DNA from: Streptomyces sp. A 4/2
Lineage (GTDB): Bacteria > Actinomycetota > Actinomycetes > Streptomycetales > Streptomycetaceae
NCBI RefSeq assembly: GCF_940670765.1
Contig: NZ_CALNVW010000046.1
Coordinates: 62,001 to 126,000, forward strand
Length of the DNA: 64,000 bases
Direction of reading: 5' to 3'
The notes beneath the pieces are model-generated. The model was given only the letters and a program-made list of their open reading frames with translations, ran no database searches and was not told the origin of the DNA. Below are positions 1 through 64,000 of this stretch, in pieces; the stretch's first letter is position 1; each line of letters opens with the position of its first letter. Position numbers and translations under genes: made by a program.

Positions 1-2
1 TC

Positions 3-482
3 GCGGCGGCCCTCAGACGTGCCGCCGAGCGCGGCATCCGGGGAGTGGTGAGCTTCTCTGACCCGGTGCCCAGGTCACGGCGCACGCCGAGCGGCGAGAT
101 GATCATCTCCAACGGGCATCTCGGCATCGTGTACCAGAGCTGCAACTTCCGGTTCACCGGGCGCGGGACTAAGCGAACGCTCACGCTGCTGCCGGACGGC
201 ACCGTTCTGACGGCTCGGTCCCGGGCCAAGCTGACCAGCCGCGTGCCCGAGCCCGGGGCCGCAGGGGTGGAGAGCCGGCTGGCCGCTCTCGGAGCGCCGC
301 CCCGCACGGCCGGCGAATCCCCGGCCCAGTGGCTGCCGAGGGCCCTGGAGCACCTCGGAGCCCGCTCGATCCGTCACCCCGGCAATTTCCGGTACGTCCT
401 ACCTGTGGGCCGTACGCGGGCCGAGCGGTCGCGCACCGTCATCGCGCTGGAGGCGGCGCCTTACCCGAAGAGCATTGCTTAA
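3..482 (+). CDS. Mom-like DNA-modification protein (partial, 5' end outside window)
   Basis: The reading frame is open from the window edge, so only about the last 159 residues are present. Visible features are an SFSDP segment, then ISNGHLGIVYQSCNF, an FTGRG turn and a C-terminal RHPGNFRYVLP. I know this pattern (ADP..GH.GxxYQAxNW..xG, then RHPGNHRYxF) from the GNAT-fold Mom family. Phage Mu Mom modifies adenine so that phage DNA resists restriction. A protective DNA-modification role here is inferred from family resemblance. The stop codon lies inside the -35 box of the promoter at 475-503, so the next transcription unit starts immediately. Similar proteins of unknown function are common on actinobacterial plasmids and phages. 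Confidence 0.6.
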   Translation, partial: AAALRRAAERGIRGVVSFSDPVPRSRRTPSGEMIISNGHLGIVYQSCNFRFTGRGTKRTLTLLPDGTVLTARSRAKLTSRVPEPGAAGVESRLAALGAPPRTAGESPAQWLPRALEHLGARSIRHPGNFRYVLPVGRTRAERSRTVIALEAAPYPKSIA

Positions 483-503
483 CTCCATGAGTATGAGTAC
501 AGT
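475..503 (+). promoter_or_regulatory. Shared promoter/operator copy P1
   Basis: TTGCTT (475-480), 17-bp spacer, TACAGT (498-503). The spacer begins AACTCCATGAGT, so the palindrome core AACTC-N3-GAGT covers the -35/spacer junction. It reads into the gene at 563. One of ten copies in the window. Confidence 0.8.
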
Positions 504-562
504 TGAGGTCACGGCGGGCGAGGTGCTCCGCCGATCCGGCCCCTTTCGCTTCCAGGAGTGTC

Positions 563-982
563 ATGTCCTACATAGCCGCCACCGCGTCCGCTCTCGCCCC
601 GGGATACCCCGTGAGCTTCCAGGTGTACGGCGACCACCCCGTCCAGGACTACATCGCCGAGGGGACGGTCACCGCGATCAAGCGGATCGCCTTCATGGCG
701 ACCGAGGTGACCTTGGACAACGGCCGCACCTATCAACTGCCCGTCACCCGCCGGGTGCGCGTGTATGCCGCCTTCCTCAAGGCCGGGTACGCGAGGGAGG
801 TGGCGAACTCCGGCCCTTCCGCCGACTGGCTCGCCGACGCGGCGCAGATCTGGACGGAGAGTCTGACCGACCAGCTCAAGGCGCAGCTCAAGTCCAACAC
901 CGAGGCCTTCTTCGCGTCCTACTGGCCCGGGCGGGCCAGGCTCATTGCCGCGCTGCGGGCCGCTCAGCACCGGACTGCTTGA
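563..982 (+). CDS. Hypothetical protein
   Basis: A 139-residue protein of unknown function, first gene behind promoter P1. The ATG at 563 follows a CAGGAGTG ribosome-binding site; an in-frame upstream extension to 503 has no such site. The N-terminal half is beta-rich (VSFQVYG, GTVTAIKRIAF, VTLDNGRTYQLP), possibly a small barrel, and the C-terminal half is helical with alternating Lys/Gln. No signal peptide or membrane segment. Confidence 0.7.
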   Translation: MSYIAATASALAPGYPVSFQVYGDHPVQDYIAEGTVTAIKRIAFMATEVTLDNGRTYQLPVTRRVRVYAAFLKAGYAREVANSGPSADWLADAAQIWTESLTDQLKAQLKSNTEAFFASYWPGRARLIAALRAAQHRTA

Positions 983-1061
983 ACACCGGCGCTCACCAGA
1001 CCCAGAACAGCCGCTGCACGCCTTCCGAGGTAGCAAACCCCACTTGATCAGGAGCCCAACG

Positions 1062-1574
1062 ATGCCCACGCCCCTGCCCGTCACCGAGCGTGCCGCTCAG
1101 GACGCCGTACTCCGCGCCGCCGAAGACGACCTGAAGCGCGCCTTCGGCGCGTTGGTCACCACGTCCAAAGCCCTTCAGCCGGACCTCGGCGCCACGGCCT
1201 CCCGGGACCTTCCGCCGGACCTCGTCGCCGCGTTGCGCGCCGCCTTCCCCGTCACCCGGGGCCCTGCCCACGACGTGTACCCCCAGGTACCGGCCGAGCT
1301 GCGCACGGACCTCCGGGACGCTCTGATCGAGTTCTTCGCGGACCGCCCGGAGCACCCCGTGCCGAGCGCGGTCACGTTCATCGTGACCAACGACTACGAC
1401 GACGGGCCGGCCTGGAACACATACGGCGCGACGCTCCACTACGGCCCCCACGTCACGGTCGAGGCCCCCGACTTCGACCGGACGTTCGTGGCGGACACCC
1501 TGATCGAAATCGCCGACGACGAGAAGCCCTACGGGACGCCGAGCCCCGTCCTCTTCGTCCCGCTGCGCGCCTGA
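1062..1574 (+). CDS. Hypothetical acidic protein
   Basis: A 170-residue protein with no family I recognise. The ATG at 1062 follows AGGAGCCCAACG. The N-terminal two thirds look helical; the last 60 residues contain an acidic stretch (TNDYDDGPAWNTYGATLHYG) and end in a hydrophobic PVLFVPLRA tail. No membrane segment. It lies between two orphan genes in the same direction and probably shares promoter P1. Confidence 0.65.
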   Translation: MPTPLPVTERAAQDAVLRAAEDDLKRAFGALVTTSKALQPDLGATASRDLPPDLVAALRAAFPVTRGPAHDVYPQVPAELRTDLRDALIEFFADRPEHPVPSAVTFIVTNDYDDGPAWNTYGATLHYGPHVTVEAPDFDRTFVADTLIEIADDEKPYGTPSPVLFVPLRA

Positions 1575-1641
1575 CCCCCGCCCAGGAGCGTGTGTGCGTG
1601 AGCACCGCGCGGCCCAGCCGCCACCACATGAGGAGATGACG

Positions 1642-2001
1642 ATGAGTTCGGCACGCAGTCCCCAGGCCCCGGGCGCCTCCGAAAGTCAGCAGACCGTGCG
1701 TGCGCGGGTGAAGGCCCGCCTCCGCAATCCGTACTTCCCCTACAGCTCCCAGGAGGAGCGGGATGCCGTGCACGCGATCGGGAGGAAGGCCGCAGAGAAG
1801 GCAGCCGAGGTACGCGAGAAGCTCGGTCGCGATCCGATCGTCCACTACATCAAGGAGGCGGATCGCCTTCTGGGCCGCACAACATGCTGCCATGTCGGCC
1901 TCAAGGACCTGAACGAACACGACTTCGGTTCGCACCAGCGATGGCGCTGCACGTGTCCGGAGGTCAGCGCGCGGAAGAAGGCGGCCGACCGGCGACCGTA
2001 G
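1642..2001 (+). CDS. Hypothetical protein with His/Cys tail
   Basis: A 119-residue basic protein of unknown function. Two ATGs (1636, 1642) follow GAGGAG; 1642 has the better spacing. The middle is strongly helical and charged (EERDAVHAIGRKAAEKAAEV). The C-terminal part contains CCHVGL, then HQRWRCTCP, a Cys/His arrangement that could bind zinc. A perfect hairpin follows directly at 2002-2040. Confidence 0.65.
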   Translation: MSSARSPQAPGASESQQTVRARVKARLRNPYFPYSSQEERDAVHAIGRKAAEKAAEVREKLGRDPIVHYIKEADRLLGRTTCCHVGLKDLNEHDFGSHQRWRCTCPEVSARKKAADRRP

Positions 2002-2040
2002 CCAGCCCCTCGCCGCCGGCGGCCGACGGCGAGGGGCTGG
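2002..2040 (+). terminator. Hairpin terminator
   Basis: Perfect 14-bp inverted repeat (CCAGCCCCTCGCCG at 2002-2015, complement at 2027-2040) with an 11-nt loop, starting at the base after a stop codon. No U-tract, as usual in Streptomyces. Confidence 0.8.
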
Positions 2041-2126
2041 CGAGGCGAGCCGCCCTAGGGGACGCCGAGCCGCGCCCTTCTCGTGCCGTTGCCCACCCGA
2101 ACCCCATCCGGAAGAAGAAAACGATC

Positions 2127-2666
2127 ATGGATGACCCCAGCGCGAACGCCGAGGGCCGCTACCGCGTCAACCGGCCCTCGGGGGCCTCCGGGCCCAGGTC
2201 GGGCGCCGCCGTGGAGGCGGGCATTCTGCTCACCAGGGCAATGCTGACCAAGGAGCGCATGAGCCCTCTGCTCCCCCTGCTGACCCGAGACGAGCTTTAC
2301 GAACTCGGCAGCTGGCTGCGGGACGCGGCGGGCAGCCGGGTGGAGCAGGAGCTGCTCCAGGTGTTGCGCGCCATGTGCGCCCGCTGCCCTGGCCAGGCCG
2401 GCGGCACGGCGGCCAGCGTCGAGTTCGTAACCAGCTCGGACGACCCCGAGGGCGTGTGCTGGGACGAGGAGACGCTCTGGCTCCAGGCAGTAGACGGCCA
2501 GGAATGGCAGTACGAGGCCCCGGAACAGCCCGACGACTCGGCCACCGAGCTGGACGACAGGTTCCGGAACCTCCTCATGCTCTACGCCCGCCTTGACCGG
2601 CCGAAGCACAACTCGAACCTGACCGTGAACCTCTCCACCGGCACCTTCGAGGTCACGCCCCCGTAG
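2127..2666 (+). CDS. Hypothetical protein
   Basis: A 179-residue protein. The ATG at 2127 follows GGAAGAAG. Residues 30-95 look helical (LLTRDELYELGSWLRDAAG); the remainder is acidic with several aromatic residues and ends in a short beta-like tail (NLTVNLSTGTFEVTPP). No recognised domain. It is bracketed by two strong hairpins, so it may be expressed as a separate unit or by read-through. Confidence 0.65.
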   Translation: MDDPSANAEGRYRVNRPSGASGPRSGAAVEAGILLTRAMLTKERMSPLLPLLTRDELYELGSWLRDAAGSRVEQELLQVLRAMCARCPGQAGGTAASVEFVTSSDDPEGVCWDEETLWLQAVDGQEWQYEAPEQPDDSATELDDRFRNLLMLYARLDRPKHNSNLTVNLSTGTFEVTPP

Positions 2667-2728
2667 CAGGCGCAGAGGCGGCCTTCCCACCTGTGCGACG
2701 CAGAGGGCCGCGAGCCCGTCACCTTCGA

Positions 2729-2767
2729 GCGCCCGGCGCACCAGCACCCGGCTGGTGCGCCGGGCGC
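2729..2767 (+). terminator. Hairpin terminator
   Basis: Perfect 17-bp inverted repeat (2729-2745 with 2751-2767) and a 5-nt loop ACCCG, between the genes at 2127 and 2842. Confidence 0.8.
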
Positions 2768-2841
2768 CGGCAGAGCACTCAATCCCATACCGCCGCGCCG
2801 GCCGAGCCGCGCAGGGCGCCCTCACACGATCGGAACTCAGC

Positions 2842-3129
2842 ATGACCGCACAAGTGGTGGTCTTCATCGCCTCCAAGAACTCGAACACCACCCACCGGCG
2901 GGTGCTCTGGCGGACGAGTGAAGCCGACGCACGCAAGATCTGCTCCGATGAGCGCACCTCGGGCCGGAACCACATGCTCTGCTGGACCGCGCACTCCATC
3001 GACGATCCGGAGGTCAACCGCTACGTGCGCGACAACGGCGCGTACGCGCAGGTGCTGGCCGAGCACGACGTCACGATCCTCCGCTCGTTCGGAGCGCGCC
3101 GGAGGCCGGATCGGCGGCTGGCAGCATGA
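2842..3129 (+). CDS. Hypothetical small protein
   Basis: A 95-residue protein starting MTAQVVVFIASKNSNTTHRR. It has a beta-strand start, a conserved-looking MLCWTAHSIDDPEVNRYVRDNG stretch near residue 50, and a basic C-terminus (RRRPDRR). The stop overlaps the next ATG (ATGA at 3126), so the two genes are translationally coupled. Function unknown. Confidence 0.6.
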   Translation: MTAQVVVFIASKNSNTTHRRVLWRTSEADARKICSDERTSGRNHMLCWTAHSIDDPEVNRYVRDNGAYAQVLAEHDVTILRSFGARRRPDRRLAA

Positions 3130-3476
3130 CGAGGCCCAGGACCACCGCTACCGGCACGCCGGTCCGGTACCGAGCGGACTACAGCGACGCCGAGCGCAGT
3201 TGGCCAATGGAACCGCTCTTCGGTGACCTGGCCACCGCGCAGCGCCGGTGCGAGGAGGAACTGCGTGCGGCCCGCGACGACGGACCCGCGTTGGAGTTCC
3301 GCTGGGAGGCGGACCGGGGATTCCCGCCGGAGAGCTGGCGGATGGAGGTGTGTACGCCCCGGCTCGGCCAGTTCGTGTCCACCGGCTACTGGGTGGCGAT
3401 CGCCGGATCGTCCATGGACAGCACCGCGCCGGCCAGCCACTGTGGGCCGCGCCCTGCGCCCGAGGACGCCGGATGA
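3126..3476 (+). CDS. Hypothetical small protein
   Basis: A 116-residue protein coupled by ATGA to the gene before it and by ATGA to a short reading frame after it. It is rich in Trp, Arg and Glu with a helical centre (LATAQRRCEEELRAARDDG). The form resembles small plasmid proteins that summarise a signal or substrate, but nothing in it points to a reaction. Unknown function. Confidence 0.6.
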   Translation: MTRPRTTATGTPVRYRADYSDAERSWPMEPLFGDLATAQRRCEEELRAARDDGPALEFRWEADRGFPPESWRMEVCTPRLGQFVSTGYWVAIAGSSMDSTAPASHCGPRPAPEDAG

Positions 3477-3655
3477 GCCGACGGCGACCTTCCGGAGGTC
3501 CGTCGGCGGCTGCAGCGCGTACTTCGGCCCACCCCGTCGCCGGCTCAGGGATGCCGCTGCGCACACGGACCCGGAAGACCTGCGGCAGTTCGCCTCCGCA
3601 GCTCGACCGCCCGCTTCGTGTGCACGCCGGACAGGGATGTGGAGTCAACACATGA
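3473..3655 (+). CDS. Possible small basic protein
   Basis: A 60-residue frame starting at an ATGA overlap with the preceding stop and ending seven bases before promoter P2. It is Arg/Ser/Pro-rich without recognisable structure and has no independent ribosome-binding site. The coupling is the only support; it may be non-coding. Confidence 0.25.
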   Translation: MSRRRPSGGPSAAAARTSAHPVAGSGMPLRTRTRKTCGSSPPQLDRPLRVHAGQGCGVNT

Positions 3656-3661
3656 CGAAAG

Positions 3662-3690
3662 TTGCTTAACACTATGAATTGACGTATGGT
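3662..3690 (+). promoter_or_regulatory. Shared promoter/operator copy P2 (ligA)
   Basis: TTGCTT (3662-3667), 17-bp spacer, TATGGT (3685-3690). The palindrome here is AACACTATGAATT, one of two copies with A-C-A-C in the left arm (the other is P10). It lies 131 bp before the ligA start. Confidence 0.8.
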
Positions 3691-3820
3691 TTGAGTGTCG
3701 CCGTTCGATGCGGCCGAACCCCGTGCCTGGCATCCACCTCGCGTCCCGCGACGGCAGCCGGGCAGCACCGCCCCGACGACGGAACGGTCGTCAGCCACCA
3801 CCGGCAAGAAGGACACGAAC

Positions 3821-5890
3821 GTGCCGAACACCTTGGCTCCCATCACCGACGAGGACGCCTACCTCCGCGCCCTGAACCAGGCCCGGAGCGCTGCGGCCGC
3901 GTACCACGGCGGCGGTGACTCGCAGATGGACGACGCGGCCTACGACCGCCTCATCGACGCCATCACCGCCTACGAGCAGAAGCATCCGGACCAGCGCGCG
4001 GCCGACTCGCCCACCACCCTGGTCGCCGCCGGGGCACTGCCCGAAGGATCGGTCGTACACGCAACCCCCATGCTCTCGCTCGACAACGTCTTCGACGCCG
4101 AGGAGCTGGCCCGCTGGGCACAGTCCCTGGGCAAGCGCCTGGGCGGCGTGCCGCGCGGGTTCCACGCGGGTCCGAAGATCGACGGGCTGGCGGTCGCGGC
4201 GCACTACCGCGAGGGCAGGCTCGTCCAGCTCGTCACCCGGGGTACCGGCACCACCGGGGAGGACGTCTCGCACGCCATCGGCACCATCGACGGCCTGCCG
4301 GTCGAGCTGGACACGCCGGTCTCGGTCGAGGTCCGGGGCGAGGTGGTCCTGCTCCAGTCCCGATTCGAGGAGGCGAACCGAATCCGCGTCGCCCACGGAG
4401 AGGACCCCTTCTCCAACCCCCGCAACGCAGCCTCGGGCTCGCTCCGCGCGACCGGCCGGGGCTACACCATCCCCCTCAGCTTCTACGGATACGGGCTTCT
4501 GTCCGCGGCCAACGGCGAGACGGGCCGGCTGATCCGCGAGGAGATGACCCACACCGAGCTGATGAAGGCCCTGGGCAGCCTCGGGGTCCAGACCGTGGAC
4601 GACACCCCGGTCGGCACGCTGACCTCTCCGCTCATCAAGGACATCCAGGCGTACGTCGGGCGGGTCGCCACGCAGCGAGCAGACCTGCCGGTCGGGATCG
4701 ACGGCATCGTCATCAAGGCCGACCACCCGCAGGACCAGGCCGTCGCAGGCTCCGGCTCGCGCGCGCCCCGATGGGCGATCGCGTACAAGTTGCCTTCGCT
4801 GGAGGTGATTTCGACGCTCGCCGCCGTCACGTGGACGACCGGGCGCACGGGCAACATCGCTCCGCGTGGCGAGGTCCTGCCTGTCGAGATCGAGGGCGTG
4901 ACGGTGCAGTTCGCGACCCTCCACAATCCCGGCATGATCGCCCGGTTGGGGCTGCGCATCGGTGACCGCGTCGTAGTCCGCAGGGCCGGCGACGTGATCC
5001 CGCAGATCCTCGCTCCCGTGACATCGGCGCGCACCGGCCAGGAGAAGCCGATCGAGCTGCCCACCGTGTGCCCGGGCTGTGGGGGCGAGATCGACATGAG
5101 TCAGGAGCGTTGGAGGTGCCTGAAGGGCCGCGCGTGCAACCTCCCGGCGTCCATCACCTACGCCGTGCAGCGCGACGTCCTCGACATCCAGGGCATCGGA
5201 CCGAAGATCGTCGCGCAGCTGGTCGCGCAGGAGGCGGTGCAGGATGTAGCTGACCTGTTCACCCTCACCCTCGGGCAGCTCACCGAAGCGACCGGCAGCG
5301 AGAAGACCGCCACCAAGATCCTGGACCGCCTCGCCGCAGCGAAGCAGCAGTCCCTCGCCCGAGTGCTCTGCGCCCTGGGGGTCCGAGGAACCGGGCGCAG
5401 CATGTCCCGCCGGATCGCCGACTTCTTCTTCTCCATGTCCGCCATCCAGGCGGCGTCGGCCGCCGAGCTGCGCCAGGTCGAGGGGATCGGTGCGGAGAAG
5501 TCGGCCTGGGTGATCGCCGAACTGGCGGAACTGGAGCCCGTGATCGCGAAGCTCGCGGCGGCGGGCGTCAACCTCGTCGAGCCTCAGAAGAGCGCCCCGG
5601 CGGCCGACACCTCCGGCTCCGGCCAGGGCGCAGGTGCGGCGCTGCCGCTGGCCGAGATGACGGTCGTGGCGACAGGGACGATGACCGGCCGCCTCGAACG
5701 GCTCTCGCGCAACGACATTCACGAGCTGATCGAGAAGGCGGGAGGCCGGTCCGGCTCCAGCGTCTCGAAGAACACCAGCCTCGTCGTCGCCGGAGACAAG
5801 GCCGGTTCGAAGAGGACGAAGGCAGAGCAGTTGGGAGTGCGAGTCATCGGTCCGGACGAGTTCGCGCAGATGGTCAGCGCTTACCTGTGA
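3821..5890 (+). CDS. ligA: NAD-dependent DNA ligase
   Basis: A 689-residue, apparently complete LigA, which seals nicks in duplex DNA using NAD+. Order of domains: N-terminal Ia domain binding NMN (residues 1-70, with DDAAYDRLIDAI), adenylation domain with the nucleotidyl-lysine motif KIDG near residue 119, OB fold, a four-Cys zinc finger (CPGC near 416, later RCLKGRAC), helix-hairpin-helix repeats around 440-590, and a C-terminal BRCT domain (about 605-689). The GTG at 3821 follows AAGAAGGACACG; the frame extends upstream, but the family N-terminus fits 3821. A host chromosome already has LigA, so this is an accessory copy. It is driven by shared promoter P2 and followed by a hairpin. It may seal the element's DNA after transfer or during replication. 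Confidence 0.95.
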   Translation: MPNTLAPITDEDAYLRALNQARSAAAAYHGGGDSQMDDAAYDRLIDAITAYEQKHPDQRAADSPTTLVAAGALPEGSVVHATPMLSLDNVFDAEELARWAQSLGKRLGGVPRGFHAGPKIDGLAVAAHYREGRLVQLVTRGTGTTGEDVSHAIGTIDGLPVELDTPVSVEVRGEVVLLQSRFEEANRIRVAHGEDPFSNPRNAASGSLRATGRGYTIPLSFYGYGLLSAANGETGRLIREEMTHTELMKALGSLGVQTVDDTPVGTLTSPLIKDIQAYVGRVATQRADLPVGIDGIVIKADHPQDQAVAGSGSRAPRWAIAYKLPSLEVISTLAAVTWTTGRTGNIAPRGEVLPVEIEGVTVQFATLHNPGMIARLGLRIGDRVVVRRAGDVIPQILAPVTSARTGQEKPIELPTVCPGCGGEIDMSQERWRCLKGRACNLPASITYAVQRDVLDIQGIGPKIVAQLVAQEAVQDVADLFTLTLGQLTEATGSEKTATKILDRLAAAKQQSLARVLCALGVRGTGRSMSRRIADFFFSMSAIQAASAAELRQVEGIGAEKSAWVIAELAELEPVIAKLAAAGVNLVEPQKSAPAADTSGSGQGAGAALPLAEMTVVATGTMTGRLERLSRNDIHELIEKAGGRSGSSVSKNTSLVVAGDKAGSKRTKAEQLGVRVIGPDEFAQMVSAYL

Positions 5891-5895
5891 CCGTT

Positions 5896-5928
5896 GGGTT
5901 GGGGCCGGGCCTCGCCCTGCCCCAACCC
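5896..5928 (+). terminator. Hairpin after ligA
   Basis: Perfect 10-bp repeat GGGTTGGGGC (5896-5905) with its complement at 5919-5928, 6 bp after the ligA stop. Confidence 0.7.
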
Positions 5929-5972
5929 GCCGCCCGTGGCATCGGCCGGCCCATTTCCGCAACGGAGGACAC

Positions 5973-6350
5973 GTGAAGAAGAGCTCGATCGGCACCGCCA
6001 GGCATCTGCACCCACCGGGCACCCCCGGTGACCTGTGCCGCTGGCACAACCGCGCGGCGCTCGCCACGACGGTGGCCACCATCGCCCGCCGCCAGGGCCT
6101 GGATGCCGGCGCCGACGACGAGGAGTTCGCGGTGTGTGCGGCGGAAGCCAAGGCGGCGCCCTTGAAGGCGCCCTTGTCGGTGGACACCCTGGCCGCCATC
6201 CGTTCCGCCCTCGGCCCGGCGCTGAGTATCGGCAGTGCGCCGGCGGCTGTTGCGGAGGCGGTGTTCGGGGCGCTGCCGGACCGGCCGATCCGTGTAGTCG
6301 CGGGGGACGGGCAGGAGTTCTTCCTGGTGCCTATCCCCGTCACCCCGTAA
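5973..6350 (+). CDS. Hypothetical protein
   Basis: A 125-residue protein starting at GTG 5973 after an ACGGAGGAC ribosome-binding site. It contains LCRWHNRAAL near residue 22 and an Ala-rich helical middle, and ends with a short strand motif (GQEFFLVPIPVTP). Its TAA stop directly abuts the -35 box of promoter P3. Unknown function. Confidence 0.65.
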   Translation: MKKSSIGTARHLHPPGTPGDLCRWHNRAALATTVATIARRQGLDAGADDEEFAVCAAEAKAAPLKAPLSVDTLAAIRSALGPALSIGSAPAAVAEAVFGALPDRPIRVVAGDGQEFFLVPIPVTP

Positions 6351-6379
6351 TTGCTTAACTCCATGAGTTAGGTTATGGT
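6351..6379 (+). promoter_or_regulatory. Shared promoter/operator copy P3 (AcrVA2-like operon)
   Basis: TTGCTT (6351-6356), 17-bp spacer, TATGGT (6374-6379). Best palindrome of the set: TTAACTCCATGAGTTA, covering the last two -35 bases and most of the spacer. Confidence 0.85.
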
Positions 6380-6448
6380 TATGGCATCTCCGGTGCGAAC
6401 GGGTCACGCACCCGGCGCAGCCCATCGGCTGCCGCACACCGGTTCTTC

Positions 6449-6482
6449 CCCGGGTGGACCGCCTTTCAGCGGTCCACCCGGG
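6449..6482 (+). promoter_or_regulatory. Leader hairpin upstream of AcrVA2-like gene
   Basis: Perfect 14-bp stem (CCCGGGTGGACCGC, 6449-6462, with 6469-6482) and a 6-nt loop, in the transcribed leader between promoter P3 and the start at 6516. It could act as an attenuator or as an mRNA-stabilising stem. Confidence 0.6.
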
Positions 6483-6515
6483 ATACCCCGGCCCGTAGGG
6501 CCCGTAGCCACAGGG

Positions 6516-7661
6516 ATGGCCAGGATGAACCGCCGACACTCCCGCGCGCTCAGGAGCCGCGACATCAGCGAGGTCTTCGTCGAAGAGCTGGCCGCCCGTG
6601 AGAGCGCGCTACGCGGCAACCACCTGTGGCTCGCCCCCAAGCTCGACCAGCTCTCCACCGGGCGGCCGGTCACCCTCGGGCACACCGCGCCGCCCGGCCT
6701 GACGCTCACCAAGCAGGCCGACCTGATCGACCTCGCCAGCCACGTGGGGATCTACCGCATGTGGGCGCGGCGAGGCAGGGTCACCTACGACCTCAACCAG
6801 TACCTGGCCGCCGAGTTGTACCGCTCGACCTCCGAAACGCTGCCCGGCAACATCTTCAGCCAGATCCCGCACATCAATCCGCTCGTCGTCCTGCCCGAGC
6901 CCTGGCCGGTCCGATACAAGGAGTCGGACGGCCTGGTCCGTGGCTTCTACCTCTTCGGCTTCAACCAGACCCCTGAGCAGCAGACCTACACCGACGAGGA
7001 GATCGAAGGGCTCGGCCTGCTCTTCGTGATCGACCTCCTGGACAAGGAGACGTGGGAGGTTCGCGGCCAGACGCACATACGGATGAACATCCCTACCGGG
7101 ATGGAGAAGTTCACCGTGACCCAGGCCGTGGACTTCGCCGCAGCGAGGGCGGAGGCCCACTGGAGCCGGGCCCGGGACAAGGCCGCCGCGTACACCCTGT
7201 TCGAGGAGCTGCTGCGCCCGGCCCTGAGCGTCCTGATCTACCTCTGCTGCGACAACCGGGACTTGGCCGAACCGCCCGTCGTCAAGCCGTCGAAGAAGAA
7301 GCGCCGCGCAGTCCCCAAGAACCGCGACCCGTTCTTCGTCGAGATCGGCTGGCGCGTCGGGCCCGCCTTGCACGCGGCCCGCCGGGCGGCGGGCCGCGTG
7401 CTGGACGGCGACGGCACCCCCTCCGGCGTCCAGCAGGCGCCCCACCAGAGGTGCGGCCACTTCCGCCGGTTCCGGATCGGCAAGGCGCGCCAGGGCCAGA
7501 CCACCCGCTGGGTGATGCCCTACTGGGTCCGCCTGGACCTGCTCCCCGAGGACACCGACCCGATCACCACCGTGGTCCCCGTGGACGAGCAGCGCCACGA
7601 CCCGCTCCGTACGCGGGGGCTGAAGAAGCGCCAGCGCCCGGACACCGCTCTCGCGGCCTGA
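6516..7661 (+). CDS. AcrVA2-like protein (anti-CRISPR family homologue)
   Basis: A 381-residue protein. I compare it from memory with AcrVA2 of Moraxella bovoculi, which triggers loss of cas12a mRNA. Matching segments in the same order: a VGIYRMW / LYGAW-type segment followed by YDLNQYLA; then LPGNIFSQIP (compare PTSIFLNLP); VRGFYLF; a helix ending LIYLCCDNRDL (compare LLWLCVAEPDI); DPFFVEIGWRVG (compare EPFIYQIGERLG); and the C-terminal HQRCGHFRRFRIG...RWVMPYWV (compare HIRRGHWHGYWQG...RWQPAVFV). Order, spacing and total layout agree. Start is either ATG 6516 or ATG 6525. It heads an operon of orphan genes under promoter P3. Activity against Cas12a is not shown by the sequence, and the target in an actinomycete may differ. 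Confidence 0.6.
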   Translation: MARMNRRHSRALRSRDISEVFVEELAARESALRGNHLWLAPKLDQLSTGRPVTLGHTAPPGLTLTKQADLIDLASHVGIYRMWARRGRVTYDLNQYLAAELYRSTSETLPGNIFSQIPHINPLVVLPEPWPVRYKESDGLVRGFYLFGFNQTPEQQTYTDEEIEGLGLLFVIDLLDKETWEVRGQTHIRMNIPTGMEKFTVTQAVDFAAARAEAHWSRARDKAAAYTLFEELLRPALSVLIYLCCDNRDLAEPPVVKPSKKKRRAVPKNRDPFFVEIGWRVGPALHAARRAAGRVLDGDGTPSGVQQAPHQRCGHFRRFRIGKARQGQTTRWVMPYWVRLDLLPEDTDPITTVVPVDEQRHDPLRTRGLKKRQRPDTALAA

Positions 7662-7735
7662 ACCGCCGCCGGGGCGGTGCTGGAGACCGCCACCGCCCCG
7701 GCCCCACCACCCGCTCACACGACAGGAGAATCGCC

Positions 7736-8221
7736 ATGTCCGACCGCTCATCGCTCCAGCTGTACGTCTACGCCGTCCACGAGGACGAGCAGGACGCCGT
7801 GCTCAGGACCATCGCCGACGAACAGCTGGGCCTCGACTGGGGAGACACCGAAGAGCCGGACCCCGCCTCGCTGGTGCTCGGCTCGTGCTACGGCGCCCAC
7901 GAGATGCCGCTCGGCAGTTCGGACCGTCTCGCGGCAACCCTCCAGGAGCAGGCTCCCACCGCTGTCTTCAAGCTCTGGCAGGACCCCCACTGGTCCGGCG
8001 CGGACGGCCACCTCGTCGCCCACGTGCCCGCAGTCGGCACCTACGAGTCCGGTTGCACGGCGGAAGGGGTACCCCATGCCGGCGTCGCGGGCCTCATCAA
8101 GCAGCTGTCCGCCGTTCCCGCAGGGACCTCGGCCCAGGACTGGCTGGCCAGCGCCGGAGACCAGGTCCTCGGCGTCAGCGTGTTCGCCGCGCTGGAGCCG
8201 TACGAGAAGAGCAACCGATGA
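7736..8221 (+). CDS. Hypothetical protein
   Basis: A 161-residue acidic protein; ATG 7736 after CAGGAGAATC. It begins with a beta strand (LQLYVYAVHEDEQDAVLRTI) in a ferredoxin-like pattern, followed by a Gly/Ser-rich middle and FKLWQDPHWSGADGHLVAHVP. No catalytic motif seen. The stop overlaps the next start (ATGA at 8218). Downstream of the AcrVA2-like gene, probably the same transcript. Confidence 0.65.
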   Translation: MSDRSSLQLYVYAVHEDEQDAVLRTIADEQLGLDWGDTEEPDPASLVLGSCYGAHEMPLGSSDRLAATLQEQAPTAVFKLWQDPHWSGADGHLVAHVPAVGTYESGCTAEGVPHAGVAGLIKQLSAVPAGTSAQDWLASAGDQVLGVSVFAALEPYEKSNR

Positions 8222-8478
8222 GCCCCGAGCCCTCCACCGGACGGGCGGCCACCGCCCTAGCCGGCACCCCGGCCGAGCACCCGCCGCCCCCGGCGATCGC
8301 CTGGGACGACTACCCGCTGCTCGGCTCCGGCGACCCCGCCAAGCACGACCTTGAACTGACCCACACCGGATGCGGGCAGCACCTGTGCGACGCGGAGTCC
8401 GGTGACGTGCTGCCCACGCTGATCGGAATGGTCACCGACCACCACGCGGTGTGCGCCGGACGGCGGGCCGAGCGATGA
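8218..8478 (+). CDS. Hypothetical small protein
   Basis: An 86-residue protein coupled by ATGA on both sides (8218 and 8475). Contains THTGCGQHLCDAESGDVLPTL, with two Cys and two His that could hold a metal, and HHAVC near the C-terminus. Probably a small zinc protein; function unknown. Confidence 0.55.
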   Translation: MSPEPSTGRAATALAGTPAEHPPPPAIAWDDYPLLGSGDPAKHDLELTHTGCGQHLCDAESGDVLPTLIGMVTDHHAVCAGRRAER

Positions 8479-8984
8479 GCAGCGCAGCCCCGGCCCTTCT
8501 CCAGCCCTGGCAGGCTTCCGAGTTCGAGTCGTTTCTGCGCACCTGCCTCGACGAGAACACGCGGAGCCAGGGGCAGGTCGCCACCTTTGCCGAGACCGGC
8601 TGTACCCACAGCCGGTACGGACTGCGGCTGACCCTCCCCACCGGCGCCGAGGTCTACCTCCAGATCGTGGCCGCCCGCCCTCCGGACGGGCGCGCCGAAC
8701 CGCAGGGAGAGCCACCGCCGCGGCTGCGCGCCGCCGCGCTACCGGCCGTAGGCAAGACGCCGCTCACCGCCGTCGAGCGGTACCTGATCGGTGTGCTGAC
8801 CGCGCGGCAGGACCCCTTCATCCGCCGGGTCAAGCCGCTCAGCGCGGCGAACGGCGCGATCCCCTACGGCCTGCACGTCACCTTCCACTGCGGCGCGGCC
8901 GTCTGCTGCTACGTCGCCTACCTCGTCCCCGCCGGGTACAGCCGGCCTCTCGGCGGCCCGTACCCCGCACTGCGCCAGATCTGA
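8475..8984 (+). CDS. Hypothetical protein
   Basis: A 169-residue protein starting at an ATGA overlap. It has an N-terminal helical segment (LQPWQASEFESFLRTCLDENT), a strand-rich centre (RYGLRLTLPTGAEVYLQIVA) and a second YGLHVTFHCGAAVCCYVAYLVP strand pair. The two halves look like an internal repeat of a strand-turn-strand unit. No enzyme motif. Confidence 0.65.
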   Translation: MSSAAPALLQPWQASEFESFLRTCLDENTRSQGQVATFAETGCTHSRYGLRLTLPTGAEVYLQIVAARPPDGRAEPQGEPPPRLRAAALPAVGKTPLTAVERYLIGVLTARQDPFIRRVKPLSAANGAIPYGLHVTFHCGAAVCCYVAYLVPAGYSRPLGGPYPALRQI

Positions 8985-9044
8985 ACCGGCCAGCGACAAC
9001 GGCCGGACGGCCAACCCCTTCAACCCCTTCAAGGAACACCCCAC

Positions 9045-9293
9045 ATGAACACCATCGACCGCGAGACCGTGCGCGAGCGGGCTCGGCAGCACAGCGCCCG
9101 GGTGGCCGACTTCCGCCTGGCCCTCCTCGGCGGCGACCAGGCCACGATCGAACGTGCCCGCGCCGAGGGACAGACCGCCGCGCGCACCCTGTTCGACGCA
9201 CAGCTTGAGGCCGGGCTCATCACCGCCGAGCACCACCGCCGTCGCACCGCCGCGCTGAGCAGCGAGTACCCCGGAACGGAGGCGCAGGCGTGA
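9045..9293 (+). CDS. Hypothetical small helical protein
   Basis: An 82-residue all-helical protein, ATG 9045 after AAGGAAC. It is charged and Ala-rich (RARQHSARVADFRLALLGGDQ) and shows no membrane segment. Its stop overlaps the next gene's GTG (9290). Confidence 0.6.
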   Translation: MNTIDRETVRERARQHSARVADFRLALLGGDQATIERARAEGQTAARTLFDAQLEAGLITAEHHRRRTAALSSEYPGTEAQA

Positions 9294-9697
9294 TCCTCAA
9301 GCCGATCTCTCTGGCGTTCGCCGCTGCCCAGACGTTCGCCGAACACGTAGACCGTCTCCCGGACACCGACGACAACGGTGAGGCCATCGAAGCATGGGCG
9401 AACCGAGCGGCCGAGCTGTCCCGGGCGGCCGCCGATGCGGCAGCGGAGTACGCCGACGAGTCGTACCGACTGGGCCTGATCGCCGCCGACGTCCTGATCG
9501 GCCGCCTGATCGAGGCGGAAGCCTTCCATTCCAGGAACCAACGGATCGTCCGCGAGGGGTTGGCCGCCGTCGCCCGCGCCCGCAAGGATGTGGGACAGCC
9601 CGCCGGGACCGGGCACGACGAAGCCGAGGCAGCACCCGGAGCGCTGGGTACACGTCACCAGCCCGTGCTTCCCGGCGTGCCCGCCACCCGGCGCTGA
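9290..9697 (+). CDS. Hypothetical helical protein
   Basis: A 135-residue protein starting at GTG 9290 in a GTGA overlap. Mostly helical, Ala/Glu-rich, with a disordered tail. Last gene of the run that starts at 6516. No family recognised. Confidence 0.6.
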   Translation: MILKPISLAFAAAQTFAEHVDRLPDTDDNGEAIEAWANRAAELSRAAADAAAEYADESYRLGLIAADVLIGRLIEAEAFHSRNQRIVREGLAAVARARKDVGQPAGTGHDEAEAAPGALGTRHQPVLPGVPATRR

Positions 9698-9735
9698 GAT
9701 TCGACCGTCGGCTGTTTTGGCATGATCCCCGTTCA

Positions 9736-9753
9736 GGAGCGCGATCGCGCTCC
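9736..9753. repeat. 18-bp perfect palindrome
   Basis: GGAGCGCGATCGCGCTCC just upstream of the lipoprotein gene at 9773. It has no loop, so it is more likely a protein-binding site than a terminator, though a weak terminator for the operon before it is possible. Confidence 0.45.
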
Positions 9754-9772
9754 ATGACCGAGGGGAAGAATC

Positions 9773-10753
9773 ATGCGCAGCACACGGGGATGGGCCGCCG
9801 TAGTCGTGATGGCCATCGCGACGCTGTCGGCGGGGTGCGCCGGCTCCACGTCAGGGCCTGCTCCCGGCCCGGCGTCCGCTCCGGCCACCGCCGGTGCCAC
9901 GCCGGCCGGGCTGCCGTCCGGGATCACCGAGCTGGGACCCGCTGTCCCCGTCGCGGCGCAGGGCTGGACCCTGGCGGTGGCTCCGTTCCAGGAGGCCGGC
10001 ACCTCGTCCGGCGAGGTGCCGGCCGGCTGGGCCGTCCTTCGCACCACGGCGACGTTCACCAATACCAGCGACCGGATCACCCTGCTGCCGGACACCGCGC
10101 TCACCGTGCGCTACGGCCCGCTGGGGCGCCAGGCCGTCCCGGTCAAGGACCAGACCCTCTCCGGGCTCCCCGCGCACGACGCTGCGACGAAGGTCGCGCC
10201 GGGCGCTTCCTACACCGCCGAGATAGGCGTGGCCGTTCCCCCGCAGGGCCTGGGCCAGCGGGTCACCGTCACCGCCGAGGCCACCCAGGAGGGGATGGCG
10301 GAGGCGGACGACCTCTTCTTCGAGGGCACCCTGCCCGGGAGCGCCACCCCGGCGTCCGGCTCTCCCGAGCCCACCGGCACGACGCCGGCGTCGCCTGGCC
10401 CTGTCCTCCCCTTCGGTACGTGGTCGCCGGCGGGTCTGCGGATCTCCCCGATCACGCTCGGGCCGGACAAGGACGGCAAGCGGACGGCGACGGCCGACCT
10501 CACCGTCACCAACGACGGTCCCCGCCCGCGGCCGGGCCTGGGCATCACCCTGCGGGTGATGACCGGCGCCGGCCTGACCGACGCCGCGACCGTCACCCCG
10601 AGCCTGGACTACCCCGACGCCCCGATCGCGCCCTCGCGCTCGGCCACCGCCACCGTGCGGTTCACCCTCCCCTCCTCCGCCGTCCCCGGCCCGGTCACGG
10701 TCGAGGCCCTCGACCACGGCGACCGGATCACCTTCAGCGGCACGCTCGGCTGA
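9773..10753 (+). CDS. Secreted lipoprotein with two Ig-like/DUF4352-type halves
   Basis: A 326-residue lipoprotein: signal peptide with hydrophobic core and lipobox LSAGC (Cys at residue 23), then a Ser/Pro/Gly/Ala linker. Two beta-rich regions follow (about 55-185 and 215-326), each with a pattern like LxVxNTSDRxxxLP or ADLTVTNDGPRPRPGLG, typical of surface Ig-like domains that carry ligand- or protein-binding loops. ATG 9773 follows GAGGGGAAG. Expected to be anchored outside the membrane. Partner unknown. Confidence 0.7.
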   Translation: MRSTRGWAAVVVMAIATLSAGCAGSTSGPAPGPASAPATAGATPAGLPSGITELGPAVPVAAQGWTLAVAPFQEAGTSSGEVPAGWAVLRTTATFTNTSDRITLLPDTALTVRYGPLGRQAVPVKDQTLSGLPAHDAATKVAPGASYTAEIGVAVPPQGLGQRVTVTAEATQEGMAEADDLFFEGTLPGSATPASGSPEPTGTTPASPGPVLPFGTWSPAGLRISPITLGPDKDGKRTATADLTVTNDGPRPRPGLGITLRVMTGAGLTDAATVTPSLDYPDAPIAPSRSATATVRFTLPSSAVPGPVTVEALDHGDRITFSGTLG

Positions 10754-10885
10754 CGGCGAGGTGCGCCGCCGGCCGGGGCGCGCCGAACTTCTCGACACCG
10801 GTGGGGCGGGAGTGGTCACACGGATACGCCGCGCGGCACCTCTATGGGATGACGCGCACCTCCGACCAGTCAGGAGCACCACTCC

Positions 10886-11608
10886 ATGCCCCGCCCTCTT
10901 CGCACCGCGGCCATCGGCGCCGCCCTCGCTGCGGCAGCCACGCTCGCCGCCTGCACCCCCGTCGACGTCGTGAAGTCGGCGCCCGAGGCCGCAGCCGGGC
11001 CCATGATGTCCGCCACGGCCGCCCTCCGGGAGCTCGACCAGCTCACCGTCAAGGGGAGAGCTCCCCAGACCGGGTACAGCCGCGACCAGTTCGGTCCGGC
11101 CTGGAGCGACAGCAGCACTGCGCCGGGAAGCCACAACGGCTGCTCGACCCGCGACGACGTCCTCGCCCGCGATCTGTCCGACGTCGTGCGACAGGGTCCG
11201 TGCACCGTCGTCTCCGGGGTGCTCCACGACCCGTACACCGCGCGCACGATCGCCTTCACCCGCGGCGTCAAGACGTCGTTGGCCGTGCAGATCGACCACA
11301 TCGTGCCCCTGAGCCTCAGCTGGCAGACCGGCGCGCAGCAGCTGAGCGCGGCCGAGCGGCTCAGCCTCGCGAACGACCCGCTCAACCTGGTGGCGGTCGA
11401 CGGCCCGACGAACGAGGCGAAGGGCGACGGCGACGCCGCCACCTGGCTTCCGCCGAACAAGCTGATCCGCTGCGGCTACGCGCAGCGCCAGATCGCGGTG
11501 AAGGCGAAGTACAAGCTCTGGGTGACCCCTCCGGAGAAGGACGCGCTGCGCCGCGTCCTGGCCAGCTGCCCCGGGCCGGCTCTGCCGGGTGAGGGGGCGT
11601 CCAAGTGA
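10886..11608 (+). CDS. Secreted HNH nuclease (DUF1524/GmrSD C-terminal-type)
   Basis: A 240-residue exported protein. It has a signal peptide with a lipobox-like LAAC (Cys 23), so it is probably a lipoprotein. The nuclease part shows IDHIVPLSLSW (DH of the HNH motif, residues ~138-148), then LANDPLNL, GPTNEAKGDGDAATWLPPN, and a Cys before the final helix: the usual order of this family. Family members hydrolyse DNA non-specifically; as a cell-surface enzyme it could degrade external DNA or act on neighbours. Start ATG 10886. The next gene overlaps by one base. Confidence 0.8.
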   Translation: MPRPLRTAAIGAALAAAATLAACTPVDVVKSAPEAAAGPMMSATAALRELDQLTVKGRAPQTGYSRDQFGPAWSDSSTAPGSHNGCSTRDDVLARDLSDVVRQGPCTVVSGVLHDPYTARTIAFTRGVKTSLAVQIDHIVPLSLSWQTGAQQLSAAERLSLANDPLNLVAVDGPTNEAKGDGDAATWLPPNKLIRCGYAQRQIAVKAKYKLWVTPPEKDALRRVLASCPGPALPGEGASK

Positions 11609-12645
11609 TGGGCGAGTTCAGGGGCGGGCTCCGGCTGCTCCCCTACGGCGGTGACGTGGACCGCTGGCACCGCGAAACGGTCCACGCCCTGCAGTACCAC
11701 CTCGCCGCGTCGGGACAGAGCCGCGCCGGCGCCGCGGCCTTCGAGTCCGCCGTCGGCGCGGTGCGGCAGGTGGAGCGGACGGAGTGGGGCTGGGTCCGGT
11801 GGGGGTACCCGCTGGAGTCGGAGGTGCGGTTCGAGGACGCCTTCCCCGCGGAGGTCGGGGTGGTCGCCCCGGCCTCGGGCGCACGGGCGGCATCGCTTCT
11901 CGCCCGTACTGTGTGGGGGCGGCGGCCGGCGCCGTTCCTGCGGAGGATCGGCGGCGCCGAGCTGCCGGCCGCGGTGAGCGTGGTGCGCTTGGCCGTGGTC
12001 GTGGCCGCGGCCCTGCTGCTCGCCCCGGCGCTGCGTGAGCACCTTTCCTCGGGAGCGGCCCTGACCACGGCCGTGGCGGCCGGCGTCGCGCTGGCTTGGG
12101 GCGGGCCGGGTCTCGCCGCGATCGTCACCCGTCGCCATGTGCGGGTCGTGGATGCCGCCGTCCCTCGGGCGGAGTGCATCCACCGGCTCCTGGCCCTGCA
12201 GCAGGAGGTGGCTGAGGCGGCAACGGCGTCGGGAGTGGCCGAGCTTCGGCGCGCTGCCGAGGCCGGACACCGGTTCCTGTGGGACGCCGCCGGCCTGGTG
12301 CTGGCCGCCGGCGAGGACGGGGCCGGTCTCGACGTCGTCCAGGAGTACGAGGCCGCCTACCGGCGGCTGGGTGTGGCGGCTGCTGCGGCCCTGGGCGAGC
12401 GGGAGCGCCTGGAGCACCGGCTGGCGGATTTGGACGAAGCGGGGCGCGGGGCCGAGGCGCCGGGTGCCTACCTCGGCAGCCGGCGGGCCCGGCTCGTCGA
12501 GGAGGCAGCGCCGGCGCAGCTCCTCGACGAACTCGCCGCGGGGCTGGACGAGCTGGCCGCCGGCCTGCGGGACGCCCAGCAGGCCGTCGCGCGTACGGCC
12601 GATGTGACGCCTCGGAGCGGGGAGCAGCGCCATGAAGGCCGGTAA
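11608..12645 (+). CDS. Membrane protein with helical/coiled-coil domain
   Basis: A 345-residue protein. Residues 1-130 are soluble, then two hydrophobic segments around 130-175 (VSVVRLAVVVAAALLLAP; LTTAVAAGVALAWGGPGLAAI). The rest is long helices, Ala/Glu/Leu-rich, with repeated LDELAAG near the end. The start is ATG 11608, overlapping the previous TGA; a GTG at 11605 is the alternative. No enzymatic motif. It overlaps the next gene by 14 bp, so the three genes from 10886 form an operon. Confidence 0.65.
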   Translation: MGEFRGGLRLLPYGGDVDRWHRETVHALQYHLAASGQSRAGAAAFESAVGAVRQVERTEWGWVRWGYPLESEVRFEDAFPAEVGVVAPASGARAASLLARTVWGRRPAPFLRRIGGAELPAAVSVVRLAVVVAAALLLAPALREHLSSGAALTTAVAAGVALAWGGPGLAAIVTRRHVRVVDAAVPRAECIHRLLALQQEVAEAATASGVAELRRAAEAGHRFLWDAAGLVLAAGEDGAGLDVVQEYEAAYRRLGVAAAAALGERERLEHRLADLDEAGRGAEAPGAYLGSRRARLVEEAAPAQLLDELAAGLDELAAGLRDAQQAVARTADVTPRSGEQRHEGR

Positions 12646-12991
12646 GCGGTGGTCCGCGCCCGGGACCGCGCGCGAGGGTGCGCGGGATCCGCTGGCGGCC
12701 GAGCGGGCGCGTCTGGCTGCGGCGTCGTTCGCCCGGGGTGTGGTGTGGGCGGTGCTGACGGTCAGCCTGCTGGGGACCGTGGTGACGGCGCCCTACCTTC
12801 CGAGTCCCTGGGGCAGGCCGGTGTTGCTGCTCGCTCTCCTTGGCGGCCTGGTGTCCGGACTGGTCACGCTCTACCGGCTGTTCATCGCGTTCCTGGCGTT
12901 GCTCGCGCTCGGACGGGTCGCGGTTCCGGGCCGGCTGGGTGCGCGCTCGAAGCCCGCTTCGGAGCCCGCGCGTCCACATGAGGGGTCGTGA
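12632..12991 (+). CDS. Small membrane protein
   Basis: A 119-residue protein with a basic N-terminus, two transmembrane helices (about residues 33-55 and 63-98) and a basic, Pro-rich tail. Starts at ATG 12632 after GGAGCAG, inside the end of the preceding gene. Unknown function. Confidence 0.65.
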   Translation: MKAGKRWSAPGTAREGARDPLAAERARLAAASFARGVVWAVLTVSLLGTVVTAPYLPSPWGRPVLLLALLGGLVSGLVTLYRLFIAFLALLALGRVAVPGRLGARSKPASEPARPHEGS

Positions 12992-13493
12992 TCTCCGCCA
13001 CAGCGGGCACTGGGCGCCGCGGCGGCACCCAGTGCCTCGCCGGACGGGGGCGCGGGACCTTCGGCATGGCCGAAAGTACGGGGTTGTCCGGTGCGACTCC
13101 GCAGGGCAATGGGCGCTCTACCGACCGCTGCCGGACAGATGACCAGGTCAGCGCCACACTAGAACAGATCGGACATAAGCCGCAAAGCGCAAGATCATCG
13201 TCAGAATAGATCTTGACGGCCGGAAAAGGCCGTGCAAGATTCGTATAAGTTACCGGTCAGATTCAGTCACGGGGCGAGCACTATCCGCACACACGCGTGC
13301 GGTCACGGGGAGGGGGGTCGTGTGCATTTCAACGGAATGCTGACTCCCAATCAGATTTGGGGCGCAAGCCAATCCGAAGCAGCGCGGACGTACTTGGCGG
13401 CCGGGCACCACGCCGCCTCACCTTCTGCTTTCGGCTCGGGCGGGATCCCGTCCGCCGAGGGGCGCCTCGAGATCCCCGTCGGGACGGAGCAAG
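12992..13493. other. Intergenic region with hairpin and inverted repeat
   Basis: About 500 bases without a convincing gene. Contents: an imperfect hairpin at 13007-13035 (13 of 14 pairs) that would terminate the 10886-12991 operon, and at 13210-13240 an inverted repeat around GGAAAA (ATCTTGACGGCC / GGCCGTGCAAGAT, one base bulged), 4 bases before a TATAAG. This is a candidate operator/promoter for the regulator at 13494. Confidence 0.5.
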
Positions 13494-13955
13494 GTGGCAA
13501 GCCGCGGAGTAGCAGCCTTCAGCGCCGCCGCCCTGCGTCGACTGCGCACCAGGGCCTCCCTCTCGCAGGACGAGCTGGCGGCCATGGCCCGCGTGCGCGG
13601 GGCGCGGGTGGCCGGCACCCACATCTGCCTGTACGAACAGGGCCGACGAAAGCCGCAGTTGCCGACGGCGCAAGCCCTCGCCGACAGCCTGAGAGTGCCG
13701 CTGGAGTCACTCCTGTCGACCGGCAGGTCGGACGATGTACAGCGGCTTCGGCTGTTGGCCGGCTGGAGCCAGCGAGCGCTGGCGCACCGGCTGGGCGTCG
13801 CCCAGGCCCGGTGGTCGCGGATCGAGCGGGGCCTCGCGTCGCTCGACGAGTCGAAGTTCCGGCTGGCCGCCGAACTGCTGAAGGTGACGGTCGAGCAGCT
13901 GTTGCGCTCACTGGACGCCGTCACCGGCAGCCGGCTGCCACGGGGCCGTCGCTAA
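13494..13955 (+). CDS. XRE-family regulator with two helix-turn-helix domains
   Basis: A 153-residue protein with two consecutive HTH domains: residues ~10-65 (LRRLRTRASLSQDELAAMA...ICLYEQGRRKP) and ~80-135 (LRLLAGWSQRALAHRLGV...WSRIERG). Each has the canonical SQxxLA helix 2 and a recognition helix. A tandem XRE fold in one chain suggests binding of an asymmetric or long operator. Start GTG 13494 after GGAGCAAG. It lies just upstream of the Tad operon in the same direction and is a candidate regulator of it, perhaps acting at the repeat near 13210 or in 13956-14094. Confidence 0.8.
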   Translation: MASRGVAAFSAAALRRLRTRASLSQDELAAMARVRGARVAGTHICLYEQGRRKPQLPTAQALADSLRVPLESLLSTGRSDDVQRLRLLAGWSQRALAHRLGVAQARWSRIERGLASLDESKFRLAAELLKVTVEQLLRSLDAVTGSRLPRGRR

Positions 13956-14094
13956 AAGCATGTGACGACTCCCCAGCAGGCGATTTAGGCTCCATATCCA
14001 TTTGATCAACCGTTTGCGTACTGGACGCGGAATTCCGCGGTCCGCCTAATTCCCATGTCCTTTCAGCTTTCTGACCACCACTCATCAGGGGGAT

Positions 14095-14682
14095 ATGCCA
14101 GTGGCACCTTCATTCAGTGTTGAGATACGCCGGGCCGGCGTCTCCGCGGTGGTGGCCGCGGCCGCCGTGGCACTGCTGGCCGGCTGTGGGTCGGGCGGCG
14201 GGGACGCCAAGGCGAGCGCATCACCGTCCGCCTCGGCGACGTCGGCCACCCCTTCGCCCAACCCCAGCACCACCGCGACCGAGCAGGTCCTCGCCGCGTA
14301 CCGGGGGATGTGGGCCGAGCAGACCAAGCTCTACAGCTCGGGGAGCTTCTCCGGCTCGAAGCTGGAGGAGTACGCAGCCGACAAGGCGCTCTCCAAGGTC
14401 AAGGCGGCCGCGCTGTACTACCAGGGCAACGGCCTGGTAGTGAAGGGCGCCCCGGTGCTGTCCCCGAAGGTCACCGACCTGTCGCTGGACACCAATCCGC
14501 GGACCGCGACCGTCGTGGACTGCGTCGACAGCTCGAACTTCGTCCCGGAGAACGCCAAGACGGGCAAGAAGTCGGACCTCGACGGTGCCAACCGGCGCCA
14601 CGTACAGACCTCGAAGGCGTACTACGGCAGCAACAAGTGGCTGATCGTCGACTCCACCATCGACAAGGACAGCACGTGCTGA
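14095..14682 (+). CDS. Lipoprotein upstream of the Tad genes
   Basis: A 195-residue lipoprotein: signal peptide and lipobox LLAGC (Cys ~30), a Ser/Thr/Ala/Pro linker, then a compact domain with VLAAYRGMWAEQTKLYSSG, SKVKAAALYYQGNGLV, TATVVDCVDSSNFVP and a final strand pair. The layout (YRGMW, DCVD, WxVDxxI) is that of small Streptomyces secreted proteins found near Tad genes. ATG 14095 after CAGGGGGAT. The next gene starts inside its end. Confidence 0.7.
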   Translation: MPVAPSFSVEIRRAGVSAVVAAAAVALLAGCGSGGGDAKASASPSASATSATPSPNPSTTATEQVLAAYRGMWAEQTKLYSSGSFSGSKLEEYAADKALSKVKAAALYYQGNGLVVKGAPVLSPKVTDLSLDTNPRTATVVDCVDSSNFVPENAKTGKKSDLDGANRRHVQTSKAYYGSNKWLIVDSTIDKDSTC

Positions 14683-15662
14683 GCCGCAGAGGGGCGGGTG
14701 CGCTGACCGGCGCTCTCATCGCGCTGCTGGTCGCGCTCACCGTGCCCGTCGGCACAGCCAGCGCCGACGGTGGTGTCAAGTGCCCTGACCTCGTCCCTGA
14801 CTGCGACATCAACGTCGGCGGCGGAGGAGGCGGAGGCGGCGGAGGCACAGGCGGCGGAGGCGGCACCGGCGGAGGCGGCGGTAGTGGTGGCGGCGGAGCT
14901 GCTACCTGCGTCATCCACTGGAAGAACCCCAACGGCAAGGAAGTCGGCGAGGTGCCCTGCTACGAGGAGGGCGTCGGCTGGTTCAACTACACGGACCAGT
15001 GCTACTGGGACCTCCTCAACCCCCAGCCCGCCCCGGACGCCCCTGACTGGCAGTGGGGCAGCGGAGCGCCTTCGGACCCAGCGGCCCGGGGCAAGGGGAA
15101 GGCGTACAACGTCATCTGCCCAGGCATCGGCCGTGAGCTGGCCGGCGGCACCAGCTGGAGCCTGAACCCGCCTCCGGGCTTCGGCGGCGGCCCCTCCCCG
15201 GAGGAGCTCGCCCAGGAGGCCATCAAGAAGATGCGGCTGCTCGGAGCCCAGATCGGCACGGCGCCGGGTACCGGCACGACCGGCATCGTCGGCATGCCCG
15301 TGTGGATCTGGAACGTGAAGACCGACCGCACCTGGGGCCCCGTCTCCGCGAGCGCCTCGGCCGGTGGCATCACGGTCAACGCCACGGCCAACGTGCAGAA
15401 GATCGTCTACACGATGGGCGACGGCGGCGGCGTGACCTGCACCAGCGCAGGCACTCCCTACAAGGAGTCCTACGGCGGCAGCACCTCTCCCGACTGCGGC
15501 TACCGGTACACCAAGACCTCCAGCGCCTTCTCCGTCAGCGCCGTCACCACCTGGACGGTGCACTGGGAGGGCGGAGGCCAGCAGGGCGACATCACCACGA
15601 CCCGAGCCTCCGGAGGCGTGAACCTCGCCATCGGCGAAGCCCAGGTCGTCGCCAAGCCGTGA
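14676..15662 (+). CDS. Secreted Gly-rich protein in Tad operon
   Basis: A 328-residue exported protein. GTG 14676 gives a clean signal peptide (LIALLVALTVPVGTASA, cleavage ~28-30), then Cys-rich short segment CPDLVPDCDIN, a long poly-Gly/Ser/Thr linker (residues 48-72) and a C-terminal domain with Cys pairs (CVIHW, PCYEE, QCYWDLL, TCTSAGTP, DCGYRY) that could form disulphides. No known enzyme. Position suggests a surface component associated with the pilus. Confidence 0.65.
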   Translation: MLSRRGAGALTGALIALLVALTVPVGTASADGGVKCPDLVPDCDINVGGGGGGGGGGTGGGGGTGGGGGSGGGGAATCVIHWKNPNGKEVGEVPCYEEGVGWFNYTDQCYWDLLNPQPAPDAPDWQWGSGAPSDPAARGKGKAYNVICPGIGRELAGGTSWSLNPPPGFGGGPSPEELAQEAIKKMRLLGAQIGTAPGTGTTGIVGMPVWIWNVKTDRTWGPVSASASAGGITVNATANVQKIVYTMGDGGGVTCTSAGTPYKESYGGSTSPDCGYRYTKTSSAFSVSAVTTWTVHWEGGGQQGDITTTRASGGVNLAIGEAQVVAKP

Positions 15663-15691
15663 CTCGCCCGCACACGTAAGGAACTACCCAG

Positions 15692-16381
15692 ATGAGCACC
15701 ACCACGGGGCCCGCCCCCGAGACCACCGATCAGCAGACGCCCGCTCCCAAGTCGATCGTCCGCCAGCCCGTCGTCCGCCGACGCCGCCCCGGCTTCATCG
15801 CCATGGCCGTCGCGCTGATCGCGGTCGGCGTCGGCGCCAACGCGTGGCTGTACATGTCCACGGGCAACCGCGAGCCCGTCGTCGCCATCGCGCACGACGT
15901 GCCGATGGGCGCCCAGCTCACCGCCGACGACCTCGTGGAAGCCCGGATCGCCACCGACCCGGTCCTCACTCCCGTACCGGCCAGCCAGCTGAAGAAGATG
16001 ATCGGCAAGCGCACCACCGTGGGCCTGACCAAGGGCAGCCTGCTGACCACCCAGTCGGTCACCGACCAGCCGCTGATCAAGCAGGGCCAGTCGCTGGTGG
16101 GTGTCTCGCTCTCCCCGGCGCAGATCCCCGCCAGCCAGCTGAGCCCCGGCCAGAAGGTCAACGTCATCCACACGCCGAAGAACAACGCCGTTGCTGCCGA
16201 CGGCGCCGCCGGCGGCAACAAGAACACCACCGTGCAGGCCGTCGTCATCGAGGTGGGCAAGGCCGACAACAGCGGCGACCGCGTCGTGGACCTGGCCGCC
16301 AACACCCTTGACGGCGCGACCCTGGCCCAGTGGTCAGCGAACGGCGAGGCCTCCCTCGTCGTCGTGCCGTCGGGGAGCTGA
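15692..16381 (+). CDS. SAF-domain protein (CpaB/RcpC-like)
   Basis: A 229-residue protein: cytoplasmic basic tail, one transmembrane helix (~29-50), then an SAF/CpaB region (VVAIAHDVPMGAQLTADDLVEARI...GLTKGSLLTTQSVTD...LSPGQKVNVIHTP). In Gram-negative Tad systems the homologue works with the secretin; in actinobacteria it is retained without a secretin and probably acts in the cell envelope. Directly followed by the CpaE-like gene with one base between. Confidence 0.8.
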   Translation: MSTTTGPAPETTDQQTPAPKSIVRQPVVRRRRPGFIAMAVALIAVGVGANAWLYMSTGNREPVVAIAHDVPMGAQLTADDLVEARIATDPVLTPVPASQLKKMIGKRTTVGLTKGSLLTTQSVTDQPLIKQGQSLVGVSLSPAQIPASQLSPGQKVNVIHTPKNNAVAADGAAGGNKNTTVQAVVIEVGKADNSGDRVVDLAANTLDGATLAQWSANGEASLVVVPSGS

Positions 16382-16382
16382 C

Positions 16383-17237
16383 ATGGCCGTCATCGCCTTC
16401 GCCGGCGCCAGCGGCGGCCCCGGAGTGACCGCGACCGCCCTCGCGGCGCTGCTCACCTGGCCGCTCCCGCAGGGACGCCGCGCCATCCTGGCCGAGTGCG
16501 ACCCGGACGGCGGCTCGATCGCCGCGGGCTATCTCGAGTCGCGGATCCTGGGCGACTACGGCCTGCACAACCTGGAGGTCGCCCACCGCCGCCGCCAGCT
16601 CGACCAGGAGTTCTGGTACCAGCTGATCGACCTGTCCGACAAGGACACCCAGGACCGTCTGCTGCTGCCCGGCCTGACCAACCCCGCCCAGGCCGCCGGC
16701 CTCAGCCAGGTCTGGCAGCGCCTCGGCCTGCTCTTCGAGCAGCTGCAGACCCAGGACCCCGGCTACGACGTCCTGGTGGACCTCGGCCGCTCGGGGGCCA
16801 CCGGCACGGCCAGCGCCCTGGCCAGGTCCGCGGACATCGTCGCCGTCGTCGTACGCCGTACCCTGCGCTCGGCCAACGCCGCCAAGCCGCGGGTCGAGGC
16901 GCTGCGCGCCGCACTCGAGGTCCGCGGCCGCGACAGCAGCCGGCTCGGCCTGGTGGTGATCGACGACGGGGACTTCCGTCCGCGGGACATCTCCGAGCAG
17001 CTCCAACTGCCCATCTTCGCCACCCTCCCCCACGACCCGAGGGCCGCGCAGGTCCTCTCCCACGGCGGCGACGGCGGCCGGTACTTCGGCCGCTCCGCCC
17101 TGTTGCGCGAAGCGCGCGCCATGTCCGAACAACTGCGCGGCCTCGCCGTCCAGGAGCAGCAGAGGCTCCTCGCGCCGGCGGCGCGTCCGCAGACCGTCCT
17201 CGACCGAATGAAGGGAGCTGTCAATGCAGCGCGGTAA
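16383..17237 (+). CDS. CpaE/MinD-like P-loop protein of Tad locus
   Basis: A 284-residue ParA/MinD superfamily protein. The Walker A region is GASGGPGVTA: the usual invariant Lys (GKT/GKS) is absent, so ATP binding may be altered or lost. The DPDGGS segment (~39-44) and LVDLGRSGATG (~135) mark the A' and Walker B regions. CpaE localises pilus assembly to a cell pole in other bacteria. Overlaps the next gene by 14 bp. Confidence 0.75.
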   Translation: MAVIAFAGASGGPGVTATALAALLTWPLPQGRRAILAECDPDGGSIAAGYLESRILGDYGLHNLEVAHRRRQLDQEFWYQLIDLSDKDTQDRLLLPGLTNPAQAAGLSQVWQRLGLLFEQLQTQDPGYDVLVDLGRSGATGTASALARSADIVAVVVRRTLRSANAAKPRVEALRAALEVRGRDSSRLGLVVIDDGDFRPRDISEQLQLPIFATLPHDPRAAQVLSHGGDGGRYFGRSALLREARAMSEQLRGLAVQEQQRLLAPAARPQTVLDRMKGAVNAAR

Positions 17238-18765
17238 GCCCCTGTACGCGCCGGGCCAGGCCTCGTACCTGCCCCAGCAGGTCCCCGTCGCGGGATTCCC
17301 CGTCGTGCCCGGCCCGGTGGCCCCGGCCCCGGTGACGGCGCAGACGCCGGCCGGGGACGGCCGCGTGGTCTCCCGCAAGTCCCTGTGGGACTGGGAGACC
17401 GTCAACAGCCTGCGCGAGGAGCTCAGCCGCCAGATGGCGCCCGAGTTCCAGGCGTACAGGGAGAGCAACAAGCGGGACATGCCCGCCGACGACTCCGAGC
17501 AGCGCGGCTGGGAGCTCATCAACGAGCTCGTCGCCCGCTGGGCTGCGGACTTCGCCGCGGCCCGGCAGATCTCGCCGGCCGAGTCGGACGAGACCACCCT
17601 CGCGCAGGCGGTGTTCGACGCCCAGTTCGCCCACGGCCGCCTCCAGCCTCACCTGGACGACCCGACGGTCGAGAACATCCTGATCAACGGGTGCGACGAC
17701 GTGTGGATCGACTACACCGACCGCCCCCGGCAGAAGGTCGACCCCGTCGCGGAGAGCGACGAGGAACTCGTCGAGTTCCTCCAGATGCTCGCCCGCCGTC
17801 ACGGCGCCGGCGAGCGGAGCCTGTCCAAGGCCTCGCCGACCCTGGCCCTGCGGCTGTCGGACACCTCGCGTCTGCAGGCGATGACCGAGTCCACCCCACG
17901 CCCGTACGTGACCATCCGAAAGCAGCGGATCCGCTCCGTCACGCTGGAGGACCTGGTCGAGTACGGCACCATCGACGCCGGGATGATGCACTTCCTCAAG
18001 GCCGCCATGGCCGCGGAGAAGAACATCATGATCTCGGGCACCCAGGGCGTCGGCAAGACCACGATGATCATCGCGCTGGCCCGCGAGATCGACCCCCAGG
18101 AACGCGTGGGAACGCTCGAGACCGAGTACGAGCTCTTCCTCCACGAGGTCGGGCACCTCAAGCAGGTCGTCCCGATGGAGGCCCGCGAAGGCAACGGCGA
18201 GAGGGTCGACGGCCGCGAGGTCGGCGAGATCGAGATCGCGGACCTCATCGCCCCCTCCCTGCGCATGATGCTTCGCCGCATGATCGTCGGAGAGGTCCGC
18301 TCCCGAGAGATCGTCCCCATGCTCCAGGCGATGTCCGCCGGTGAGGGCGGGTCGCTCTGCACCATCCACAGCCGCAAGGCCGAGGGCGTCTTCGCGCGCA
18401 TCGCCCAGCTGTGCATCCAGCACGGCGACGGGATGACCCAGGAGCTGGCCTACCTGATCGCCGGCGCCGCGCTGGACTTCGTCGTCCACGTCAAGATGAT
18501 CGACGAGACCCGCCTCGGCGGTAAGAAGGTCCGCTTCGTCGAGCAGATCCTGGAGGTCACCGGCGAGGCCAGCGAAACCGGCCTTCCCGCCACCAACAAG
18601 ATCTACGCGCCGCGCCCCGGGCTCGACCCCCGCGCCGTGCCGACCGGCGTCAACCCGTCCTGCCTGGACGACCTGGTGCGCGCCGGTTTCAACCCGGAGT
18701 GGCTGCGCAACGAGAACGGCAACTGGGGCGGCCCGCTGGAGCTGAAGCGGACGGCGGTGGCCTGA
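17224..18765 (+). CDS. cpaF: Pilus assembly ATPase CpaF/TadA
   Basis: A 513-residue secretion ATPase that powers assembly of the pilus at the membrane. Domains: N-terminal region, then AAFxxQFAHGRLQPHLDDPTVENILINGCD, and a RecA-type core with Walker A GTQGVGKTT (~272-280), an Asp-box region (LETEYELFLHE, in place of the usual LExxxEL form), Walker B LRRMIVGEVRS and the His-box HSRKAEGVF. Length and motif order match the T2SS/T4 VirB11-like family. ATG 17224 lies 14 bp inside the previous gene. Confidence 0.9.
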   Translation: MQRGKPLYAPGQASYLPQQVPVAGFPVVPGPVAPAPVTAQTPAGDGRVVSRKSLWDWETVNSLREELSRQMAPEFQAYRESNKRDMPADDSEQRGWELINELVARWAADFAAARQISPAESDETTLAQAVFDAQFAHGRLQPHLDDPTVENILINGCDDVWIDYTDRPRQKVDPVAESDEELVEFLQMLARRHGAGERSLSKASPTLALRLSDTSRLQAMTESTPRPYVTIRKQRIRSVTLEDLVEYGTIDAGMMHFLKAAMAAEKNIMISGTQGVGKTTMIIALAREIDPQERVGTLETEYELFLHEVGHLKQVVPMEAREGNGERVDGREVGEIEIADLIAPSLRMMLRRMIVGEVRSREIVPMLQAMSAGEGGSLCTIHSRKAEGVFARIAQLCIQHGDGMTQELAYLIAGAALDFVVHVKMIDETRLGGKKVRFVEQILEVTGEASETGLPATNKIYAPRPGLDPRAVPTGVNPSCLDDLVRAGFNPEWLRNENGNWGGPLELKRTAVA

Positions 18766-19658
18766 TGGGTCTGTTGATCGCCGGCTTCGCCGCGCTGTTC
18801 CTCATCGGGGGCCTCGTCCTGTTCGTCGTGGGCGTGCGCGGCACCGAGGTGTCCGACCGTCCGGTCAAGGTCAAGCGCACCCTCCCGCCGAAGACCAAGC
18901 GGCTGCGGCAGCTGCAGATCAGCGGCGCCGCCGTCGCCGGCATGCTGACCTGGCTGGTCTCCGGGTGGCTCCCCTCCGCCCTGCTGGTCGCCGGTGCCGT
19001 CTTCTTCCTGCCGTGGCTCATCAATCCGAACAAGGCGGCCAACGAGCAGATCGAGCGGCTGGACGCGCTCGCCCAGTGGACGAAGCGCCTCTCCGACCTG
19101 GTCCGTACCGGTACCGGCATCGAGGAGGCGATCGCGGTGTCGGTCCGCACAGCACCGCGGCCCATCGAGCGCGAGGTGGCGGACCTGGCGGTGCGCCTGC
19201 AGTCACGGGTCTCCGCAGGGGACGCGCTGACCGCGTTCGCGCGGGCGATCGGCGACCCGCGGGCGGACCTGGTCGCCGCGGCGCTGCTGCTGCGGATGAA
19301 GGACCGCGGGCCCGGCCTGGCGGACGTCCTGTCCGACCTGGCAGCCCGCACCTCCAACGTGGTCCGCCGCCGCCGCGACGTCGAAGCGGACCGCGCCAAG
19401 CACCGCACCACCACCCGCTGGATCTGCGCGATCACCCTGGTGGTGATCGTCGGGTTCTCCTTCAACAAGGCCTACATCGAGCCCTACGGCACCCCGCTGG
19501 GGATGCTCGTCCTGGTCATCCTGATGGCCGCGGTCGTCAGCTTGTTCTGGTGGATGAGCCGTCTCGGCATGGACAAGCCCCTTCCCGGCTTCATGGAGTA
19601 CGACGATCGTGCCGCCGGCTCGGACGCCGACCCGGTGCTCGCGGAGGTGGCACGATGA
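18765..19658 (+). CDS. tadB: Tad inner-membrane protein TadB
   Basis: A 297-residue membrane protein with N-terminal transmembrane helices (~1-20, 52-75 region), a T2SF-type cytoplasmic domain (LSDLVRTGTGIEEAIAVSV...ALTAFARAIGDPRADLVAAALLLR) and two C-terminal helices (~225-270). Forms the membrane platform with TadC, partnered by the ATPase. Starts at a TGATG overlap. Confidence 0.85.
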   Translation: MGLLIAGFAALFLIGGLVLFVVGVRGTEVSDRPVKVKRTLPPKTKRLRQLQISGAAVAGMLTWLVSGWLPSALLVAGAVFFLPWLINPNKAANEQIERLDALAQWTKRLSDLVRTGTGIEEAIAVSVRTAPRPIEREVADLAVRLQSRVSAGDALTAFARAIGDPRADLVAAALLLRMKDRGPGLADVLSDLAARTSNVVRRRRDVEADRAKHRTTTRWICAITLVVIVGFSFNKAYIEPYGTPLGMLVLVILMAAVVSLFWWMSRLGMDKPLPGFMEYDDRAAGSDADPVLAEVAR

Positions 19659-20551
19659 ACGAACTCACCGTCGCCCTGCTGGCCGGCGCCGGCATCGGAC
19701 TGGGGCTGTTCTTCCTCGTCCGTGAACTGCTGCCCTCCGGACCCGCGCTCGGTCCCGCGCTGGAACGACTGCACGGCAAGGCCCAGGCCCCGGTCCGCCG
19801 CCGCGACGACCAGCGTCCGCTGATCGAGCGTGTCGGTGACCGGGTCGCCGAGCGGGTCAGGGACTGGCCCGGTGTCAGCGTGCCGGTCAAGAACCTCAAC
19901 CTGGTCGGCGACAGCGTCGGCGAGTTCTTCGGCAGCAAGGCCCTGCACTTCGTCGTCGGGCTGCTCCTGCCGTCGTTCTTCTCGCTGGTCGTCACCCTCG
20001 CGGGTATCGACCTGCCCTTCTTCCTCACCGGCCTGGCCGGTGTGGCCGCCGGGGTGGGCCTGTGGTTCCTCCCCGACGCGCAGCTGGCCAAGCGGGCCGC
20101 CCAGGCCCGGGCGGAAGCGGCACAGGCCGTCATGGCCTACATGGAACTGGCCGCGATGGAGCGCATCTCCAGCTCCGGCGCCCAGGACACCCTGGAGCGG
20201 CCGGCCGAGGTCGGCAACGGCTGGGCCTTCCGCCGTATCCAGGCCGCCCTCGTCCGCGCCCGTCTCGACCGGGCGCCCGCCTGGGACGCGCTGCGCTCCA
20301 TCGCCGACGAGCTCGACGTGCCCGCGGCCGGCGACATCGCCGACATCGTGGCCAGCGCCGGAACCGACGGCGCCGCGATCTACAGCACCCTGCGCAGCCG
20401 GGCCGAGAGCCTGGCCGACGAGCAGGCCGCCGCCGAGCAGGCCCGGGCGAACGCCGCCTCCGAGAGCCTGATCGTGCCGGTGACCTTGCTGTCCATGGTC
20501 CTGCTGGTCTTTTTCGGCTTCCCCTCCGTAGTCCGCATTTTCCTCGTCTGA
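19655..20551 (+). CDS. tadC: Tad inner-membrane protein TadC
   Basis: A 298-residue second platform protein: N-terminal helix (~3-25), paired hydrophobic helices at ~105-150, a T2SF-type helical bundle (VMAYMELAAMERISSSGAQDTLE...LRSRAESLADEQAAAEQARANAASE) and a C-terminal helix (LIVPVTLLSMVLLVFFGFPSVVRIF). ATGA overlap with tadB. Confidence 0.85.
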   Translation: MNELTVALLAGAGIGLGLFFLVRELLPSGPALGPALERLHGKAQAPVRRRDDQRPLIERVGDRVAERVRDWPGVSVPVKNLNLVGDSVGEFFGSKALHFVVGLLLPSFFSLVVTLAGIDLPFFLTGLAGVAAGVGLWFLPDAQLAKRAAQARAEAAQAVMAYMELAAMERISSSGAQDTLERPAEVGNGWAFRRIQAALVRARLDRAPAWDALRSIADELDVPAAGDIADIVASAGTDGAAIYSTLRSRAESLADEQAAAEQARANAASESLIVPVTLLSMVLLVFFGFPSVVRIFLV

Positions 20552-20577
20552 ACCGCACTCACAAGGAGCACATCACC

Positions 20578-20808
20578 ATGAACACCTCTCCCGCTCTGCG
20601 CATGGCGGTCACCGCGTACACCGCGCTCGCGCACCTCCTGTCGACCGCCGAGCAGAAGTTCACCGACGCCCGCGAGGATGGCGACCGCGGCGACAACAAC
20701 ATCTCCACGATCATGTGGATCGTCGGCATCGTGGCGTTCGCGGCGATAGCCATCGCCGCGTTCAAGGTCCTCGGCCAGTCCAAGCTCGACGACATGAAGG
20801 GCCTGTAA
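20578..20808 (+). CDS. Pilin-like small subunit (Flp-type)
   Basis: A 76-residue protein with a single C-proximal hydrophobic helix (TIMWIVGIVAFAAIAIAAFKVLG, ~45-67) preceded by a hydrophilic, acidic leader. Size, hydrophobic helix and position after tadC fit the Flp/pilin subunit of actinobacterial Tad loci. A classic G|xxxxEY cleavage motif is not visible; DRGDNNIST is the segment before the helix. ATG 20578 after AAGGAGC. Confidence 0.7.
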   Translation: MNTSPALRMAVTAYTALAHLLSTAEQKFTDAREDGDRGDNNISTIMWIVGIVAFAAIAIAAFKVLGQSKLDDMKGL

Positions 20809-21216
20809 GTGGCTCTTCGGGCACTCGCCCGTCGTATCCGGCAGCGGTGGCGGGAGGACGACGGCGACGCGAGCCTGCAGATGCTGATCTGTTTTCCCGC
20901 CGCCCTGCTGCTGAGCTTCATGGTGATCGAGACCTGCAACATCTACTTCGCCAAGCAGGCCGCCACCACCGCGGCCCGCGAGGCCGTCTCCGGGGCTCGC
21001 GCCTACGGCAACAGCACCGGAGACGGTGTCGCGCGGGCCAACGCCGTCTTCCAGCGCGTCGACGGCACCCTGGTCAACCCCCGGGTGAGCACGTCCGGCT
21101 CCAATGCGAACCGTGTCGTGTTCACCGTCACCGCCAAGGCACCATCCCTGCTCGGTCTCAGCATCACCGTCACCGAGCGCGCCACCGGCCCGGTAGAGAG
21201 GTGGACCACCCCGTGA
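20809..21216 (+). CDS. TadE-like minor pilin
   Basis: A 135-residue protein: short basic start, then DGDASLQMLICFPAALLLSFMVIETCNIYFAKQAATTAAREAV, the TadE pattern of a hydrophobic helix with a Glu at its end followed by an amphipathic helix. GTG 20809 begins immediately after the preceding TAA. Probably a pseudopilin or anchor of the pilus base. Confidence 0.75.
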   Translation: MALRALARRIRQRWREDDGDASLQMLICFPAALLLSFMVIETCNIYFAKQAATTAAREAVSGARAYGNSTGDGVARANAVFQRVDGTLVNPRVSTSGSNANRVVFTVTAKAPSLLGLSITVTERATGPVERWTTP

Positions 21217-21662
21217 CCAGTCGCTTGCGGTTCCTGCGCCGCCTGCGTCGTTGCGACGACGACCGCGGCAGCGTCGCCATCGAGTTCGTGATGTGGGTCC
21301 CCGCCGCGATCCTGTTCCTCGCGATCGCGTTCGTGGCGGGGCGCATCGTCATGGCCGGCAGCGCCGTCGACTCCTCGGCCGCGGCCGCCGCGCGCGAGGC
21401 CTCGATCGCCCGCAGTCCCGGTGAGGCACAGACCAACGCGCGCACCGCCGCCGAGGTCGCGCTCTCGGACCAGAAGCTCAAGTGCGCCAACACCAGCGTC
21501 AGCGTGGACACCTCCGGCTTCAGCGCCCCGCTGGGGACCTACGGCGCGGTCACGGTGCGGGTCAGCTGCACCGTGCAGCTGAACGACCTCGGCTTCTCCA
21601 TCGGGACCAAGACCGTCCAGTCCAGCTTCACCTCCGTGATCGACAGGTACAGGCAGCGATGA
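21213..21662 (+). CDS. TadE/TadG-like protein
   Basis: A 149-residue protein with the TadE signature DDDRGSVAIEFVMWVPAAILFLAIAFVAGRIV followed by a helix with ARE residues and a C-terminal beta region. The RGSxxIEF start is the best TadE match in the locus. GTG 21213 overlaps the previous stop. Confidence 0.8.
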   Translation: MTSRLRFLRRLRRCDDDRGSVAIEFVMWVPAAILFLAIAFVAGRIVMAGSAVDSSAAAAAREASIARSPGEAQTNARTAAEVALSDQKLKCANTSVSVDTSGFSAPLGTYGAVTVRVSCTVQLNDLGFSIGTKTVQSSFTSVIDRYRQR

Positions 21663-22111
21663 GCACCACCACCTCCGCCTCCCGCCTCGACTGGCTCCGC
21701 GACGACCGCGGCTCGCTGTCGATGTGGTGGCTCCTGATGGTCATTCCGATGTTCGTCATGCTCGGCCTGTGCTTCGACCTCGGCGGGAAGCTGCGCGATG
21801 TCGAGCGGGCGGACGCAATCGCCGCCGAGGCCGCGCGCGCCGGCGGCCAGGCGATCGACCCGGCGAAGGCGATCGCCGGAACGGCCGTCGTCCTGGACCC
21901 CGGTGCGGCGCAGCAGGCGGCCTACCAGTACCTCAACTCCGCCGGAGTCCGCGGCACGGTTACGGTCAGCGGCGACGGTAAGAGCATCAACGTCCACGTC
22001 ACCATTCAGCACAAGACGATTTTCTTGCAGGTCATCGGCCAGTCCTCGCTTTCCGTCGAGGGTCACGCCAGCGCTGAGCTCCTGCACGGCATCGGCGCTC
22101 CGGAGGGATGA
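21659..22111 (+). CDS. TadE/TadG-like protein
   Basis: A 150-residue third member: DDRGSLSMWWLLMVIPMFVMLGLCFDLGGKLRDVERADAIAAEAARAG, a helix then a beta-rich C-terminus with PGAAQQAAYQYLNSAGV. Trp-rich helix replaces the IEF residues. ATGA overlaps on both sides indicate tight co-expression. Confidence 0.75.
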   Translation: MSTTTSASRLDWLRDDRGSLSMWWLLMVIPMFVMLGLCFDLGGKLRDVERADAIAAEAARAGGQAIDPAKAIAGTAVVLDPGAAQQAAYQYLNSAGVRGTVTVSGDGKSINVHVTIQHKTIFLQVIGQSSLSVEGHASAELLHGIGAPEG

Positions 22112-25100
22112 TCCGCGCCATGACACCGACTCGCCCCCACACCGCCCGGCGCCGCCTCCGGGCGGTCGATGTCGTCCGCGGCCTGGTCAGCCTGGTGGTC
22201 CTGATCGCCCTCCTCGCGGGACTGCCCGTGCTGCTGTGGGCCCTCACCGGCGTGCTGCTGCCCGAAGGGGTGTCACTCGACGAGATCACCTCGCTGCTGA
22301 CCAGCCACCAGCTGGGCGCGCCGTTCTTCGCCGTCGTCATGGCGATCGGCTGGATCGGCTGGTTCACGTTCGCCCTGTCCACCCTGCTGGAGATCCCCGC
22401 CCAGTTGCGCGGGCGCCCCACCCTGCGCCTGCCGGCCCTCGGCCTCCAGCAGCGGATGGCCGGCGCCCTGGTCAGCGCCGTCCTGGTGCTGCTGCCCGTC
22501 GGAACCGCCATGGCGGCGCCGGCCTCGGCCGCACCGGTCGTGACACACTCCCCCACCGCCGTCACCGCCCCGGCGACCGTGCAGGCGGGCACGACCGCCG
22601 ACGCCCCGGCCGCCGCGGCGCGCACCGCCGACAAGCAACCGGGGACCTACACCGTCGAGGCCCGCGACAGCCTGTCGAAGATCGCCCTCAAGCAGCTCGG
22701 GGACGCCTCCAGATGGCGGGAGATCGCCACGGCCAACGACGGCAAGACCATGGTCGACGGGACGACGTTCTCGACCCGCAGCGCCCTCCAGCCTGGCTGG
22801 AAGCTGGCGATGCCGGGGGACTGGAACCCCACCGACCGTGAGCACCGGGTCCAGCCCGGCGAGACGCTGTCCTCGATCGCGGAGAAGGAACTCGGCAGCG
22901 CCGCCGACTACCCCAAGCTCGCCGAGCTGAACGAGGGCGTGCAGCAGCCGGACGGCCGGACCTTGACCGACCCGGACAAGATCTATCCCGGCTGGGAACT
23001 GCAGCTGCCGCACACCGCCGCCGCCCAGCCCTCCGGCGACACATCCGTCCCGGCGCAGACCCCGGACGCGGGAGGTGGCGGTCAGTCCGCCAACGGCACC
23101 GGGAACGGCCAGGGCACCGGATCGACCGCCGACACCCCCGCACCCCACACCGGCGACGGTGCGGGCCAGAGCAGCACCCCGACGGCGGAGCCCACCAAGG
23201 AAGCCCCCAAGTCCCCGGCGATCCCGGGCGCCGGCGCGGACCACAGCCAGCCGGCGGCCACCCCGAGCACCGCGCCCACGCACCCGCAGGCCGAGCAGCC
23301 CCAGGCCCCCGTAGCAGCGCCGGCCGACGATGCCGACGAGTCCTCCATTGCGTCGGTGGTCCTGGCCGTCACCAGCATGTTCGCCGCCGCCGTCCTGGCC
23401 GTCCTCGGCGGCCGACGCGCGCTCCAGCAACGCCGCCGCCGCCCGCGGCGGCGCATCCCGATGCCGCAGCAGGCCACCGCCACGGCCGACCTGGAGAAGC
23501 AGCTGCGGGCCGCGTCCGACCCTGAGGGCCTCGACCTGGTCGACGTCGCCCTGCGCACCCTGGCGGCCAGCTGCGCCAAGGCCGGCCAGCCGCTCCCGCC
23601 GCTGGAGGCCGTCCGTGTCACCGCCCGGGGCCTGGAGCTGTACCTGTCGGCGCCGACCCCGCAGATCCCCCCTTTCACCGAGATGGAGGAGGGCCCGGAC
23701 CGCTGGTGGTGCCCGGCCCGGGGCGCCCAGCTCCTGGACGAGGACCAGGCCCACGACACCATGCCCCCCTACCCGGCGCTCGTCAGCCTCGGGGAGACCG
23801 AGGAGGGCGAACCGGTGCTCGTCAACCTCGAGTCCGTCGGCGCGCTGCGCCTGAGCGGCACCGGCACCGACATCCGCGCCGTCATGCTGGGCATGGCCGT
23901 CGAGCTGGCCTCCTCCGGCCTGTCCGACGACACCACGCTGCTCTTGGCCGGCCTCGGCGAGGAACTCGCCGGCGTCTTCCCCGTCCGTGTCGAGCACCAG
24001 GAGGATCTGGCTCAGGCCCTGCCGGAGTTGCGCGCGCACGACGCCCTGCAGCGCCGTGCTCTGGAGGCAGGCGACTTCGACGGTCTCGGCCAGGCCCGCC
24101 TGTCCGAGGACGGCGGCGACACCTGGATCCCCAAGGTGCTGATCGCCCCCACCGCCCCCAGCGGCGACGAGGCGGAGGCTCTTGCCGATCTGCTGTCCTC
24201 GCGGCCCCGTACCGCGACCGCGATCGTCACCGAGGCCGGAGACGAACTCGAGGTCCCCGGCGCGTGGACGCTTGCGGCCGCGCCCGGCAGCCTGGTGCAG
24301 CTGCCCGGTCTGGATCTGACAGTCACCCTGCAGAGGCTGGAGGACGAGGCATACCTGCCGCTGGTCCAACTGCTCGCCACGGCCGCCCGCACCGACGACG
24401 TCCCGGCCCCCGCCTGGACCCACGCGCCTGACGGCACCTCCGTGCCGAACGGCCCGAGTCCGGTCCCGCAGCGAGGCGACTCCGCCCTCGCACAGGACAC
24501 GACGGAAGACGGCGCCGACGACGAGGACTCCACGCTGGAGGACGCCGACGAGCAGCCGCCCGCCGCTCTGCCGGCCGCTCCGATCGTGCAGGTGACGGTC
24601 AGCCCCCTCCGGTCCTCCTCGGCCACCGCGGTGCCCGACCTCGGCCTCAGCGCCCTGGCCCCCTCGGTCACCGGCGCGGCAGGCGGCGACCTCGTGGAGG
24701 AAGCCGAAGACGGAATCGCACCGGAGGTGGAGGCGTTGCCCAAGGGACTCTTCGACGAGACGCTCCAGCAGGTCCTTGACGAGCGCGGCGAGGAGGTCGT
24801 CGAGGAGGGCGAGGCACCCGAAGGGGGCGAGGAGCCCGAGGACCTGGACGAGCTCGCCGCCGGGCAGCCGCCGGAGGGCTCAGCCCTGTCCCCGGAGGCC
24901 CTGGGCCAGCCGGAGGACCACCCGGTCGAGCCGGAAGCCGCGCGTCCCGTACGTCCGGCCGCCCGGGTCACCGCCGTCACCTCCGGCGTGCTGGCCGCCC
25001 TGAACACGCCCCCGGACCCCCCGTCTGCCCCGCAGATCCGCGTCCTTGGACCCGTCGACGTGATCAGCACCCTCGGCAAGGTCGAGTCCTACCGCCGCAA

Positions 25101-25788
25101 CGCGCTCACCGAAATCGCCGCCTGGCTGGCCCTGCACCCGGGCAAGTCCCGCCACGAGCTCGACGAAGCGGTCTGGCCCGGCCAGCGGATACTCGCCGAC
25201 ACCCGCAACACGGCGATCTCCAAGCTGAGGGCCTGGCTCGGCCGCGACCCCCTCCTGGAGGCCGCCGACCCGTCCGGCGCCTACCTGCCGACGATCAGCG
25301 GCGGCATCTACAGCTTCAACGACCAGGTCACCAGCGACTGGCAGGAGTTCCAGGCGTACTACCGGGAAGGGATGCACTACTCCGGTACGGAGGCCGACAC
25401 GGCGCTGGCCAACGCGCTGGCGCTCGTCCGCGGCCGGCCTTTCAGCGACATCAACCAGTCCAAGTACGCCTGGGCCGAATACGACATCCAGGAGATGATC
25501 TCGGCGGTCGTGGACGTCGCACACGAGCTCGCCACCCGGCGCCTGGCCGTACGCGACTACCGTGCCGCGCTGGCGGCGGCTTCCCGCGGGCTGGTCTGCG
25601 ACACGATGAGCGAGCTGCTCTACCGGGATCTGTTCACCATCTACAGCGCAACCGGTGACCGCCAGGGGATGGAGCGGACGGCTCATCAGCTGACGCGCAT
25701 CGAGATCGAGAGCGGCTCCGATTCCGCGCCCGAGACGGTGGCCCTGATCAACGCGCTGATGGACGCGAACCGCATCGCGTCCGCCTGA
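22108..25788 (+). CDS. LysM-BTAD transmembrane regulator of the Tad locus
   Basis: A 1226-residue multidomain protein. From N to C: transmembrane helices (~18-45, 65-95, 108-135); two LysM domains (~178-233 and ~246-308), which bind peptidoglycan; a Pro/Ala/Gly-rich spacer; a transmembrane helix (~410-432) followed by a basic RRRRPRRRI stop; a large cytoplasmic region with two acidic linkers; and a C-terminal winged-helix/BTAD module (~970-1210: RVLGPVDVIS...HPGKSRHELDEAVWPG...YRAALAAASRGL). The combination links cell-wall binding outside to a SARP-like DNA- or protein-binding module inside. Last gene of the operon; a very strong terminator follows. Confidence 0.85.
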   Translation: MIRAMTPTRPHTARRRLRAVDVVRGLVSLVVLIALLAGLPVLLWALTGVLLPEGVSLDEITSLLTSHQLGAPFFAVVMAIGWIGWFTFALSTLLEIPAQLRGRPTLRLPALGLQQRMAGALVSAVLVLLPVGTAMAAPASAAPVVTHSPTAVTAPATVQAGTTADAPAAAARTADKQPGTYTVEARDSLSKIALKQLGDASRWREIATANDGKTMVDGTTFSTRSALQPGWKLAMPGDWNPTDREHRVQPGETLSSIAEKELGSAADYPKLAELNEGVQQPDGRTLTDPDKIYPGWELQLPHTAAAQPSGDTSVPAQTPDAGGGGQSANGTGNGQGTGSTADTPAPHTGDGAGQSSTPTAEPTKEAPKSPAIPGAGADHSQPAATPSTAPTHPQAEQPQAPVAAPADDADESSIASVVLAVTSMFAAAVLAVLGGRRALQQRRRRPRRRIPMPQQATATADLEKQLRAASDPEGLDLVDVALRTLAASCAKAGQPLPPLEAVRVTARGLELYLSAPTPQIPPFTEMEEGPDRWWCPARGAQLLDEDQAHDTMPPYPALVSLGETEEGEPVLVNLESVGALRLSGTGTDIRAVMLGMAVELASSGLSDDTTLLLAGLGEELAGVFPVRVEHQEDLAQALPELRAHDALQRRALEAGDFDGLGQARLSEDGGDTWIPKVLIAPTAPSGDEAEALADLLSSRPRTATAIVTEAGDELEVPGAWTLAAAPGSLVQLPGLDLTVTLQRLEDEAYLPLVQLLATAARTDDVPAPAWTHAPDGTSVPNGPSPVPQRGDSALAQDTTEDGADDEDSTLEDADEQPPAALPAAPIVQVTVSPLRSSSATAVPDLGLSALAPSVTGAAGGDLVEEAEDGIAPEVEALPKGLFDETLQQVLDERGEEVVEEGEAPEGGEEPEDLDELAAGQPPEGSALSPEALGQPEDHPVEPEAARPVRPAARVTAVTSGVLAALNTPPDPPSAPQIRVLGPVDVISTLGKVESYRRNALTEIAAWLALHPGKSRHELDEAVWPGQRILADTRNTAISKLRAWLGRDPLLEAADPSGAYLPTISGGIYSFNDQVTSDWQEFQAYYREGMHYSGTEADTALANALALVRGRPFSDINQSKYAWAEYDIQEMISAVVDVAHELATRRLAVRDYRAALAAASRGLVCDTMSELLYRDLFTIYSATGDRQGMERTAHQLTRIEIESGSDSAPETVALINALMDANRIASA

Positions 25789-25796
25789 CCGGGCAC

Positions 25797-25848
25797 GCGA
25801 TAGGGGCCTGTCCACACCGGAAGTCCGGTATGGACAGGCCCCTATCGC
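25797..25848. terminator. Bidirectional hairpin terminator
   Basis: Perfect 18-bp stem (25797-25814 with 25831-25848); the 16-nt loop also contains ACCGG/CCGGT. Separates the Tad operon from the convergent gene at 25870. Confidence 0.9.
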
Positions 25849-25869
25849 TTCGAGCCCGTGCCTCTTCGG

Positions 25870-26520
25870 TCAGACGTCGGCCGCGACGCTGAGCGCCGCC
25901 CCGAGGGCTTGTTCGAGGAGAGGAAGAGGGCTCCCCTGGCAGGTGCCAAGCGTTACAGGTCGCTCGGCCGGAGTGGCCAGGTCCCAGCCGTGGGGCTGGA
26001 GACGAAGTACGAGACAAGGCTGGGGATGGTCGCCGAACCGCAGCGGCCCGGTACGGGGCGGCATGACGCGCACTCGCAGACCGGACAGCGGCACGTCCTT
26101 CGATCGAGCGGTGCGTACCGCAGCGCCGATGTGGTCGAGTTCCCGGGCAACCGCTACCACCTCTTCCGGGGTTGGCGTGCGCTCAACCCACCAGTTGATG
26201 TTGACGGGTTCCTTGCCCGGCTGGCTGTCCAACCACGCCAGTGCGGGGTGCACGCTCTGCATCCACGCGCGCATCGCGGTCCATGCGTGGCGCCGGTCGT
26301 CTCCACGGCGCCGCTCCGTCCACCAGCGGAAAATACCTTCCGTTCCCCCGTGGGCCAGAGCCGCGGCACTCTGGGCCGCGATGGTCCGCTCTTCCAGGTC
26401 CCTGACCTCGTCCTCCAGGGTCTTCACCCGGGCACGCGCGGTGTCGAGCTCGGCTCGGGCGACGTCGAGCCGCTCGCCGAGGCGGGCCGGATCTTCGGTC
26501 AGGTTCACTGAATCAGCCAT
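25870..26520 (-). CDS. Hypothetical coiled-coil protein
   Basis: A 216-residue protein with an N-terminal coiled coil (LDVARAELDTARARVKTLEDEVRDLEERTIAAQ, residues ~15-50, heptad pattern) and a C-terminal folded region with several Trp (IFRWWTERR, NINWWVERTP) and VARELDHIGAAVRTARS. ATG 26520 follows GGAAGAAGAGG on the minus strand. Driven by promoter P4. Function unknown; the coiled coil suggests oligomerisation. Confidence 0.7.
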   Translation of the reverse strand: MADSVNLTEDPARLGERLDVARAELDTARARVKTLEDEVRDLEERTIAAQSAAALAHGGTEGIFRWWTERRRGDDRRHAWTAMRAWMQSVHPALAWLDSQPGKEPVNINWWVERTPTPEEVVAVARELDHIGAAVRTARSKDVPLSGLRVRVMPPRTGPLRFGDHPQPCLVLRLQPHGWDLATPAERPVTLGTCQGSPLPLLEQALGAALSVAADV

Positions 26521-26826
26521 CTGCTGCTGCCTCTTCTTCCGAGTCGGGTGCCAGCACCTCCTGGTGCAGAGCGCCGAGCTCCGATCGTTGTCCGTACGCA
26601 TTGGGTTCGGCCCGGGACCGTTCACCGAGGAGGGCTGCTCCATCCGGCGTTTACCTGGCGGGTTAGGCCCGGGGCAGGCCGATAGCTAGAGATTAACCTT
26701 ACTCGTAGACTTAAGCAACAGACTCTTTCGTGTTGGCGTCCCGTGAGGGCAGCCGGTCCCGGATGGGGCCGCCGTCGGTTCCGCCCGGCCGTGGCTGCCG
26801 GGCGCTGTTCTGCGAGGATCGGCGGC
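26521..26826. other. Divergent intergenic region with P4
   Basis: About 300 bases between the minus gene at 25870 and the plus gene at 26827. It holds shared promoter P4 and its leader; nothing else recognisable. No separate plus-strand promoter is obvious. Confidence 0.5.
26690..26718 (-). promoter_or_regulatory. Shared promoter/operator copy P4
   Basis: Read on the minus strand: TTGCTT (26718-26713), 17-bp spacer beginning AAGTCTACGAGT, TAATCT (26695-26690). It points at the gene starting at 26520, 170 bp away. Confidence 0.75.
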
Positions 26827-27480
26827 GTGGAAGAGACGCGAGCCCGTCCCGGGTGGAAACAGGTCCCGGTGCCGCCGGCGGTGGCCGGCCTCCCCCGCGA
26901 CGGGCGGGGATATCCGGTGGGCTGGGCGACGCTGTGGGAGCCCCGCGACTCTCCGGGCCGGCCTTCGGTGATCCGCAGCCCCGAGGAGGGTGCGGTGCTG
27001 TGGTGCTACTGCGCGACCGGCACCGGCGCCCCGCTGCTGGGACAGGTGTGCCCGCGGCGTCAGCGCACGGCGATGGCCCGGCGGCGCTGCCAGCTGTGCG
27101 GTACCTCGATCAGCCGGGACGTGAAGGCGGTCTTCATCGCCGGCTGGTCGGAGGGGAAGGCCGCCCAGCTCGTACGAGAGCCACCGCTGCACGCGGCCTG
27201 CGCCGCCTACGCCGCCCGCGTCTGCCCCCGCCTGGCGGTCGGGGACCGTGCAGGGGCGCTGCACGTCGCCGAGGCATCGTCCTACGAGCTGTTCGAGGAG
27301 CGGGTCCGACCCAGCGGTCCGGACCCGGTGGCGGACATGCTCAGGGAGGTGTTCCCCCTCGGGAGTCGTTCGGCGCTGCGGTTCGGCGCGCTGGAGAACC
27401 TGTTGGCCGCTCCCGCGGGTACCTGGGTGCCCTTCGCCACGTGGTTCGCCGGCCTTCCCTCGTCCGGCTCCCCGCGTTGA
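26827..27480 (+). CDS. Zinc-ribbon-type protein (paralogue 1 of 3)
   Basis: A 217-residue protein, GTG 26827. Centre has RRRCQLCGTSI, then PLHAACAAYAARVCPRL: the CxxC...C...CP(R/H)L pattern shared with the proteins at 39012 and 62044. C-terminal half is different. Probably a small treble-clef or zinc ribbon that binds nucleic acid or protein. Unknown role. Confidence 0.65.
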   Translation: MEETRARPGWKQVPVPPAVAGLPRDGRGYPVGWATLWEPRDSPGRPSVIRSPEEGAVLWCYCATGTGAPLLGQVCPRRQRTAMARRRCQLCGTSISRDVKAVFIAGWSEGKAAQLVREPPLHAACAAYAARVCPRLAVGDRAGALHVAEASSYELFEERVRPSGPDPVADMLREVFPLGSRSALRFGALENLLAAPAGTWVPFATWFAGLPSSGSPR

Positions 27481-27505
27481 CCCTGCGGGTTCGCGGCGGG
27501 CACGG

Positions 27506-27841
27506 TCAGGGGCCGCGCCAGTCGGAACGGACCTCGTCCAAGATGTGCCCGAGCCACCACAGGCGGGCTGGGTTCTTCCGCCAGTACTTGCGGGCCAGCC
27601 ACCGGTACCGGCCGGGGCGGAGCCGTCCCACCGGCGCGGGCAGGCGCAGCCGCGTCATCTGCTCCAGCGGGCGCTCGCGGTACTCGTGGGAGGCGTTCCA
27701 GGCGTCCAGCTCCGCATCGCCGGTCGGGTAGCGGGGGAAGGCGGAGATCCCGCGCCGGGCGCAGAAGCCGCTCCAGGCGCGGAGCAGCTCGGCGTCGTAG
27801 GTCTCGGGGGCGCCGCCGTGGTGGAAGCGGAATCGGGGCAT
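27506..27841 (-). CDS. Hypothetical basic protein
   Basis: A 111-residue protein, ATG 27841 on the minus strand after AGGAAAGG. It is rich in Arg, Trp and Tyr (RYRWLARKYWRKNPARLWWLGHIL). Last gene of the minus-strand group 27506-29587 and probably nucleic-acid-binding by charge only. Confidence 0.6.
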   Translation of the reverse strand: MPRFRFHHGGAPETYDAELLRAWSGFCARRGISAFPRYPTGDAELDAWNASHEYRERPLEQMTRLRLPAPVGRLRPGRYRWLARKYWRKNPARLWWLGHILDEVRSDWRGP

Positions 27842-27885
27842 GGGCCTTTCCTCGGCGGGTGGTTGGGGCGGTTGCCCGGTCGCGG

Positions 27886-28056
27886 TCAGCGGTCCTGGCT
27901 CTGGGCGGCTTGGGCTCGGCGGGCGGTTTCGCAGAATGAGGGCAGGCACGGCACTTCCCGTACTCGGTAGCGGCTCCAGAGGAGGCGGTGATCGCACAGG
28001 TGGCGTTTCGTGTCGCCGTGGATGCAGCGTTCAGCGATGTGCAGGTGGGGCGGCAT
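27886..28056 (-). CDS. Small Cys/His protein
   Basis: A 56-residue protein found by its strong site (CAGGAGCCGCC before ATG 28056). Contains HIAERCIHGD, HLCDHRLLW and VPCLPSFC: four Cys and five His, consistent with a metal-binding fold. Same direction as its neighbours. Confidence 0.55.
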   Translation of the reverse strand: MPPHLHIAERCIHGDTKRHLCDHRLLWSRYRVREVPCLPSFCETARRAQAAQSQDR

Positions 28057-28078
28057 GGCGGCTCCTGTTGGTGCGGCG

Positions 28079-28110
28079 GGGCCCGGCGGGGGTAGTCGCC
28101 GGCCGGGCCC
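28079..28110 (-). terminator. Hairpin, likely terminator for the GNAT gene
   Basis: GGGCCCGGC (28079-28087) pairs with GCCGGGCCC (28102-28110). It lies just after the stop of the gene at 28119 on the minus strand. Confidence 0.55.
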
Positions 28111-28118
28111 GGTGGGGG

Positions 28119-28814
28119 TCAGTACCGGAGGCGGGTGCCGTCGAACACGGCGTCGGCCGGGAGAGAGGCGCCGGGCACCAGGCCGGTGATGACCTGATGG
28201 GGAGCGCCGGGTACGTCGGCGAGGCGGACCGCCGGGTGCAGCGGCTTGGCCGACATGCGGGTGTCGTCCGTGGTCATGCCGATGAGGCGCTGCTGCGGGA
28301 GGTGGACCAGGAGGGCGTCCCCGATGGTGTAGCCGTGGCGGCGGTAGAAGTCGTCCAGGGCAGGCTCGTGGTTGACCGTCATCAGGCCGTACCGGGCTCG
28401 TGCGAACCGCTGTTCGGCGGCGTCGATCAGGGCGGCGGCCACTCCCCGACGGCGGTGGCCGGGGTGGACGGCCATGCCGTTGATCATGCCCATGCGGCCG
28501 ACCAGCCGCTCCAACAGGGGAAGGCTGTCGATGCCGGGGTGGGTGAACAGCCACCTCGGCGGGCCGCCGAACAGCACGCCGATGAGGTTGCCGGTACGGC
28601 TGTCCTCGGCGACCAGGGCCAGGTTCCGGTCGTGGGAGAGGGGCGGCAAGGGCGGTGAGGCCAGGACGTCACGCGCCAGGCCGAAAGGGTCCGGGTCGAG
28701 GGGATCGGCGAGGGCGATCACCGGCATGAAGGCGTCGGTGTCGGCGGGGCGGGCGTCGCGCACGGTGAACGCGGCGCCGTCGGACGAAGGTCGGGGGACG
28801 GAAGACGGTGCCAT
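28119..28814 (-). CDS. GNAT-family N-acetyltransferase
   Basis: A 231-residue protein with a GNAT fold: VRDARPADTDAFMPVIALA (beta1-alpha1), NLALVAEDSRTGNLIGVLFGG, the acetyl-CoA-binding motif MAVHPGHRRRGVAAALIDAAEQRF (~110-135) and the NHEPALDDFYRRHGYTIGD motif. About 50 residues longer at the C-terminus than a minimal GNAT domain. Acetylates an unknown amine. ATG 28814; the other start signal is GGAG upstream. Confidence 0.85.
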   Translation of the reverse strand: MAPSSVPRPSSDGAAFTVRDARPADTDAFMPVIALADPLDPDPFGLARDVLASPPLPPLSHDRNLALVAEDSRTGNLIGVLFGGPPRWLFTHPGIDSLPLLERLVGRMGMINGMAVHPGHRRRGVAAALIDAAEQRFARARYGLMTVNHEPALDDFYRRHGYTIGDALLVHLPQQRLIGMTTDDTRMSAKPLHPAVRLADVPGAPHQVITGLVPGASLPADAVFDGTRLRY

Positions 28815-28855
28815 GACAGAGGGCTCCAGGGGAGGGGAAAGGAGGGTGAGCGTGG

Positions 28856-29587
28856 TCAGCGGGAGGCGCGGCGGTCCAGGGCGCGGACCACGCTGGCGAG
28901 GGCGTAGTCGGAGACGGTGCGCATCGGGTCGCGGGTGGTGCCGCGCTGGGGGTCGTAGGCGTACACCCGGGCCTTCGCGTCGAAGGAGCGCATCAAGGTG
29001 ACGGCCGCCTCCAGAAGCTGCGCCTCGTCGGGCAGGCTGCCGAAGTCCGGTTCGGTGTGCAGAGCAGCGAAGCGGCGCCGGTCCGCGAACGGGAACTCGC
29101 CCCGGTGCATCCGGCCCGGGACGAAGCCCCACTGCTCGTGGAAGCCGTCCCAGTAGGCATGAACGGCGGCGGAGGGGTGGCCCTCGTAGAGCTCGCGGGT
29201 GATCGTGGCGCCGGGGTCGCCGAGCAGCCAGGTGATGCGGTGGGGCTTGTCCCACATGGCGCCGCTGTCGATGAAGAGGCTGTTGGTGGGGGCCGTGGCC
29301 GTCCAGACCTCCGGCTCGGTCCACTCCCCGCCGTCCGCACCGGGAAGTTCCTTGGGGCCCACCCCGGCGACGACTGCCGTACTCGTTCCGTCGCCGTTGT
29401 CGCGCAGCCAGGCGTATTCGCCGGCGGTGGCGGTGAACCCGGGCCCGGGGCTCCACTGCGGGGCGTCGGGGAACGCCGCTTCGGCGAAGGAGAGCACGAC
29501 CGTGACGCGGCCGCGACGGTCGAGGCGGCGGGGGTTCCAGGTCTGGTTGATGGCGGCCTCGATGTGGCGGCGCAGGCTTCGCTTCAT
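28856..29587 (-). CDS. Hypothetical protein
   Basis: A 243-residue protein, ATG 29587 after GAGGAGTTCC. Begins with MKRSLRRHIEAAINQTWNPRRLDRRGRVTVVLSF; the rest has many aromatic residues (FTATAGEYAWLRDNGDG, HAYWDGFHEQWGFVPG). No motif of an enzyme. First gene behind promoters P5 and P6. Confidence 0.65.
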   Translation of the reverse strand: MKRSLRRHIEAAINQTWNPRRLDRRGRVTVVLSFAEAAFPDAPQWSPGPGFTATAGEYAWLRDNGDGTSTAVVAGVGPKELPGADGGEWTEPEVWTATAPTNSLFIDSGAMWDKPHRITWLLGDPGATITRELYEGHPSAAVHAYWDGFHEQWGFVPGRMHRGEFPFADRRRFAALHTEPDFGSLPDEAQLLEAAVTLMRSFDAKARVYAYDPQRGTTRDPMRTVSDYALASVVRALDRRASR

Positions 29588-29714
29588 GTGCGGGAACTCC
29601 TCGGCTGGAACAGGGCGCGGCGCGGGACGAGCGGACGCGCGCCGGTGAGGGCAGGCCGGGCCGAGAAGGGTCATCGGCGTTCGGTCGGCTGCCGCCTCGT
29701 TCGGCGACATCCAC

Positions 29715-29744
29715 ACAGTAACCCAGATTCGTAGAGTTAAGCAA
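29715..29744 (-). promoter_or_regulatory. Shared promoter/operator copy P5
   Basis: Minus strand: TTGCTT (29744-29739), 18-bp spacer starting AACTCTACGAATC, TACTGT (29720-29715). Drives the minus-strand group starting at 29587. Confidence 0.7.
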
Positions 29745-29758
29745 TCTCGCCAAGACTC

Positions 29759-29787
29759 TTGACCTTCATTAATCTCACTCATAGAGT
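29759..29787 (+). promoter_or_regulatory. Rightward promoter overlapping operator of P6
   Basis: TTGACC (29759-29764), 17-bp spacer, TAGAGT (29782-29787). Its -10 box is inside the P6 palindrome (ACTCATAGAGTTAG), so the same bound protein would affect both directions. Reads into the gene at 29899. Confidence 0.5.
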
Positions 29788-29794
29788 TAGGCAA
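29766..29794 (-). promoter_or_regulatory. Shared promoter/operator copy P6
   Basis: Minus strand: TTGCCT (29794-29789), 17-bp spacer starting AACTCTATGAGTG, TAATGA (29771-29766). It is tandem with P5, 50 bp apart, and weaker by its -35. Confidence 0.65.
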
Positions 29795-29898
29795 TCACGC
29801 CGGGGCGTCTTCGCCTCGTACTCTCAGCACGCCGCCGGGCCGCCGGACCTCCGCGCAGGCCCTGCCGCCCTGGCACACACCCCTGAGGACCCTTCTTC

Positions 29899-30477
29899 AT
29901 GCTCTCCGTGCACCCCTGGGATCACGACCAGGCCATCGCCGCGCTCGCAGCGCCGGGTGGTACGGGCGACCGGCACCGCTGGCAGGTCGCCGACACCGGC
30001 CGCACCTTCGCCGTCCACGGCTCCCACGCCTTCCCCGGACACCCCATGTACGACATCTACGAGACGACCGACGGCGCCCCGCCGGTCCCGGCCGCCCGCC
30101 TCGCGCAGCTCCACTCGCTCATGCGGGCCCGGCTGCTGATCGCCAAGCTCGCGCGCCCCGCCTTCACCGCGAACTGGACGGTGTGGGAGACGGCCCTCGT
30201 CGTCGGCGAGGGCATCGACCTTGCCACCGCTCCCGTCCGCGAGCGCGGCACCTGGACCTTCACCTTCGACTACGCCCTGGACACCGAGCGCGAGGGCTAC
30301 CGGTACGACGCACAAGGTCCCCTCCTCGAAGCGGCGTTCCAGGCCGCCGCCGACTTCTTCCACGACAACGAAGTGACCGACCCCGAGGCCAGCGAGGACG
30401 GCGTCCTCGGCATCGTCCTGGCCTCCTACGCCCGCCGCGGCCCCGTGCCCGGCCGGACGGCCGGAGCCCAGACGTGA
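29899..30477 (+). CDS. Hypothetical protein
   Basis: A 192-residue protein with an aromatic-rich N-terminus (HPWDHDQAIAALAAP) and helical segments; the centre has ARLLIAKLARPAFTANWTVWETALVVGEG. No family recognised. First of three plus-strand genes; its stop overlaps the next GTG. Confidence 0.65.
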   Translation: MLSVHPWDHDQAIAALAAPGGTGDRHRWQVADTGRTFAVHGSHAFPGHPMYDIYETTDGAPPVPAARLAQLHSLMRARLLIAKLARPAFTANWTVWETALVVGEGIDLATAPVRERGTWTFTFDYALDTEREGYRYDAQGPLLEAAFQAAADFFHDNEVTDPEASEDGVLGIVLASYARRGPVPGRTAGAQT

Positions 30478-30953
30478 CGGCCCGCTGGCGGCGGATGGAC
30501 CGCACCGCCATGACCGGCTCCCTGGTGAACTGGCCGATCCTCCTCGACAGCTACGGAGGCTGCGGCACCAGCGTCTACGCCGTGTGGCCCGAGGCGCCCG
30601 ACGAGCCGATGCTGGTCTGCTCCCCCGGCCTGCTGCTGCACGCCCAGCTGCAGGAAGAGCCCATCGGCGAACCCGGCCCGTGGGCGGCAGTCTTCCCCGA
30701 CCTCGACAACGGCGACCCCGAGGCCGCCGAGCGCTCGACCGGCCTCCTGGCCGCCCTCCTGCTGGGCACCACGGGCGCGAGCTGGGCGCTGCGCGAACCG
30801 GACGCTGACCCGGCCACACCGATCGCCGAGTGCTTTGCGGGCTTCTGGACCGCGAGCCCGCAGGACCTCACCGCCGCAGGCCGCGCGGTCGTGGACGCCC
30901 TCACCCAGTCCTACGGCCGTCCCCCGGTGCTCCTGACCGCCCAGGACACCTGA
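30474..30953 (+). CDS. Hypothetical protein
   Basis: A 159-residue protein starting at GTG 30474 (GTGA overlap) or ATG 30495. Contains SYGGCGTSVYAVWPEAPDEPMLVCSPGLLLHAQLQ and LLAALLLGTTGASWALREPD; a compact alpha/beta look. No motif. Function unknown. Confidence 0.6.
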   Translation: MTARWRRMDRTAMTGSLVNWPILLDSYGGCGTSVYAVWPEAPDEPMLVCSPGLLLHAQLQEEPIGEPGPWAAVFPDLDNGDPEAAERSTGLLAALLLGTTGASWALREPDADPATPIAECFAGFWTASPQDLTAAGRAVVDALTQSYGRPPVLLTAQDT

Positions 30954-30985
30954 CCCTCCCCCAACTCCCGACCGGAGAACCGAAC

Positions 30986-31627
30986 ATGATCCAGCAGCCC
31001 ACCCCCGAGACCCGCCCAGCCGCGACGCCTTTCGTCGAACTGATCGGCATCAGCGCCTCGTTCACCCCCCTCGAACTGGAGGGCCTCGTGCGCACCGCAG
31101 CCGAAGCCGTCCACGGCGACCTGGACGATCTCAGCACCCGCCAGCACGAGCTGGCCGCCCGCGCCCACGCGCTGATGGCCGAGGAGGCCGAGCAGGCCGC
31201 CGACGCCGACGCCGACGAGGAGTCACCGGCCGCCGGCTACACCCGGATGCTCGCCCTCCAGGAGTTGCTGCGCGTCGAGGCCGAGGACGCCGCCGAGGAG
31301 TTCACCGCACTCCTGCGCGTCCTGTTCCCCCACGCCGCGCACGTGGTGCTGCAGGTCCGCGGCAACGACACCTTCACCCTGGACCGCGCGGTCACCGCCG
31401 ACGGGACGATCATCCACGACTTCGACGAACCGCTCCCCGCCCTGCCCGAGGACCTGGCCCGCGCCTGGGGCAAGGACCCGCGCTACTCCCTCGACCTGGA
31501 CCACATCGTGGGCGACCTCAAGGCCGCCGGAGTCACCTTCGGCGACCTGCCTGAGACGGCCCGCGACCTCGACGTCGACGACCGGTACGAGTACCTGCCC
31601 TCCATCGACCTGGGAACCGGCGCATGA
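30986..31627 (+). CDS. Hypothetical acidic helical protein
   Basis: A 213-residue very acidic protein (ADADADEESP at ~75), helical, with an alternating DLxxLS/ARxH pattern early. ATG 30986 after CCGGAGAAC. Third gene of the 29899 group. Unknown. Confidence 0.65.
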   Translation: MIQQPTPETRPAATPFVELIGISASFTPLELEGLVRTAAEAVHGDLDDLSTRQHELAARAHALMAEEAEQAADADADEESPAAGYTRMLALQELLRVEAEDAAEEFTALLRVLFPHAAHVVLQVRGNDTFTLDRAVTADGTIIHDFDEPLPALPEDLARAWGKDPRYSLDLDHIVGDLKAAGVTFGDLPETARDLDVDDRYEYLPSIDLGTGA

Positions 31628-31810
31628 CGAGATCACCCCTCGCGCCCCCAGCCGTCGGCACACCGCCCACCGGTCCTGCTCCGTCAACCGCAGCATCGTG
31701 ATCCCGATCCGGGCCGCGCGCTGCACCCGCGCCTCCTTCTTCCGCCGCTTCCCCTCCGTGGGTGGCGCTTCGTGTTCCCGTTCCACCACCTTGTGAGAGG
31801 ACCAACTGTT

Positions 31811-32449
31811 GTGACCCGCCTGATCAATACCGGAAGCCACGCCCGCCAACTCCTGAGCCAGGACGCCCGCGTCGCCATCGGGGCCGCCCTGGTCGCGCTG
31901 GAACATCAGTTCCACGAGTCCGTCGCCTGGGGCAGCCTGCCGGTCACCTGGATGCAGATCCGCCTTCCGCATCCGGAGATGGTCGATCCACAGCCCGCCA
32001 GCCACGCGGTCGCGGTCGAGGACATGGACGTCCCGGCCTGGGCCCGCGAAGGCGGGCCGAAATTCGAGAGTGCGATGGAGGAGTACGGGCAGGCACTGCT
32101 CGACGAGTCCGCAGGTCTGGGCGCAGATTCCAGGAGCGACCCGATGGGCCCGGTCGTAGGGCTGCTCGCCCTGGCCGAACGGTGGGCGCTCGACCGGGGC
32201 GGACTCATCGAAGGCGTGGACATTCTGGACACTCCCGGGGCCAAGCAGCAACGCAACCTGACCGCGGTGCTGGCCGACGGTACGGTCCTGGTCGTCACCC
32301 GCACCGCGGGTGAGCCGACGACACACCGCTCCCAGAACCACATCTCCCGGTGTACCCGCGGCCGCACTCTGGCTCCCGCGCTGTGGCTGATGGGACAGGG
32401 AACGGGCGTCTTCCCGCTGGAGATGCCCCCGCCGGTGGAGCGCGTGTAG
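31811..32449 (+). CDS. Hypothetical protein
   Basis: A 212-residue protein, GTG 31811 after GAGAGGACC. Its N-terminal two thirds look helical; the C-terminal third has TVLVVTRTAGEPTTHRSQNHISR and hydrophobic ends. It is preceded by a 183-base gap and followed by a strong terminator, so it is last in its unit. Confidence 0.65.
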   Translation: MTRLINTGSHARQLLSQDARVAIGAALVALEHQFHESVAWGSLPVTWMQIRLPHPEMVDPQPASHAVAVEDMDVPAWAREGGPKFESAMEEYGQALLDESAGLGADSRSDPMGPVVGLLALAERWALDRGGLIEGVDILDTPGAKQQRNLTAVLADGTVLVVTRTAGEPTTHRSQNHISRCTRGRTLAPALWLMGQGTGVFPLEMPPPVERV

Positions 32450-32462
32450 AGGGGTCGTCCGG

Positions 32463-32486
32463 CCCGGGGCGCTGGAGCGCCCCGGG
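32463..32486 (+). terminator. Hairpin terminator
   Basis: Perfect 11-bp stem (CCCGGGGCGCT) with a 2-nt loop, 14 bp after the stop at 32449. Confidence 0.85.
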
Positions 32487-32547
32487 TGTGGGGCGAAGTC
32501 CGGGGATCGTCTGGTGCCGGGCTTGTCCGAGCGGCAACAATGACGGC

Positions 32548-33132
32548 ATGCGTTTCGACCTGACCGATCTGCTGCACGCGACCGCCGAGGTGCTGGACGC
32601 AGCCGGCCCGCTGGAGCCCCTGCGGCTCGCGCTCGCCGGCCGAGACGTGCAGGTCACCTTCGCGGAGTTCACCACGATGGCGGACCAGCGCAGCAGCGTC
32701 GACCGGCTGGCCGCGGCGACCGGGGCCGACCCGGTGCTGTCCGAGCTCGGCGCGCGTGCCTACACCTACACCCTGACCGCGGACCTGCCCGGCGGGATGG
32801 TGCTGGTCGCGGGAACGCACCCGACCCTGAACCGGTCCCGCCCCGAACGCTCGACCTCCACCGCCGCCACCGCGGCGCTCCTGCGGGCCCTTGTGCCCTG
32901 GGCGCAGACCCTGGCCGGCCTGCCGGTCTCGGTCAGCGGGCTGGAGGTCACCGACACCGCGCACCGGTTAGGAGTACAGCTGCTCGTCGACGGCGCCGAC
33001 GACCCCAAGGCGGCGATGGTCGCGGCCTCGACGGGGGTCACCGCGCTACGCACCGCCCCCGCCGTCCCGTTCGGGATCGACGGCCGCGGACGCCTGCCGT
33101 CCGGGCACCCGGTGCTGATCAGCGTCATGTAG
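32548..33132 (+). CDS. Hypothetical protein with a TTA codon
   Basis: A 194-residue protein, ATG 32548. Alpha/beta pattern (VQVTFAEFTTMADQ...MVLVAGTHPTLN...ATAALLRALVPW). It has a TTA leucine codon at 32968-32970 (codon 141). In Streptomyces that codon needs the bldA tRNA, so translation may be limited to late growth. Function unknown. Confidence 0.65.
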   Translation: MRFDLTDLLHATAEVLDAAGPLEPLRLALAGRDVQVTFAEFTTMADQRSSVDRLAAATGADPVLSELGARAYTYTLTADLPGGMVLVAGTHPTLNRSRPERSTSTAATAALLRALVPWAQTLAGLPVSVSGLEVTDTAHRLGVQLLVDGADDPKAAMVAASTGVTALRTAPAVPFGIDGRGRLPSGHPVLISVM

Positions 33133-33229
33133 AGGAGCCTCGGCCACCCGCCACGCGGAAGTGTGTACCTGAGTGGACACTCGACAGGGCCGTGTGTACC
33201 TTCATGCTCACTTACCGTGAACATGCGAG

Positions 33230-33895
33230 GTGGCTGTGCCCGTACCCTTCGACCAGGTCCTGCCCGCCGGGGACATCCCCGATCTCGAGGACGCCCCGCT
33301 GTGGCGCGATACGCGGGGCCGGCCCCTGCACAGGCAGTGGGGCGGTGCGATCTACGAGGTCCGCAACCACCTCGACGGCTGCATCGTGGTGTGCCGCACT
33401 GCCGAGCCGACGGCGACCAACTACCCGCTGGCGCAGGAGGCCGAGTACGCCTTCTACCGCGCCCTGGCCGGTACCGTGTTCGCCGACGCGGCGGTCAGCA
33501 AGGGCTGGGACGCGGACAACCGGGCGGCGGCCGGCGCGGAGTCCGGCGGGGACCGGTGGGCCGCGGCCTGGGTCAGCAACGGGGTGCCGGGCTTCACCGA
33601 GCACGACACCTGGGACGGCGCCCACCGCGCCGCGGCCGAGCGGCTGGACGAGATGGCCAACGGCCTTGTCCTGACGGGGGACACCCTCACCGCGCAGATC
33701 GCCAGCGCCCACCTGAGGCGCTGCGCGAACCAGGTCCGGGACGTTGTGCTGACCGCCGAGCTGGGTGACGCGGTCCGCCGGGGCAAGGCCTGGATGCAGG
33801 AGGAGCGGCTCGTCAAGCAGATCGCCGCCGGCCTGGAGATCAACCGCCGCTTCCTCTACCGGGTGTTCGACGGCACGGAATGGCGCCGGCGGTGA
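33230..33895 (+). CDS. Hypothetical protein
   Basis: A 221-residue protein, GTG 33230. Features: NHLDGCIVVCRTAEPTATNYPLAQEAEYAFY at ~45, then a helix-rich C-terminal half (LDEMANGLVLTGDTLTAQIASAHLRRCANQV, RRGKAWMQEERLVKQIAAGLEINRRFLYRV). The last part looks like a helix-turn-helix. Upstream is a repeated GTGTGTACCT (33161, 33191), possibly an operator. Overlaps the next gene by 16 bp. Confidence 0.6.
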   Translation: MAVPVPFDQVLPAGDIPDLEDAPLWRDTRGRPLHRQWGGAIYEVRNHLDGCIVVCRTAEPTATNYPLAQEAEYAFYRALAGTVFADAAVSKGWDADNRAAAGAESGGDRWAAAWVSNGVPGFTEHDTWDGAHRAAAERLDEMANGLVLTGDTLTAQIASAHLRRCANQVRDVVLTAELGDAVRRGKAWMQEERLVKQIAAGLEINRRFLYRVFDGTEWRRR

Positions 33896-35250
33896 CCGGG
33901 CCGGGCCGGCCCCCTGCACGTCCGGCCTCAACACCGGCCGGCCGCGCGCGCCGGCAGGAGGCGGACCGCGCCGCCCTGGACCGGTTCCTGTACGGCATGC
34001 CGTACGCCGATCTGCTCGCACACGGTCCCAAGCTGCCCCTGAACACCGCCTGGCGGCGGCTGCTGCACCGCACCGGCGCGGCGGACGCCGTCCGGGCGGC
34101 GTGCGGCGGATGGGCCCCGGCCCTCGACGCCCCGGAGTCGGAGCAGACGATCGCGGCGCTGGTGCCCAGCACGGGCCCCCGGGCCGACACCGTCGTCGAC
34201 GTGGTCGCCGTGGCGGGCGGCGCCATCGCCGATGCCCGGGGGCGTGACGAGACCTTCGCCCGCTACGACGAACGGTGGGCCGCCGGCCGCGGCGCCCTGC
34301 GCGACCTGGCACCCGCCGACATCGGCGCGGTGCGCAGCCGGCTCGCCCCTCCCGGCGCCCTCCTGGCCCACCACGGCCTGGCGACCCCTCACCATCTGCA
34401 GGACGGGCGCCTGCTGCGCGTCTCGGCCGGCCTGGCCGCGTACAGCTCGGTGCCGCACTTCGTCCCCGGCCCGCTCGCCGAGGACGCCGCGACCACCGCG
34501 ATGATGGACGCGCCGACCCGCGCGGAACTGACGCTGCCCGCCCCGTCGGTACTGCTGTTCCACGACGGTGTGCCGTTCGACGCGGTGGCCAACGACAGCG
34601 ACCTGGCCGAAGCCGCCGGTGAAGGACGCCTGCCGCTGGGCGATGCGCCGGTGGTGATGGGCGGCGTGCTCACCGCCCGCGAAGACGGGCACCTGGACGA
34701 GGGGCTTGGGTGGCTCCTCACCGCGGCCACCGACCGGCGCAGCGGCATCCCGCTCTACTCCCTGGTGCCCGTGCCCTACGGCGCGCACCCGGCCGGGCGC
34801 GCCCTGTACGGCTACGCGGCGCTGCTCGCGTTCGAGAACTGGCGGCCGCCGCCCGAGCTGCCCCGGCGGGACGGGTCGGGACGCCGGGACAGGGAGATCA
34901 AGAAGCTCGCGCGAACCTGGCAGGCCCGCGACGGCGCTTTCCACGGCGTCCACCTGCTCGACTACGTGCCTCCGCCGGAGGAGCCGGCCCCACGGACGCG
35001 CTCTGCCGCAGGGGCGGGCGAGCTCGCGGCCGGCACCTGGCGTCGCGCCCACGTCCGGCCGCGCGTGCGCTACGGGATCCGCGACGGCAACGGGCGCAAG
35101 GTCGGGCCGGTCTACAAGGAGAACGCGGTGCTCGGGGCGACCTACGAGTACCGGCACCGGTGGGTGGCGCGGACCCGGATCAGGCCGGACCTGCCACTGG
35201 CCGACCGGGAGACGGTATACGCGCTGGGCGGCCTCGGCCGCGGGGTGTAG
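33880..35250 (+). CDS. Hypothetical protein, 456 aa
   Basis: A 456-residue protein. Long alpha/beta body with no motif I recognise; around 300-340 there is LYSLVPVPYGAHPAGRALYGYAALLAFENW, and the C-terminus has WRRAHVRPRVRYGIRD...YEYRHRWVARTRIRPDLP. That end loosely resembles the RRGHW...W...V tail common to AcrVA2 and many phage proteins (low confidence). ATG 33880 lies inside the end of the previous gene. Confidence 0.6.
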   Translation: MAPAVTGPGRPPARPASTPAGRARRQEADRAALDRFLYGMPYADLLAHGPKLPLNTAWRRLLHRTGAADAVRAACGGWAPALDAPESEQTIAALVPSTGPRADTVVDVVAVAGGAIADARGRDETFARYDERWAAGRGALRDLAPADIGAVRSRLAPPGALLAHHGLATPHHLQDGRLLRVSAGLAAYSSVPHFVPGPLAEDAATTAMMDAPTRAELTLPAPSVLLFHDGVPFDAVANDSDLAEAAGEGRLPLGDAPVVMGGVLTAREDGHLDEGLGWLLTAATDRRSGIPLYSLVPVPYGAHPAGRALYGYAALLAFENWRPPPELPRRDGSGRRDREIKKLARTWQARDGAFHGVHLLDYVPPPEEPAPRTRSAAGAGELAAGTWRRAHVRPRVRYGIRDGNGRKVGPVYKENAVLGATYEYRHRWVARTRIRPDLPLADRETVYALGGLGRGV

Positions 35251-35342
35251 GGCCTGGTCGAGAGCCGAGCCTGATGCGCACGACCTTGACCCCGCCGGTC
35301 AGATGTCACTCCCGGTCGGCTGCAAGCCGCACGATCAGCGCT

Positions 35343-35651
35343 TCACTTGCCATCGAGTCCAAGCTGATGCCGGGCGCCTTCGGGATCGGCTCGGACAGCG
35401 GTGGCCGCGATCTGCATCCCTGCCGTGTCCAATGCGCGGTATAGGCCGTGTTCGGCCGTGACGAACCTGGGGTTGTCCAGGTTGTCGCGGGGTGCGAGTC
35501 GGTAGCCGGGCGGCAGCGAATCACCATGCGCGGGCTGTTCGACGCACCACAGTCGCCAGACCGTGCCGTGCGGGTCCTCGGCCTCGAACGTGCCGCTGTC
35601 GTAGCCCCCAACCACGTCCCACTCCGGCAGGGGGCCGCGCGTATAGCTCAC
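35343..35651 (-). CDS. Hypothetical protein
   Basis: A 102-residue protein on the minus strand starting at GTG 35651 after GAGAGGAACG. It begins with MSYTRGPLPEWDVVGGYDSG, then VWRLWCVEQPAHGDSLPPGYRLAPRDNLD, a beta-rich small domain. Isolated minus gene between the plus-strand operon and promoter P7. Confidence 0.6.
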   Translation of the reverse strand: MSYTRGPLPEWDVVGGYDSGTFEAEDPHGTVWRLWCVEQPAHGDSLPPGYRLAPRDNLDNPRFVTAEHGLYRALDTAGMQIAATAVRADPEGARHQLGLDGK

Positions 35652-35739
35652 GAAGCGTTCCTCTCATGTCATGTACACAGGCATGTCGCGACGGGCGGAC
35701 TGAACTCTTCGGCGCCGCACTGGAGAGCCTACTGAAACT

Positions 35740-35758
35740 CTTCGGTGCGCTACCGAAG
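35740..35758. repeat. Inverted repeat upstream of P7
   Basis: CTTCGGT (35740-35746) / ACCGAAG (35752-35758) with a 5-nt loop. Its left arm belongs to a direct repeat ACTCTTCGG(C/T)GC (35704 and 35737). Candidate operator or weak terminator 55 bp before P7. Confidence 0.4.
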
Positions 35759-35812
35759 TCCTCGGTGAGATCCGGTAGGGGCGCCAGGCGAGGAGGTGCC
35801 CAGAGACAGATA

Positions 35813-35841
35813 TTGCTTAAATCCATGAGTTTGCGTATGGT
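35813..35841 (+). promoter_or_regulatory. Shared promoter/operator copy P7 (ATPase/DndC operon)
   Basis: TTGCTT (35813-35818), 17-bp spacer beginning AAATCCATGAGT, TATGGT (35836-35841), 52 bp before the ATPase start. Confidence 0.85.
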
Positions 35842-35892
35842 GGTGATCACCGGGCCGGTTGCAGTCCGGCCGCCCCGAACCAGGGAGTCACA

Positions 35893-36924
35893 GTGATCAC
35901 CACCATGGCGATAGACGGATTCAAGTCCTTCCAGGACTTCGAACTCGGGTTCCCGGCGGGGCCGCTCACCGTGCTGACCGGCCCCGCCGGCACCGGCAAG
36001 ACCAACCTTCTCGACGCCCTCACCCTGGTCTCCCGGACCCTCACGGACGGCTGGGAGGCGGCCACCGCCTCCAGCTCCCGGCTGGCGCCCGACGCTCTCC
36101 TCCTCCAGAGCGCGCACGAAGGGCAGCACCGGACCGCGCAGACGATGCGGATCACGGTGCAGACCCTGGTTCACGGCGCGAGCGGACCGGTCTCGGTGGA
36201 ACTCGCCGCGCTTCGGCACTCCGACGGCCGCACGGCCGTCCTCGACACAGCCAACAGCGGCGTGCGGATACCCGCACCGGCCGGGACGGCGCAGCGCCTG
36301 ATTCCGCTGGACGGCACGGGCGCGCTGATGGACACCCTCCGGGAGCAGGCCAGGGGCTGGCAGGCGGTCTCCGGCGGCGCGGATGACACCGCTTCGATGC
36401 TGCTGCGGCTCGACGCAGAGTCGGCGACCCGGCTCGACGCCGACCTTGCGGCACTGGTGCACGGCTCCTCCGGCGTCCGGGCCACCCACGGGCGGATCGA
36501 GGTTCGGATGACGCACCGGGGCTGGGTGCCGGTGGACATGATGCCCGCCGGTGCGCTGCGGACCTTGGAGGCCCTGGCCGCCTGGCACACCCGGCCCGGC
36601 GTGCTGGTCCTGGACGGGATCGGGGAAGGGATGCACCCGAAGTCCGCCGCCGAACTCGCCCGGCGGATCGCCCGGCGGCTCGGTACCTCCTCCTCCCCCT
36701 CCCAGCTGATCGCCAGCACGAACACCCTGGACCTGGTCAACATGCTGTCCGACGGTGACCACTCCAGCGTGGTCGTGATCGAGCAGGCCGACCGGGTCGA
36801 CCCCGCACAGCGGACCATCACACCGGTCAGCGTCGCCCTGCCTGTCCGCGAGCCCCGGCCGGAGGAGGCGCCGGGGCACTACATCCGGCCCTCCCGGCTC
36901 GCGCGGATGCTCACCGCCGCATGA
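35893..36924 (+). CDS. AAA/SMC-type ATPase
   Basis: A 343-residue ABC-class ATPase. N-terminal MAIDGFKSFQDFELGFPAGPLTVLTGPAGTGKTN (Walker A ~38-45), a long insertion (~60-190), then MPAGALRTLEALAAWH in place of the usual SxGTLR signature, and Walker B LVLDGIGEGMHP, which matches the GEGLHP form of AAA_15/AAA_21/OLD proteins. No coiled-coil arms, so not a DndD homologue. Directly precedes the DndC-type gene under promoter P7; the two may form one machine, as ATPases do in several defence or DNA-modification systems. GTG 35893 after AGGGAG. Confidence 0.85.
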   Translation: MITTMAIDGFKSFQDFELGFPAGPLTVLTGPAGTGKTNLLDALTLVSRTLTDGWEAATASSSRLAPDALLLQSAHEGQHRTAQTMRITVQTLVHGASGPVSVELAALRHSDGRTAVLDTANSGVRIPAPAGTAQRLIPLDGTGALMDTLREQARGWQAVSGGADDTASMLLRLDAESATRLDADLAALVHGSSGVRATHGRIEVRMTHRGWVPVDMMPAGALRTLEALAAWHTRPGVLVLDGIGEGMHPKSAAELARRIARRLGTSSSPSQLIASTNTLDLVNMLSDGDHSSVVVIEQADRVDPAQRTITPVSVALPVREPRPEEAPGHYIRPSRLARMLTAA

Positions 36925-37030
36925 ACCCCGCCGCCGTGCCGGGCCGCCCCCCGGCACGGCACCCCGGTCCGTTCCTCCCTGGTCGGCGCAGGCCCGGCCA
37001 CCACCATCCCCGCGTACTGAAAGGTCAGCC

Positions 37031-38578
37031 ATGCCCCCGCCCGTCCTGGTGCCCGGCCTCGGCCCCACGCGCCGCAGCCCGTTCGGCGACCTCACCCCCC
37101 ACCGGTACCTGGAGCTGCTCCTGGAGGAGATCCGGGAGTTGTACCTGGCCGACCAGGTGCCCTGGGTCATCGGCTACAGCGGGGGCAAGGACAGCACCCT
37201 GATCGCGGCCCTGACCTGGTGGGCCCTGGCCTCCCTGTCGCCGGAACAGCGGACCAAGACCGTCCACGTGATCTCCACCGACACCCTGGTGGAAAACCCT
37301 CTGGTGGCCGCCTGGGTCGGCCGGTCCCTGGACGCGATGCGCGAGGCCGCCGCCGCCCAGCAACTGCCGATCGAGGTGCACCGCCTCACGCCGGCCGTCG
37401 AGGACTCCTTCTGGATGTGCCTGATCGGACGCGGCTACGCGGCACCCAGGCCGAAGTTCAGGTGGTGCACCGAGCGGCTCAAGATCAAGCCGTCGACCCG
37501 GTTCATCCGCTCCGTCGTCGCCGCCCACGGCGAGGCGATCCTCGTGCTGGGCATCCGCAAGGCCGAGAGCGCGGCACGGGCCAAGTCCATGGCCCGCCAC
37601 GAGAAAGGCCGCGTGCGCGAGCGGCTCTCACCCAACGGCGACCTGCCCAACTCGCTGGTCTACAGCCCGATCGAGGCGCTGACCAACGACGAGGTGTGGA
37701 TCTTGTTGATGCAGTACGACAACCCGTGGGGCCACAGCCACAAGGACCTGCTCGGCCTCTACCAGGGGGCGAGCCCGGACTCCGAGTGCCCACTGGTGGT
37801 CGACACCACCACCCCCTCGTGCGGCGACAGCCGCTTCGGGTGCTGGACGTGCACGATGGTCAGCCAGGACAAGTCCCTCAACGCCATGATCGCCAACGAC
37901 GACGACAACGTCTGGATGCGCCCGCTGCTGGAGCTGCGCAACGCGCTCGACATCGACGACGACCGGCATCTGCGGGACTACCGCAGGTCGAACGGCTCCC
38001 TCATGCTTTTCCACGGCCGGCTGGTGCACGGCCCCTACACCCAGGCCGCCCGGGAGGACTGGCTGCGCCGGCTGCTGCGCGCCCAGCACCAGATCCGCAC
38101 CCGCGGGCCCGAGTACGTGCGCGACCTGGCCCTCATCAGCGTGGAGGAGCTGCACGCGATCCGGCACGAGTGGGTGGTCGTCAAGCACGAGGTCGAGGAC
38201 ATCCTCCCGGCCATCTACCAGGAGGAGACCGGCGACCCGTTCCCCGGCCCGGCCGTCCTGGACGGCGGCTTCGGCTTCGACGCCGACGCCATGGCCGTAC
38301 TGCGGGAGGTCTGCGACGGCGACGAGAGCCAGTACCAGGGAGTCCGCGCGCTGCTCGGGGTGGAGCGCTGCTTCCGCACCGCCGGGCGCCGCTCTGGGTA
38401 CTTCGAGGCCCTGGAGAAGACTGTCACCAAGTACATGTTCACCGACGAGGAGGACGCCCTCCAGTACGCGATCGCCCGCGAGCGGATCCGCTCCGGCCTC
38501 TACGATCAGAGCCGTCCCGAGCCCCCGGGCGCAGGTGGGGACGACGACAACCCGTACGGATCGAAGGAGAGTTCGTGA
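37031..38578 (+). CDS. dndC: DndC-type sulfurtransferase (PAPS-reductase family)
   Basis: A 515-residue protein of the DndC family, which together with DndA, DndD and DndE places sulfur on the DNA backbone. Hallmarks: PP-loop SGGKDST (~49-55), Cys in KFRWCTERLK (~145), and the Fe-S cluster motif SCGDSRFGCWTCTMVSQDKS (~258-280; C-x6-C-x2-C). Length matches DndC, whereas PAPS reductases have about half this size. No dndA, dndB, dndD or dndE is in the window, so it is an orphan, or works with host partners. It is immediately downstream of the AAA ATPase and upstream of the gene at 38575 (GTGA overlap). Confidence 0.9.
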   Translation: MPPPVLVPGLGPTRRSPFGDLTPHRYLELLLEEIRELYLADQVPWVIGYSGGKDSTLIAALTWWALASLSPEQRTKTVHVISTDTLVENPLVAAWVGRSLDAMREAAAAQQLPIEVHRLTPAVEDSFWMCLIGRGYAAPRPKFRWCTERLKIKPSTRFIRSVVAAHGEAILVLGIRKAESAARAKSMARHEKGRVRERLSPNGDLPNSLVYSPIEALTNDEVWILLMQYDNPWGHSHKDLLGLYQGASPDSECPLVVDTTTPSCGDSRFGCWTCTMVSQDKSLNAMIANDDDNVWMRPLLELRNALDIDDDRHLRDYRRSNGSLMLFHGRLVHGPYTQAAREDWLRRLLRAQHQIRTRGPEYVRDLALISVEELHAIRHEWVVVKHEVEDILPAIYQEETGDPFPGPAVLDGGFGFDADAMAVLREVCDGDESQYQGVRALLGVERCFRTAGRRSGYFEALEKTVTKYMFTDEEDALQYAIARERIRSGLYDQSRPEPPGAGGDDDNPYGSKESS

Positions 38579-38967
38579 CCGAGCCGCCGCCGGCCGCACC
38601 GCATCCCGACCACCGGGGCCTGCCCGCGCTGTACATGGCCGAGCTCGCCGCGCACCGGGAGCGCTGGCAGCTGATCGTCGTCGCACCGGGCCCCGAGGTC
38701 GTCGTCGACGCGGTCGCCCTCGGGCCGGCCGACACCCTCGCCGTCTCCGACCCGGACGGCCCCGGGCGCCACCTGATCGCCCCGAGCCCGGAGCCCCAGC
38801 CTGTTCCGCCGCTCACGGACGCGACCAGGCTGCTCCCCACGGTGGGCTACACCGTCGACCCGGCGGCCGGGGCCGACCCGGCCAAGCTCCACGGCTGGAC
38901 CCAGGTCACCCACACCATCTGGACCGCCCCTTGCCACCCGGCCGCGCCCCCGGCGCAGCGACTGTAG
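38575..38967 (+). CDS. Hypothetical protein in DndC operon
   Basis: A 130-residue protein coupled to dndC (GTGA). It has HRERWQLIVVAPGPEVVVDAVALGPADTLAVSDPDG, a small beta-rich region, and a Pro-rich C-terminus. No Dnd family match. It may be a partner of the ATPase/DndC pair by position only. Confidence 0.6.
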   Translation: MTEPPPAAPHPDHRGLPALYMAELAAHRERWQLIVVAPGPEVVVDAVALGPADTLAVSDPDGPGRHLIAPSPEPQPVPPLTDATRLLPTVGYTVDPAAGADPAKLHGWTQVTHTIWTAPCHPAAPPAQRL

Positions 38968-39011
38968 CGACCGGGCCCCCGAAGACCTTCAACGAGCAGG
39001 AGAGCGACGGC

Positions 39012-39626
39012 ATGACGACCACCGAGCCCGACCCGGCCTGCCCGGACTGCGCCGAGCAGCTGGAGTACGACATCGCCAACGCCGTCTTCGTCTGCGGCAA
39101 CGAGCAGTGCGCGTTCCTCGGGATGGAGCAGCCGGTGTGGAGCGCGCTGGAGGAGGCCCGGATGCTGCTTGCCCCGGTCACGGGGCTGCCCCGGCCGACG
39201 CGCCAGGGCCTGCCGGTGCCCTGGGTGACGCCGTGGAGCGCGGCACGGGTGTGGTGGCGCGCCATGGACTCCCGGCTCCTGGCCCGCGCCCACAACGAGT
39301 GGCGCTGTCAGGTGTGCGGAAACCTCCTCCCCGAGCAGGCGTGGGTGCTGGCCACGCCCTCCGGCGTGGTGCTGCAGGCCGCGCTGCACCAGGTGTGCAG
39401 GGATCTGGCGCGGGCGTCCTGCCCGCACCTGTCCGGCCCGGCCACCCGCAGCAGCGCCTACCTCGTCACCCGCGCCGAGCTGACCTGCGACGGCCGGCCC
39501 CTGCTCCAAGCCCCGCCCTCCGACCCGTACTTGCTCCAGCAGTGGGAACTGGCCGCGCACGCGGTACACACCGAGCACGACGACACCCCTTCCGACCCGG
39601 CGGCCCGGGCCGCGGCCCCGGCCTGA
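39012..39626 (+). CDS. Zinc-ribbon protein (paralogue 2 of 3)
   Basis: A 204-residue protein, ATG 39012 after AGGAGAGCG. It carries two zinc-ribbon-like elements: CPDCAEQLEY...VFVCGNEQC (residues ~10-37) and CQVCGNLLPEQAWVL...HQVCRDLARASCPHL. The second is shared with the proteins at 26827 and 62044. Likely a nucleic-acid or protein-binding scaffold. Confidence 0.7.
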   Translation: MTTTEPDPACPDCAEQLEYDIANAVFVCGNEQCAFLGMEQPVWSALEEARMLLAPVTGLPRPTRQGLPVPWVTPWSAARVWWRAMDSRLLARAHNEWRCQVCGNLLPEQAWVLATPSGVVLQAALHQVCRDLARASCPHLSGPATRSSAYLVTRAELTCDGRPLLQAPPSDPYLLQQWELAAHAVHTEHDDTPSDPAARAAAPA

Positions 39627-39664
39627 CGCCCGCCCCGGGCAAACCGACCACGCAGGAGAGCACG

Positions 39665-40332
39665 ATGAACCAACGGTCGCCCGACGCGGCCGGCCGCGAC
39701 CGGCCCGGCCCCGCCGCGGGACCCACCGGACCCGCCCCGGCAGCCGACGGCCTCCTGGTCCCCGCCGAGACCACCTTGATCCGCTACCTCCGGCAGCGCG
39801 CCGCAGAGGTCGACCCGACCTCCGAACCGGTCCTGGACGGGTGGAGGTACCCCTCCCCCTTCCACCTGCTCCTCGACGTTGGCCGGCTCTTCACCCCGGC
39901 CCCGCTCCCGCCCGGAGCCGGCCCGCTCATGGTGACCTTCTGCTACACCAACGCCGCTCAGACGATCGAGGACCAGGAGGACCCGGCCCTGGTGTACGTC
40001 GAGGGGTACGGCAGCTGCACCATCGACAGCGCCGTCCACCACGCCCCCCATGCCTGGGCCACCGGCGGCACCCACGCCATCGACCCGATCTGGCCCGCCG
40101 ATTCCGGCTGCGCCTACCTCGGCATCCCCTTCGCGGACCCCGAGAGGTGGCCGCCCCCCTGTACGGCGACGGAATCCTCCGGAAGCACGCCACCCTGCTG
40201 CCGATCCTGCGCGACGGGCTGCCCGCGGACGCCGTCGCCGACATCGGCCGACCGCTCCCGCACCCGATACGCCCGGCATCCACCCGCCGCGCCGAATCCG
40301 CAGGGCCGCTCAGCCCCGCCCCCTCCGTCTGA
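39665..40332 (+). pseudogene. Frameshifted hypothetical protein (single-base deletion or slippage)
   Basis: The frame from ATG 39665 (after CAGGAGAGC) encodes a plausible protein through GCAYLGIPFADPERWPPP, then turns into low-quality Arg/Ser/Pro sequence. The -1 frame continues sensibly: LYGDGILRKHATLLPILRDGLPADAVADIG and ends at 40332. The switch lies at a run of six C (40154-40159): one more C would restore one continuous frame of about 222 codons. It is therefore a single-base indel (sequencing or real) or a slippery site. Function unknown. Confidence 0.6.
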
Positions 40333-40479
40333 TCCCCGACCCCCGCATCCGCCGTCCGTCCGCCGAGAGCCGAATCCCCGACGCAGGCAACTCCGTTGGA
40401 CACGATGCGAAAGACGGACTGCCCCGACGGGGGCACCCTCACCGCCGAACCCACTTTCGTTCAGGAAGGACCCGAACCG

Positions 40480-42336
40480 TTGTCCCACCTTCTGCCCGCC
40501 GAGCCCCCCGTCCTCTCCGCACGGGCCCCTGCCGTCATGATCGACCGCCCCGGCTCCGTCGACCGCGACGACGCCATCAGTGTCGAGCGCGTCGACGACG
40601 GCTGGCGCCTGACCGTCTACGTCGCCGACGTGGCCTCCGGCATCGCGCCGGGCACTACGGCCGACCAAGACGCGTTCGCGCGCCGCGAGTCGGCGTACGG
40701 GGGCTGGCGCGGAACCCAGAAGATGCTGCCCCAGCCGGTGGAGGCCCAGCTGACCCTGGCCGAGGGGAGGCCGTGCGCCGCGATCGCGATCCGCGTGCAC
40801 GTCCTCCCGGACGGGGAGGTCGGGCGCGTCGACGTCGAGCGCGCGACGGTGAGCGGCCTGGTGGCACTGAGCCACTCCCAGGCCGCCGAGGCGGTCCGCG
40901 ACCGCGCGCATCCCCTCCACCAGGTCCTGCGTGAGGCGGCAGCGGTGAGCGAGGTCCTGCTCGCCCGCCGGCGCCGGCAGGGGGCGCTTGCCCTGTACGA
41001 CCTCCTCAGCGGGTGGGCGACCAGCGAGGACGGCGTCGTGGTCCGGCTCGCCTCCTTCGAGCGGACCATCGGCTACAAGATCGTCCAGGAGTGCATGATC
41101 GCCGCGAACACTGCGCTGGCCTCCTGGGCCGCGGAACGCGACCTCCCGCTGCTGTTCCGCAACCACTCCGCCGCCCGGGTCACCGCCCCGCGCCAGACCC
41201 TGCTGGACGATCTCGACCTGGCCTTCACCGACGGGTCCGCCGCCCGGCTGGAGGCACTGCGCGAACGCACCCTGATGACCCTCAAAGCCGCGGAGTACGC
41301 ACCGTTCATGGGCGGCCACTGGGGCCTGAACCTGCCCGGCTACGTCCACGCCACCTCACCCCTGCGGCGCTACGCCGACCTGGTCGTGCAGCGGGTCATC
41401 TCCAGCCACCTGGACGGCGACGGCTCCCCCTACGGGCAGGACGCCCTACTCGCGATCGCCGAGGCGCTGAACACCGGCGCCCGCCAGGACCGCGACGCCG
41501 AACGGGACTCACGCAAGTCCGCTGCGCACTCCGCCGCCCGCCGCGGTGCCGCGGCGACGGAGGCCGACTACGCCGGCCTGGACGCCCGGGCGTTCCACGC
41601 CCTGCTCAAGCGCGGCTGCAAGGAGGACATCGCCGGTGCGCCCCTGGTCGCCGAGACGGCCCGGCGGGCCGTCGGCGGACTACTCACCTCGCTGGAGCTC
41701 CAGATGGTGCTGCTCGTCGCCGGCGGGCCCGGGTGGGAGGCGGGGCGCAGCGCCTGCCTGAACGCCATCGCGGCCGCGCCCGAGACGGCCGTGTCCATCC
41801 TGTCGGTCCACGCGGAGGTCAACGGCCTGCCGCCGGTCGAGTTCACGGTCCAGACCTTCGGCCAGGCCCCCACCACCGTCTTCGCCGCGCAGGCGTCGTG
41901 GCCGGCGGGCGGGAGCCCCGTTGAAGGAGCCCGGCGGTCCGCGTCGACGAAGAAGGCGGCCCGGCACCAGGCAGCGCTCAGCCTGCTCGCCGTGCTCGCC
42001 GACCTGCCCGACCCCGCCCTCGACCTCGCGCAGCCCGCCCCCGAGACCACGCAGCTCCCGGCATCCGAACTCGGCGCCGAAGCGGTGGAGGGCCGCTCGC
42101 CCATCTCGGTCCTCAACGAGTACCAGCAGATCAAGGTCATCAGCGGCCTGAAGTTCACCATGAGCGCCGCGGGCCCCAGCCACCTTCCGACGTTCACCTG
42201 CACCGCCCAGGCCACCCGCGAGGGCGGAACCGTCCTCGCCTCCGCGTCGGCCTCGACCAAGGCGGGGGCCAAGACGGCAGCGGCGGCCGGTCTGCTGGAG
42301 CGGGTCGACGCAGCGCGGGCCGAGCACGCCGGTTGA
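40480..42336 (+). CDS. RNB exoribonuclease fused to two dsRNA-binding domains
   Basis: A 618-residue RNase II/R-family protein. The RNB active-site motif is SVDRDDAIS (~24-32), followed by VYVADVASGI, RRESAY, MLPQPVEAQLTL, the RNH-type LLFRNHSA, and the signature YVHATSPLRRYADLVVQR (~287-304). There is no cold-shock or S1 domain. Instead the C-terminus has two double-stranded-RNA-binding motifs, ~435-505 (ASTKKAARHQAALSLL) and ~540-607 (SPISVLNEYQ...). RNB enzymes degrade single-stranded RNA 3' to 5'; the added domains imply structured RNA substrates. TTG 40480 after CAGGAAGGACCC is the best start; ATG 40405 is possible. Confidence 0.85.
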   Translation: MSHLLPAEPPVLSARAPAVMIDRPGSVDRDDAISVERVDDGWRLTVYVADVASGIAPGTTADQDAFARRESAYGGWRGTQKMLPQPVEAQLTLAEGRPCAAIAIRVHVLPDGEVGRVDVERATVSGLVALSHSQAAEAVRDRAHPLHQVLREAAAVSEVLLARRRRQGALALYDLLSGWATSEDGVVVRLASFERTIGYKIVQECMIAANTALASWAAERDLPLLFRNHSAARVTAPRQTLLDDLDLAFTDGSAARLEALRERTLMTLKAAEYAPFMGGHWGLNLPGYVHATSPLRRYADLVVQRVISSHLDGDGSPYGQDALLAIAEALNTGARQDRDAERDSRKSAAHSAARRGAAATEADYAGLDARAFHALLKRGCKEDIAGAPLVAETARRAVGGLLTSLELQMVLLVAGGPGWEAGRSACLNAIAAAPETAVSILSVHAEVNGLPPVEFTVQTFGQAPTTVFAAQASWPAGGSPVEGARRSASTKKAARHQAALSLLAVLADLPDPALDLAQPAPETTQLPASELGAEAVEGRSPISVLNEYQQIKVISGLKFTMSAAGPSHLPTFTCTAQATREGGTVLASASASTKAGAKTAAAAGLLERVDAARAEHAG

Positions 42337-42346
42337 TGCGTTGATG

Positions 42347-42376
42347 CCGGGCCCGGTACTGCGCGGGCCGGGCCCG
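42347..42376 (+). terminator. Hairpin terminator after the RNB gene
   Basis: CCGGGCCCGG (42347-42356) with CCGGGCCCG (42368-42376), 11 bp after the stop; a 9-bp stem. Confidence 0.65.
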
Positions 42377-42396
42377 TACGCGAGGGGAGGCGGGAC

Positions 42397-42702
42397 ATGA
42401 CGGCAACGGCCGTGGCAGATCCGTGGCCGCTCGTGGTCCGGGTGACCGGCGGCCGGATCAACCACCGGGCCCGTCCTCGTGTGACCCGAGCAGGCCGGCC
42501 GACCGGGTGGCTCGACCTCGCCTGTGGTGGCAGCTGCCTGGCCAGCGCGATGGACAACGACCTGCGGGAGGCCGAGTGCGCCCGGTGCGCCGAGCGGGCC
42601 GGGCGGGACCGCGACCCCGAGCGGTGGCGGACCGCTGCCGCCGAGCGTCGTGCGCAACAGGCGGCGGACCGAGGCCAACACCCGCTGCTGTTCGCGGTAT
42701 GA
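42397..42702 (+). CDS. Hypothetical Cys-containing protein
   Basis: A 101-residue basic protein, ATG 42397 after GGAGGCGGG. Contains DLACGGSCLASAMDN and EAECARCAERAG, i.e. a possible C-x3-C...C-x2-C zinc site. C-terminal half helical. Unknown. Confidence 0.6.
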   Translation: MTATAVADPWPLVVRVTGGRINHRARPRVTRAGRPTGWLDLACGGSCLASAMDNDLREAECARCAERAGRDRDPERWRTAAAERRAQQAADRGQHPLLFAV

Positions 42703-42841
42703 CGACGGGACAGCCCATCGGTCTTCCGCGCGATCCCCGAGAGGGGCGGGGGTCTCGGAACCGGCCCGGCGGCCGTGCTCCGGACCGTACGATGGGCCGC
42801 AGCCGGCCGGTGACTTGTGACCGGCGCGATTCCTAGGGGGC

Positions 42842-43261
42842 ATGGTGACCGCGCAGCCGTCAGCCGTTGGCAGGGACTACCTTTCGCCCGACGGGCGCCG
42901 GGGTGTCGTGGCGGGCCTGGAGTCCGCCACCGTCGCAGAGCTGCGCGCGGGCACGCCGGTCCACCTCGACCTCGCCCGGTTCGATGTCTGCCCGAGGCCG
43001 CTGGCCCTCCTCGACGGGGACTGGATGGCGGCCAACCCCGACATAGGCCTGATGGCGATCGGCCCCGTGCTCGAGCTCACCGGGCCGGAGTTCGACGAGC
43101 TCGCCGCCGGCCGCGTCGTGGAGCGGGAGGTCGGCGGGACGGCGCTGTGGGAGGCGTTCCCCGTACGGATCGCCCAGGCCGAGACCACCGGCGAGCTTCA
43201 GGAGCGCTTCGCCGCGCTCGACGAGGGACGCGTCGACTCACAGGCCGGCCAGCAGCTCTAG
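42842..43261 (+). CDS. Hypothetical protein
   Basis: A 139-residue protein, ATG 42842 after a TAGGGGG ribosome-binding site. Begins with MVTAQPSAVGRDYLSPDGRRGVVAGLE and contains LARFDVCPRPLALLDGDWMAANPDIGLMAIGPVLELTGPEFDELAAG. No family recognised. Confidence 0.6.
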   Translation: MVTAQPSAVGRDYLSPDGRRGVVAGLESATVAELRAGTPVHLDLARFDVCPRPLALLDGDWMAANPDIGLMAIGPVLELTGPEFDELAAGRVVEREVGGTALWEAFPVRIAQAETTGELQERFAALDEGRVDSQAGQQL

Positions 43262-43321
43262 GCCGTGTCGTGATGTCAACGTGCACACTGACGGTTTCCC
43301 GTTCGACCGAAGGACTGAGCC

Positions 43322-43621
43322 GTGCCCGACCGACCTGAGATTGTCTGCATCTGCGGCTCTATCAAGTTCATGGACGAGATGCGTGCGGTCAACCGTGATC
43401 TGACCCTCGCAGGTGTCATCGTCCTCGCGCCAGGCGAAGCGGACGAGGCGATCACCGACGAGCAGAAGACCGCGCTGGGCGTCCTCCACCTGCGCAAGAT
43501 CGACCTCGCCGACCGGGTCAGGGTCGTCAACCCCGGCGGATATGTCGGCGAGTCCACGAGCAGGGAGGTCGCATATGCCCACGCCACCGGCAAGCCTGTC
43601 TCGTACACCGATCCCGTCTGA
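43322..43621 (+). CDS. DUF4406/nucleoside 2-deoxyribosyltransferase-like protein
   Basis: A 99-residue protein of the deoxyribosyltransferase fold: ICGSIKFMDEMRAVNRDLTLAGVIVLAPGE, ALGVLHLRKIDLADRVRVVNPGGYVGESTSREVAYAHATGKPV. The CGSIKF start, LH..KI.LAD and NPGGYxGxSTxxEVxYA are typical. Members bind nucleotides; the precise substrate is not known. GTG 43322 after GAAGGACTG. Confidence 0.8.
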   Translation: MPDRPEIVCICGSIKFMDEMRAVNRDLTLAGVIVLAPGEADEAITDEQKTALGVLHLRKIDLADRVRVVNPGGYVGESTSREVAYAHATGKPVSYTDPV

Positions 43622-43653
43622 CCAGTAGACGCTTCGTGAGGCCGAGGGCGGGT

Positions 43654-44244
43654 TCAGCAGCCGTGCGATTCCAGGATCTGCCGGGCCTTCGCATCGGTGG
43701 GGGTCAACGCGTGCAGCCCGCCGCGGACAGCGTGGTCCAGCACCAGCGGCGGGTAGGTTCTGTCCAGCGGGGTGACCGTCATCCGGCCCGGGGCCTGGTT
43801 GTCGTAGGTGATCTGCGAGGACTTCGGGAACTCCCGGTCGCTGCCGTACGGGGTGTCGTGCAGGCACTGGCCCGGACCGCCCAGCTCCCGGTGGTAGCGC
43901 TCCATCTGGTCGGGGAACACGTACGCGGCGGCCTTCGGAGCCGCCGCACCCACGCAGCACAGCACCACGGTGGCGAGGATGACGTGCCACCAGTGGGCAC
44001 CGAAGCGGCGGAAGAACGCCCTGGCCGCGAGAAACACCCCGAGCGACGCGATGACCGTCACGGCGCATACCACGGCGAGCGCCACGTTGCGGTGGTCGTG
44101 CAGGAGCCGGGACTCCAGCGCGAAGTACATGGCCGAGATCATGACGACCCACATCGCGCCCACCGTGATCCCGCCCGCCAGCACGGTGTAGTCCGGCTTG
44201 CCGTGCGCGTCCGGCGAGACCTCGATGCGCGAGCTGAAGGTCAC
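43654..44244 (-). CDS. Membrane protein
   Basis: A 196-residue protein on the minus strand starting at GTG 44244 after GGGGGAGAAG. Three to four transmembrane helices (VLAGGITVGAMWVVMISAMYF; VALAVVCAVTVIASLGVFLAA; WWHVILATVVLCCVGAAAPKAAAYVF) and an extracellular C-terminal region with one Cys pair. No known function. Confidence 0.7.
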   Translation of the reverse strand: MTFSSRIEVSPDAHGKPDYTVLAGGITVGAMWVVMISAMYFALESRLLHDHRNVALAVVCAVTVIASLGVFLAARAFFRRFGAHWWHVILATVVLCCVGAAAPKAAAYVFPDQMERYHRELGGPGQCLHDTPYGSDREFPKSSQITYDNQAPGRMTVTPLDRTYPPLVLDHAVRGGLHALTPTDAKARQILESHGC

Positions 44245-44493
44245 TTCTCCCCCTGGGCCCGGCCGGGCCGGCTCCTCTGTTTCTACTGGCCGTAGCACCC
44301 TACGGCACCGCACCGTCAGGCCCGGCCGGAATCCCGGAGCTGGGCTGTCCGCCATTGCACACCCCTCCAGGAAGCGGCGTGTAGTGCCCGGCGGGGTGGG
44401 GGTGGGGCGGCGCCTGTGGAAGGCGGTCCGGGCGTGGGCGCGGCCCGCGCGCCGGCACGAGGCGGCGGGCGGGCCGCGGCGGGGGTGCGTGGG

Positions 44494-45387
44494 TCAGGTC
44501 TCGCGGGCGCTGAGGATCAGTGCCCGTTCGCGTACGAGGTCGCCGTGGACTGCGGGGTCGGTGTCCACCGGCAGGGTCTCCATGGCCTTGCCGATGGAGA
44601 CCAGGGCTTCGTCGAAGCGGCGCAGGCGGCGCAGCGCCGCGGCCTGGCGGAAGAGCGCGACGGAGTCCGGGCCCTGGTCGAAGGGCGGCCGGCCCAGGAG
44701 GTCGAGAATCCGGTGGGGCTGGCCGGGGAGGTCGTGGCCGAGCCACAGGCCGTGCAGCAGCGCGTGGGCGACCTTGGGATGGTTCCCGGACTCCTCCAGC
44801 AGCGGGTCGATGAGGTCGAGCGCGGCCGGATCGGAGCGGCCGAGGAGGGCGAAGGCGTGCAGGGACCGGCTGAAGGGGTCCAGGTCTGCGGTCCGGCCGC
44901 GGCGGGCGAACAGGTCGGTCAGCGCCTGGCAGCGGAAGTCGTAGCGCAGGCCGAGGCCGTACAGGTGCAGCCGGGTCCGCGCGGTGAGCGGCGGCGCGGC
45001 GCCCAGGACCTGCTCGGCCGTCAGGTGGGCGAGCGCGCTGCTTCCGGCCCGGCGGCCCTGCCAGGCGAGGTCGGTGAGAAGCTCGGCGGACTCCTCCCAG
45101 GAGGGGCGGATCACCTCCGCCCAGTGCTCCGCGCGGGCTGTCCACGGCCGATCGAGGTGGTCCGCGATGTCGTAGCCGGCGATCTCCAATACCGCGCCCC
45201 GGGTGAGCGAGGTGAACGCGGCCCGCTCGAGGACGGGGCGGATGTTGGGCGAGCGCAGCAGCCGCCGAGCGGCTTCCCTGCGGGCCCAGCCCGAGGAGGC
45301 GGGCAGCCGGGAGTAGGCGATCACGGCCGCGACGGCGTCGTCGAGCCAGTCCTCGGAGCTGGGAAGGTCGAGCACGGTGTCGGTCAT
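44494..45387 (-). CDS. Helical-repeat (TPR/HEAT-like) protein
   Basis: A 297-residue all-helical protein on the minus strand, ATG 45387. The sequence is made of Leu/Ala-rich helices (WARREAARRLLRSPNIRPVLE, LHAFALLGRSDPAALDLIDPLLEESGNHPKVAHALLHGLW) typical of helical repeats that act as scaffolds. No catalytic motif. Ribosome-binding GAAGGGCTC upstream. Confidence 0.7.
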   Translation of the reverse strand: MTDTVLDLPSSEDWLDDAVAAVIAYSRLPASSGWARREAARRLLRSPNIRPVLERAAFTSLTRGAVLEIAGYDIADHLDRPWTARAEHWAEVIRPSWEESAELLTDLAWQGRRAGSSALAHLTAEQVLGAAPPLTARTRLHLYGLGLRYDFRCQALTDLFARRGRTADLDPFSRSLHAFALLGRSDPAALDLIDPLLEESGNHPKVAHALLHGLWLGHDLPGQPHRILDLLGRPPFDQGPDSVALFRQAAALRRLRRFDEALVSIGKAMETLPVDTDPAVHGDLVRERALILSARET

Positions 45388-45689
45388 GAAAGAGCCCTTC
45401 GTCCGGTGGGTGAGGAGCGGTACGCCCACTAGAGGTGTGAGAAGGGCCTGCGGTGTGACCAGCTGTCCGCGGCCCGGCGGTGGACGGGCCCTGGGCGGTG
45501 TCGGTACCGATCGCTATGCTCGGCTCAGCGCACCTCGCTGTGCGCGCCGGCCCGGGCCCACCCCTGGGATTTCGGTGAATCGTGCTGCCGCGCGGGGGCG
45601 AGCGACGACCGGTGCCTTCTTCCGAACCGCACCCTGGCCTGCTCGTGGTGGGACGAATCGCAGCGCCAGGACGCGACGAAGGAGAAGCG
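45388..45689. other. Divergent intergenic region
   Basis: About 300 bases between the divergent genes at 44494 and 45690. It should contain two promoters; I see no copy of the shared element and no clear repeat. Confidence 0.4.
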
Positions 45690-46265
45690 GTGGCCCCGTC
45701 CTCGCCCAACACCAGCAACCACCAGCGCATCGCCCGCGCGCTGAACAGCTCGACCGGCTGCGGCTACCAGAGGGCCCTCCAGCGTGTGAAGGCCGCGGCC
45801 GACGCGGGCCGGCTGCCCGCCAGGCTCGACCAGGCGGGCCGTGACGAAGCCGTGCGGATGCTCACCGAGAGCCACCCCCAGCCCATCCCGGCCCCGACCG
45901 CCGCGGCGAGCGCTCCGCCAGTGGACACGAAGCCCTCCGCCATGATGCTCGGGCTGGTCCGCGGGGGCCTGGACAAGACGGTCGCCGTGAGCGACGTCGG
46001 TACGTTGGCCCGGCAGGGCCACCAGGTGCTGCCGGTCGACCTGGGCGACCTGTCGCCCACCGAACTGCTGCTCACGGTGCACGGGGCGATGGAGAGGCGC
46101 CGGGCCTTGCAGCAGAAGGAGCGGGTCGTCGAGGCGATGCGCGCGGAGCGGGACCGGAAGCTGAACCCGTTCCTGCTCCCCGCTGTGCCGGAAGGTCTGC
46201 GCGAGCAGGTGGAACGGCTGGCGGCGCAGACCCGGCAGAAGCCGCGGAGCGGCGGGCCGCGGTGA
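45690..46265 (+). CDS. Hypothetical plasmid-type protein
   Basis: A 191-residue protein, GTG 45690 after AAGGAGAAG. N-terminal module HQRIARALNSSTGCGYQRALQRVKAAADAGRLP (a helix-turn pattern seen in actinobacterial plasmid proteins), a disordered Pro/Ala-rich linker (~65-85), and a helical C-terminal module (LDKTVAVSDVGTLARQGHQ...LREQVERLAAQTRQK). Unknown function. Confidence 0.65.
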   Translation: MAPSSPNTSNHQRIARALNSSTGCGYQRALQRVKAAADAGRLPARLDQAGRDEAVRMLTESHPQPIPAPTAAASAPPVDTKPSAMMLGLVRGGLDKTVAVSDVGTLARQGHQVLPVDLGDLSPTELLLTVHGAMERRRALQQKERVVEAMRAERDRKLNPFLLPAVPEGLREQVERLAAQTRQKPRSGGPR

Positions 46266-46387
46266 ACCGCCGCCGGCCGGGCACCCTCAGGACTTCCGCA
46301 GGATGCTCGTGCCGGTCCGCAGAACGGCCCCGTCCCCGGCGCGGTGGCCGGGGGCGGGGGCGGGGGCGGGAGCGGGAGCGGGCCGGG

Positions 46388-47878
46388 CTATGCGCCGGTG
46401 GCGGCCCGCTTGACTCCCCCGCGTCGGCCGAGGCCGTAGACGACCCGGTAGACGTCGGGCATGTCGAGCTGCCCGCTGGTACGGCGGCTCATCACCCCGG
46501 CGTCGATCAGCTCCTCCAGCAGCTGCGGGAGGCTGGCGGGGCTGCGCGGGCCGGTCCGGGACCGGCCTGTGCCGCTCCCGGCCTCCCGCGCCGATTCCTG
46601 GAGCCGCTCGGCCAGGCTGCTCTGCTGCCACAGGCCGAAGACGTCCTCTTCCCAGATCGGGACCTGCTGCCCGGCCAGCGGCTCCATGGCGAGGCGGACC
46701 CACGGCAGCGCCTGGTGAAGCTCCGTGGCCCGCGCCCCGCAGCGCACACTGCGACGGAAATCGTCGTGGTGCAGCGGCCGGTCGTGTCCGGGGTGGTTGC
46801 GGCCGGTGTCCTCAAGGGCGGTGGCCAGCGCGGTGAGGAAGGGACGCGGGGTGATCGCTCCCAGCGCGTCCTGAAGGTGGTTGGGCAGGCAGTTGTAGGT
46901 GTAGCCCGTGCGGGCGTTGGCGCCCATGAACCGGCCGGCGAGGGTGGTGAAGAACTCCTCCTGCGTCTTCGGGTCGCCGCTCAGCCCGGAGGGTGCGAGG
47001 TACCGGCCGTCCTGGCTCTGCTCCCAGGTGTGCCAGGCCGCGCGGAAGGCGGCGGCCTGCGCGCTGTCGTGGTTGCCCAGGAGGTGGATGAACAGGCCGT
47101 ACAAGTCGGTCCTGCCGGTGCGGCCGAGGTAGTCGGACCGGCCCCAGGAGAGGTCGGCGGCACGGCCGGTCAGGAACCCGCGGTCCGGGCGCGGGACACC
47201 GGCCAGGGCTCCGTCCAGCATGTCCGGGCGGATGAAGACCTTCGCGCGCAGCCGGGTGGTGCGGCGGGAGAGGGTGACGGCGAGGTTGAGCATGCCGGAG
47301 GCGAGGTGCTCGGCCAGCGCGCGGTCGGGGTGGAGCTGGTCCAGGGCGTCGAACAGGACGAGCCGCACGGTGTCGGTGGTCCGCGCGGCGGCTTCGAACT
47401 CGGCCAGGGACCGCTCGGTGGCCCCGGGGTTGCGGGTCAGCCAGTCGACGCGCTCGGTCCAGGTGGTGAGGGCGGCCAGGTCCGGCACGCCGAGCGCGGT
47501 CAGCGCGACGGCACTCCACAGGACGGTCGGCTGCACACCCCACCCCGTCAGGGCACGCAGTTCCCCTGCGGTCGGCTGGCCGGTGTCCGGGCGCGCCCCG
47601 AACGCGGTGACCGCCTCCGTCCGCTCCAGTCTGGGCATGCGGTACTCCCGCGCGGCGATGGTGCGCAGCTGCGGGTCCGTCAGGGCCCTGGCCCAGAACG
47701 TCTTGCCCTCGCCCGGCCCTCCGCGGACGACGGTGCTCTCCAGGTACAGAGCCGGGCGGTGGACGCCCGGGGTGTACATCAGCGGAGCCGGGAGGGTGAG
47801 GGCGTCGGTGGCGAGCGCGGCCGAGAGCGCGTCGTGCAGCAGTGTCCGGAGTTCTACGATCGGGAGAGTGAGGGACAT
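46388..47878 (-). CDS. P-loop NTPase (STAND-like), 496 aa
   Basis: A 496-residue protein with Walker A RGGPGEGKTFWARALTD (~52-68) and a Walker B-type segment VRLVLFDALDQLHPDRAL (~170-187), then KVFIRPDMLDGAL, WGRSDYLGRTGRTDLYGLFIHLLGN. The DALDxL form and downstream RPDM are seen in large Streptomyces P-loop proteins without assigned function. C-terminal half is helical with a wHTH-like end (LLEELIDAGVMSRRTSG). Coupled with the acidic gene at 47928; both are driven by promoter P8. Could be a signalling or immune NTPase; inference only. Confidence 0.75.
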   Translation of the reverse strand: MSLTLPIVELRTLLHDALSAALATDALTLPAPLMYTPGVHRPALYLESTVVRGGPGEGKTFWARALTDPQLRTIAAREYRMPRLERTEAVTAFGARPDTGQPTAGELRALTGWGVQPTVLWSAVALTALGVPDLAALTTWTERVDWLTRNPGATERSLAEFEAAARTTDTVRLVLFDALDQLHPDRALAEHLASGMLNLAVTLSRRTTRLRAKVFIRPDMLDGALAGVPRPDRGFLTGRAADLSWGRSDYLGRTGRTDLYGLFIHLLGNHDSAQAAAFRAAWHTWEQSQDGRYLAPSGLSGDPKTQEEFFTTLAGRFMGANARTGYTYNCLPNHLQDALGAITPRPFLTALATALEDTGRNHPGHDRPLHHDDFRRSVRCGARATELHQALPWVRLAMEPLAGQQVPIWEEDVFGLWQQSSLAERLQESAREAGSGTGRSRTGPRSPASLPQLLEELIDAGVMSRRTSGQLDMPDVYRVVYGLGRRGGVKRAATGA

Positions 47879-47927
47879 CGGGGCCTTCCAAGGTGGGTTC
47901 CGTGGGTCGGTCTTCGTTCCGTTCCGG

Positions 47928-48452
47928 TCACCACCAGTGCCGGAACAGGAAGTCGCCGCGCGGGATTTCGCCGCGACGGATGAGATCGGCCAGGACCAGT
48001 TTCAGCGACGGTGAGAAAGCGCGATCGGCGAAGAATCGGTCCTCGAACACGGCGTTCTCAAGGTCTTGCGTTTCAGGCGGGTTCGCCTCGACAGTGGCTG
48101 GCGTGTTCTCGTCAGCGATGCGGATGCTCAGCCAGTAGTCCAGCTCAGTCATGCCGGTCTTGACGACGCTCTCGCGGGTACGGGAGTCCCAGCCCAGATA
48201 CACCTCGGTGTCGTCGAACGCTTCGAGTGCTTCCAGGTAGTCCTCGTCGGAGGTGAGTTCGTACCGCTTCTCGCTGTCATTGCGGATGTGCTCGTCGTCC
48301 CGCTGACATCCGCGCAGCGAGCTGTACGGCTTGCCGTAGACGCGCTCGGCAATGGCTCCGATCGGGATGTAGCCGTTCTCGGCGGTCGCATAATCAGCGT
48401 GTGGCTCCAGCACGTAGATGCTGTAGGACGTGTATTCGGGTACATCGGGCAT
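47928..48452 (-). CDS. Acidic hypothetical protein, partner of the NTPase
   Basis: A 174-residue, very acidic protein (many Asp/Glu; DDEHIRNDSEKRYELTSDEDYLEALEAFDDTEVYLG). It has noticeably lower GC than its neighbours, so it may be recently acquired. ATG 48452 after GAGGAAGATCC, first gene behind P8. Acidic small partner plus NTPase could be an inhibitor, adaptor or DNA-mimic pair; no direct evidence. Confidence 0.65.
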   Translation of the reverse strand: MPDVPEYTSYSIYVLEPHADYATAENGYIPIGAIAERVYGKPYSSLRGCQRDDEHIRNDSEKRYELTSDEDYLEALEAFDDTEVYLGWDSRTRESVVKTGMTELDYWLSIRIADENTPATVEANPPETQDLENAVFEDRFFADRAFSPSLKLVLADLIRRGEIPRGDFLFRHWW

Positions 48453-48528
48453 GACGGATCTTCCTCATGGGTGGGGAGTGCGTGATTGCCGGGAGGAGCC
48501 CGTGCAACTCGGGAGCTGTTCCTCCCCA

Positions 48529-48557
48529 AACATAAGGCAACTCATAGAGTTAAGCAA
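48529..48557 (-). promoter_or_regulatory. Shared promoter/operator copy P8
   Basis: Minus strand: TTGCTT (48557-48552), 17-bp spacer beginning AACTCTATGAGTT (a complete palindrome), TATGTT (48534-48529), 77 bp before the start at 48452. Confidence 0.85.
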
Positions 48558-48786
48558 CCTGCGTGATGCCCCGGCTCCTCCCTTGCCGTCGACGACCGCC
48601 CCGCACGCCGGGAAGCGACACCGGCGGCCAGCGCCGCGCCGGACACTGTAACCGCAGCGCCCGTACGCACTCGCCGCCGCCGACCGAGCGCAGCGCCACT
48701 GGCCAAACGGGAGGCCGGCCGCACAGCGTGCCGCCGGCTGGGCGCGGCGAGGACCCGAGGGGAGGCGGGCCTCGACATCGAGAATA

Positions 48787-48815
48787 TTGCTTAACTCCCT
48801 GAGTCTCTGTATTGT
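48787..48815 (+). promoter_or_regulatory. Shared promoter/operator copy P9
   Basis: TTGCTT (48787-48792), 17-bp spacer beginning AACTCCCTGAGT, TATTGT (48810-48815). Divergent from P8; about 230 bp separate the -35 boxes. Confidence 0.8.
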
Positions 48816-48916
48816 TTGGAGTGTCGCCGGGTGAACGAGTGCCCCATCCGGGCCCGGGCCGTGCGACTCCCGCCCCTCCGCTGCGCCTTCTGGCCCGCCC
48901 ACTTCTGGAGGCATCC

Positions 48917-49375
48917 GTGCCCGAGACCGTCCGCCGCCCGGCTCACGCTGGCCGGACCCCATCCAGCCGCTGGTGGCGCTGGAGCATCCTGTGCGCCGCG
49001 CCCAGCGTCGCTGTCGCCCTCGGCAGCTCCTGGCTCTACGAGCCGCACACCGCCGCCGACGCCCTGATGGCCGCCACCCTCTCCAGCGTCGCGGTCTACG
49101 TCTTCGCCACCACCATGCCGCTGCGCCGCCGCACCACCACATACCCGGTGCGCCAGGCCACCCTGGCCATCGCCGAAGCAGACCCCGACCCCGACGGCGG
49201 CAGCCCCAGCGACACCTACGAGCTGCGGGTCTACGGCGTCAGCGTGCTGGTACGACTCCGCCAGCACTGGAAGGGCGAACACCTGGTCCCGTACGTGCAC
49301 ATCGACCACGAGGCCGACCGGCCACGGCTCCTGCTCGTCGAGATCGACAACAAGGGCGAGACCGAACACCGCTGA
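48917..49375 (+). CDS. Small membrane protein
   Basis: A 152-residue protein, GTG 48917 after CTGGAGG. Two transmembrane helices (WSILCAAPSVAVALGSSWLY; ALMAATLSSVAVYVFATTMPL) followed by a cytoplasmic alpha/beta tail with YELRVYGVSVLVRLRQHWKGEHLVPYVHIDHEAD. First gene of the unit under P9. Confidence 0.65.
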   Translation: MPETVRRPAHAGRTPSSRWWRWSILCAAPSVAVALGSSWLYEPHTAADALMAATLSSVAVYVFATTMPLRRRTTTYPVRQATLAIAEADPDPDGGSPSDTYELRVYGVSVLVRLRQHWKGEHLVPYVHIDHEADRPRLLLVEIDNKGETEHR

Positions 49376-49444
49376 ACCCGACCCGCCACCGCGCCCGCGG
49401 CCGGGCCGCCCGCAGCGCCCGGCCGCCTCACCGAAGGAGCAGAC

Positions 49445-49657
49445 GTGCAGCCTGAGTTCACCTCCGGAGACCGCATCAAGGTCGTCCTGTGCACCGACGA
49501 GCACGACCCCGTCCCCGCTGGGGCGACCGGCACCGTCACCCACTGGAATCCCCGCCCGCTCCTCCGGCAGCTCGGCGTCGCCTGGGACGCCCCGCACGAC
49601 CACCGCCGCCTGATGCTGACCCTCACCGACGGCGGCGACCGCGTCACCCGCATCTGA
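49445..49657 (+). CDS. DUF4314 domain protein
   Basis: A 70-residue protein consisting of a single DUF4314 domain: FTSGDRIKVVLCTDEHDPVPAGATGTVTHWNPRP...LGVAWDAPHDHRRLMLTLTDGGDRV, with the GDRI, PxPxGxxGTV and VxWD positions. The family is a small SH3-like barrel common in phage and plasmid genomes, function unknown. GTG 49445 after AAGGAGCAG. Confidence 0.85.
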   Translation: MQPEFTSGDRIKVVLCTDEHDPVPAGATGTVTHWNPRPLLRQLGVAWDAPHDHRRLMLTLTDGGDRVTRI

Positions 49658-49665
49658 TCCGCCCC

Positions 49666-49696
49666 GCTGCCGGGCGGCCCGAGTCCGCCCGGCAGC
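49666..49696 (+). terminator. Hairpin after DUF4314 gene
   Basis: Perfect 12-bp stem GCTGCCGGGCGG (49666-49677) / 49685-49696 with a 7-nt loop. Confidence 0.8.
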
Positions 49697-49744
49697 ACCC
49701 CGCCCGTCCGTCCGATCACCCCGAACCCCTTGAGAGACGCTCCC

Positions 49745-50569
49745 ATGCCCGCGAACACCCCCGCTCCCGCAGCCCTTGCCGAGGTCCGCGCCGCAATCGA
49801 CCTCGAGTCCGAGTACGTCGTCCACTTCCGCGACGGGAACACCTGGGTCCGACCCGAGTCCGCCGAGCACCGCCAGCTCCACGGCGTCGACGTCTGGCAC
49901 ACCGCGCGGCGCTCCGGCCGCTACGAAGCCGTTGTGCACCTCTTCGAGGAGGGCGTCCTCACCCTCACCAGCCCCAGCGCGGCCATGCGGTTCATCCCGA
50001 CCGCGACCTACGAGGAGCGCTTCTGCTCGGCCGAGGACTGCGAGGAATCCACCGCGGACGGCGAAGGGTGGGAGGGGTTGTGCGGCAACTGCGCCGACCG
50101 CGCCGAACGCGAAGCAGAGACCGAGGCTGCCGACGCCGGCACCCCGCCGGGGCCGCCCGCGCTCCCGCCCTACACCACCGCCGATCTTCGCCACGCCGCC
50201 GCCACCGTCCACCACATGCTCCTGCTCGCCCTCGACTCCCAGTCCGGCGTCGGCGAGAGCCTCTGCGACCAGCCGATCCCCCACACCGCAGACACCGACG
50301 AGCCGCGCACCTGGCAGTCCCTCGGCGACGAGGCGGCCAGCACCGCCTACAACGCTGTGGGGAAGCTCCTCGACAAAGCACCCGACCTCGCCGGATGGGC
50401 CGTCGGGCTGGCCACCGAAGACCTGGTCCCCGAGCCCGAGCCCCTCACCCGGTGGAAGGACGACGAAGCCACCGTCCGCGTCCACCTCGCCTTCGCGGAC
50501 CACGTCCCCGCCGACCGGCGCGCCGCGATCTACGACGCGCTGCGCCTGGTCCTGCGTTCCGACCTCTGA
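49745..50569 (+). CDS. Hypothetical protein, 274 aa
   Basis: A 274-residue acidic protein, ATG 49745. N-terminal third: EYVVHFRDGNTWVRPESAEH and a HLFEEGVLTL strand; a CSAEDCEE...GLCGNCADR Cys-rich segment near residue 100 that could bind zinc; a helical Ala/Asp-rich C-terminus. No known family. Confidence 0.65.
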   Translation: MPANTPAPAALAEVRAAIDLESEYVVHFRDGNTWVRPESAEHRQLHGVDVWHTARRSGRYEAVVHLFEEGVLTLTSPSAAMRFIPTATYEERFCSAEDCEESTADGEGWEGLCGNCADRAEREAETEAADAGTPPGPPALPPYTTADLRHAAATVHHMLLLALDSQSGVGESLCDQPIPHTADTDEPRTWQSLGDEAASTAYNAVGKLLDKAPDLAGWAVGLATEDLVPEPEPLTRWKDDEATVRVHLAFADHVPADRRAAIYDALRLVLRSDL

Positions 50570-50817
50570 CCCCCGCCGGCCCGCGGCCGCCCTCACACCT
50601 CGGACCCCGACCTCCGTGAACACACCCGAGCACCGTGTCCCACTCCCCGGCGACCCGCTCCCGCGAGACCAGTTACCCGTCCCGCGCTCTTCCCGCCGCT
50701 GCCCAGCTCCACCAGAGCGCCGACGACGAGCACGGGAAGGGGGCGGCAACGGCGCCCCGGCGCGTCCCGTCGCCCCCGCCCCGTCACCAGCCCGCACCCA
50801 CCACCCTGGAGACCTCC

Positions 50818-51375
50818 GTGACCACCCCCCATCCCCTGCCGGACCAGTGGGCGATCAACGTCCACCCCGTCGCCAACCTGGTGATCCTCACCCTCCTCGA
50901 CGCCGACGGGGCGCACCGCGAAATCGGCTTCCACCCCCTCACCGCGCCCGGAACCGCGAAGCGCGCCGTCCACGCGCTGGCCGAGATCACCGACTCCGAA
51001 CTCCGCGCCAGCGCACAGAAGCTGATCGGCAGCTTCTACCAGCGCACCGCCCAGGCCAAGGCCAACGCCGACGCCTTCGGCACCGCCGTCCCCGACCAGC
51101 AGCACCTCTTCGACCGGCTGCGCTCCGAACTCCCGGGCACCCCGGTCGACCTCGGCATCGACGACGAGGCGCTGACCATCGTGCTCAAGCTCACCGCCGC
51201 AGGGCCCACCGCCGGAGCACTGCTCGCCCTGATCGCCCGCTGGCCCGGCACCACCTCCCCCACCGGCTTGGCGTACGGCGTCACCCAGGACCTCGCCGAC
51301 GACGGCACCCTGACCGTCACCTTCGACCAGCCACACGCCGAGAAGTTCCTCACCTGGTACCGCGACCAGCCCTGA
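50818..51375 (+). CDS. Hypothetical protein
   Basis: A 185-residue protein starting at GTG 50818 after CTGGAGACCTCC. Beta-helix pattern with PVANLVILTLLDADGAHREIGFHPLTAPG at ~15, helical middle and an alternating LTVTFDQPHAEKFLTWYRDQP end. In the P9 group. Unknown. Confidence 0.6.
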   Translation: MTTPHPLPDQWAINVHPVANLVILTLLDADGAHREIGFHPLTAPGTAKRAVHALAEITDSELRASAQKLIGSFYQRTAQAKANADAFGTAVPDQQHLFDRLRSELPGTPVDLGIDDEALTIVLKLTAAGPTAGALLALIARWPGTTSPTGLAYGVTQDLADDGTLTVTFDQPHAEKFLTWYRDQP

Positions 51376-51440
51376 CCTCCGCGCAGGGCCCCGACCGCCA
51401 GCCCCGCACGAACACCACCAGCCCCCGAAGGAAGCACCAC

Positions 51441-52070
51441 ATGGAGAACTGGGAGAAGCGCACCGTCCTCATGCCGGCCGCACCCCTCGGCCTCTGCGCG
51501 GACAAGATGGCCGACGTCATGGCCACCGCCCTGGCCGCCATCGAGCAACGAGAAGGAGAACGCCGGGGCTGGGGCAAGCCCGCCCGGCTGTTCACCGTCC
51601 ACCTGGCCGACCTCGACTCCCGCTCGATCGAACTGCGCGTAGTCCCGGCCCGGCTCTGGGGCGCCCAGGTCCGCAACCCCGCCGACGCGATCGCCCACAC
51701 CGCCCGGCGCCTGCCTGCCGTGCCGCCCGCAGTGAAGCACCGCGCGTACGCCGACGCCCCCATGGCCGGCATCGCCGCGATGTTCGAAGGCTGGGGCCGG
51801 CCCGCCGACCGGGAGCCGACCGAACACGAGAAGCGCTCGAACGCGCAGGGCTGGCGCGTCAACCACCTCGCCCCCGACCGGATCGAGGCCCGTCTCGTCT
51901 ACGCCGTGGACATCAACCAGGAGGAGTTCTACGTCCGACGCCGCCGCGGCCACCGGCCTCAGGTGCTCTCCACCGCACAGCACGACCAGACCACGGTGGG
52001 CACCGGGCTCGTCCCCCTCGGCCTGGGCCGGATCGCCCACGCGCTCCGCGACGGGCACCCCGTCTTCTGA
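51441..52070 (+). CDS. Hypothetical protein, paralogue of 52310
   Basis: A 209-residue protein beginning MENWEKRTVLMPAAPLGL. It aligns over its full length with the next gene (211 aa), sharing EREGERRGWGKPARLFTVHL, FEGW-type and NHLAPDRxExRxVYxVDIN segments. ATG 51441 after GAAGGAAGC. No family recognised. The VDIN and W-containing segments are the most conserved parts. Last gene of the P9 unit; followed by a hairpin. Confidence 0.65.
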   Translation: MENWEKRTVLMPAAPLGLCADKMADVMATALAAIEQREGERRGWGKPARLFTVHLADLDSRSIELRVVPARLWGAQVRNPADAIAHTARRLPAVPPAVKHRAYADAPMAGIAAMFEGWGRPADREPTEHEKRSNAQGWRVNHLAPDRIEARLVYAVDINQEEFYVRRRRGHRPQVLSTAQHDQTTVGTGLVPLGLGRIAHALRDGHPVF

Positions 52071-52082
52071 CCACCCCCTCCA

Positions 52083-52112
52083 GGCTGCTCCGGTTCCGCG
52101 ACCGGAGCAGCC
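52083..52112 (+). terminator. Hairpin terminator
   Basis: Perfect 12-bp stem GGCTGCTCCGGT (52083-52094) / 52101-52112, 6-nt loop, between the two paralogues. Confidence 0.8.
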
Positions 52113-52154
52113 GCGGCCATCGGCGCAGATAGGCAGATCAGACCCCAAAGAGAA

Positions 52155-52184
52155 TTGCTTAACACTATGAATATGGGGTAGGGT
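52155..52184 (+). promoter_or_regulatory. Shared promoter/operator copy P10
   Basis: TTGCTT (52155-52160), 18-bp spacer beginning AACACTATGAAT, TAGGGT (52179-52184). Same left-arm variant as P2. Gives the second paralogue its own promoter. Confidence 0.75.
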
Positions 52185-52309
52185 GTACTCATACCGGCCG
52201 TGACCACCCGGCCCTCCCCCGGCGCAGACCGCCCGGCGCGCCCCATCGCCCGGCCAGCATCCGCCGGACCCCGCCCGCCCTCTCGCCGGGCCGACAGAGA
52301 AGAGCGATC

Positions 52310-52945
52310 ATGCAGTCCTGGGAGAAGCGCACCGTCCTCATGCCGAGCAAGCCCCTGGGCCTCTTCCAGGACGATCTCGCCGACGCCATGGCCACGGCGC
52401 TGCACGCCATCGAGGCGAGGGAGGGAGAACGGCGCGGGTGGGATCGGCCTGCCCGCCTGTTCACCGTGCACCTGGAAAGCGTCGACTCACGCTTGATCGA
52501 GCTGCGCATGGTCCCCACCCGGTCATGGAACGGCCGGGACATCAACCCCGCCGACGCACTCATCAACGTCGCCAGAAACCTCCCCCACCCCCCGGCTGAC
52601 CTCCGGCGGCGCGAGTATGCCGACTCCCCCGTGGCTGGCGCGGCGCTGATGTTCGAAGGCTGGGCACGCCCCAACAACCGTGAGCCCACCGAGTACGAGC
52701 AGCGGGCGGCAGAACTGGGAATGAGGGTTAACCACCTCGCGCCGGACCGGGTCGAAACACGGTGCGTCTACGGCGTGGACATCAATCAGCAGCAGTTCCA
52801 CGTCTTCCGCACCCGAGGCGGAGAGGCACGAGTGCACTCCAGCTCGGAAGCTGATGCAGACGGTTCAACTAAGGGGTCCGGGCGCATCCCGGACGCCTTG
52901 AATCGGATCGTCCACGCACTCCGCGAAGGTCACCACCTGTTCTAA
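52310..52945 (+). CDS. Hypothetical protein, paralogue of 51441
   Basis: A 211-residue protein (MQSWEKRTVLMPSKPLGLFQ...) that looks like a tandem duplicate of the previous gene. Roughly half the residues are identical by eye, with a Ser-rich variation near the C-terminus. It is separated by a terminator and its own promoter P10, so the two copies can be expressed separately. ATG 52310. Confidence 0.7.
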   Translation: MQSWEKRTVLMPSKPLGLFQDDLADAMATALHAIEAREGERRGWDRPARLFTVHLESVDSRLIELRMVPTRSWNGRDINPADALINVARNLPHPPADLRRREYADSPVAGAALMFEGWARPNNREPTEYEQRAAELGMRVNHLAPDRVETRCVYGVDINQQQFHVFRTRGGEARVHSSSEADADGSTKGSGRIPDALNRIVHALREGHHLF

Positions 52946-52960
52946 GCATCCTCATACCAC

Positions 52961-52990
52961 CGGGCCCGGATCCACTGCGGTCCGGGCCCG
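52961..52990. terminator. Bidirectional hairpin terminator
   Basis: CGGGCCCGGA (52961-52970) pairs with TCCGGGCCCG (52981-52990), between convergent genes 52310 and 53002. Confidence 0.8.
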
Positions 52991-53001
52991 AAGGAACGGG
53001 A

Positions 53002-53310
53002 TCACAGGTCGAGCAGGAAGTCGAAGTCCGTGTCCTTCGCGCCGAGCAGCCACGCCTTGGCCTCATCCGGGGTGAAGACCCCAGGCAGGCGATCGGGGTT
53101 CTGCGAATCGCCGATCAGGACGTATCCGTCCACGACGGCGATTCGAACGCAGTTTCCGCCGCCGCCGCTGTATTTGGAAACCGTCCATTCGACCGACGTC
53201 AGGTCGAACGAGGACGGGTCCGGCTTGCGGGTTCCGCCGCCGCTGTGCTTGGACACCGTCCATTCGACCGACGTCAGGTCGAACGAGGACGGGTCCGGCG
53301 TTTCTGTCAC
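53002..53310 (-). CDS. DUF397 protein with internal duplication
   Basis: A 102-residue DUF397 protein, GTG 53310 on the minus strand. The typical N-terminal unit (SVEWTVSKYSGGGGNCVRIAV) is preceded by a second copy of about 25 residues (DPSSFDLTSVEWTVSKHSGGG), generated by a 75-bp tandem repeat at ~53170-53310. Such proteins work with a partner XRE regulator, here the overlapping gene at 53307, as regulatory or toxin-antitoxin-like pairs. Confidence 0.85.
   Translation of the reverse strand: MTETPDPSSFDLTSVEWTVSKHSGGGTRKPDPSSFDLTSVEWTVSKYSGGGGNCVRIAVVDGYVLIGDSQNPDRLPGVFTPDEAKAWLLGAKDTDFDFLLDL
53170..53310 (-). repeat. 75-bp tandem duplication in the DUF397 gene
   Basis: A block containing CCGTCCATTCGACCGACGTC occurs at 53181 and 53256, exactly 75 bp apart, nearly identical over most of its length. 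The period is a multiple of three, so the frame is kept. Confidence 0.85.
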
Positions 53311-54212
53311 TGTTCTAGCTCCTTGATCCTTTTCTTGAGACGCCTGCGCGTCTCGTCGGGGTCCAGCGCTCGCTCCCACAAACTGGTGAAAGCCGCTGTG
53401 TAGCGCTGCACATCTTCTTCCCCGTCGAAGTACAGCGAACTGACCATCGTCTCCACCCACACGACCCGACGGGCAGCCTCGGGAAAACCCATGACGACGT
53501 AGGGGCCGGCAGACCCCGGGTGCAGCCCGATTGCCTCCGGCAGGACGCGGATAGTGTTCCGGGGGTCCTCAGACTCCTGGAGCATCCGCTCCAGTTGCCG
53601 TCGCGCCACCGCCGGGTCGTCCACGACGAGGTGGAGCGCACGCTCGTCCACGAGGGCACGCAGCTCCGCAAGTGCGCCTTCTCTCACCTGCTGCTGCCGG
53701 TCCATGCGGACATCGACGAGGGCCTTAACTTCGGAGCGACGCAGATCGGGCCGCATCAGGGCGATGACGAGGTAGGCGTACTCCTCGTTCTGATGGAGCC
53801 CAGGCCAGACATCCCGTTCGTAGTTCCACAGCAAGGCGGCCCGACGCTCCATCTTCAGGAAGCCCTCGAACTGCATGGGGCCGAGCAGGTGGGCATTGCG
53901 CCGCCACAACGCGGGGCGGGGCCGACCGGCGGGAGTGGTGTCGGCTCCCAAGAGGGCCAGAATCTCGGAGCTCTCAGCGGCATTGGCCTGGTAGACCTCA
54001 AGCAGGGCTTCGACGAGGTCGCGGGCGACACGTCGGCGCTGTCCGCGCTCCAGCCGGCTCAGCCCGCTGTTGTCGATCTTGATGCCCCGGCGGCGCAGCA
54101 CTTCGCGACCTGCGACGTCTCCTTGGGTGAGACCGCGGCGTTCCCGCAACTCCTCAAGCCGCAGGCCGACTTCGCTGAGGGTCAGCGACCACGGCGTCTT
54201 CGCTTCTGGCAT
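53307..54212 (-). CDS. XRE regulator with DUF5753-type domain
   Basis: A 301-residue regulator: N-terminal HTH (LEELRERRGLTQGDVAGREVL...GLSRLERGQRR, residues ~15-70) and a C-terminal domain of the DUF5753 type (IRVLPEAIGLHPGSAGPYVVMGFP...VWVETMVSSLYFDGEEDVQRYTAAF). Partner of the overlapping DUF397 gene. A 37-bp palindrome lies 36 bp upstream of its start, probably its operator. Confidence 0.9.
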   Translation of the reverse strand: MPEAKTPWSLTLSEVGLRLEELRERRGLTQGDVAGREVLRRRGIKIDNSGLSRLERGQRRRVARDLVEALLEVYQANAAESSEILALLGADTTPAGRPRPALWRRNAHLLGPMQFEGFLKMERRAALLWNYERDVWPGLHQNEEYAYLVIALMRPDLRRSEVKALVDVRMDRQQQVREGALAELRALVDERALHLVVDDPAVARRQLERMLQESEDPRNTIRVLPEAIGLHPGSAGPYVVMGFPEAARRVVWVETMVSSLYFDGEEDVQRYTAAFTSLWERALDPDETRRRLKKRIKELEQ

Positions 54213-54247
54213 GGTGGCCAGTCTGACGGCTCGCCACGCCGCCTACA

Positions 54248-54284
54248 AGCAATATGGTCGAGCAATTTGCTCGACCATATTGCT
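54248..54284. promoter_or_regulatory. 37-bp perfect palindrome, probable operator
   Basis: AGCAATATGGTCGAGCAA, a central T, and its exact complement. It lies between the start of the XRE regulator (54212, leftward) and the gene at 54405 (rightward). An 18-bp arm with no mismatch in an AT-richer island is unusual and fits a dimer- or tetramer-binding site that controls both directions. Confidence 0.75.
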
Positions 54285-54404
54285 AACGGCTCGCCTGAGG
54301 GAGCATCCTAGCGAGGGTCACGAAGTGTGCAGCCCCTGTCGCCATGCGTGGACGTAGGGTCGCTGCTCTGCTGCCCGTACACATCCAGGGGAAGGGCTGT
54401 CGCG

Positions 54405-55901
54405 ATGAGTCCGACGCTGTTCAGCCTCCTGTTGAAAGAACAGAAGCTGACCACCTGGGAAGTGTTCTGCGTGCCTTACACCGCAACCGGGCGAAGGCTC
54501 GCCCAGGAGACCAACAACCGTCGTCTCGCCACGGTTGGCCTGGGGCGCACCACCTTCGACCGGTGGTCCTCCGGTACCTGGTTCGGCAGGCCCCGCGGTG
54601 AGGCAGCACAGATCCTGGAGCGGATGTTCGAACATCCCGTTGACGTGCTGTTTGCCCCTGCGCCCGACGTGGACGAGCCCCCGGTGGCCATGGGGTCAGT
54701 GGCGGCACAGGTCGGATCCCGCTGGCCCACCTCCAGCCTGCTGATCCCCGCTGGCGGCCCGGCCGGGACCTGGGAGATCACCGGGCGCCACCGTCTGGAC
54801 GGGACGAGTGCCGCAGTACATCTTCTCCCCGTCACCAAGCACGGCGAAGAGGTAAACCCTGAGGCGCTGCACCAGGATGCCCAGCGTGACCTGGAGGGGT
54901 TCTTACGTCCGGCGCGCCGCGGGTTCCTCGTAGGGGTGGAGGAGCGTCTCGGCAACTTGGAGCTGTACGTCCGCGAAGCTGCATCCGCCCGCCGGGCAGC
55001 CCGCCCGGGGCCGCAGTCAACCGGAGCCCTGTCGATTCCCTCAGCCTATCTCCTGGACGACCTCACCTACGGCATCCTCTGGGCGCTCACGCAACTCGAC
55101 GACGGTCTGCTGGCGGACGACCAGGTCCTCGACAGCGAGCGCCACATCATCAGCACCTACCTCTCCTTGCCGAGATCGGCCCCCAGCCAGTTCCTCGTCG
55201 ACCTGAGCGCTGCGGGAAGCAGCTGGATGGGGTCTGCGTTCTGCGCCCAGCACATCGAGCAGGAACTGGCCGGGGCTTCAGTGGTGCCGATGTTCTGGAC
55301 GCGCGAACAGAGCGGAGAGGAAGCGGCCCCTTGGCTGTTCTTCAAGCACAAACTCGACTACCTCCAGACGCTCACGCGCTTCCACAGCAGCTCAACGCAG
55401 ACCGTGCGGGTCTTCTGCCTGCCTGAGAACGAAATCGCCCGCTCAGAGCGCTACGAGAGGGTCCTTCTGCTGTTGGCAATCGCTCTCATGGAGCGCCTCG
55501 GAATCCGGGTGCGGGTGATACCGAAGCCGGAGTACGCCGAGGTGGACGGCGTGGCCCTCGTACCCGGCCACCGAGCCGTCGTGGCGAACTGGGTGCGGGC
55601 TCCCGGCGGCGCACTCTGGGCCGCCGGCAGCACATCGGCCCGGGGCGACCTGCGTACATACGCCTCGGCGTTCGCCGACGCCCAGAGCAACGACGTCCTC
55701 GCGGGCTCCTCGGACCCGGCGGGCCGGCTGCGGATCCTCTCCGGCTACCTGGACCTGGACTGGGACTGGTTGACCTCCCGGTGCCGCTCGCTCGGCGAGT
55801 ACGGTGTCGCAGGCCTCGTACGCCCGCGCAGTCGCCTGCTGACGGTGCAGGCCCTGGACGAAACCCTGCTCTTCCTCGGCAAGCTCACCTCCGACCGATG
55901 A
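54405..55901 (+). CDS. Large regulator-like protein with TTA codon
   Basis: A 498-residue protein, ATG 54405 after GAAGGGC. Its N-terminal module (TTFDRWSSGTWFGRPRGEAAQILERMFEHPVDVLFAPAP, ~48-86) matches the N-terminal module of the protein at 57469 (STWDRWMAGDIKGLPR...LEHLLDESAERLFGPAE), which resembles a DNA-binding domain. The C-terminal part is alpha/beta with no recognised family. A TTA codon at 54903-54905 (codon 167) may put translation under bldA control. Confidence 0.65.
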   Translation: MSPTLFSLLLKEQKLTTWEVFCVPYTATGRRLAQETNNRRLATVGLGRTTFDRWSSGTWFGRPRGEAAQILERMFEHPVDVLFAPAPDVDEPPVAMGSVAAQVGSRWPTSSLLIPAGGPAGTWEITGRHRLDGTSAAVHLLPVTKHGEEVNPEALHQDAQRDLEGFLRPARRGFLVGVEERLGNLELYVREAASARRAARPGPQSTGALSIPSAYLLDDLTYGILWALTQLDDGLLADDQVLDSERHIISTYLSLPRSAPSQFLVDLSAAGSSWMGSAFCAQHIEQELAGASVVPMFWTREQSGEEAAPWLFFKHKLDYLQTLTRFHSSSTQTVRVFCLPENEIARSERYERVLLLLAIALMERLGIRVRVIPKPEYAEVDGVALVPGHRAVVANWVRAPGGALWAAGSTSARGDLRTYASAFADAQSNDVLAGSSDPAGRLRILSGYLDLDWDWLTSRCRSLGEYGVAGLVRPRSRLLTVQALDETLLFLGKLTSDR

Positions 55902-55939
55902 GTCCTGTCCACGCTGTCCCCAGAGATGAAAGGCCCTTC

Positions 55940-56941
55940 GTGTCCCCCGCTGAGCAGCACCGCTCCGTTCTCGTCCTGGCCCTCGGTGGCACCATCGCCA
56001 TGACCCCCACCACCTCGGCATCGGGCGTCGCACCCACGCTGACCGGTTCCGATCTGGTGGCCGCCGTGCCCGGTCTCCAGGGCACCGCGGTCAGCACGGA
56101 GGACTTCCGCAAGCTGCCCGGCGCGTCCCTGACGATCAGCGACATCGTCGACCTGGTGCACAGGTTGGAGCAGGCCGATCGTGAGGGCGTCGACGGGATC
56201 GTGGTCACCCAAGGCACCGACACCCTGGAAGAGACCGCGTTCCTGACCGACCTCTACTACCGGGGCAACGCACCGGTGGTCTTCACCGGCGCCATGCGAA
56301 GCGCCACGGCAGCGGGCGCTGACGGGCCGGCGAACATCCTTGCCGCCGTGCAGGCCGCCACCAGTGAGGGGGTGCGTGAAGCCGGCGTCTTCGTCGTCAT
56401 GGGCGACGAGATCCATGCCGCCCGGTACGTCCGGAAGATGCACACGACCAGCCCGGCCGCCTTCACCTCCCCCGCAACGGGCCCTGTCGGTCACCTGGTG
56501 GAGGGAACGGTCCGGCTCCGGCATCCGCTGAAGCGCACCGCACCCGTGACGCTGCCCCTCACACCCGAGCCCACCCCGGTCGAGGTGGAGATCGTCACCG
56601 CGTCCCTCGGCAGCAGCGGGATCCTGCTGGAGGGGCTGGAGGGCCGGGTAACCGGCTTGGTCGTGGCTGCCTTCGGCGTCGGCCACGTACCCCAGACGTG
56701 GGTCCCCCGGCTGGCCTCCCTTGCCGAGGCCATGCCCGTCGTCCTCGCATCGCGCATCGGAACGGGGCCCGTACTCACCTCGACCTACGCCTTCCCCGGC
56801 TCCGAGAGCGACCTGCTGGCCCACGGCCTGATCGCCGCAGGCCCGCTCGACCCGTACAAGGCCCGCCTCGTCCTGGCCGCCCACCTGGCCGCGGGAACCC
56901 CCCGCAAGGCGATCACCAAGGCCTTCCTCGACTACGCCTGA
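55940..56941 (+). CDS. L-asparaginase
   Basis: A 333-residue type I/II asparaginase, which hydrolyses asparagine to aspartate and ammonia. First catalytic Thr in LALGGTIAM (~16-22), second in VTQGTDTLEETA (~93-103), plus VFTGAMRSATAAGADGPANI. Cytoplasmic: no signal peptide. Start GTG 55940 after GAAAGG; an ATG at 55898 overlapping the preceding stop is possible. It sits in a chain of plus-strand genes from 54405 to 59246. Confidence 0.9.
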   Translation: MSPAEQHRSVLVLALGGTIAMTPTTSASGVAPTLTGSDLVAAVPGLQGTAVSTEDFRKLPGASLTISDIVDLVHRLEQADREGVDGIVVTQGTDTLEETAFLTDLYYRGNAPVVFTGAMRSATAAGADGPANILAAVQAATSEGVREAGVFVVMGDEIHAARYVRKMHTTSPAAFTSPATGPVGHLVEGTVRLRHPLKRTAPVTLPLTPEPTPVEVEIVTASLGSSGILLEGLEGRVTGLVVAAFGVGHVPQTWVPRLASLAEAMPVVLASRIGTGPVLTSTYAFPGSESDLLAHGLIAAGPLDPYKARLVLAAHLAAGTPRKAITKAFLDYA

Positions 56942-56976
56942 TCCCACAGCAACGATCACGAAGGACGTCCTTGCCC

Positions 56977-57456
56977 ATGCGCTTCGCCCAGGTCCGTACC
57001 GGCCGGCAGTTCGTACTCGCCCTCGATCACGGAGAGAGCTTCCTCGAAGGGCTCGCGAAGTTCTGCGAGGAGCAGGACATCCGGTCCGGCTACATCCCCA
57101 CCTTCGTCGGCGGGTTTCGCTCGGCGCGGCTCGTGGGTTCCTGTGAGCCGCTCGCCGACCCCGAGGCCCCGCTGTGGGAGGAGATCACGGTCGAGACGCT
57201 CGAGGCGCTCGGCGGCGGGACGCTCGCCTGGGACCCGGACAAGGACTGCCTGGCGCCCCACATCCATGTCGCCGCCGGCATCAAGGGTGCGGGGGCCGAG
57301 GGACGGGTCTCTCACCTGCTCGGCGCGACCGTGCAGTTCATCTCCGAGATCCCCATCATTGAAGTCCTCAGCGACGCGGCGGGCCCGGCCCTGACACGGC
57401 GCCGGGACCCCTCCCTGTACGACGTCCCGCTCCTCGGCTTCGGCACAGGCCTCTGA
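56977..57456 (+). CDS. PPC/DUF296 domain protein
   Basis: A 159-residue PPC (DUF296) domain: RTGRQFVLALDHGESFLEGLAKFCEEQDIRSGYIPTFVGGFRSARLV...HIHVAAGIKGAGAEGRVSHLLGATVQFISEI. The family binds DNA when joined to AT-hooks; bacterial stand-alone versions are trimeric with a conserved metal or ligand site (HIH). Substrate unknown. ATG 56977. Confidence 0.85.
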   Translation: MRFAQVRTGRQFVLALDHGESFLEGLAKFCEEQDIRSGYIPTFVGGFRSARLVGSCEPLADPEAPLWEEITVETLEALGGGTLAWDPDKDCLAPHIHVAAGIKGAGAEGRVSHLLGATVQFISEIPIIEVLSDAAGPALTRRRDPSLYDVPLLGFGTGL

Positions 57457-57468
57457 GCGGGGGCGGCG

Positions 57469-58737
57469 ATGCGCAGGGCGATCCTCTTCCCGAAGGCGGT
57501 CGCGGAGCGGCGCATGCACGTCTACGAGACGTTCACGGTGCACTTCCAGCGGGCTGCCAAGGCGGTGGCTCAGCTGGACGGCGACCCTTCTCTCGCCTCG
57601 GTGTACGTCTCCCGGTCCACCTGGGACCGGTGGATGGCCGGGGACATCAAAGGGCTCCCTCGCCACCCGACCTGCCGGGTCCTGGAGCACCTGCTCGACG
57701 AGTCGGCCGAGCGGCTGTTCGGTCCGGCCGAACCGGACGCCGGCGGTCGGACCGAACCCGAATCGGCGGCGAGAGGCGAGCGCCCGCCGGGAAGCGGCGA
57801 AGGGGCGCCGCACGTAGCTGCTCTGGAGTCGTTCCGGCTTGCCGACCGTCAGCTCGGTGGAGGCCACGTCTACCGGTCCGTGGTGCACTACCTCACCACC
57901 GTCGTCGCCCCGGGCCTCTTCGGCTCGACGGAGTCCGGCGAGGACGGCGAGGGAGTTTTCGGGGCCGCGGTCGTACTCACGGAGATGGCGGCGTGGATGG
58001 CTCACGATGCGGGTCGGGATGACCTGGCCTCCGGGCACTTCGACCGCGCACTCCGGCTGGCTCAGAGCCTGACCGACGTGACCGCGGGTGCGAACGTACT
58101 GGCAGGCATGAGCCACCTGGCCTTGCAGACCCAGCAGGTGGACATCGCGGCCGACTTGGCTCGCAGTGGTTTGGCGCGGCTTTCCGCCGGCCCACGGATC
58201 CCGGCCCTCTCGGCACGCCTTCACGCCATGGAGGCCCGGGCACTCGCCCGGCGCGATGAGGGGCGCGGTGCACGTCAGGCTCTCGACTCCGCACGCGACG
58301 CCTTGTCCCTCGCGGCCTCCGTTCCGATGTCGCCGTGGGTCGCCCCGTTCGACGAAGCGGCCCTGGCCAGTGAGGCGGCCTCCGCGTTGCTGGATCTCGG
58401 CGCGCTTGGCGTCGCGGCTGAGGAAGCCGCGCGTGCACTGGCGCTGCGTGACGCGAGCCGGGTGCGGAGCCGGGCGTTCGGGCAGGTCACGCTTGCGCGG
58501 GTCTTGCTGGCTCAAGATCATGTCGACGCAGCGTGCCAGGTCGGCGTGGAGTTGCTGACCGCCGGCCAGTCCGTGACGTCGCTGCGGCTGAGCAGCCAAC
58601 TCGCGCTTCTGCAGAGCGATTTCGAACGTCATCGCCAGGTTCCGGAGGTCGGTGACCTGCTCTCGCGGATGGCCGCAGCTGCTCGGCACCGTAGATTGCT
58701 GCTCGGCAGTCTCGCCCTCCCGGAAGGTCCTCAGTGA
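57469..58737 (+). CDS. Regulator with TPR-like repeats
   Basis: A 422-residue protein. N-terminal DNA-binding-like module (residues ~25-85: VSRSTWDRWMAGDIKGLPRHPTCRVLEHLLDESAERLF) and a C-terminal all-helical repeat region (ADLARSGLARLSAGPRIPALSARLHAMEARALARRDEGRGARQALDSARDALS...). This layout is common for Streptomyces regulators in which the repeats sense a small molecule or peptide. Start ATG 57469; the stop overlaps the Nudix gene (GTGA). Confidence 0.75.
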   Translation: MRRAILFPKAVAERRMHVYETFTVHFQRAAKAVAQLDGDPSLASVYVSRSTWDRWMAGDIKGLPRHPTCRVLEHLLDESAERLFGPAEPDAGGRTEPESAARGERPPGSGEGAPHVAALESFRLADRQLGGGHVYRSVVHYLTTVVAPGLFGSTESGEDGEGVFGAAVVLTEMAAWMAHDAGRDDLASGHFDRALRLAQSLTDVTAGANVLAGMSHLALQTQQVDIAADLARSGLARLSAGPRIPALSARLHAMEARALARRDEGRGARQALDSARDALSLAASVPMSPWVAPFDEAALASEAASALLDLGALGVAAEEAARALALRDASRVRSRAFGQVTLARVLLAQDHVDAACQVGVELLTAGQSVTSLRLSSQLALLQSDFERHRQVPEVGDLLSRMAAAARHRRLLLGSLALPEGPQ

Positions 58738-59246
58738 ACGATGTACCCAGGCCAGGAGAGCCGGGCCGCGACGCCTACCTGGCTGAAGGGAACGCCAAGC
58801 AGGCCCGGAAGAGGGCGGCCGCCGATGCCCTGGTGCGGGACGAGGAAGGCCGGCTGCTCTTGGTGAACCCGACCTACAAGGAAGGCTGGGACCTGCCCGG
58901 GGGTATGGCTGAGGCGAACGAACCTCCGGATGAAGCACTTCGCCGCGAGCTCCGTGAGGAGCTCGGTCTGAGCATCACCAGCCTGCATTTCCTGTGCGTC
59001 GACTGGGTCGAACCGCATGGCCCGTGGGACGACTACCTCGGCTTCGTCTTCGACGCCGGGGTGCTTCCGCCCGGACAGGCCGCCGAGCTGAAGTCCTGCG
59101 ACGAGGAGATCTCCGAGCACGGCTTCTTCGACGTGCCCAAGGCGCTGCAACTACTGCCGGCCCGGCAGCGAGCCCGGGCGGAACAGGCTCTGCAGGCGCT
59201 GAACGACGGGATCCCGCGCTACCTCCGCAACGGTGTGTCCGGCTGA
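58734..59246 (+). CDS. Nudix hydrolase
   Basis: A 170-residue Nudix hydrolase with the complete box GMAEANE-x7-RELREELGL (~58-80) that binds Mg2+ for cleavage of a nucleoside diphosphate-X. Substrate cannot be read from the sequence. Starts at GTG 58734 in a GTGA overlap with the regulator, so the two are coupled. Converges with the gene at 59219 with 28 bp overlap. Confidence 0.95.
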   Translation: MNDVPRPGEPGRDAYLAEGNAKQARKRAAADALVRDEEGRLLLVNPTYKEGWDLPGGMAEANEPPDEALRRELREELGLSITSLHFLCVDWVEPHGPWDDYLGFVFDAGVLPPGQAAELKSCDEEISEHGFFDVPKALQLLPARQRARAEQALQALNDGIPRYLRNGVSG

Positions 59247-60286
59247 GCCGGAAATGCCCCACGTCCAGCCGGGTCGGTCGTCTCTACGATCACTGTGCGA
59301 GCTTCGGGAAGGCGCATCGCGTTCCGGATGAGCTGGAAGACCTCCTCGATCACCGCCAGGTCAGTGGCGCACAGGGGCCCGTCGAGACAGTCGAAGTACC
59401 GGCTGACCTCTGTCCGGTCGCCCACGCCGACGGCCACCACGGCGTTCTGCGCCTGGTGGAGGATGAACCGCAGGGCGACTCGGAGCCGGGCATCGGCCGA
59501 GGGGCCGAACCGGTCGGCCAAGACGGCCAGGCTGCGGTCGATTGCTGCGGTCTGCTCTTTCGCCTGGTCCGTCGCCCGGGTCTCCATACGTGGGCGCCTG
59601 CCGGCGAGGATGCCGTTGGCCAGTGGAGAGGCGATCAGCAAGCCGACGCCGTGGCGGTCAGTGAAGGTTCCCAGGTCCTCGCCGTCACCGATGTCCGGCA
59701 GCGGGAGCAGCCCGTTCGCCCGTGTCCAGACGACGTCGGGGCGGATCTCGTCGAAGAGCTCCAGGAAGCGGCGAACGTAGCGGTGGGAGGAACAGCCGTC
59801 CGGGCCTCGCAGGCCGATGGCTCGTATCTGGCCGAGATCCCGAAGGGTCCGCATTTGCTCGACGACGGGGGCGAGGTAGCGATCGCCGTTGCCGAAGTCG
59901 TACGACTCCAGTGTGTAGACGGCGAGTTCGGCGAGGTACAGATTCTCCAGCGTCTGTTCGAGCTGATGGCGCACACGCGGGCCGGCGTACGGGTGAGGAG
60001 CAGAACCCAGCACACGGCCCACGGTGCTGGACACCTGCACCCTGTGGCCCCGGTTCTCTTTGAGGATCTTGCCGACGAGCCGCTCGGCGTGCCCGTGAAG
60101 ATGGCTGTCCGCCGTGTCGACGAGTTCCACGCCTGACTCCACGGCGCAGCGCAGGCCGTCGAGGAGCTTCTCGTCGTCCGGCCGGCTCGTGCCCACGGAC
60201 CACCGTGAGGTGCCCGTTCCGACACACAGGGGTTTCAAGAGCAAGCCCGGCGCCACGGGACGGCGGGGAAGATCGCGGGGCAGCAT
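59219..60286 (-). CDS. Aldo-keto reductase-like protein lacking catalytic residues
   Basis: A 355-residue AKR-fold protein on the minus strand. The core pattern VELVDTADSHLHGHAE aligns with the DTADVYG.SE segment, but the catalytic Tyr is absent; the following Lys region (normally ATKxG) reads QVSSTVGRV; and the LHRPD-type His is replaced by Glu in YTLESYDFG. Only Asp remains of the Asp-Tyr-Lys-His tetrad. It may bind a nucleotide or act in regulation rather than reduce aldehydes. TGATG-coupled to the ATPase gene upstream. Confidence 0.75.
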   Translation of the reverse strand: MLPRDLPRRPVAPGLLLKPLCVGTGTSRWSVGTSRPDDEKLLDGLRCAVESGVELVDTADSHLHGHAERLVGKILKENRGHRVQVSSTVGRVLGSAPHPYAGPRVRHQLEQTLENLYLAELAVYTLESYDFGNGDRYLAPVVEQMRTLRDLGQIRAIGLRGPDGCSSHRYVRRFLELFDEIRPDVVWTRANGLLPLPDIGDGEDLGTFTDRHGVGLLIASPLANGILAGRRPRMETRATDQAKEQTAAIDRSLAVLADRFGPSADARLRVALRFILHQAQNAVVAVGVGDRTEVSRYFDCLDGPLCATDLAVIEEVFQLIRNAMRLPEARTVIVETTDPAGRGAFPAQPDTPLRR

Positions 60287-60759
60287 CAGTGCATGCCACC
60301 CGCTCGATAGAGGAAGACAGCGACGACTCGTTTCCCCGCCTCGTCGCTCTGCACACGCCAAGCACTGGCCAATTCGTTCACCAGAAACAGGCCTCTCCCG
60401 TTCACATCCTCATCGCCGGCCGGTGCCGACTCCCGGGGCACCGCGGCCGTGTCGCGGTCGCGGTCGCGGACCTGGACCACCATCCCCCACGGGTACAGGT
60501 CCAGGGAGACGTCGACAGCCTCCCCGGCGTGCGTGACCGCGTTGCCCACCAGCTCGTCGGCCACCAGGACCACGTCGTCCATGAACTCCGCCGGTGCCCG
60601 GGTGAGCGCACGACGGACTATGCCGCGAGCAGCGCTCTGCGGCGCGTCGAGGCCACGGAGGTCGAGCACGGCGTGCGTCAGCGGACGACCGAGGCTGCAT
60701 TCCTGGTTCTCTTGCAAGGCGGTACTGGGACCAAGCACGGGGGTCACTCCTCGCTGCAT
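60286..60759 (-). CDS. RsbW-like anti-sigma ATPase (HATPase_c)
   Basis: A 157-residue GHKL ATPase: N-box ELVGNAVTHAGE, VQVRDRD, and GRGLFLVNELASAW. This is the short, stand-alone form typical of serine kinase/anti-sigma proteins of Streptomyces, which bind a sigma factor or anti-anti-sigma protein. No sigma partner is adjacent. Start ATG 60759; its stop overlaps the AKR-like gene. Confidence 0.9.
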   Translation of the reverse strand: MQRGVTPVLGPSTALQENQECSLGRPLTHAVLDLRGLDAPQSAARGIVRRALTRAPAEFMDDVVLVADELVGNAVTHAGEAVDVSLDLYPWGMVVQVRDRDRDTAAVPRESAPAGDEDVNGRGLFLVNELASAWRVQSDEAGKRVVAVFLYRAGGMH

Positions 60760-60840
60760 TCACGATGCCCGGGGGGACGGACTGGCGAGTCCTGGTGAAT
60801 ACGGTCGCTGATGACGTGGCGCTGGCAACAGAGAAAGCCG

Positions 60841-60860
60841 ACCCCACTTCTCCCCACTTC
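60841..60860 (-). repeat. Iteron-like pair A
   Basis: On the minus strand: GAAGTGGGGA GAAGTGGGGT, two 10-bp units in direct succession. Confidence 0.8.
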
Positions 60861-61130
60861 ATCGCCGAGAAGGCGGCCTTCCGGGCATCAGCACGGGCCA
60901 CGGAGGGCCGAATTCGCACACGCGCTCTGGCTCCGCATGGCCACTCCAGCACGACAGCCACCAGCGCGACGTCTCCCAGCACCCACCACAGCCGAAGGAA
61001 CCGTTTCGAAGAGAGGCGTCAAAACCGACCCCTACCTGGCAGAACGTAGAAAATGGCGGCTCCATACCCCACAGACCCGCCAAGCGGGCGCATTATCACG
61101 GTACATAAAACACGGTCAAGCGATTCCGGC

Positions 61131-61150
61131 GAAGTGGGGTGAAGTGGGGT
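61131..61150 (+). repeat. Iteron-like pair B
   Basis: GAAGTGGGGT repeated twice exactly, one helical turn apart. Confidence 0.8.
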
Positions 61151-61277
61151 GGCGGGGGCGGCGCGACCGCCGGACCTGTCGCGCACGTCTCAACACACCA
61201 AAGAATGAACCCTTTTGACCATTTTGCCGATGGGATTGGCGCGGGGAGTCGGCAAGCAGAGACCACTCCGCAGCACC

Positions 61278-61297
61278 GAAGTGGGGAGAAGTGGGGG
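61278..61297 (+). repeat. Iteron-like pair C
   Basis: GAAGTGGGGA GAAGTGGGGG, 147 bp after pair B in the same orientation. Confidence 0.8.
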
Positions 61298-61744
61298 TGG
61301 CTTTTTGCTACCGGCAAGGCTCCCCAAGGGCAACGCTATTCACAGCTTCACGCGATCCCAGGAACACGCAATTCGGCTGCGCAGCCCCTGGGTGACGCAC
61401 AGGTTCACAGCGGTGAACCCTGCTGCCGGGTCAGTGATGCACCGTTCACCAAAGGCTCGCAGGGCGCTGTCGCACCCCGCCCTACACACCCCAGAAGGGA
61501 GTAGTTGATGATGGCCCACCCCGCCGCCGAACGCCCCACGATCAAGGTCTTGGCCACGGCAGAGGCCACCGTCGACCACCCCAGGAACGGGGCGAGCTCC
61601 AGCGCACGGCACAGGCCCCCCGTGCACGCCCTGCGCTGCCTTGCCCTCGGGCTCCGCGCTTCAACCGGGAGTTGCCCGGTGCTGCCCCAGCACCGCGGCT
61701 CCCACAAGGCCGGAGCGAGGCACCCGGGCACGGCGCCCACGCCT

Positions 61745-61782
61745 CCCGGCTGCCGCGGCGAGGGACTCCCCCGCGGCAGCCG
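61745..61782. terminator. Strong hairpin upstream of DUF5999 gene
   Basis: CCGGCTGCCGCGG (61745-61757) with its complement at 61770-61782, loop 12 nt. Could terminate incoming transcription or act as a leader structure. Confidence 0.65.
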
Positions 61783-61846
61783 GTCATCCCTTTCATCGCC
61801 GCTCGAGTTCATGCCTCTCCAGCGCCGCTTCCCTCAAGGAATCGCC

Positions 61847-62047
61847 ATGTGTCAGCACGCGCCCGCCTGCCCCTCCGCCGATGCCCCCGACCACGAGGCC
61901 GCCGTCCTGGTCTCGGCGCATCCCGATCAGGGATGGGCGCTCCGCTGCAACGGGGTACTGACGTTCGACGACACCGGTGAGCTGCTCCCCGACGGCACGA
62001 TCATCGCCCCGCATCGGCCGGCCGCGATGGCGAGTGCAGCCGCATGA
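61847..62047 (+). CDS. DUF5999 protein
   Basis: A 66-residue protein beginning MCQHAPACPSADAPDHEAA and containing HPDQGWALRCNGVLTFDDTGELLPDGTIIAPHRP, the pattern I know as DUF5999, a small Cys-containing family widespread in Streptomyces plasmids and integrative elements. Function unknown. ATG 61847; the stop overlaps the next ATG (62044). Confidence 0.9.
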   Translation: MCQHAPACPSADAPDHEAAVLVSAHPDQGWALRCNGVLTFDDTGELLPDGTIIAPHRPAAMASAAA

Positions 62048-62724
62048 CCGCTCGTCGGTACACACATGGTGGCCTCCCGGTGCCGGATGTGGCCGCGTGG
62101 AGCGCGGAGACGCCACGTGTGCCGGCCGTGGTTCGTCACCGGACCGGGCAAGGGATCGCTTTCGCGGACGAGGGCCCGTTCGACCGTGATGTGGACGGGG
62201 CGCTGTGGATCCGCCAGCCCATCGCTCGGGGATCCGGCCGTCCCCTGTTCCCCACCGTCCACGCCTTGCGTCAGCGTCGGGCCGTCAGCCGAATGCTGTG
62301 CCAGGTGTGCGGCGCCGACACCCTCGAGCAGGATCCGGAGCGGCAGTTGTTCGTCCTCAAGGACGTCGGCCGGCCGGTCGGAGAGGGAGAGCTGACCACC
62401 GCGGCCCCGGTCTGCCCCCCGTGTGCGCTGATCGCGGTCGAGCACTGCCCGCACCTGCGCAAGCACGTCGCGGCCTGGGTCGAACGGCCGCTGCCGTGGG
62501 GCGTCGCCGGAATCCCGTACGACAGGCACACCCTTCTGCCCGTCCCCGGCGACGACCTCACCAAGGTCGCCTACGACGATCCCGCCCTCCGCTGGATTGT
62601 GGCCACCCGTCAGGTGCTGTCCCTCAACGGCTGTACCGCCGTGTTCAAGGACTCCGGGTACCTCCTGCCGTCCGGTGTCGTCGACCCTCAGCGGCCGCTG
62701 CCGCGCGAGGCGGTGACGAGGTGA
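62044..62724 (+). CDS. Zinc-ribbon protein (paralogue 3 of 3)
   Basis: A 226-residue protein. Core: MLCQVCGADTLEQDPERQLFVLKDV...PVCPPCALIAVEHCPHL, the same Cys pattern as in the proteins at 26827 and 39012. N- and C-terminal regions differ. ATGA-coupled to DUF5999 and GTGA-coupled to the next gene, so it is in a translational chain. Confidence 0.75.
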   Translation: MTARRYTHGGLPVPDVAAWSAETPRVPAVVRHRTGQGIAFADEGPFDRDVDGALWIRQPIARGSGRPLFPTVHALRQRRAVSRMLCQVCGADTLEQDPERQLFVLKDVGRPVGEGELTTAAPVCPPCALIAVEHCPHLRKHVAAWVERPLPWGVAGIPYDRHTLLPVPGDDLTKVAYDDPALRWIVATRQVLSLNGCTAVFKDSGYLLPSGVVDPQRPLPREAVTR

Positions 62725-63230
62725 CCCCCTTCCACTCGCGTGCCGAGCAGCTCCTGGGTGTGCAGCTTCTCGCCGCGACGGCCGCCCACGACTACGAGTA
62801 CTGGAAGAGCCGGCTCGCGAACCCCGGCCTCTTGCTCGACGCGGTAGCCGTGGCTCTGTATCGGCTTCCGCTGCTGGCGGTCCCGGTGGGCACGGATCGC
62901 CGCGGCGGGTTCATGGACATGGCCGACCCGGGCTTCGCTGAAGCACTCGCCGACGCCCTGCGGGGACGTCCCGGCTTCGACCGGGTCACTGCCTCCGGGC
63001 AGGTCGTGCACTGGGGCGAGCCGATGCCGGAAGGCCTCGCCCCGGATGCCCGCCGCCGCTTCCAGGGCCTGCGGGAGGAGCCCAGGTACGGGCCCTGTAT
63101 ACGGCCCCCCGCCGGACACGGGGGGCGTGACTCAGGCGTGAGGAGCTGGCCTCTCGTGCCCGGGTCACCGCCCGAACGGCAGCCCGCCTCCCCCTGGGCT
63201 GTCGTCGCGGCCGGCGCCGCGCCCGCCTGA
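62721..63230 (+). CDS. Hypothetical protein
   Basis: A 169-residue protein starting at GTG 62721 (GTGA). Helical N-terminal half (LLGVQLLAATAAHDYEYWKSRLANPGLLLDAVAVALYRLP), then ADALRGRPGFDRVTASGQVVHWGEPMPEG; the last 50 residues look disordered. Unknown. Confidence 0.6.
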   Translation: MTPFHSRAEQLLGVQLLAATAAHDYEYWKSRLANPGLLLDAVAVALYRLPLLAVPVGTDRRGGFMDMADPGFAEALADALRGRPGFDRVTASGQVVHWGEPMPEGLAPDARRRFQGLREEPRYGPCIRPPAGHGGRDSGVRSWPLVPGSPPERQPASPWAVVAAGAAPA

Positions 63231-63325
63231 CAGCCGCGGCGCGCTGTCCCCGCTCTGGTGCCGTGCCGGCCATCCCCGCCGCGGCGCGGCACCAGAGCCC
63301 CGATCACTCGCTGGAGACCAACCTC

Positions 63326-63763
63326 ATGACCTTACGCAGTGACTACCTGTGGCACATCGCTCTCGGTGAGCAGCCGCCGACGAGGCTTCCCTCGGACCTG
63401 GCTTCGGTGCGGGTAGGCCTGGCGCTCGGCCTGCCCGCGATCGAGGCCCTCGTCGGGGAGGGCACGGGTGTCGGGCCGGTGAAGTACTGCCTGGCCCATC
63501 GCCAGCTCGTGGTGCCGGTGGAGGCCGAGACGGTTCACCGGTGGAGAGCCGCGCACTCCGACTGCGTCCCCTCGGCGGGGTCCCGGAGCTGTAGTGCGGG
63601 CGGCTACCGCGGCTGCATGGGCCTGTGGGTGACCCGCCCCGGCCCGGCCCGGACCGCGGTCACCCCGGCCGGCGCGCTGCACGAGGCACTCAGCCTCACC
63701 CGCGCCCGCCTGCGCACGGCTGGCACGCACTACCCCCGTCACCAGGAGGCCCGCTGTGCGTAG
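63326..63763 (+). CDS. Hypothetical protein
   Basis: A 145-residue protein, ATG 63326 after CTGGAGACC. N-terminal LRSDYLWHIALGEQPPTRLPSDLASVRVGLALGLPAIEAL, then KYCLAHRQLVVPV and a Cys pair (CVPSAGSRSC). Family unknown. The next start lies within its end. Confidence 0.55.
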   Translation: MTLRSDYLWHIALGEQPPTRLPSDLASVRVGLALGLPAIEALVGEGTGVGPVKYCLAHRQLVVPVEAETVHRWRAAHSDCVPSAGSRSCSAGGYRGCMGLWVTRPGPARTAVTPAGALHEALSLTRARLRTAGTHYPRHQEARCA

Positions 63764-63866
63764 ACCGGCGTCCGAGAGCAGCGCCTGGTGGTCGTGGCGG
63801 CCCGGCCGCGGTCACCTCCGCGTCCTGGCGTTCGCCCTCGCCGAATCCGTGCCGAGGCAGTGGTGA
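63756..63866 (+). CDS. Possible small basic protein
   Basis: A 36-residue frame (GTG 63756) with a strong GGAGG ribosome-binding site, overlapping the previous stop and the next start (GTGA at 63863). Trp/Arg-rich. The overlap chain favours real translation. Confidence 0.45.
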   Translation: MRRPASESSAWWSWRPGRGHLRVLAFALAESVPRQW

Positions 63867-64000
63867 CTGCCACCGGACTGGTCATCACCGGCCTGATCGT
63901 GCTGGTCATGGCCGTCCTGGTGCTCCTCGGCCCCCGGCTGACCGCTCGGCGGCCCCCGCCGGAGACGGATGACCCTGCTCCGTTCCCACCCCTCGACCTT
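63863..64000 (+). CDS. Small membrane protein (partial, runs off window)
   Basis: GTG 63863 in a GTGA overlap. The first 25 residues are a hydrophobic helix (LVITGLIVLVMAVLVLLGP), followed by basic and Pro-rich sequence to the window end. Single-pass membrane protein; remainder not visible. It belongs to the small-gene chain that begins with DUF5999. Confidence 0.65.
   Translation, partial: MTATGLVITGLIVLVMAVLVLLGPRLTARRPPPETDDPAPFPPLDL

What the first reader, a model, noticed from the sequence alone, without database searches (positions are those of the whole stretch)
35893..42336. Orphan DndC next to an AAA ATPase, in an operon ending with an RNase-dsRBD fusion
DndC normally needs DndA/D/E; here it is joined to a compact AAA ATPase of the GEGxHP type, two small proteins, a frameshifted gene and an RNA-degrading enzyme, all behind shared promoter P7. 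This combination is not a known Dnd, Ssp or Pbe layout to me. It may be a distinct sulfur-modification or nucleic-acid-defence module, or a means to interfere with host phosphorothioation.
Basis: partly seen in the sequence, partly recalled or inferred. Interest (0 to 1): 0.82.

Follow-up and report, generated by a model that had tools for sequence, protein, structure and literature searches.

The report
Stand-alone plasmid DndC sulfurtransferase clade
A gene for the enzyme that swaps oxygen for sulfur in the DNA backbone has left its usual gene set and lives alone on Streptomyces plasmids as one old, well-kept family, so it probably still does a job, one not yet shown.

Summary
DndC is genuine (622.7 bits, cut-off 290.4); the genome holds no DndE match and no DndD over cut-off. 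The proposed ATPase-DndC module is not supported: the ATPase is cut short in the closest sister plasmid, absent in OfavH-34-F, and not found around solo dndC on other backgrounds. The conserved thing is DndC alone. Twenty intact solo copies were found in Streptomycetaceae; the 17 in the tree form one side of a branch with 100/100 support against 30 operon copies. They keep the PP-loop, all Fe-S cysteines, the RPK-type specificity loop (18 of 20) and most DndD-contact residues, with two fixed differences. dndC has the lowest dN/dS of eight genes measured. Eleven of 20 solo copies, not the window's, carry a QxxLF sliding-clamp-like tail; 0 of 34 operon copies do. Best reading: a catalytically intact sulfurtransferase working without resident DndD/E. 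Main rival: a subunit acting in dnd+ hosts. Activity and substrate are untested.

The parts
35813..35841 (+). Repeated promoter-like element before the operon (TTGCTTAA-N4-ATGANTTNNNNTATGGT; hexamers TTGCTT and TATGGT 17 bp apart)
   Evidence: 4 matches in window at <=1 mismatch, expected 0.00; PWM score 34.6, best score in 5 mononucleotide shuffles 4.8, though this site is one of the 9 used to build the PWM; present before the operon in L038, L040, L058
35893..36924 (+). ABC/RecF-like ATPase, 343 aa, facultative neighbour; Walker A present, Walker B end reads LDG, ABC-signature position reads MPAGALR
   Evidence: AAA_21 44.8 bits; alignment; dN/dS 0.46-0.59; cut short in NBC_01216, absent in OfavH-34-F
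37031..38578 (+). Solo DndC, PP-loop [4Fe-4S] sulfurtransferase, 515 aa; the conserved part of the finding
   Evidence: TIGR03183 622.7 bits; tree; active-site residues; dN/dS 0.11-0.21
38575..38967 (+). small1, 130 aa, no Pfam family; GTG start overlaps the dndC stop
   Evidence: conserved in L038, L040, L058, L070/L172; dN/dS 0.43-1.90
39012..39626 (+). small2, 204 aa, with CxxC-type cysteine clusters (zinc-ribbon-like, weak)
   Evidence: Zn_Ribbon_TF E 0.015, below cut-off; next to dndC in the window family and OfavH-34-F, and beside a dndC remnant in H27-H1; also on plasmids with no dndC in the stretches fetched
39665..40332 (+). Gene with a frameshift near 40154 in the window; intact 222-aa homologue in NBC_01216
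40396..42336 (+). RNB-domain ribonuclease with C-terminal dsRBD, 646 aa as called (the annotated NBC_01216 homologue starts 84 bp later than the matching frame)
   Evidence: RNB 182.3 bits, dsrm 39.8 bits; co-inheritance with solo dndC

Best explanation
The dndC at 37031-38578 belongs to a clade of stand-alone DndC proteins carried largely by streptomycete plasmids (shown by sequence). It is catalytically intact by sequence: ATP-pyrophosphatase PP-loop, [4Fe-4S] ligands and an R-P-K specificity loop of the GGCC type (residues shown; activity inferred). The likely mechanism, all inferred: a host cysteine desulfurase (IscS/SufS type) loads sulfur, DndC activates a nucleic-acid phosphate with ATP and transfers sulfur to it, probably on DNA, with DndD and DndE replaced by another way of reaching DNA. 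In four of the six solo lineages the C-terminal QxxLF peptide suggests that this is the host sliding clamp, at the replication fork; the window lineage and its sister lineage lack the peptide and must use something else. The neighbouring ATPase, small genes and RNase are plasmid-specific company behind the plasmid's own promoter type, not parts of a conserved machine.
For: One clade: 17 solo rows against 30 operon rows, 100/100, 100% of 200 bootstrap trees. Twenty intact solo copies without dndA/B/D/E matches around them. Intact motifs: SGGKDST and C146/C253/C264/C271/C274 in 20 of 20, R140-P141 in 20 of 20, K142 in 18 of 20. Purifying selection: dndC has the lowest dN/dS (0.11-0.21 to four relatives) of eight genes measured. 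Carriers mostly lack the partners: DndE over cut-off in 1 of 12 carrier genomes, one of the 12 holding only a dndC remnant, DndD over cut-off in the same 1 of 12, so a function needing resident DndDE could seldom be exercised. Clade-specific changes: A57 to L/I and P137 to A in 20 of 20 solo against 0 of 34 operon copies; G468 to Y/H/F in 20 of 20, where 94% of operon copies have G. Clamp-like tail in 11 of 20 solo (9 of 20 at the very end) and 0 of 34 operon copies; Q-L-x-L-F is the consensus at C-termini of clamp-binding transposases (PMC4549789, passages). The model resembles [4Fe-4S] PP-loop sulfurtransferases NcsA and TtuA, weakly.
Against: In S. lividans dndA, dndC, dndD and dndE are each needed for the Dnd phenotype (PMC2653506, passages), so DndC acting without DndD/E has no precedent known to me. 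DndD-contact residues named in PMC12193691 are kept (L 19 of 20, E 16 of 20, R 20 of 20), which fits continued binding to DndD. The window's own DndC lacks the clamp-like tail. The predicted DndD-binding stretch is not clearly relaxed (mean identity 0.53 among 11 solo, 0.59 among 11 operon representatives). Plasmids move, so partner-free present hosts need not be the hosts that matter. No biochemical evidence at all.
Confidence: 0.43

Rival explanations
1. Spare or interfering subunit: the plasmid's DndC plugs into DndD-DndE of a dnd+ host and either raises phosphorothioation of the plasmid or, through its altered loop, blocks it, so that the plasmid avoids restriction that depends on phosphorothioates (such as ScoMcrA) or on their absence.
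For: DndD-contact residues and the GGCC-type R-P-K loop are mostly kept; the fixed P137A change sits in the specificity loop; G069 carries two solo dndC copies plus a full dnd operon; in a published assay changing the loop's three core residues abolished modification (PMC12193691, Results read). In the pZL1-like plasmids with a MobF-type relaxase dndC lies about 3 kb from the relaxase gene.
Against: Only 1 of 12 carrier genomes has DndE, about as rare as operon-type dndC is in the family draw (15 of 297), so carriers are not enriched for partners, yet dndC is the most constrained gene measured. Catalytic residues are intact, which a pure decoy would not need. The three core loop residues are R-P-K as in S. 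lividans in 18 of 20.
Confidence: 0.32
2. Different substrate: the solo DndC sulfurates RNA or single-stranded DNA, and in the window's lineage the RNB-dsRBD enzyme belongs to the same RNA-directed function.
For: Nearest solved folds are tRNA thiolases NcsA and TtuA. Close RNB relatives were found only where a dndC of this kind is present: 6 of 12 carriers; 3 of 170 family genomes at E 1e-100, all three carriers; 5 plasmid records, four with a dndC on the same record and the fifth in a strain with one on another plasmid, of which three were opened and seen to be solo.
Against: The tested carriers of three other lineages (G387, G258, G159, G163) and also G426 and G573 have no RNB relative; genomes of the D/I lineage were not tested. 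The DNA-recognition loop is kept. The fold match is weak (TM 0.25 by query length) and reflects the common PP-loop fold.
Confidence: 0.12
3. First reader's module: the ATPase is a compact replacement for DndD and works with DndC.
For: Adjacent, same strand, one promoter; ABC-type head as in DndD; full length in three members.
Against: Cut short in NBC_01216 while DndC is 96% identical; absent in OfavH-34-F with DndC 87% identical; not found around other solo copies; Walker B and signature positions depart from the usual; dN/dS 0.46-0.59; relatives on three other plasmids have no dndC in the stretches fetched.
Confidence: 0.05
4. Sulfur assimilation or redox enzyme (PAPS/APS reductase-like) with no nucleic-acid target.
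For: PAPS_reduct Pfam match (28.0 bits, cut-off 22.5).
Against: The DndC model is about 22 times stronger in bits; the specificity loop is kept and the cysteines C253 and C264, said in PMC12193691 to be absent from APS reductase, are invariant.
Confidence: 0.05
5. Decaying relic of a lost dnd operon.
For: One further copy (H27-H1) is a 3' remnant.
Against: Single clade with repeated persistence and dN/dS 0.11-0.21 in the window family.
Confidence: 0.03

Closest known systems
DndC of the DndABCDE DNA phosphorothioation system (TIGR03183; S. lividans type)
   Same: Above the curated cut-off; PP-loop, Fe-S cysteines, R-P-K loop, most DndD-contact residues
   Different: No dndA/B/D/E nearby, no DndE in the genome; one separate clade; A57L/I, P137A and G468 to Y/H/F
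SspD / SspABCD single-strand phosphorothioation
   Same: PP-loop sulfurtransferase; DndD and DndE not used (PMC10853773, passages)
   Different: SspD model only 40.3 bits against 583.5 for DndC; sspB and sspC were not looked for in the genome
Orphan DNA methyltransferases of plasmids and phages (analogy, recalled)
   Same: A modification enzyme carried without its restriction partner
   Different: Here the enzyme also lacks its own modification-complex partners
Clamp-tethered mobile-element proteins such as transposases with a C-terminal QLxLF (PMC4549789, passages)
   Same: QxxLF-type peptide at or within 10 residues of the C-terminus in 11 of 20 solo DndC
   Different: Not present in the window's DndC; binding untested

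Membership tests
DndC (TIGR03183) | Score over curated cut-off | tested here: met
   622.7 against 290.4 bits
DndC (TIGR03183) | SGGKDS PP-loop and four Fe-S cysteines (E. coli 146, 273, 280, 283) plus C262 | tested here: met
   All present in 20 of 20 solo copies; roles as stated in PMC12193691
DndC (TIGR03183) | Specificity loop of a known subtype | tested here: met
   GYAAPRPKFRW in the window, R-P-K as S. lividans (GGCC); P137A fixed in solo copies
DndABCDE system | dndB, dndD, dndE next to dndC | tested here: not met
   No tblastn match in the window or around the other solo copies; all 34 operon copies used here show dndD
DndABCDE system | DndE and DndD elsewhere in the genome | tested here: not met
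   G000: no DndE match; best DndD match 31.3 bits, cut-off 245.85. The same searches found DndE over cut-off in 14 of 20 and DndD over cut-off in 15 of 20 genomes
DndABCDE system | Phosphorothioate in the DNA | not testable with these tools
   Needs LC-MS
SspABCD | SspD is the best family for this protein | tested here: not met
   40.3 bits, DndC 583.5
BREX type 4 | BrxP is the best family for this protein | tested here: not met
   31.8 bits
Sliding-clamp-tethered protein | C-terminal QxxLF-type peptide in the window's DndC | tested here: not met
   The window's DndC ends NPYGSKESS; the motif is in 11 of 20 solo copies, none of them in the window family (5 rows) or the B/J/K lineage (4 rows)
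Sliding-clamp-tethered protein | Binding to DnaN | not testable with these tools
   Needs a binding assay

The most novel reading that the evidence does not exclude
A phosphorothioation enzyme has become independent of its DNA-loading partners: solo DndC marks plasmid (or replicating host) DNA with sulfur without DndD and DndE, using the replication clamp as its tether in most lineages and another route in the window's lineage, so that one protein does what is known to need a complex.
Probability: 0.27. Interest if true: 0.87.

Novelty: new variant of a known kind. Interest (0 to 1): 0.6.

Why it matters
In S. lividans DndC gives no phosphorothioation phenotype without DndD and DndE (PMC2653506, passages). 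A well-conserved solo clade in hosts that mostly lack those partners says either that one protein can do backbone sulfuration by another route, or that plasmids carry a piece that rewires the phosphorothioation of hosts they visit. Either can be tested with one gene in a well-studied Streptomyces pair (S. lividans dnd+, S. coelicolor ScoMcrA+). It also warns that a gene annotated 'DNA phosphorothioation system sulfurtransferase DndC' does not show that a strain has such a system.

Tried and rejected
ATPase as DndD substitute: rejected (truncation, absence, weak constraint). ATPase structure: model mean pLDDT 57.1, not used further. Host dnd operon acting in trans in this strain: no DndE, no DndD over cut-off. 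Phage origin: no relative of this DndC among viral contigs by the one scan made; phage records gave 10 matches, all under 60% identity. Solved DndC structure: none by sequence at E 0.1. Universal partner next to solo dndC: neighbour clustering over 21 solo loci gave none; its first cluster merged other proteins with DndC and was read by hand. tRNA-His at 31055-31150: 96 nt, not found in syntenic loci L040, L058, L071; taken as spurious. Phosphorothioate-cleaving SBD nucleases in carriers: wanted, but the family accession that I recalled is not in the library; not tested. Not done: codon-model tests, rooting of the DndC tree, DndB and Pbe searches in whole genomes; dN/dS is pairwise Nei-Gojobori.

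Literature: ten searches. Seven for DndC with orphan, stand-alone, sliding clamp, plasmid-encoded, linear plasmid, 'DndC homolog'/'without DndD', and phosphorothioation/dndC/plasmid/Streptomyces; three others for pZL1, QLSLF, and leading-region anti-restriction. In what I saw no paper describes solo DndC, but I saw listings only, except for PMC12193691 (outline, abstract, Results, legends) and PMC10853773, PMC8569181, PMC2653506 and PMC4549789 (passages). The library lacks most subscription papers. Clamp-peptide, Walker and signature meanings beyond these passages are recalled.
Full report
What is there. The window lies on a 175,982-base contig of an 8.3-Mb genome. It is syntenic with G065:C1 and G069:C4, and 81% of window 20001-44900 matches a linear 338-kb plasmid of Streptomyces sp. 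NBC_01216 at 91.8%, so it is most likely part of a large linear plasmid (inference). The operon reads ATPase, dndC, small1, small2, a frameshifted gene and an RNB-dsRBD ribonuclease. That these are one transcript is inferred from strand and spacing.

The ATPase. It is an ABC/RecF-like head. In the alignment the Walker B end reads LDG in the three operon copies and in two of five relatives, and EE in the other three; the ABC-signature position reads MPAGALR or a like form in the operon copies and SDGTLR or SGGTLR in those same three (motif meanings recalled). So the departure from the usual motifs marks a subfamily, not the window alone. The ATPase is full length only in the window, G065 and G069-C4. 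In NBC_01216 matches cover only about residues 1-193, in two frames, directly before dndC. In OfavH-34-F a promoter element is kept but a different gene stands before dndC. No match to it is found in the fetched surroundings of the other solo copies. Relatives on three other plasmids have no dndC in the stretches fetched. Genus-wide, 206 of 392 genomes match at E 0.001; of the matches listed most lie in the common N-terminal nucleotide-binding part, and only G000 and the cut-short G318 copy exceed 50% identity (the list is not complete).

A solo clade. DndC was sought in 297 Streptomycetaceae genomes: 20 had it, 6 of them with at least one solo copy and 15 with an operon copy, G069 having both. 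In 394 genomes of the class, 8 had it; apart from the window's, all 7 had dndD beside it. In 382 genomes of the genus, 20 had it; I fetched the surroundings of nine (solo: G517, G617, G387, G426, and a remnant in G573; operon: G494, G540, G596, G381) and knew G000, G273 and, through NBC_01216, G318 already; eight were not examined. Of 31 plasmid records with at least 80% coverage I judged 14: nine solo (H1, H2, H4, H5, H7, H9-H12) and five with the dnd genes present (H14 by tblastn; H15, H17, H20, H24 by annotation). H27 was opened only for its DndC sequence. Two hits below that coverage (H37, H40) also sit beside dnd genes. The total is 20 intact solo copies plus one remnant. About half of the 20 lie on records named as plasmids; the others, the window's included, lie on unnamed or draft contigs. 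In a tree of 17 solo and 30 operon copies the solo group is one side of a branch with 100/100 support and in 100% of 200 bootstrap trees; the root is unknown, and several solo copies are near-duplicates, so about six lineages are independent.

Is it still an enzyme? Against 34 operon copies, 20 of 20 solo copies keep SGGKDST and all five conserved cysteines. The specificity loop is R-P-K in 18, R-P-M and R-P-R in one each. Of the three residues whose joint change broke DndC-DndD binding (PMC12193691), L is kept in 19, E in 16 and R in 20. Fixed or nearly fixed differences are A57 to L/I, P137 to A and G468 to Y/H/F. Pairwise dN/dS is 0.11-0.21 for dndC (four relatives), against 0.46-0.59 for the ATPase and 0.47-0.59 for the RNase (three relatives each), 0.43-1.90 for small1, 0.35-0.75 for small2, 0.26-0.58 for the 5' part of the frameshifted gene and 0.23-0.32 for the two genes upstream. 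The small-gene values rest on few changes.

Partners in the host. Among 12 carrier genomes (one with only the remnant) DndE is over cut-off in one, G069, which has a separate dnd operon, and DndD over cut-off in the same one. One search had no positive genome of its own, but the same model rang in 14 of 20 genomes; the control G273 rang at 829.6 bits. G318 has one full-length DndD-like match under cut-off (117.4 bits).

A tail. Eleven of 20 solo copies carry Q-x-x-L-F or a near form at the C-terminus (9) or within 10 residues of it (2); none of 34 operon copies does, though one operon copy has EELSLF. Of 621 predicted ORFs in 61 loci, some of them overlapping, 22 end in Q..[LIM]F, all in three protein families of solo-dndC loci: DndC itself, an HNH protein about 2 kb downstream and a 143-187-aa protein about 5-6 kb upstream. 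Such C-terminal peptides bind the sliding clamp in transposases (PMC4549789). The window family (5 rows) and the B/J/K lineage (4 rows) lack it, so this cannot explain the window's own copy.

The RNase. A close relative occurs in 6 of 12 carriers and in 3 of 170 family genomes at E 1e-100, all three carriers; on plasmids, in 5 records at E 1e-60, four with a dndC on the same record and the fifth in a strain with one on another plasmid, not opened. It is adjacent in the window family and 10-23 kb away in the others. Since these two lineages are sisters in the tree (81/84), common descent of one plasmid type explains this without a shared function.

Judgement. That this is a solo DndC clade and that the ATPase is not its partner I hold at about 0.9. 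What it does is open: an enzyme independent of resident DndD/E is favoured because constraint is strong where partners are absent; a subunit acting in dnd+ hosts is close behind because the partner-binding residues are mostly kept.

Noticed in passing
window 3662, 6351, 35813 (+), 48557 (-) and weaker sites; L179 6015, 11221, 11890: A 29-bp promoter-like element TTGCTTAA-N4-ATGANTT-N4-TATGGT recurs along the plasmid, one copy just before a LigA-like DNA ligase gene; it looks like a plasmid-wide regulon.
   Followed up: partly
L061 11427-12029, L063, L064, L065, L171, L044 (HNH proteins); L061 3115-3546 and relatives: Two other protein families near solo dndC end in GQMSLF- or GQSALF-like sliding-clamp peptides.
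   Followed up: partly
window 40396-42336; NZ_CP109456 50616-52442; G517:C524; G617:C2: Close relatives of this RNB-dsRBD ribonuclease were found so far only in strains that carry a dndC of this kind.
   Followed up: partly
L173 (G573:C55) 2328-3008: A 3' remnant of solo dndC followed by a small2 homologue.
   Followed up: partly
window 3695-5890 and 17224-18765: NAD-dependent DNA ligase and a T2SSE-type secretion ATPase in the window.
   Followed up: no
L066 17172-18197: A second gene annotated PAPS reductase about 7 kb downstream of solo dndC on the Kitasatospora plasmid.
   Followed up: no
PADLOC model PDLC03333: A model labelled Type II methyltransferase matches this DndC at 303.4 bits over most of its length; the label looks wrong.
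   Followed up: no
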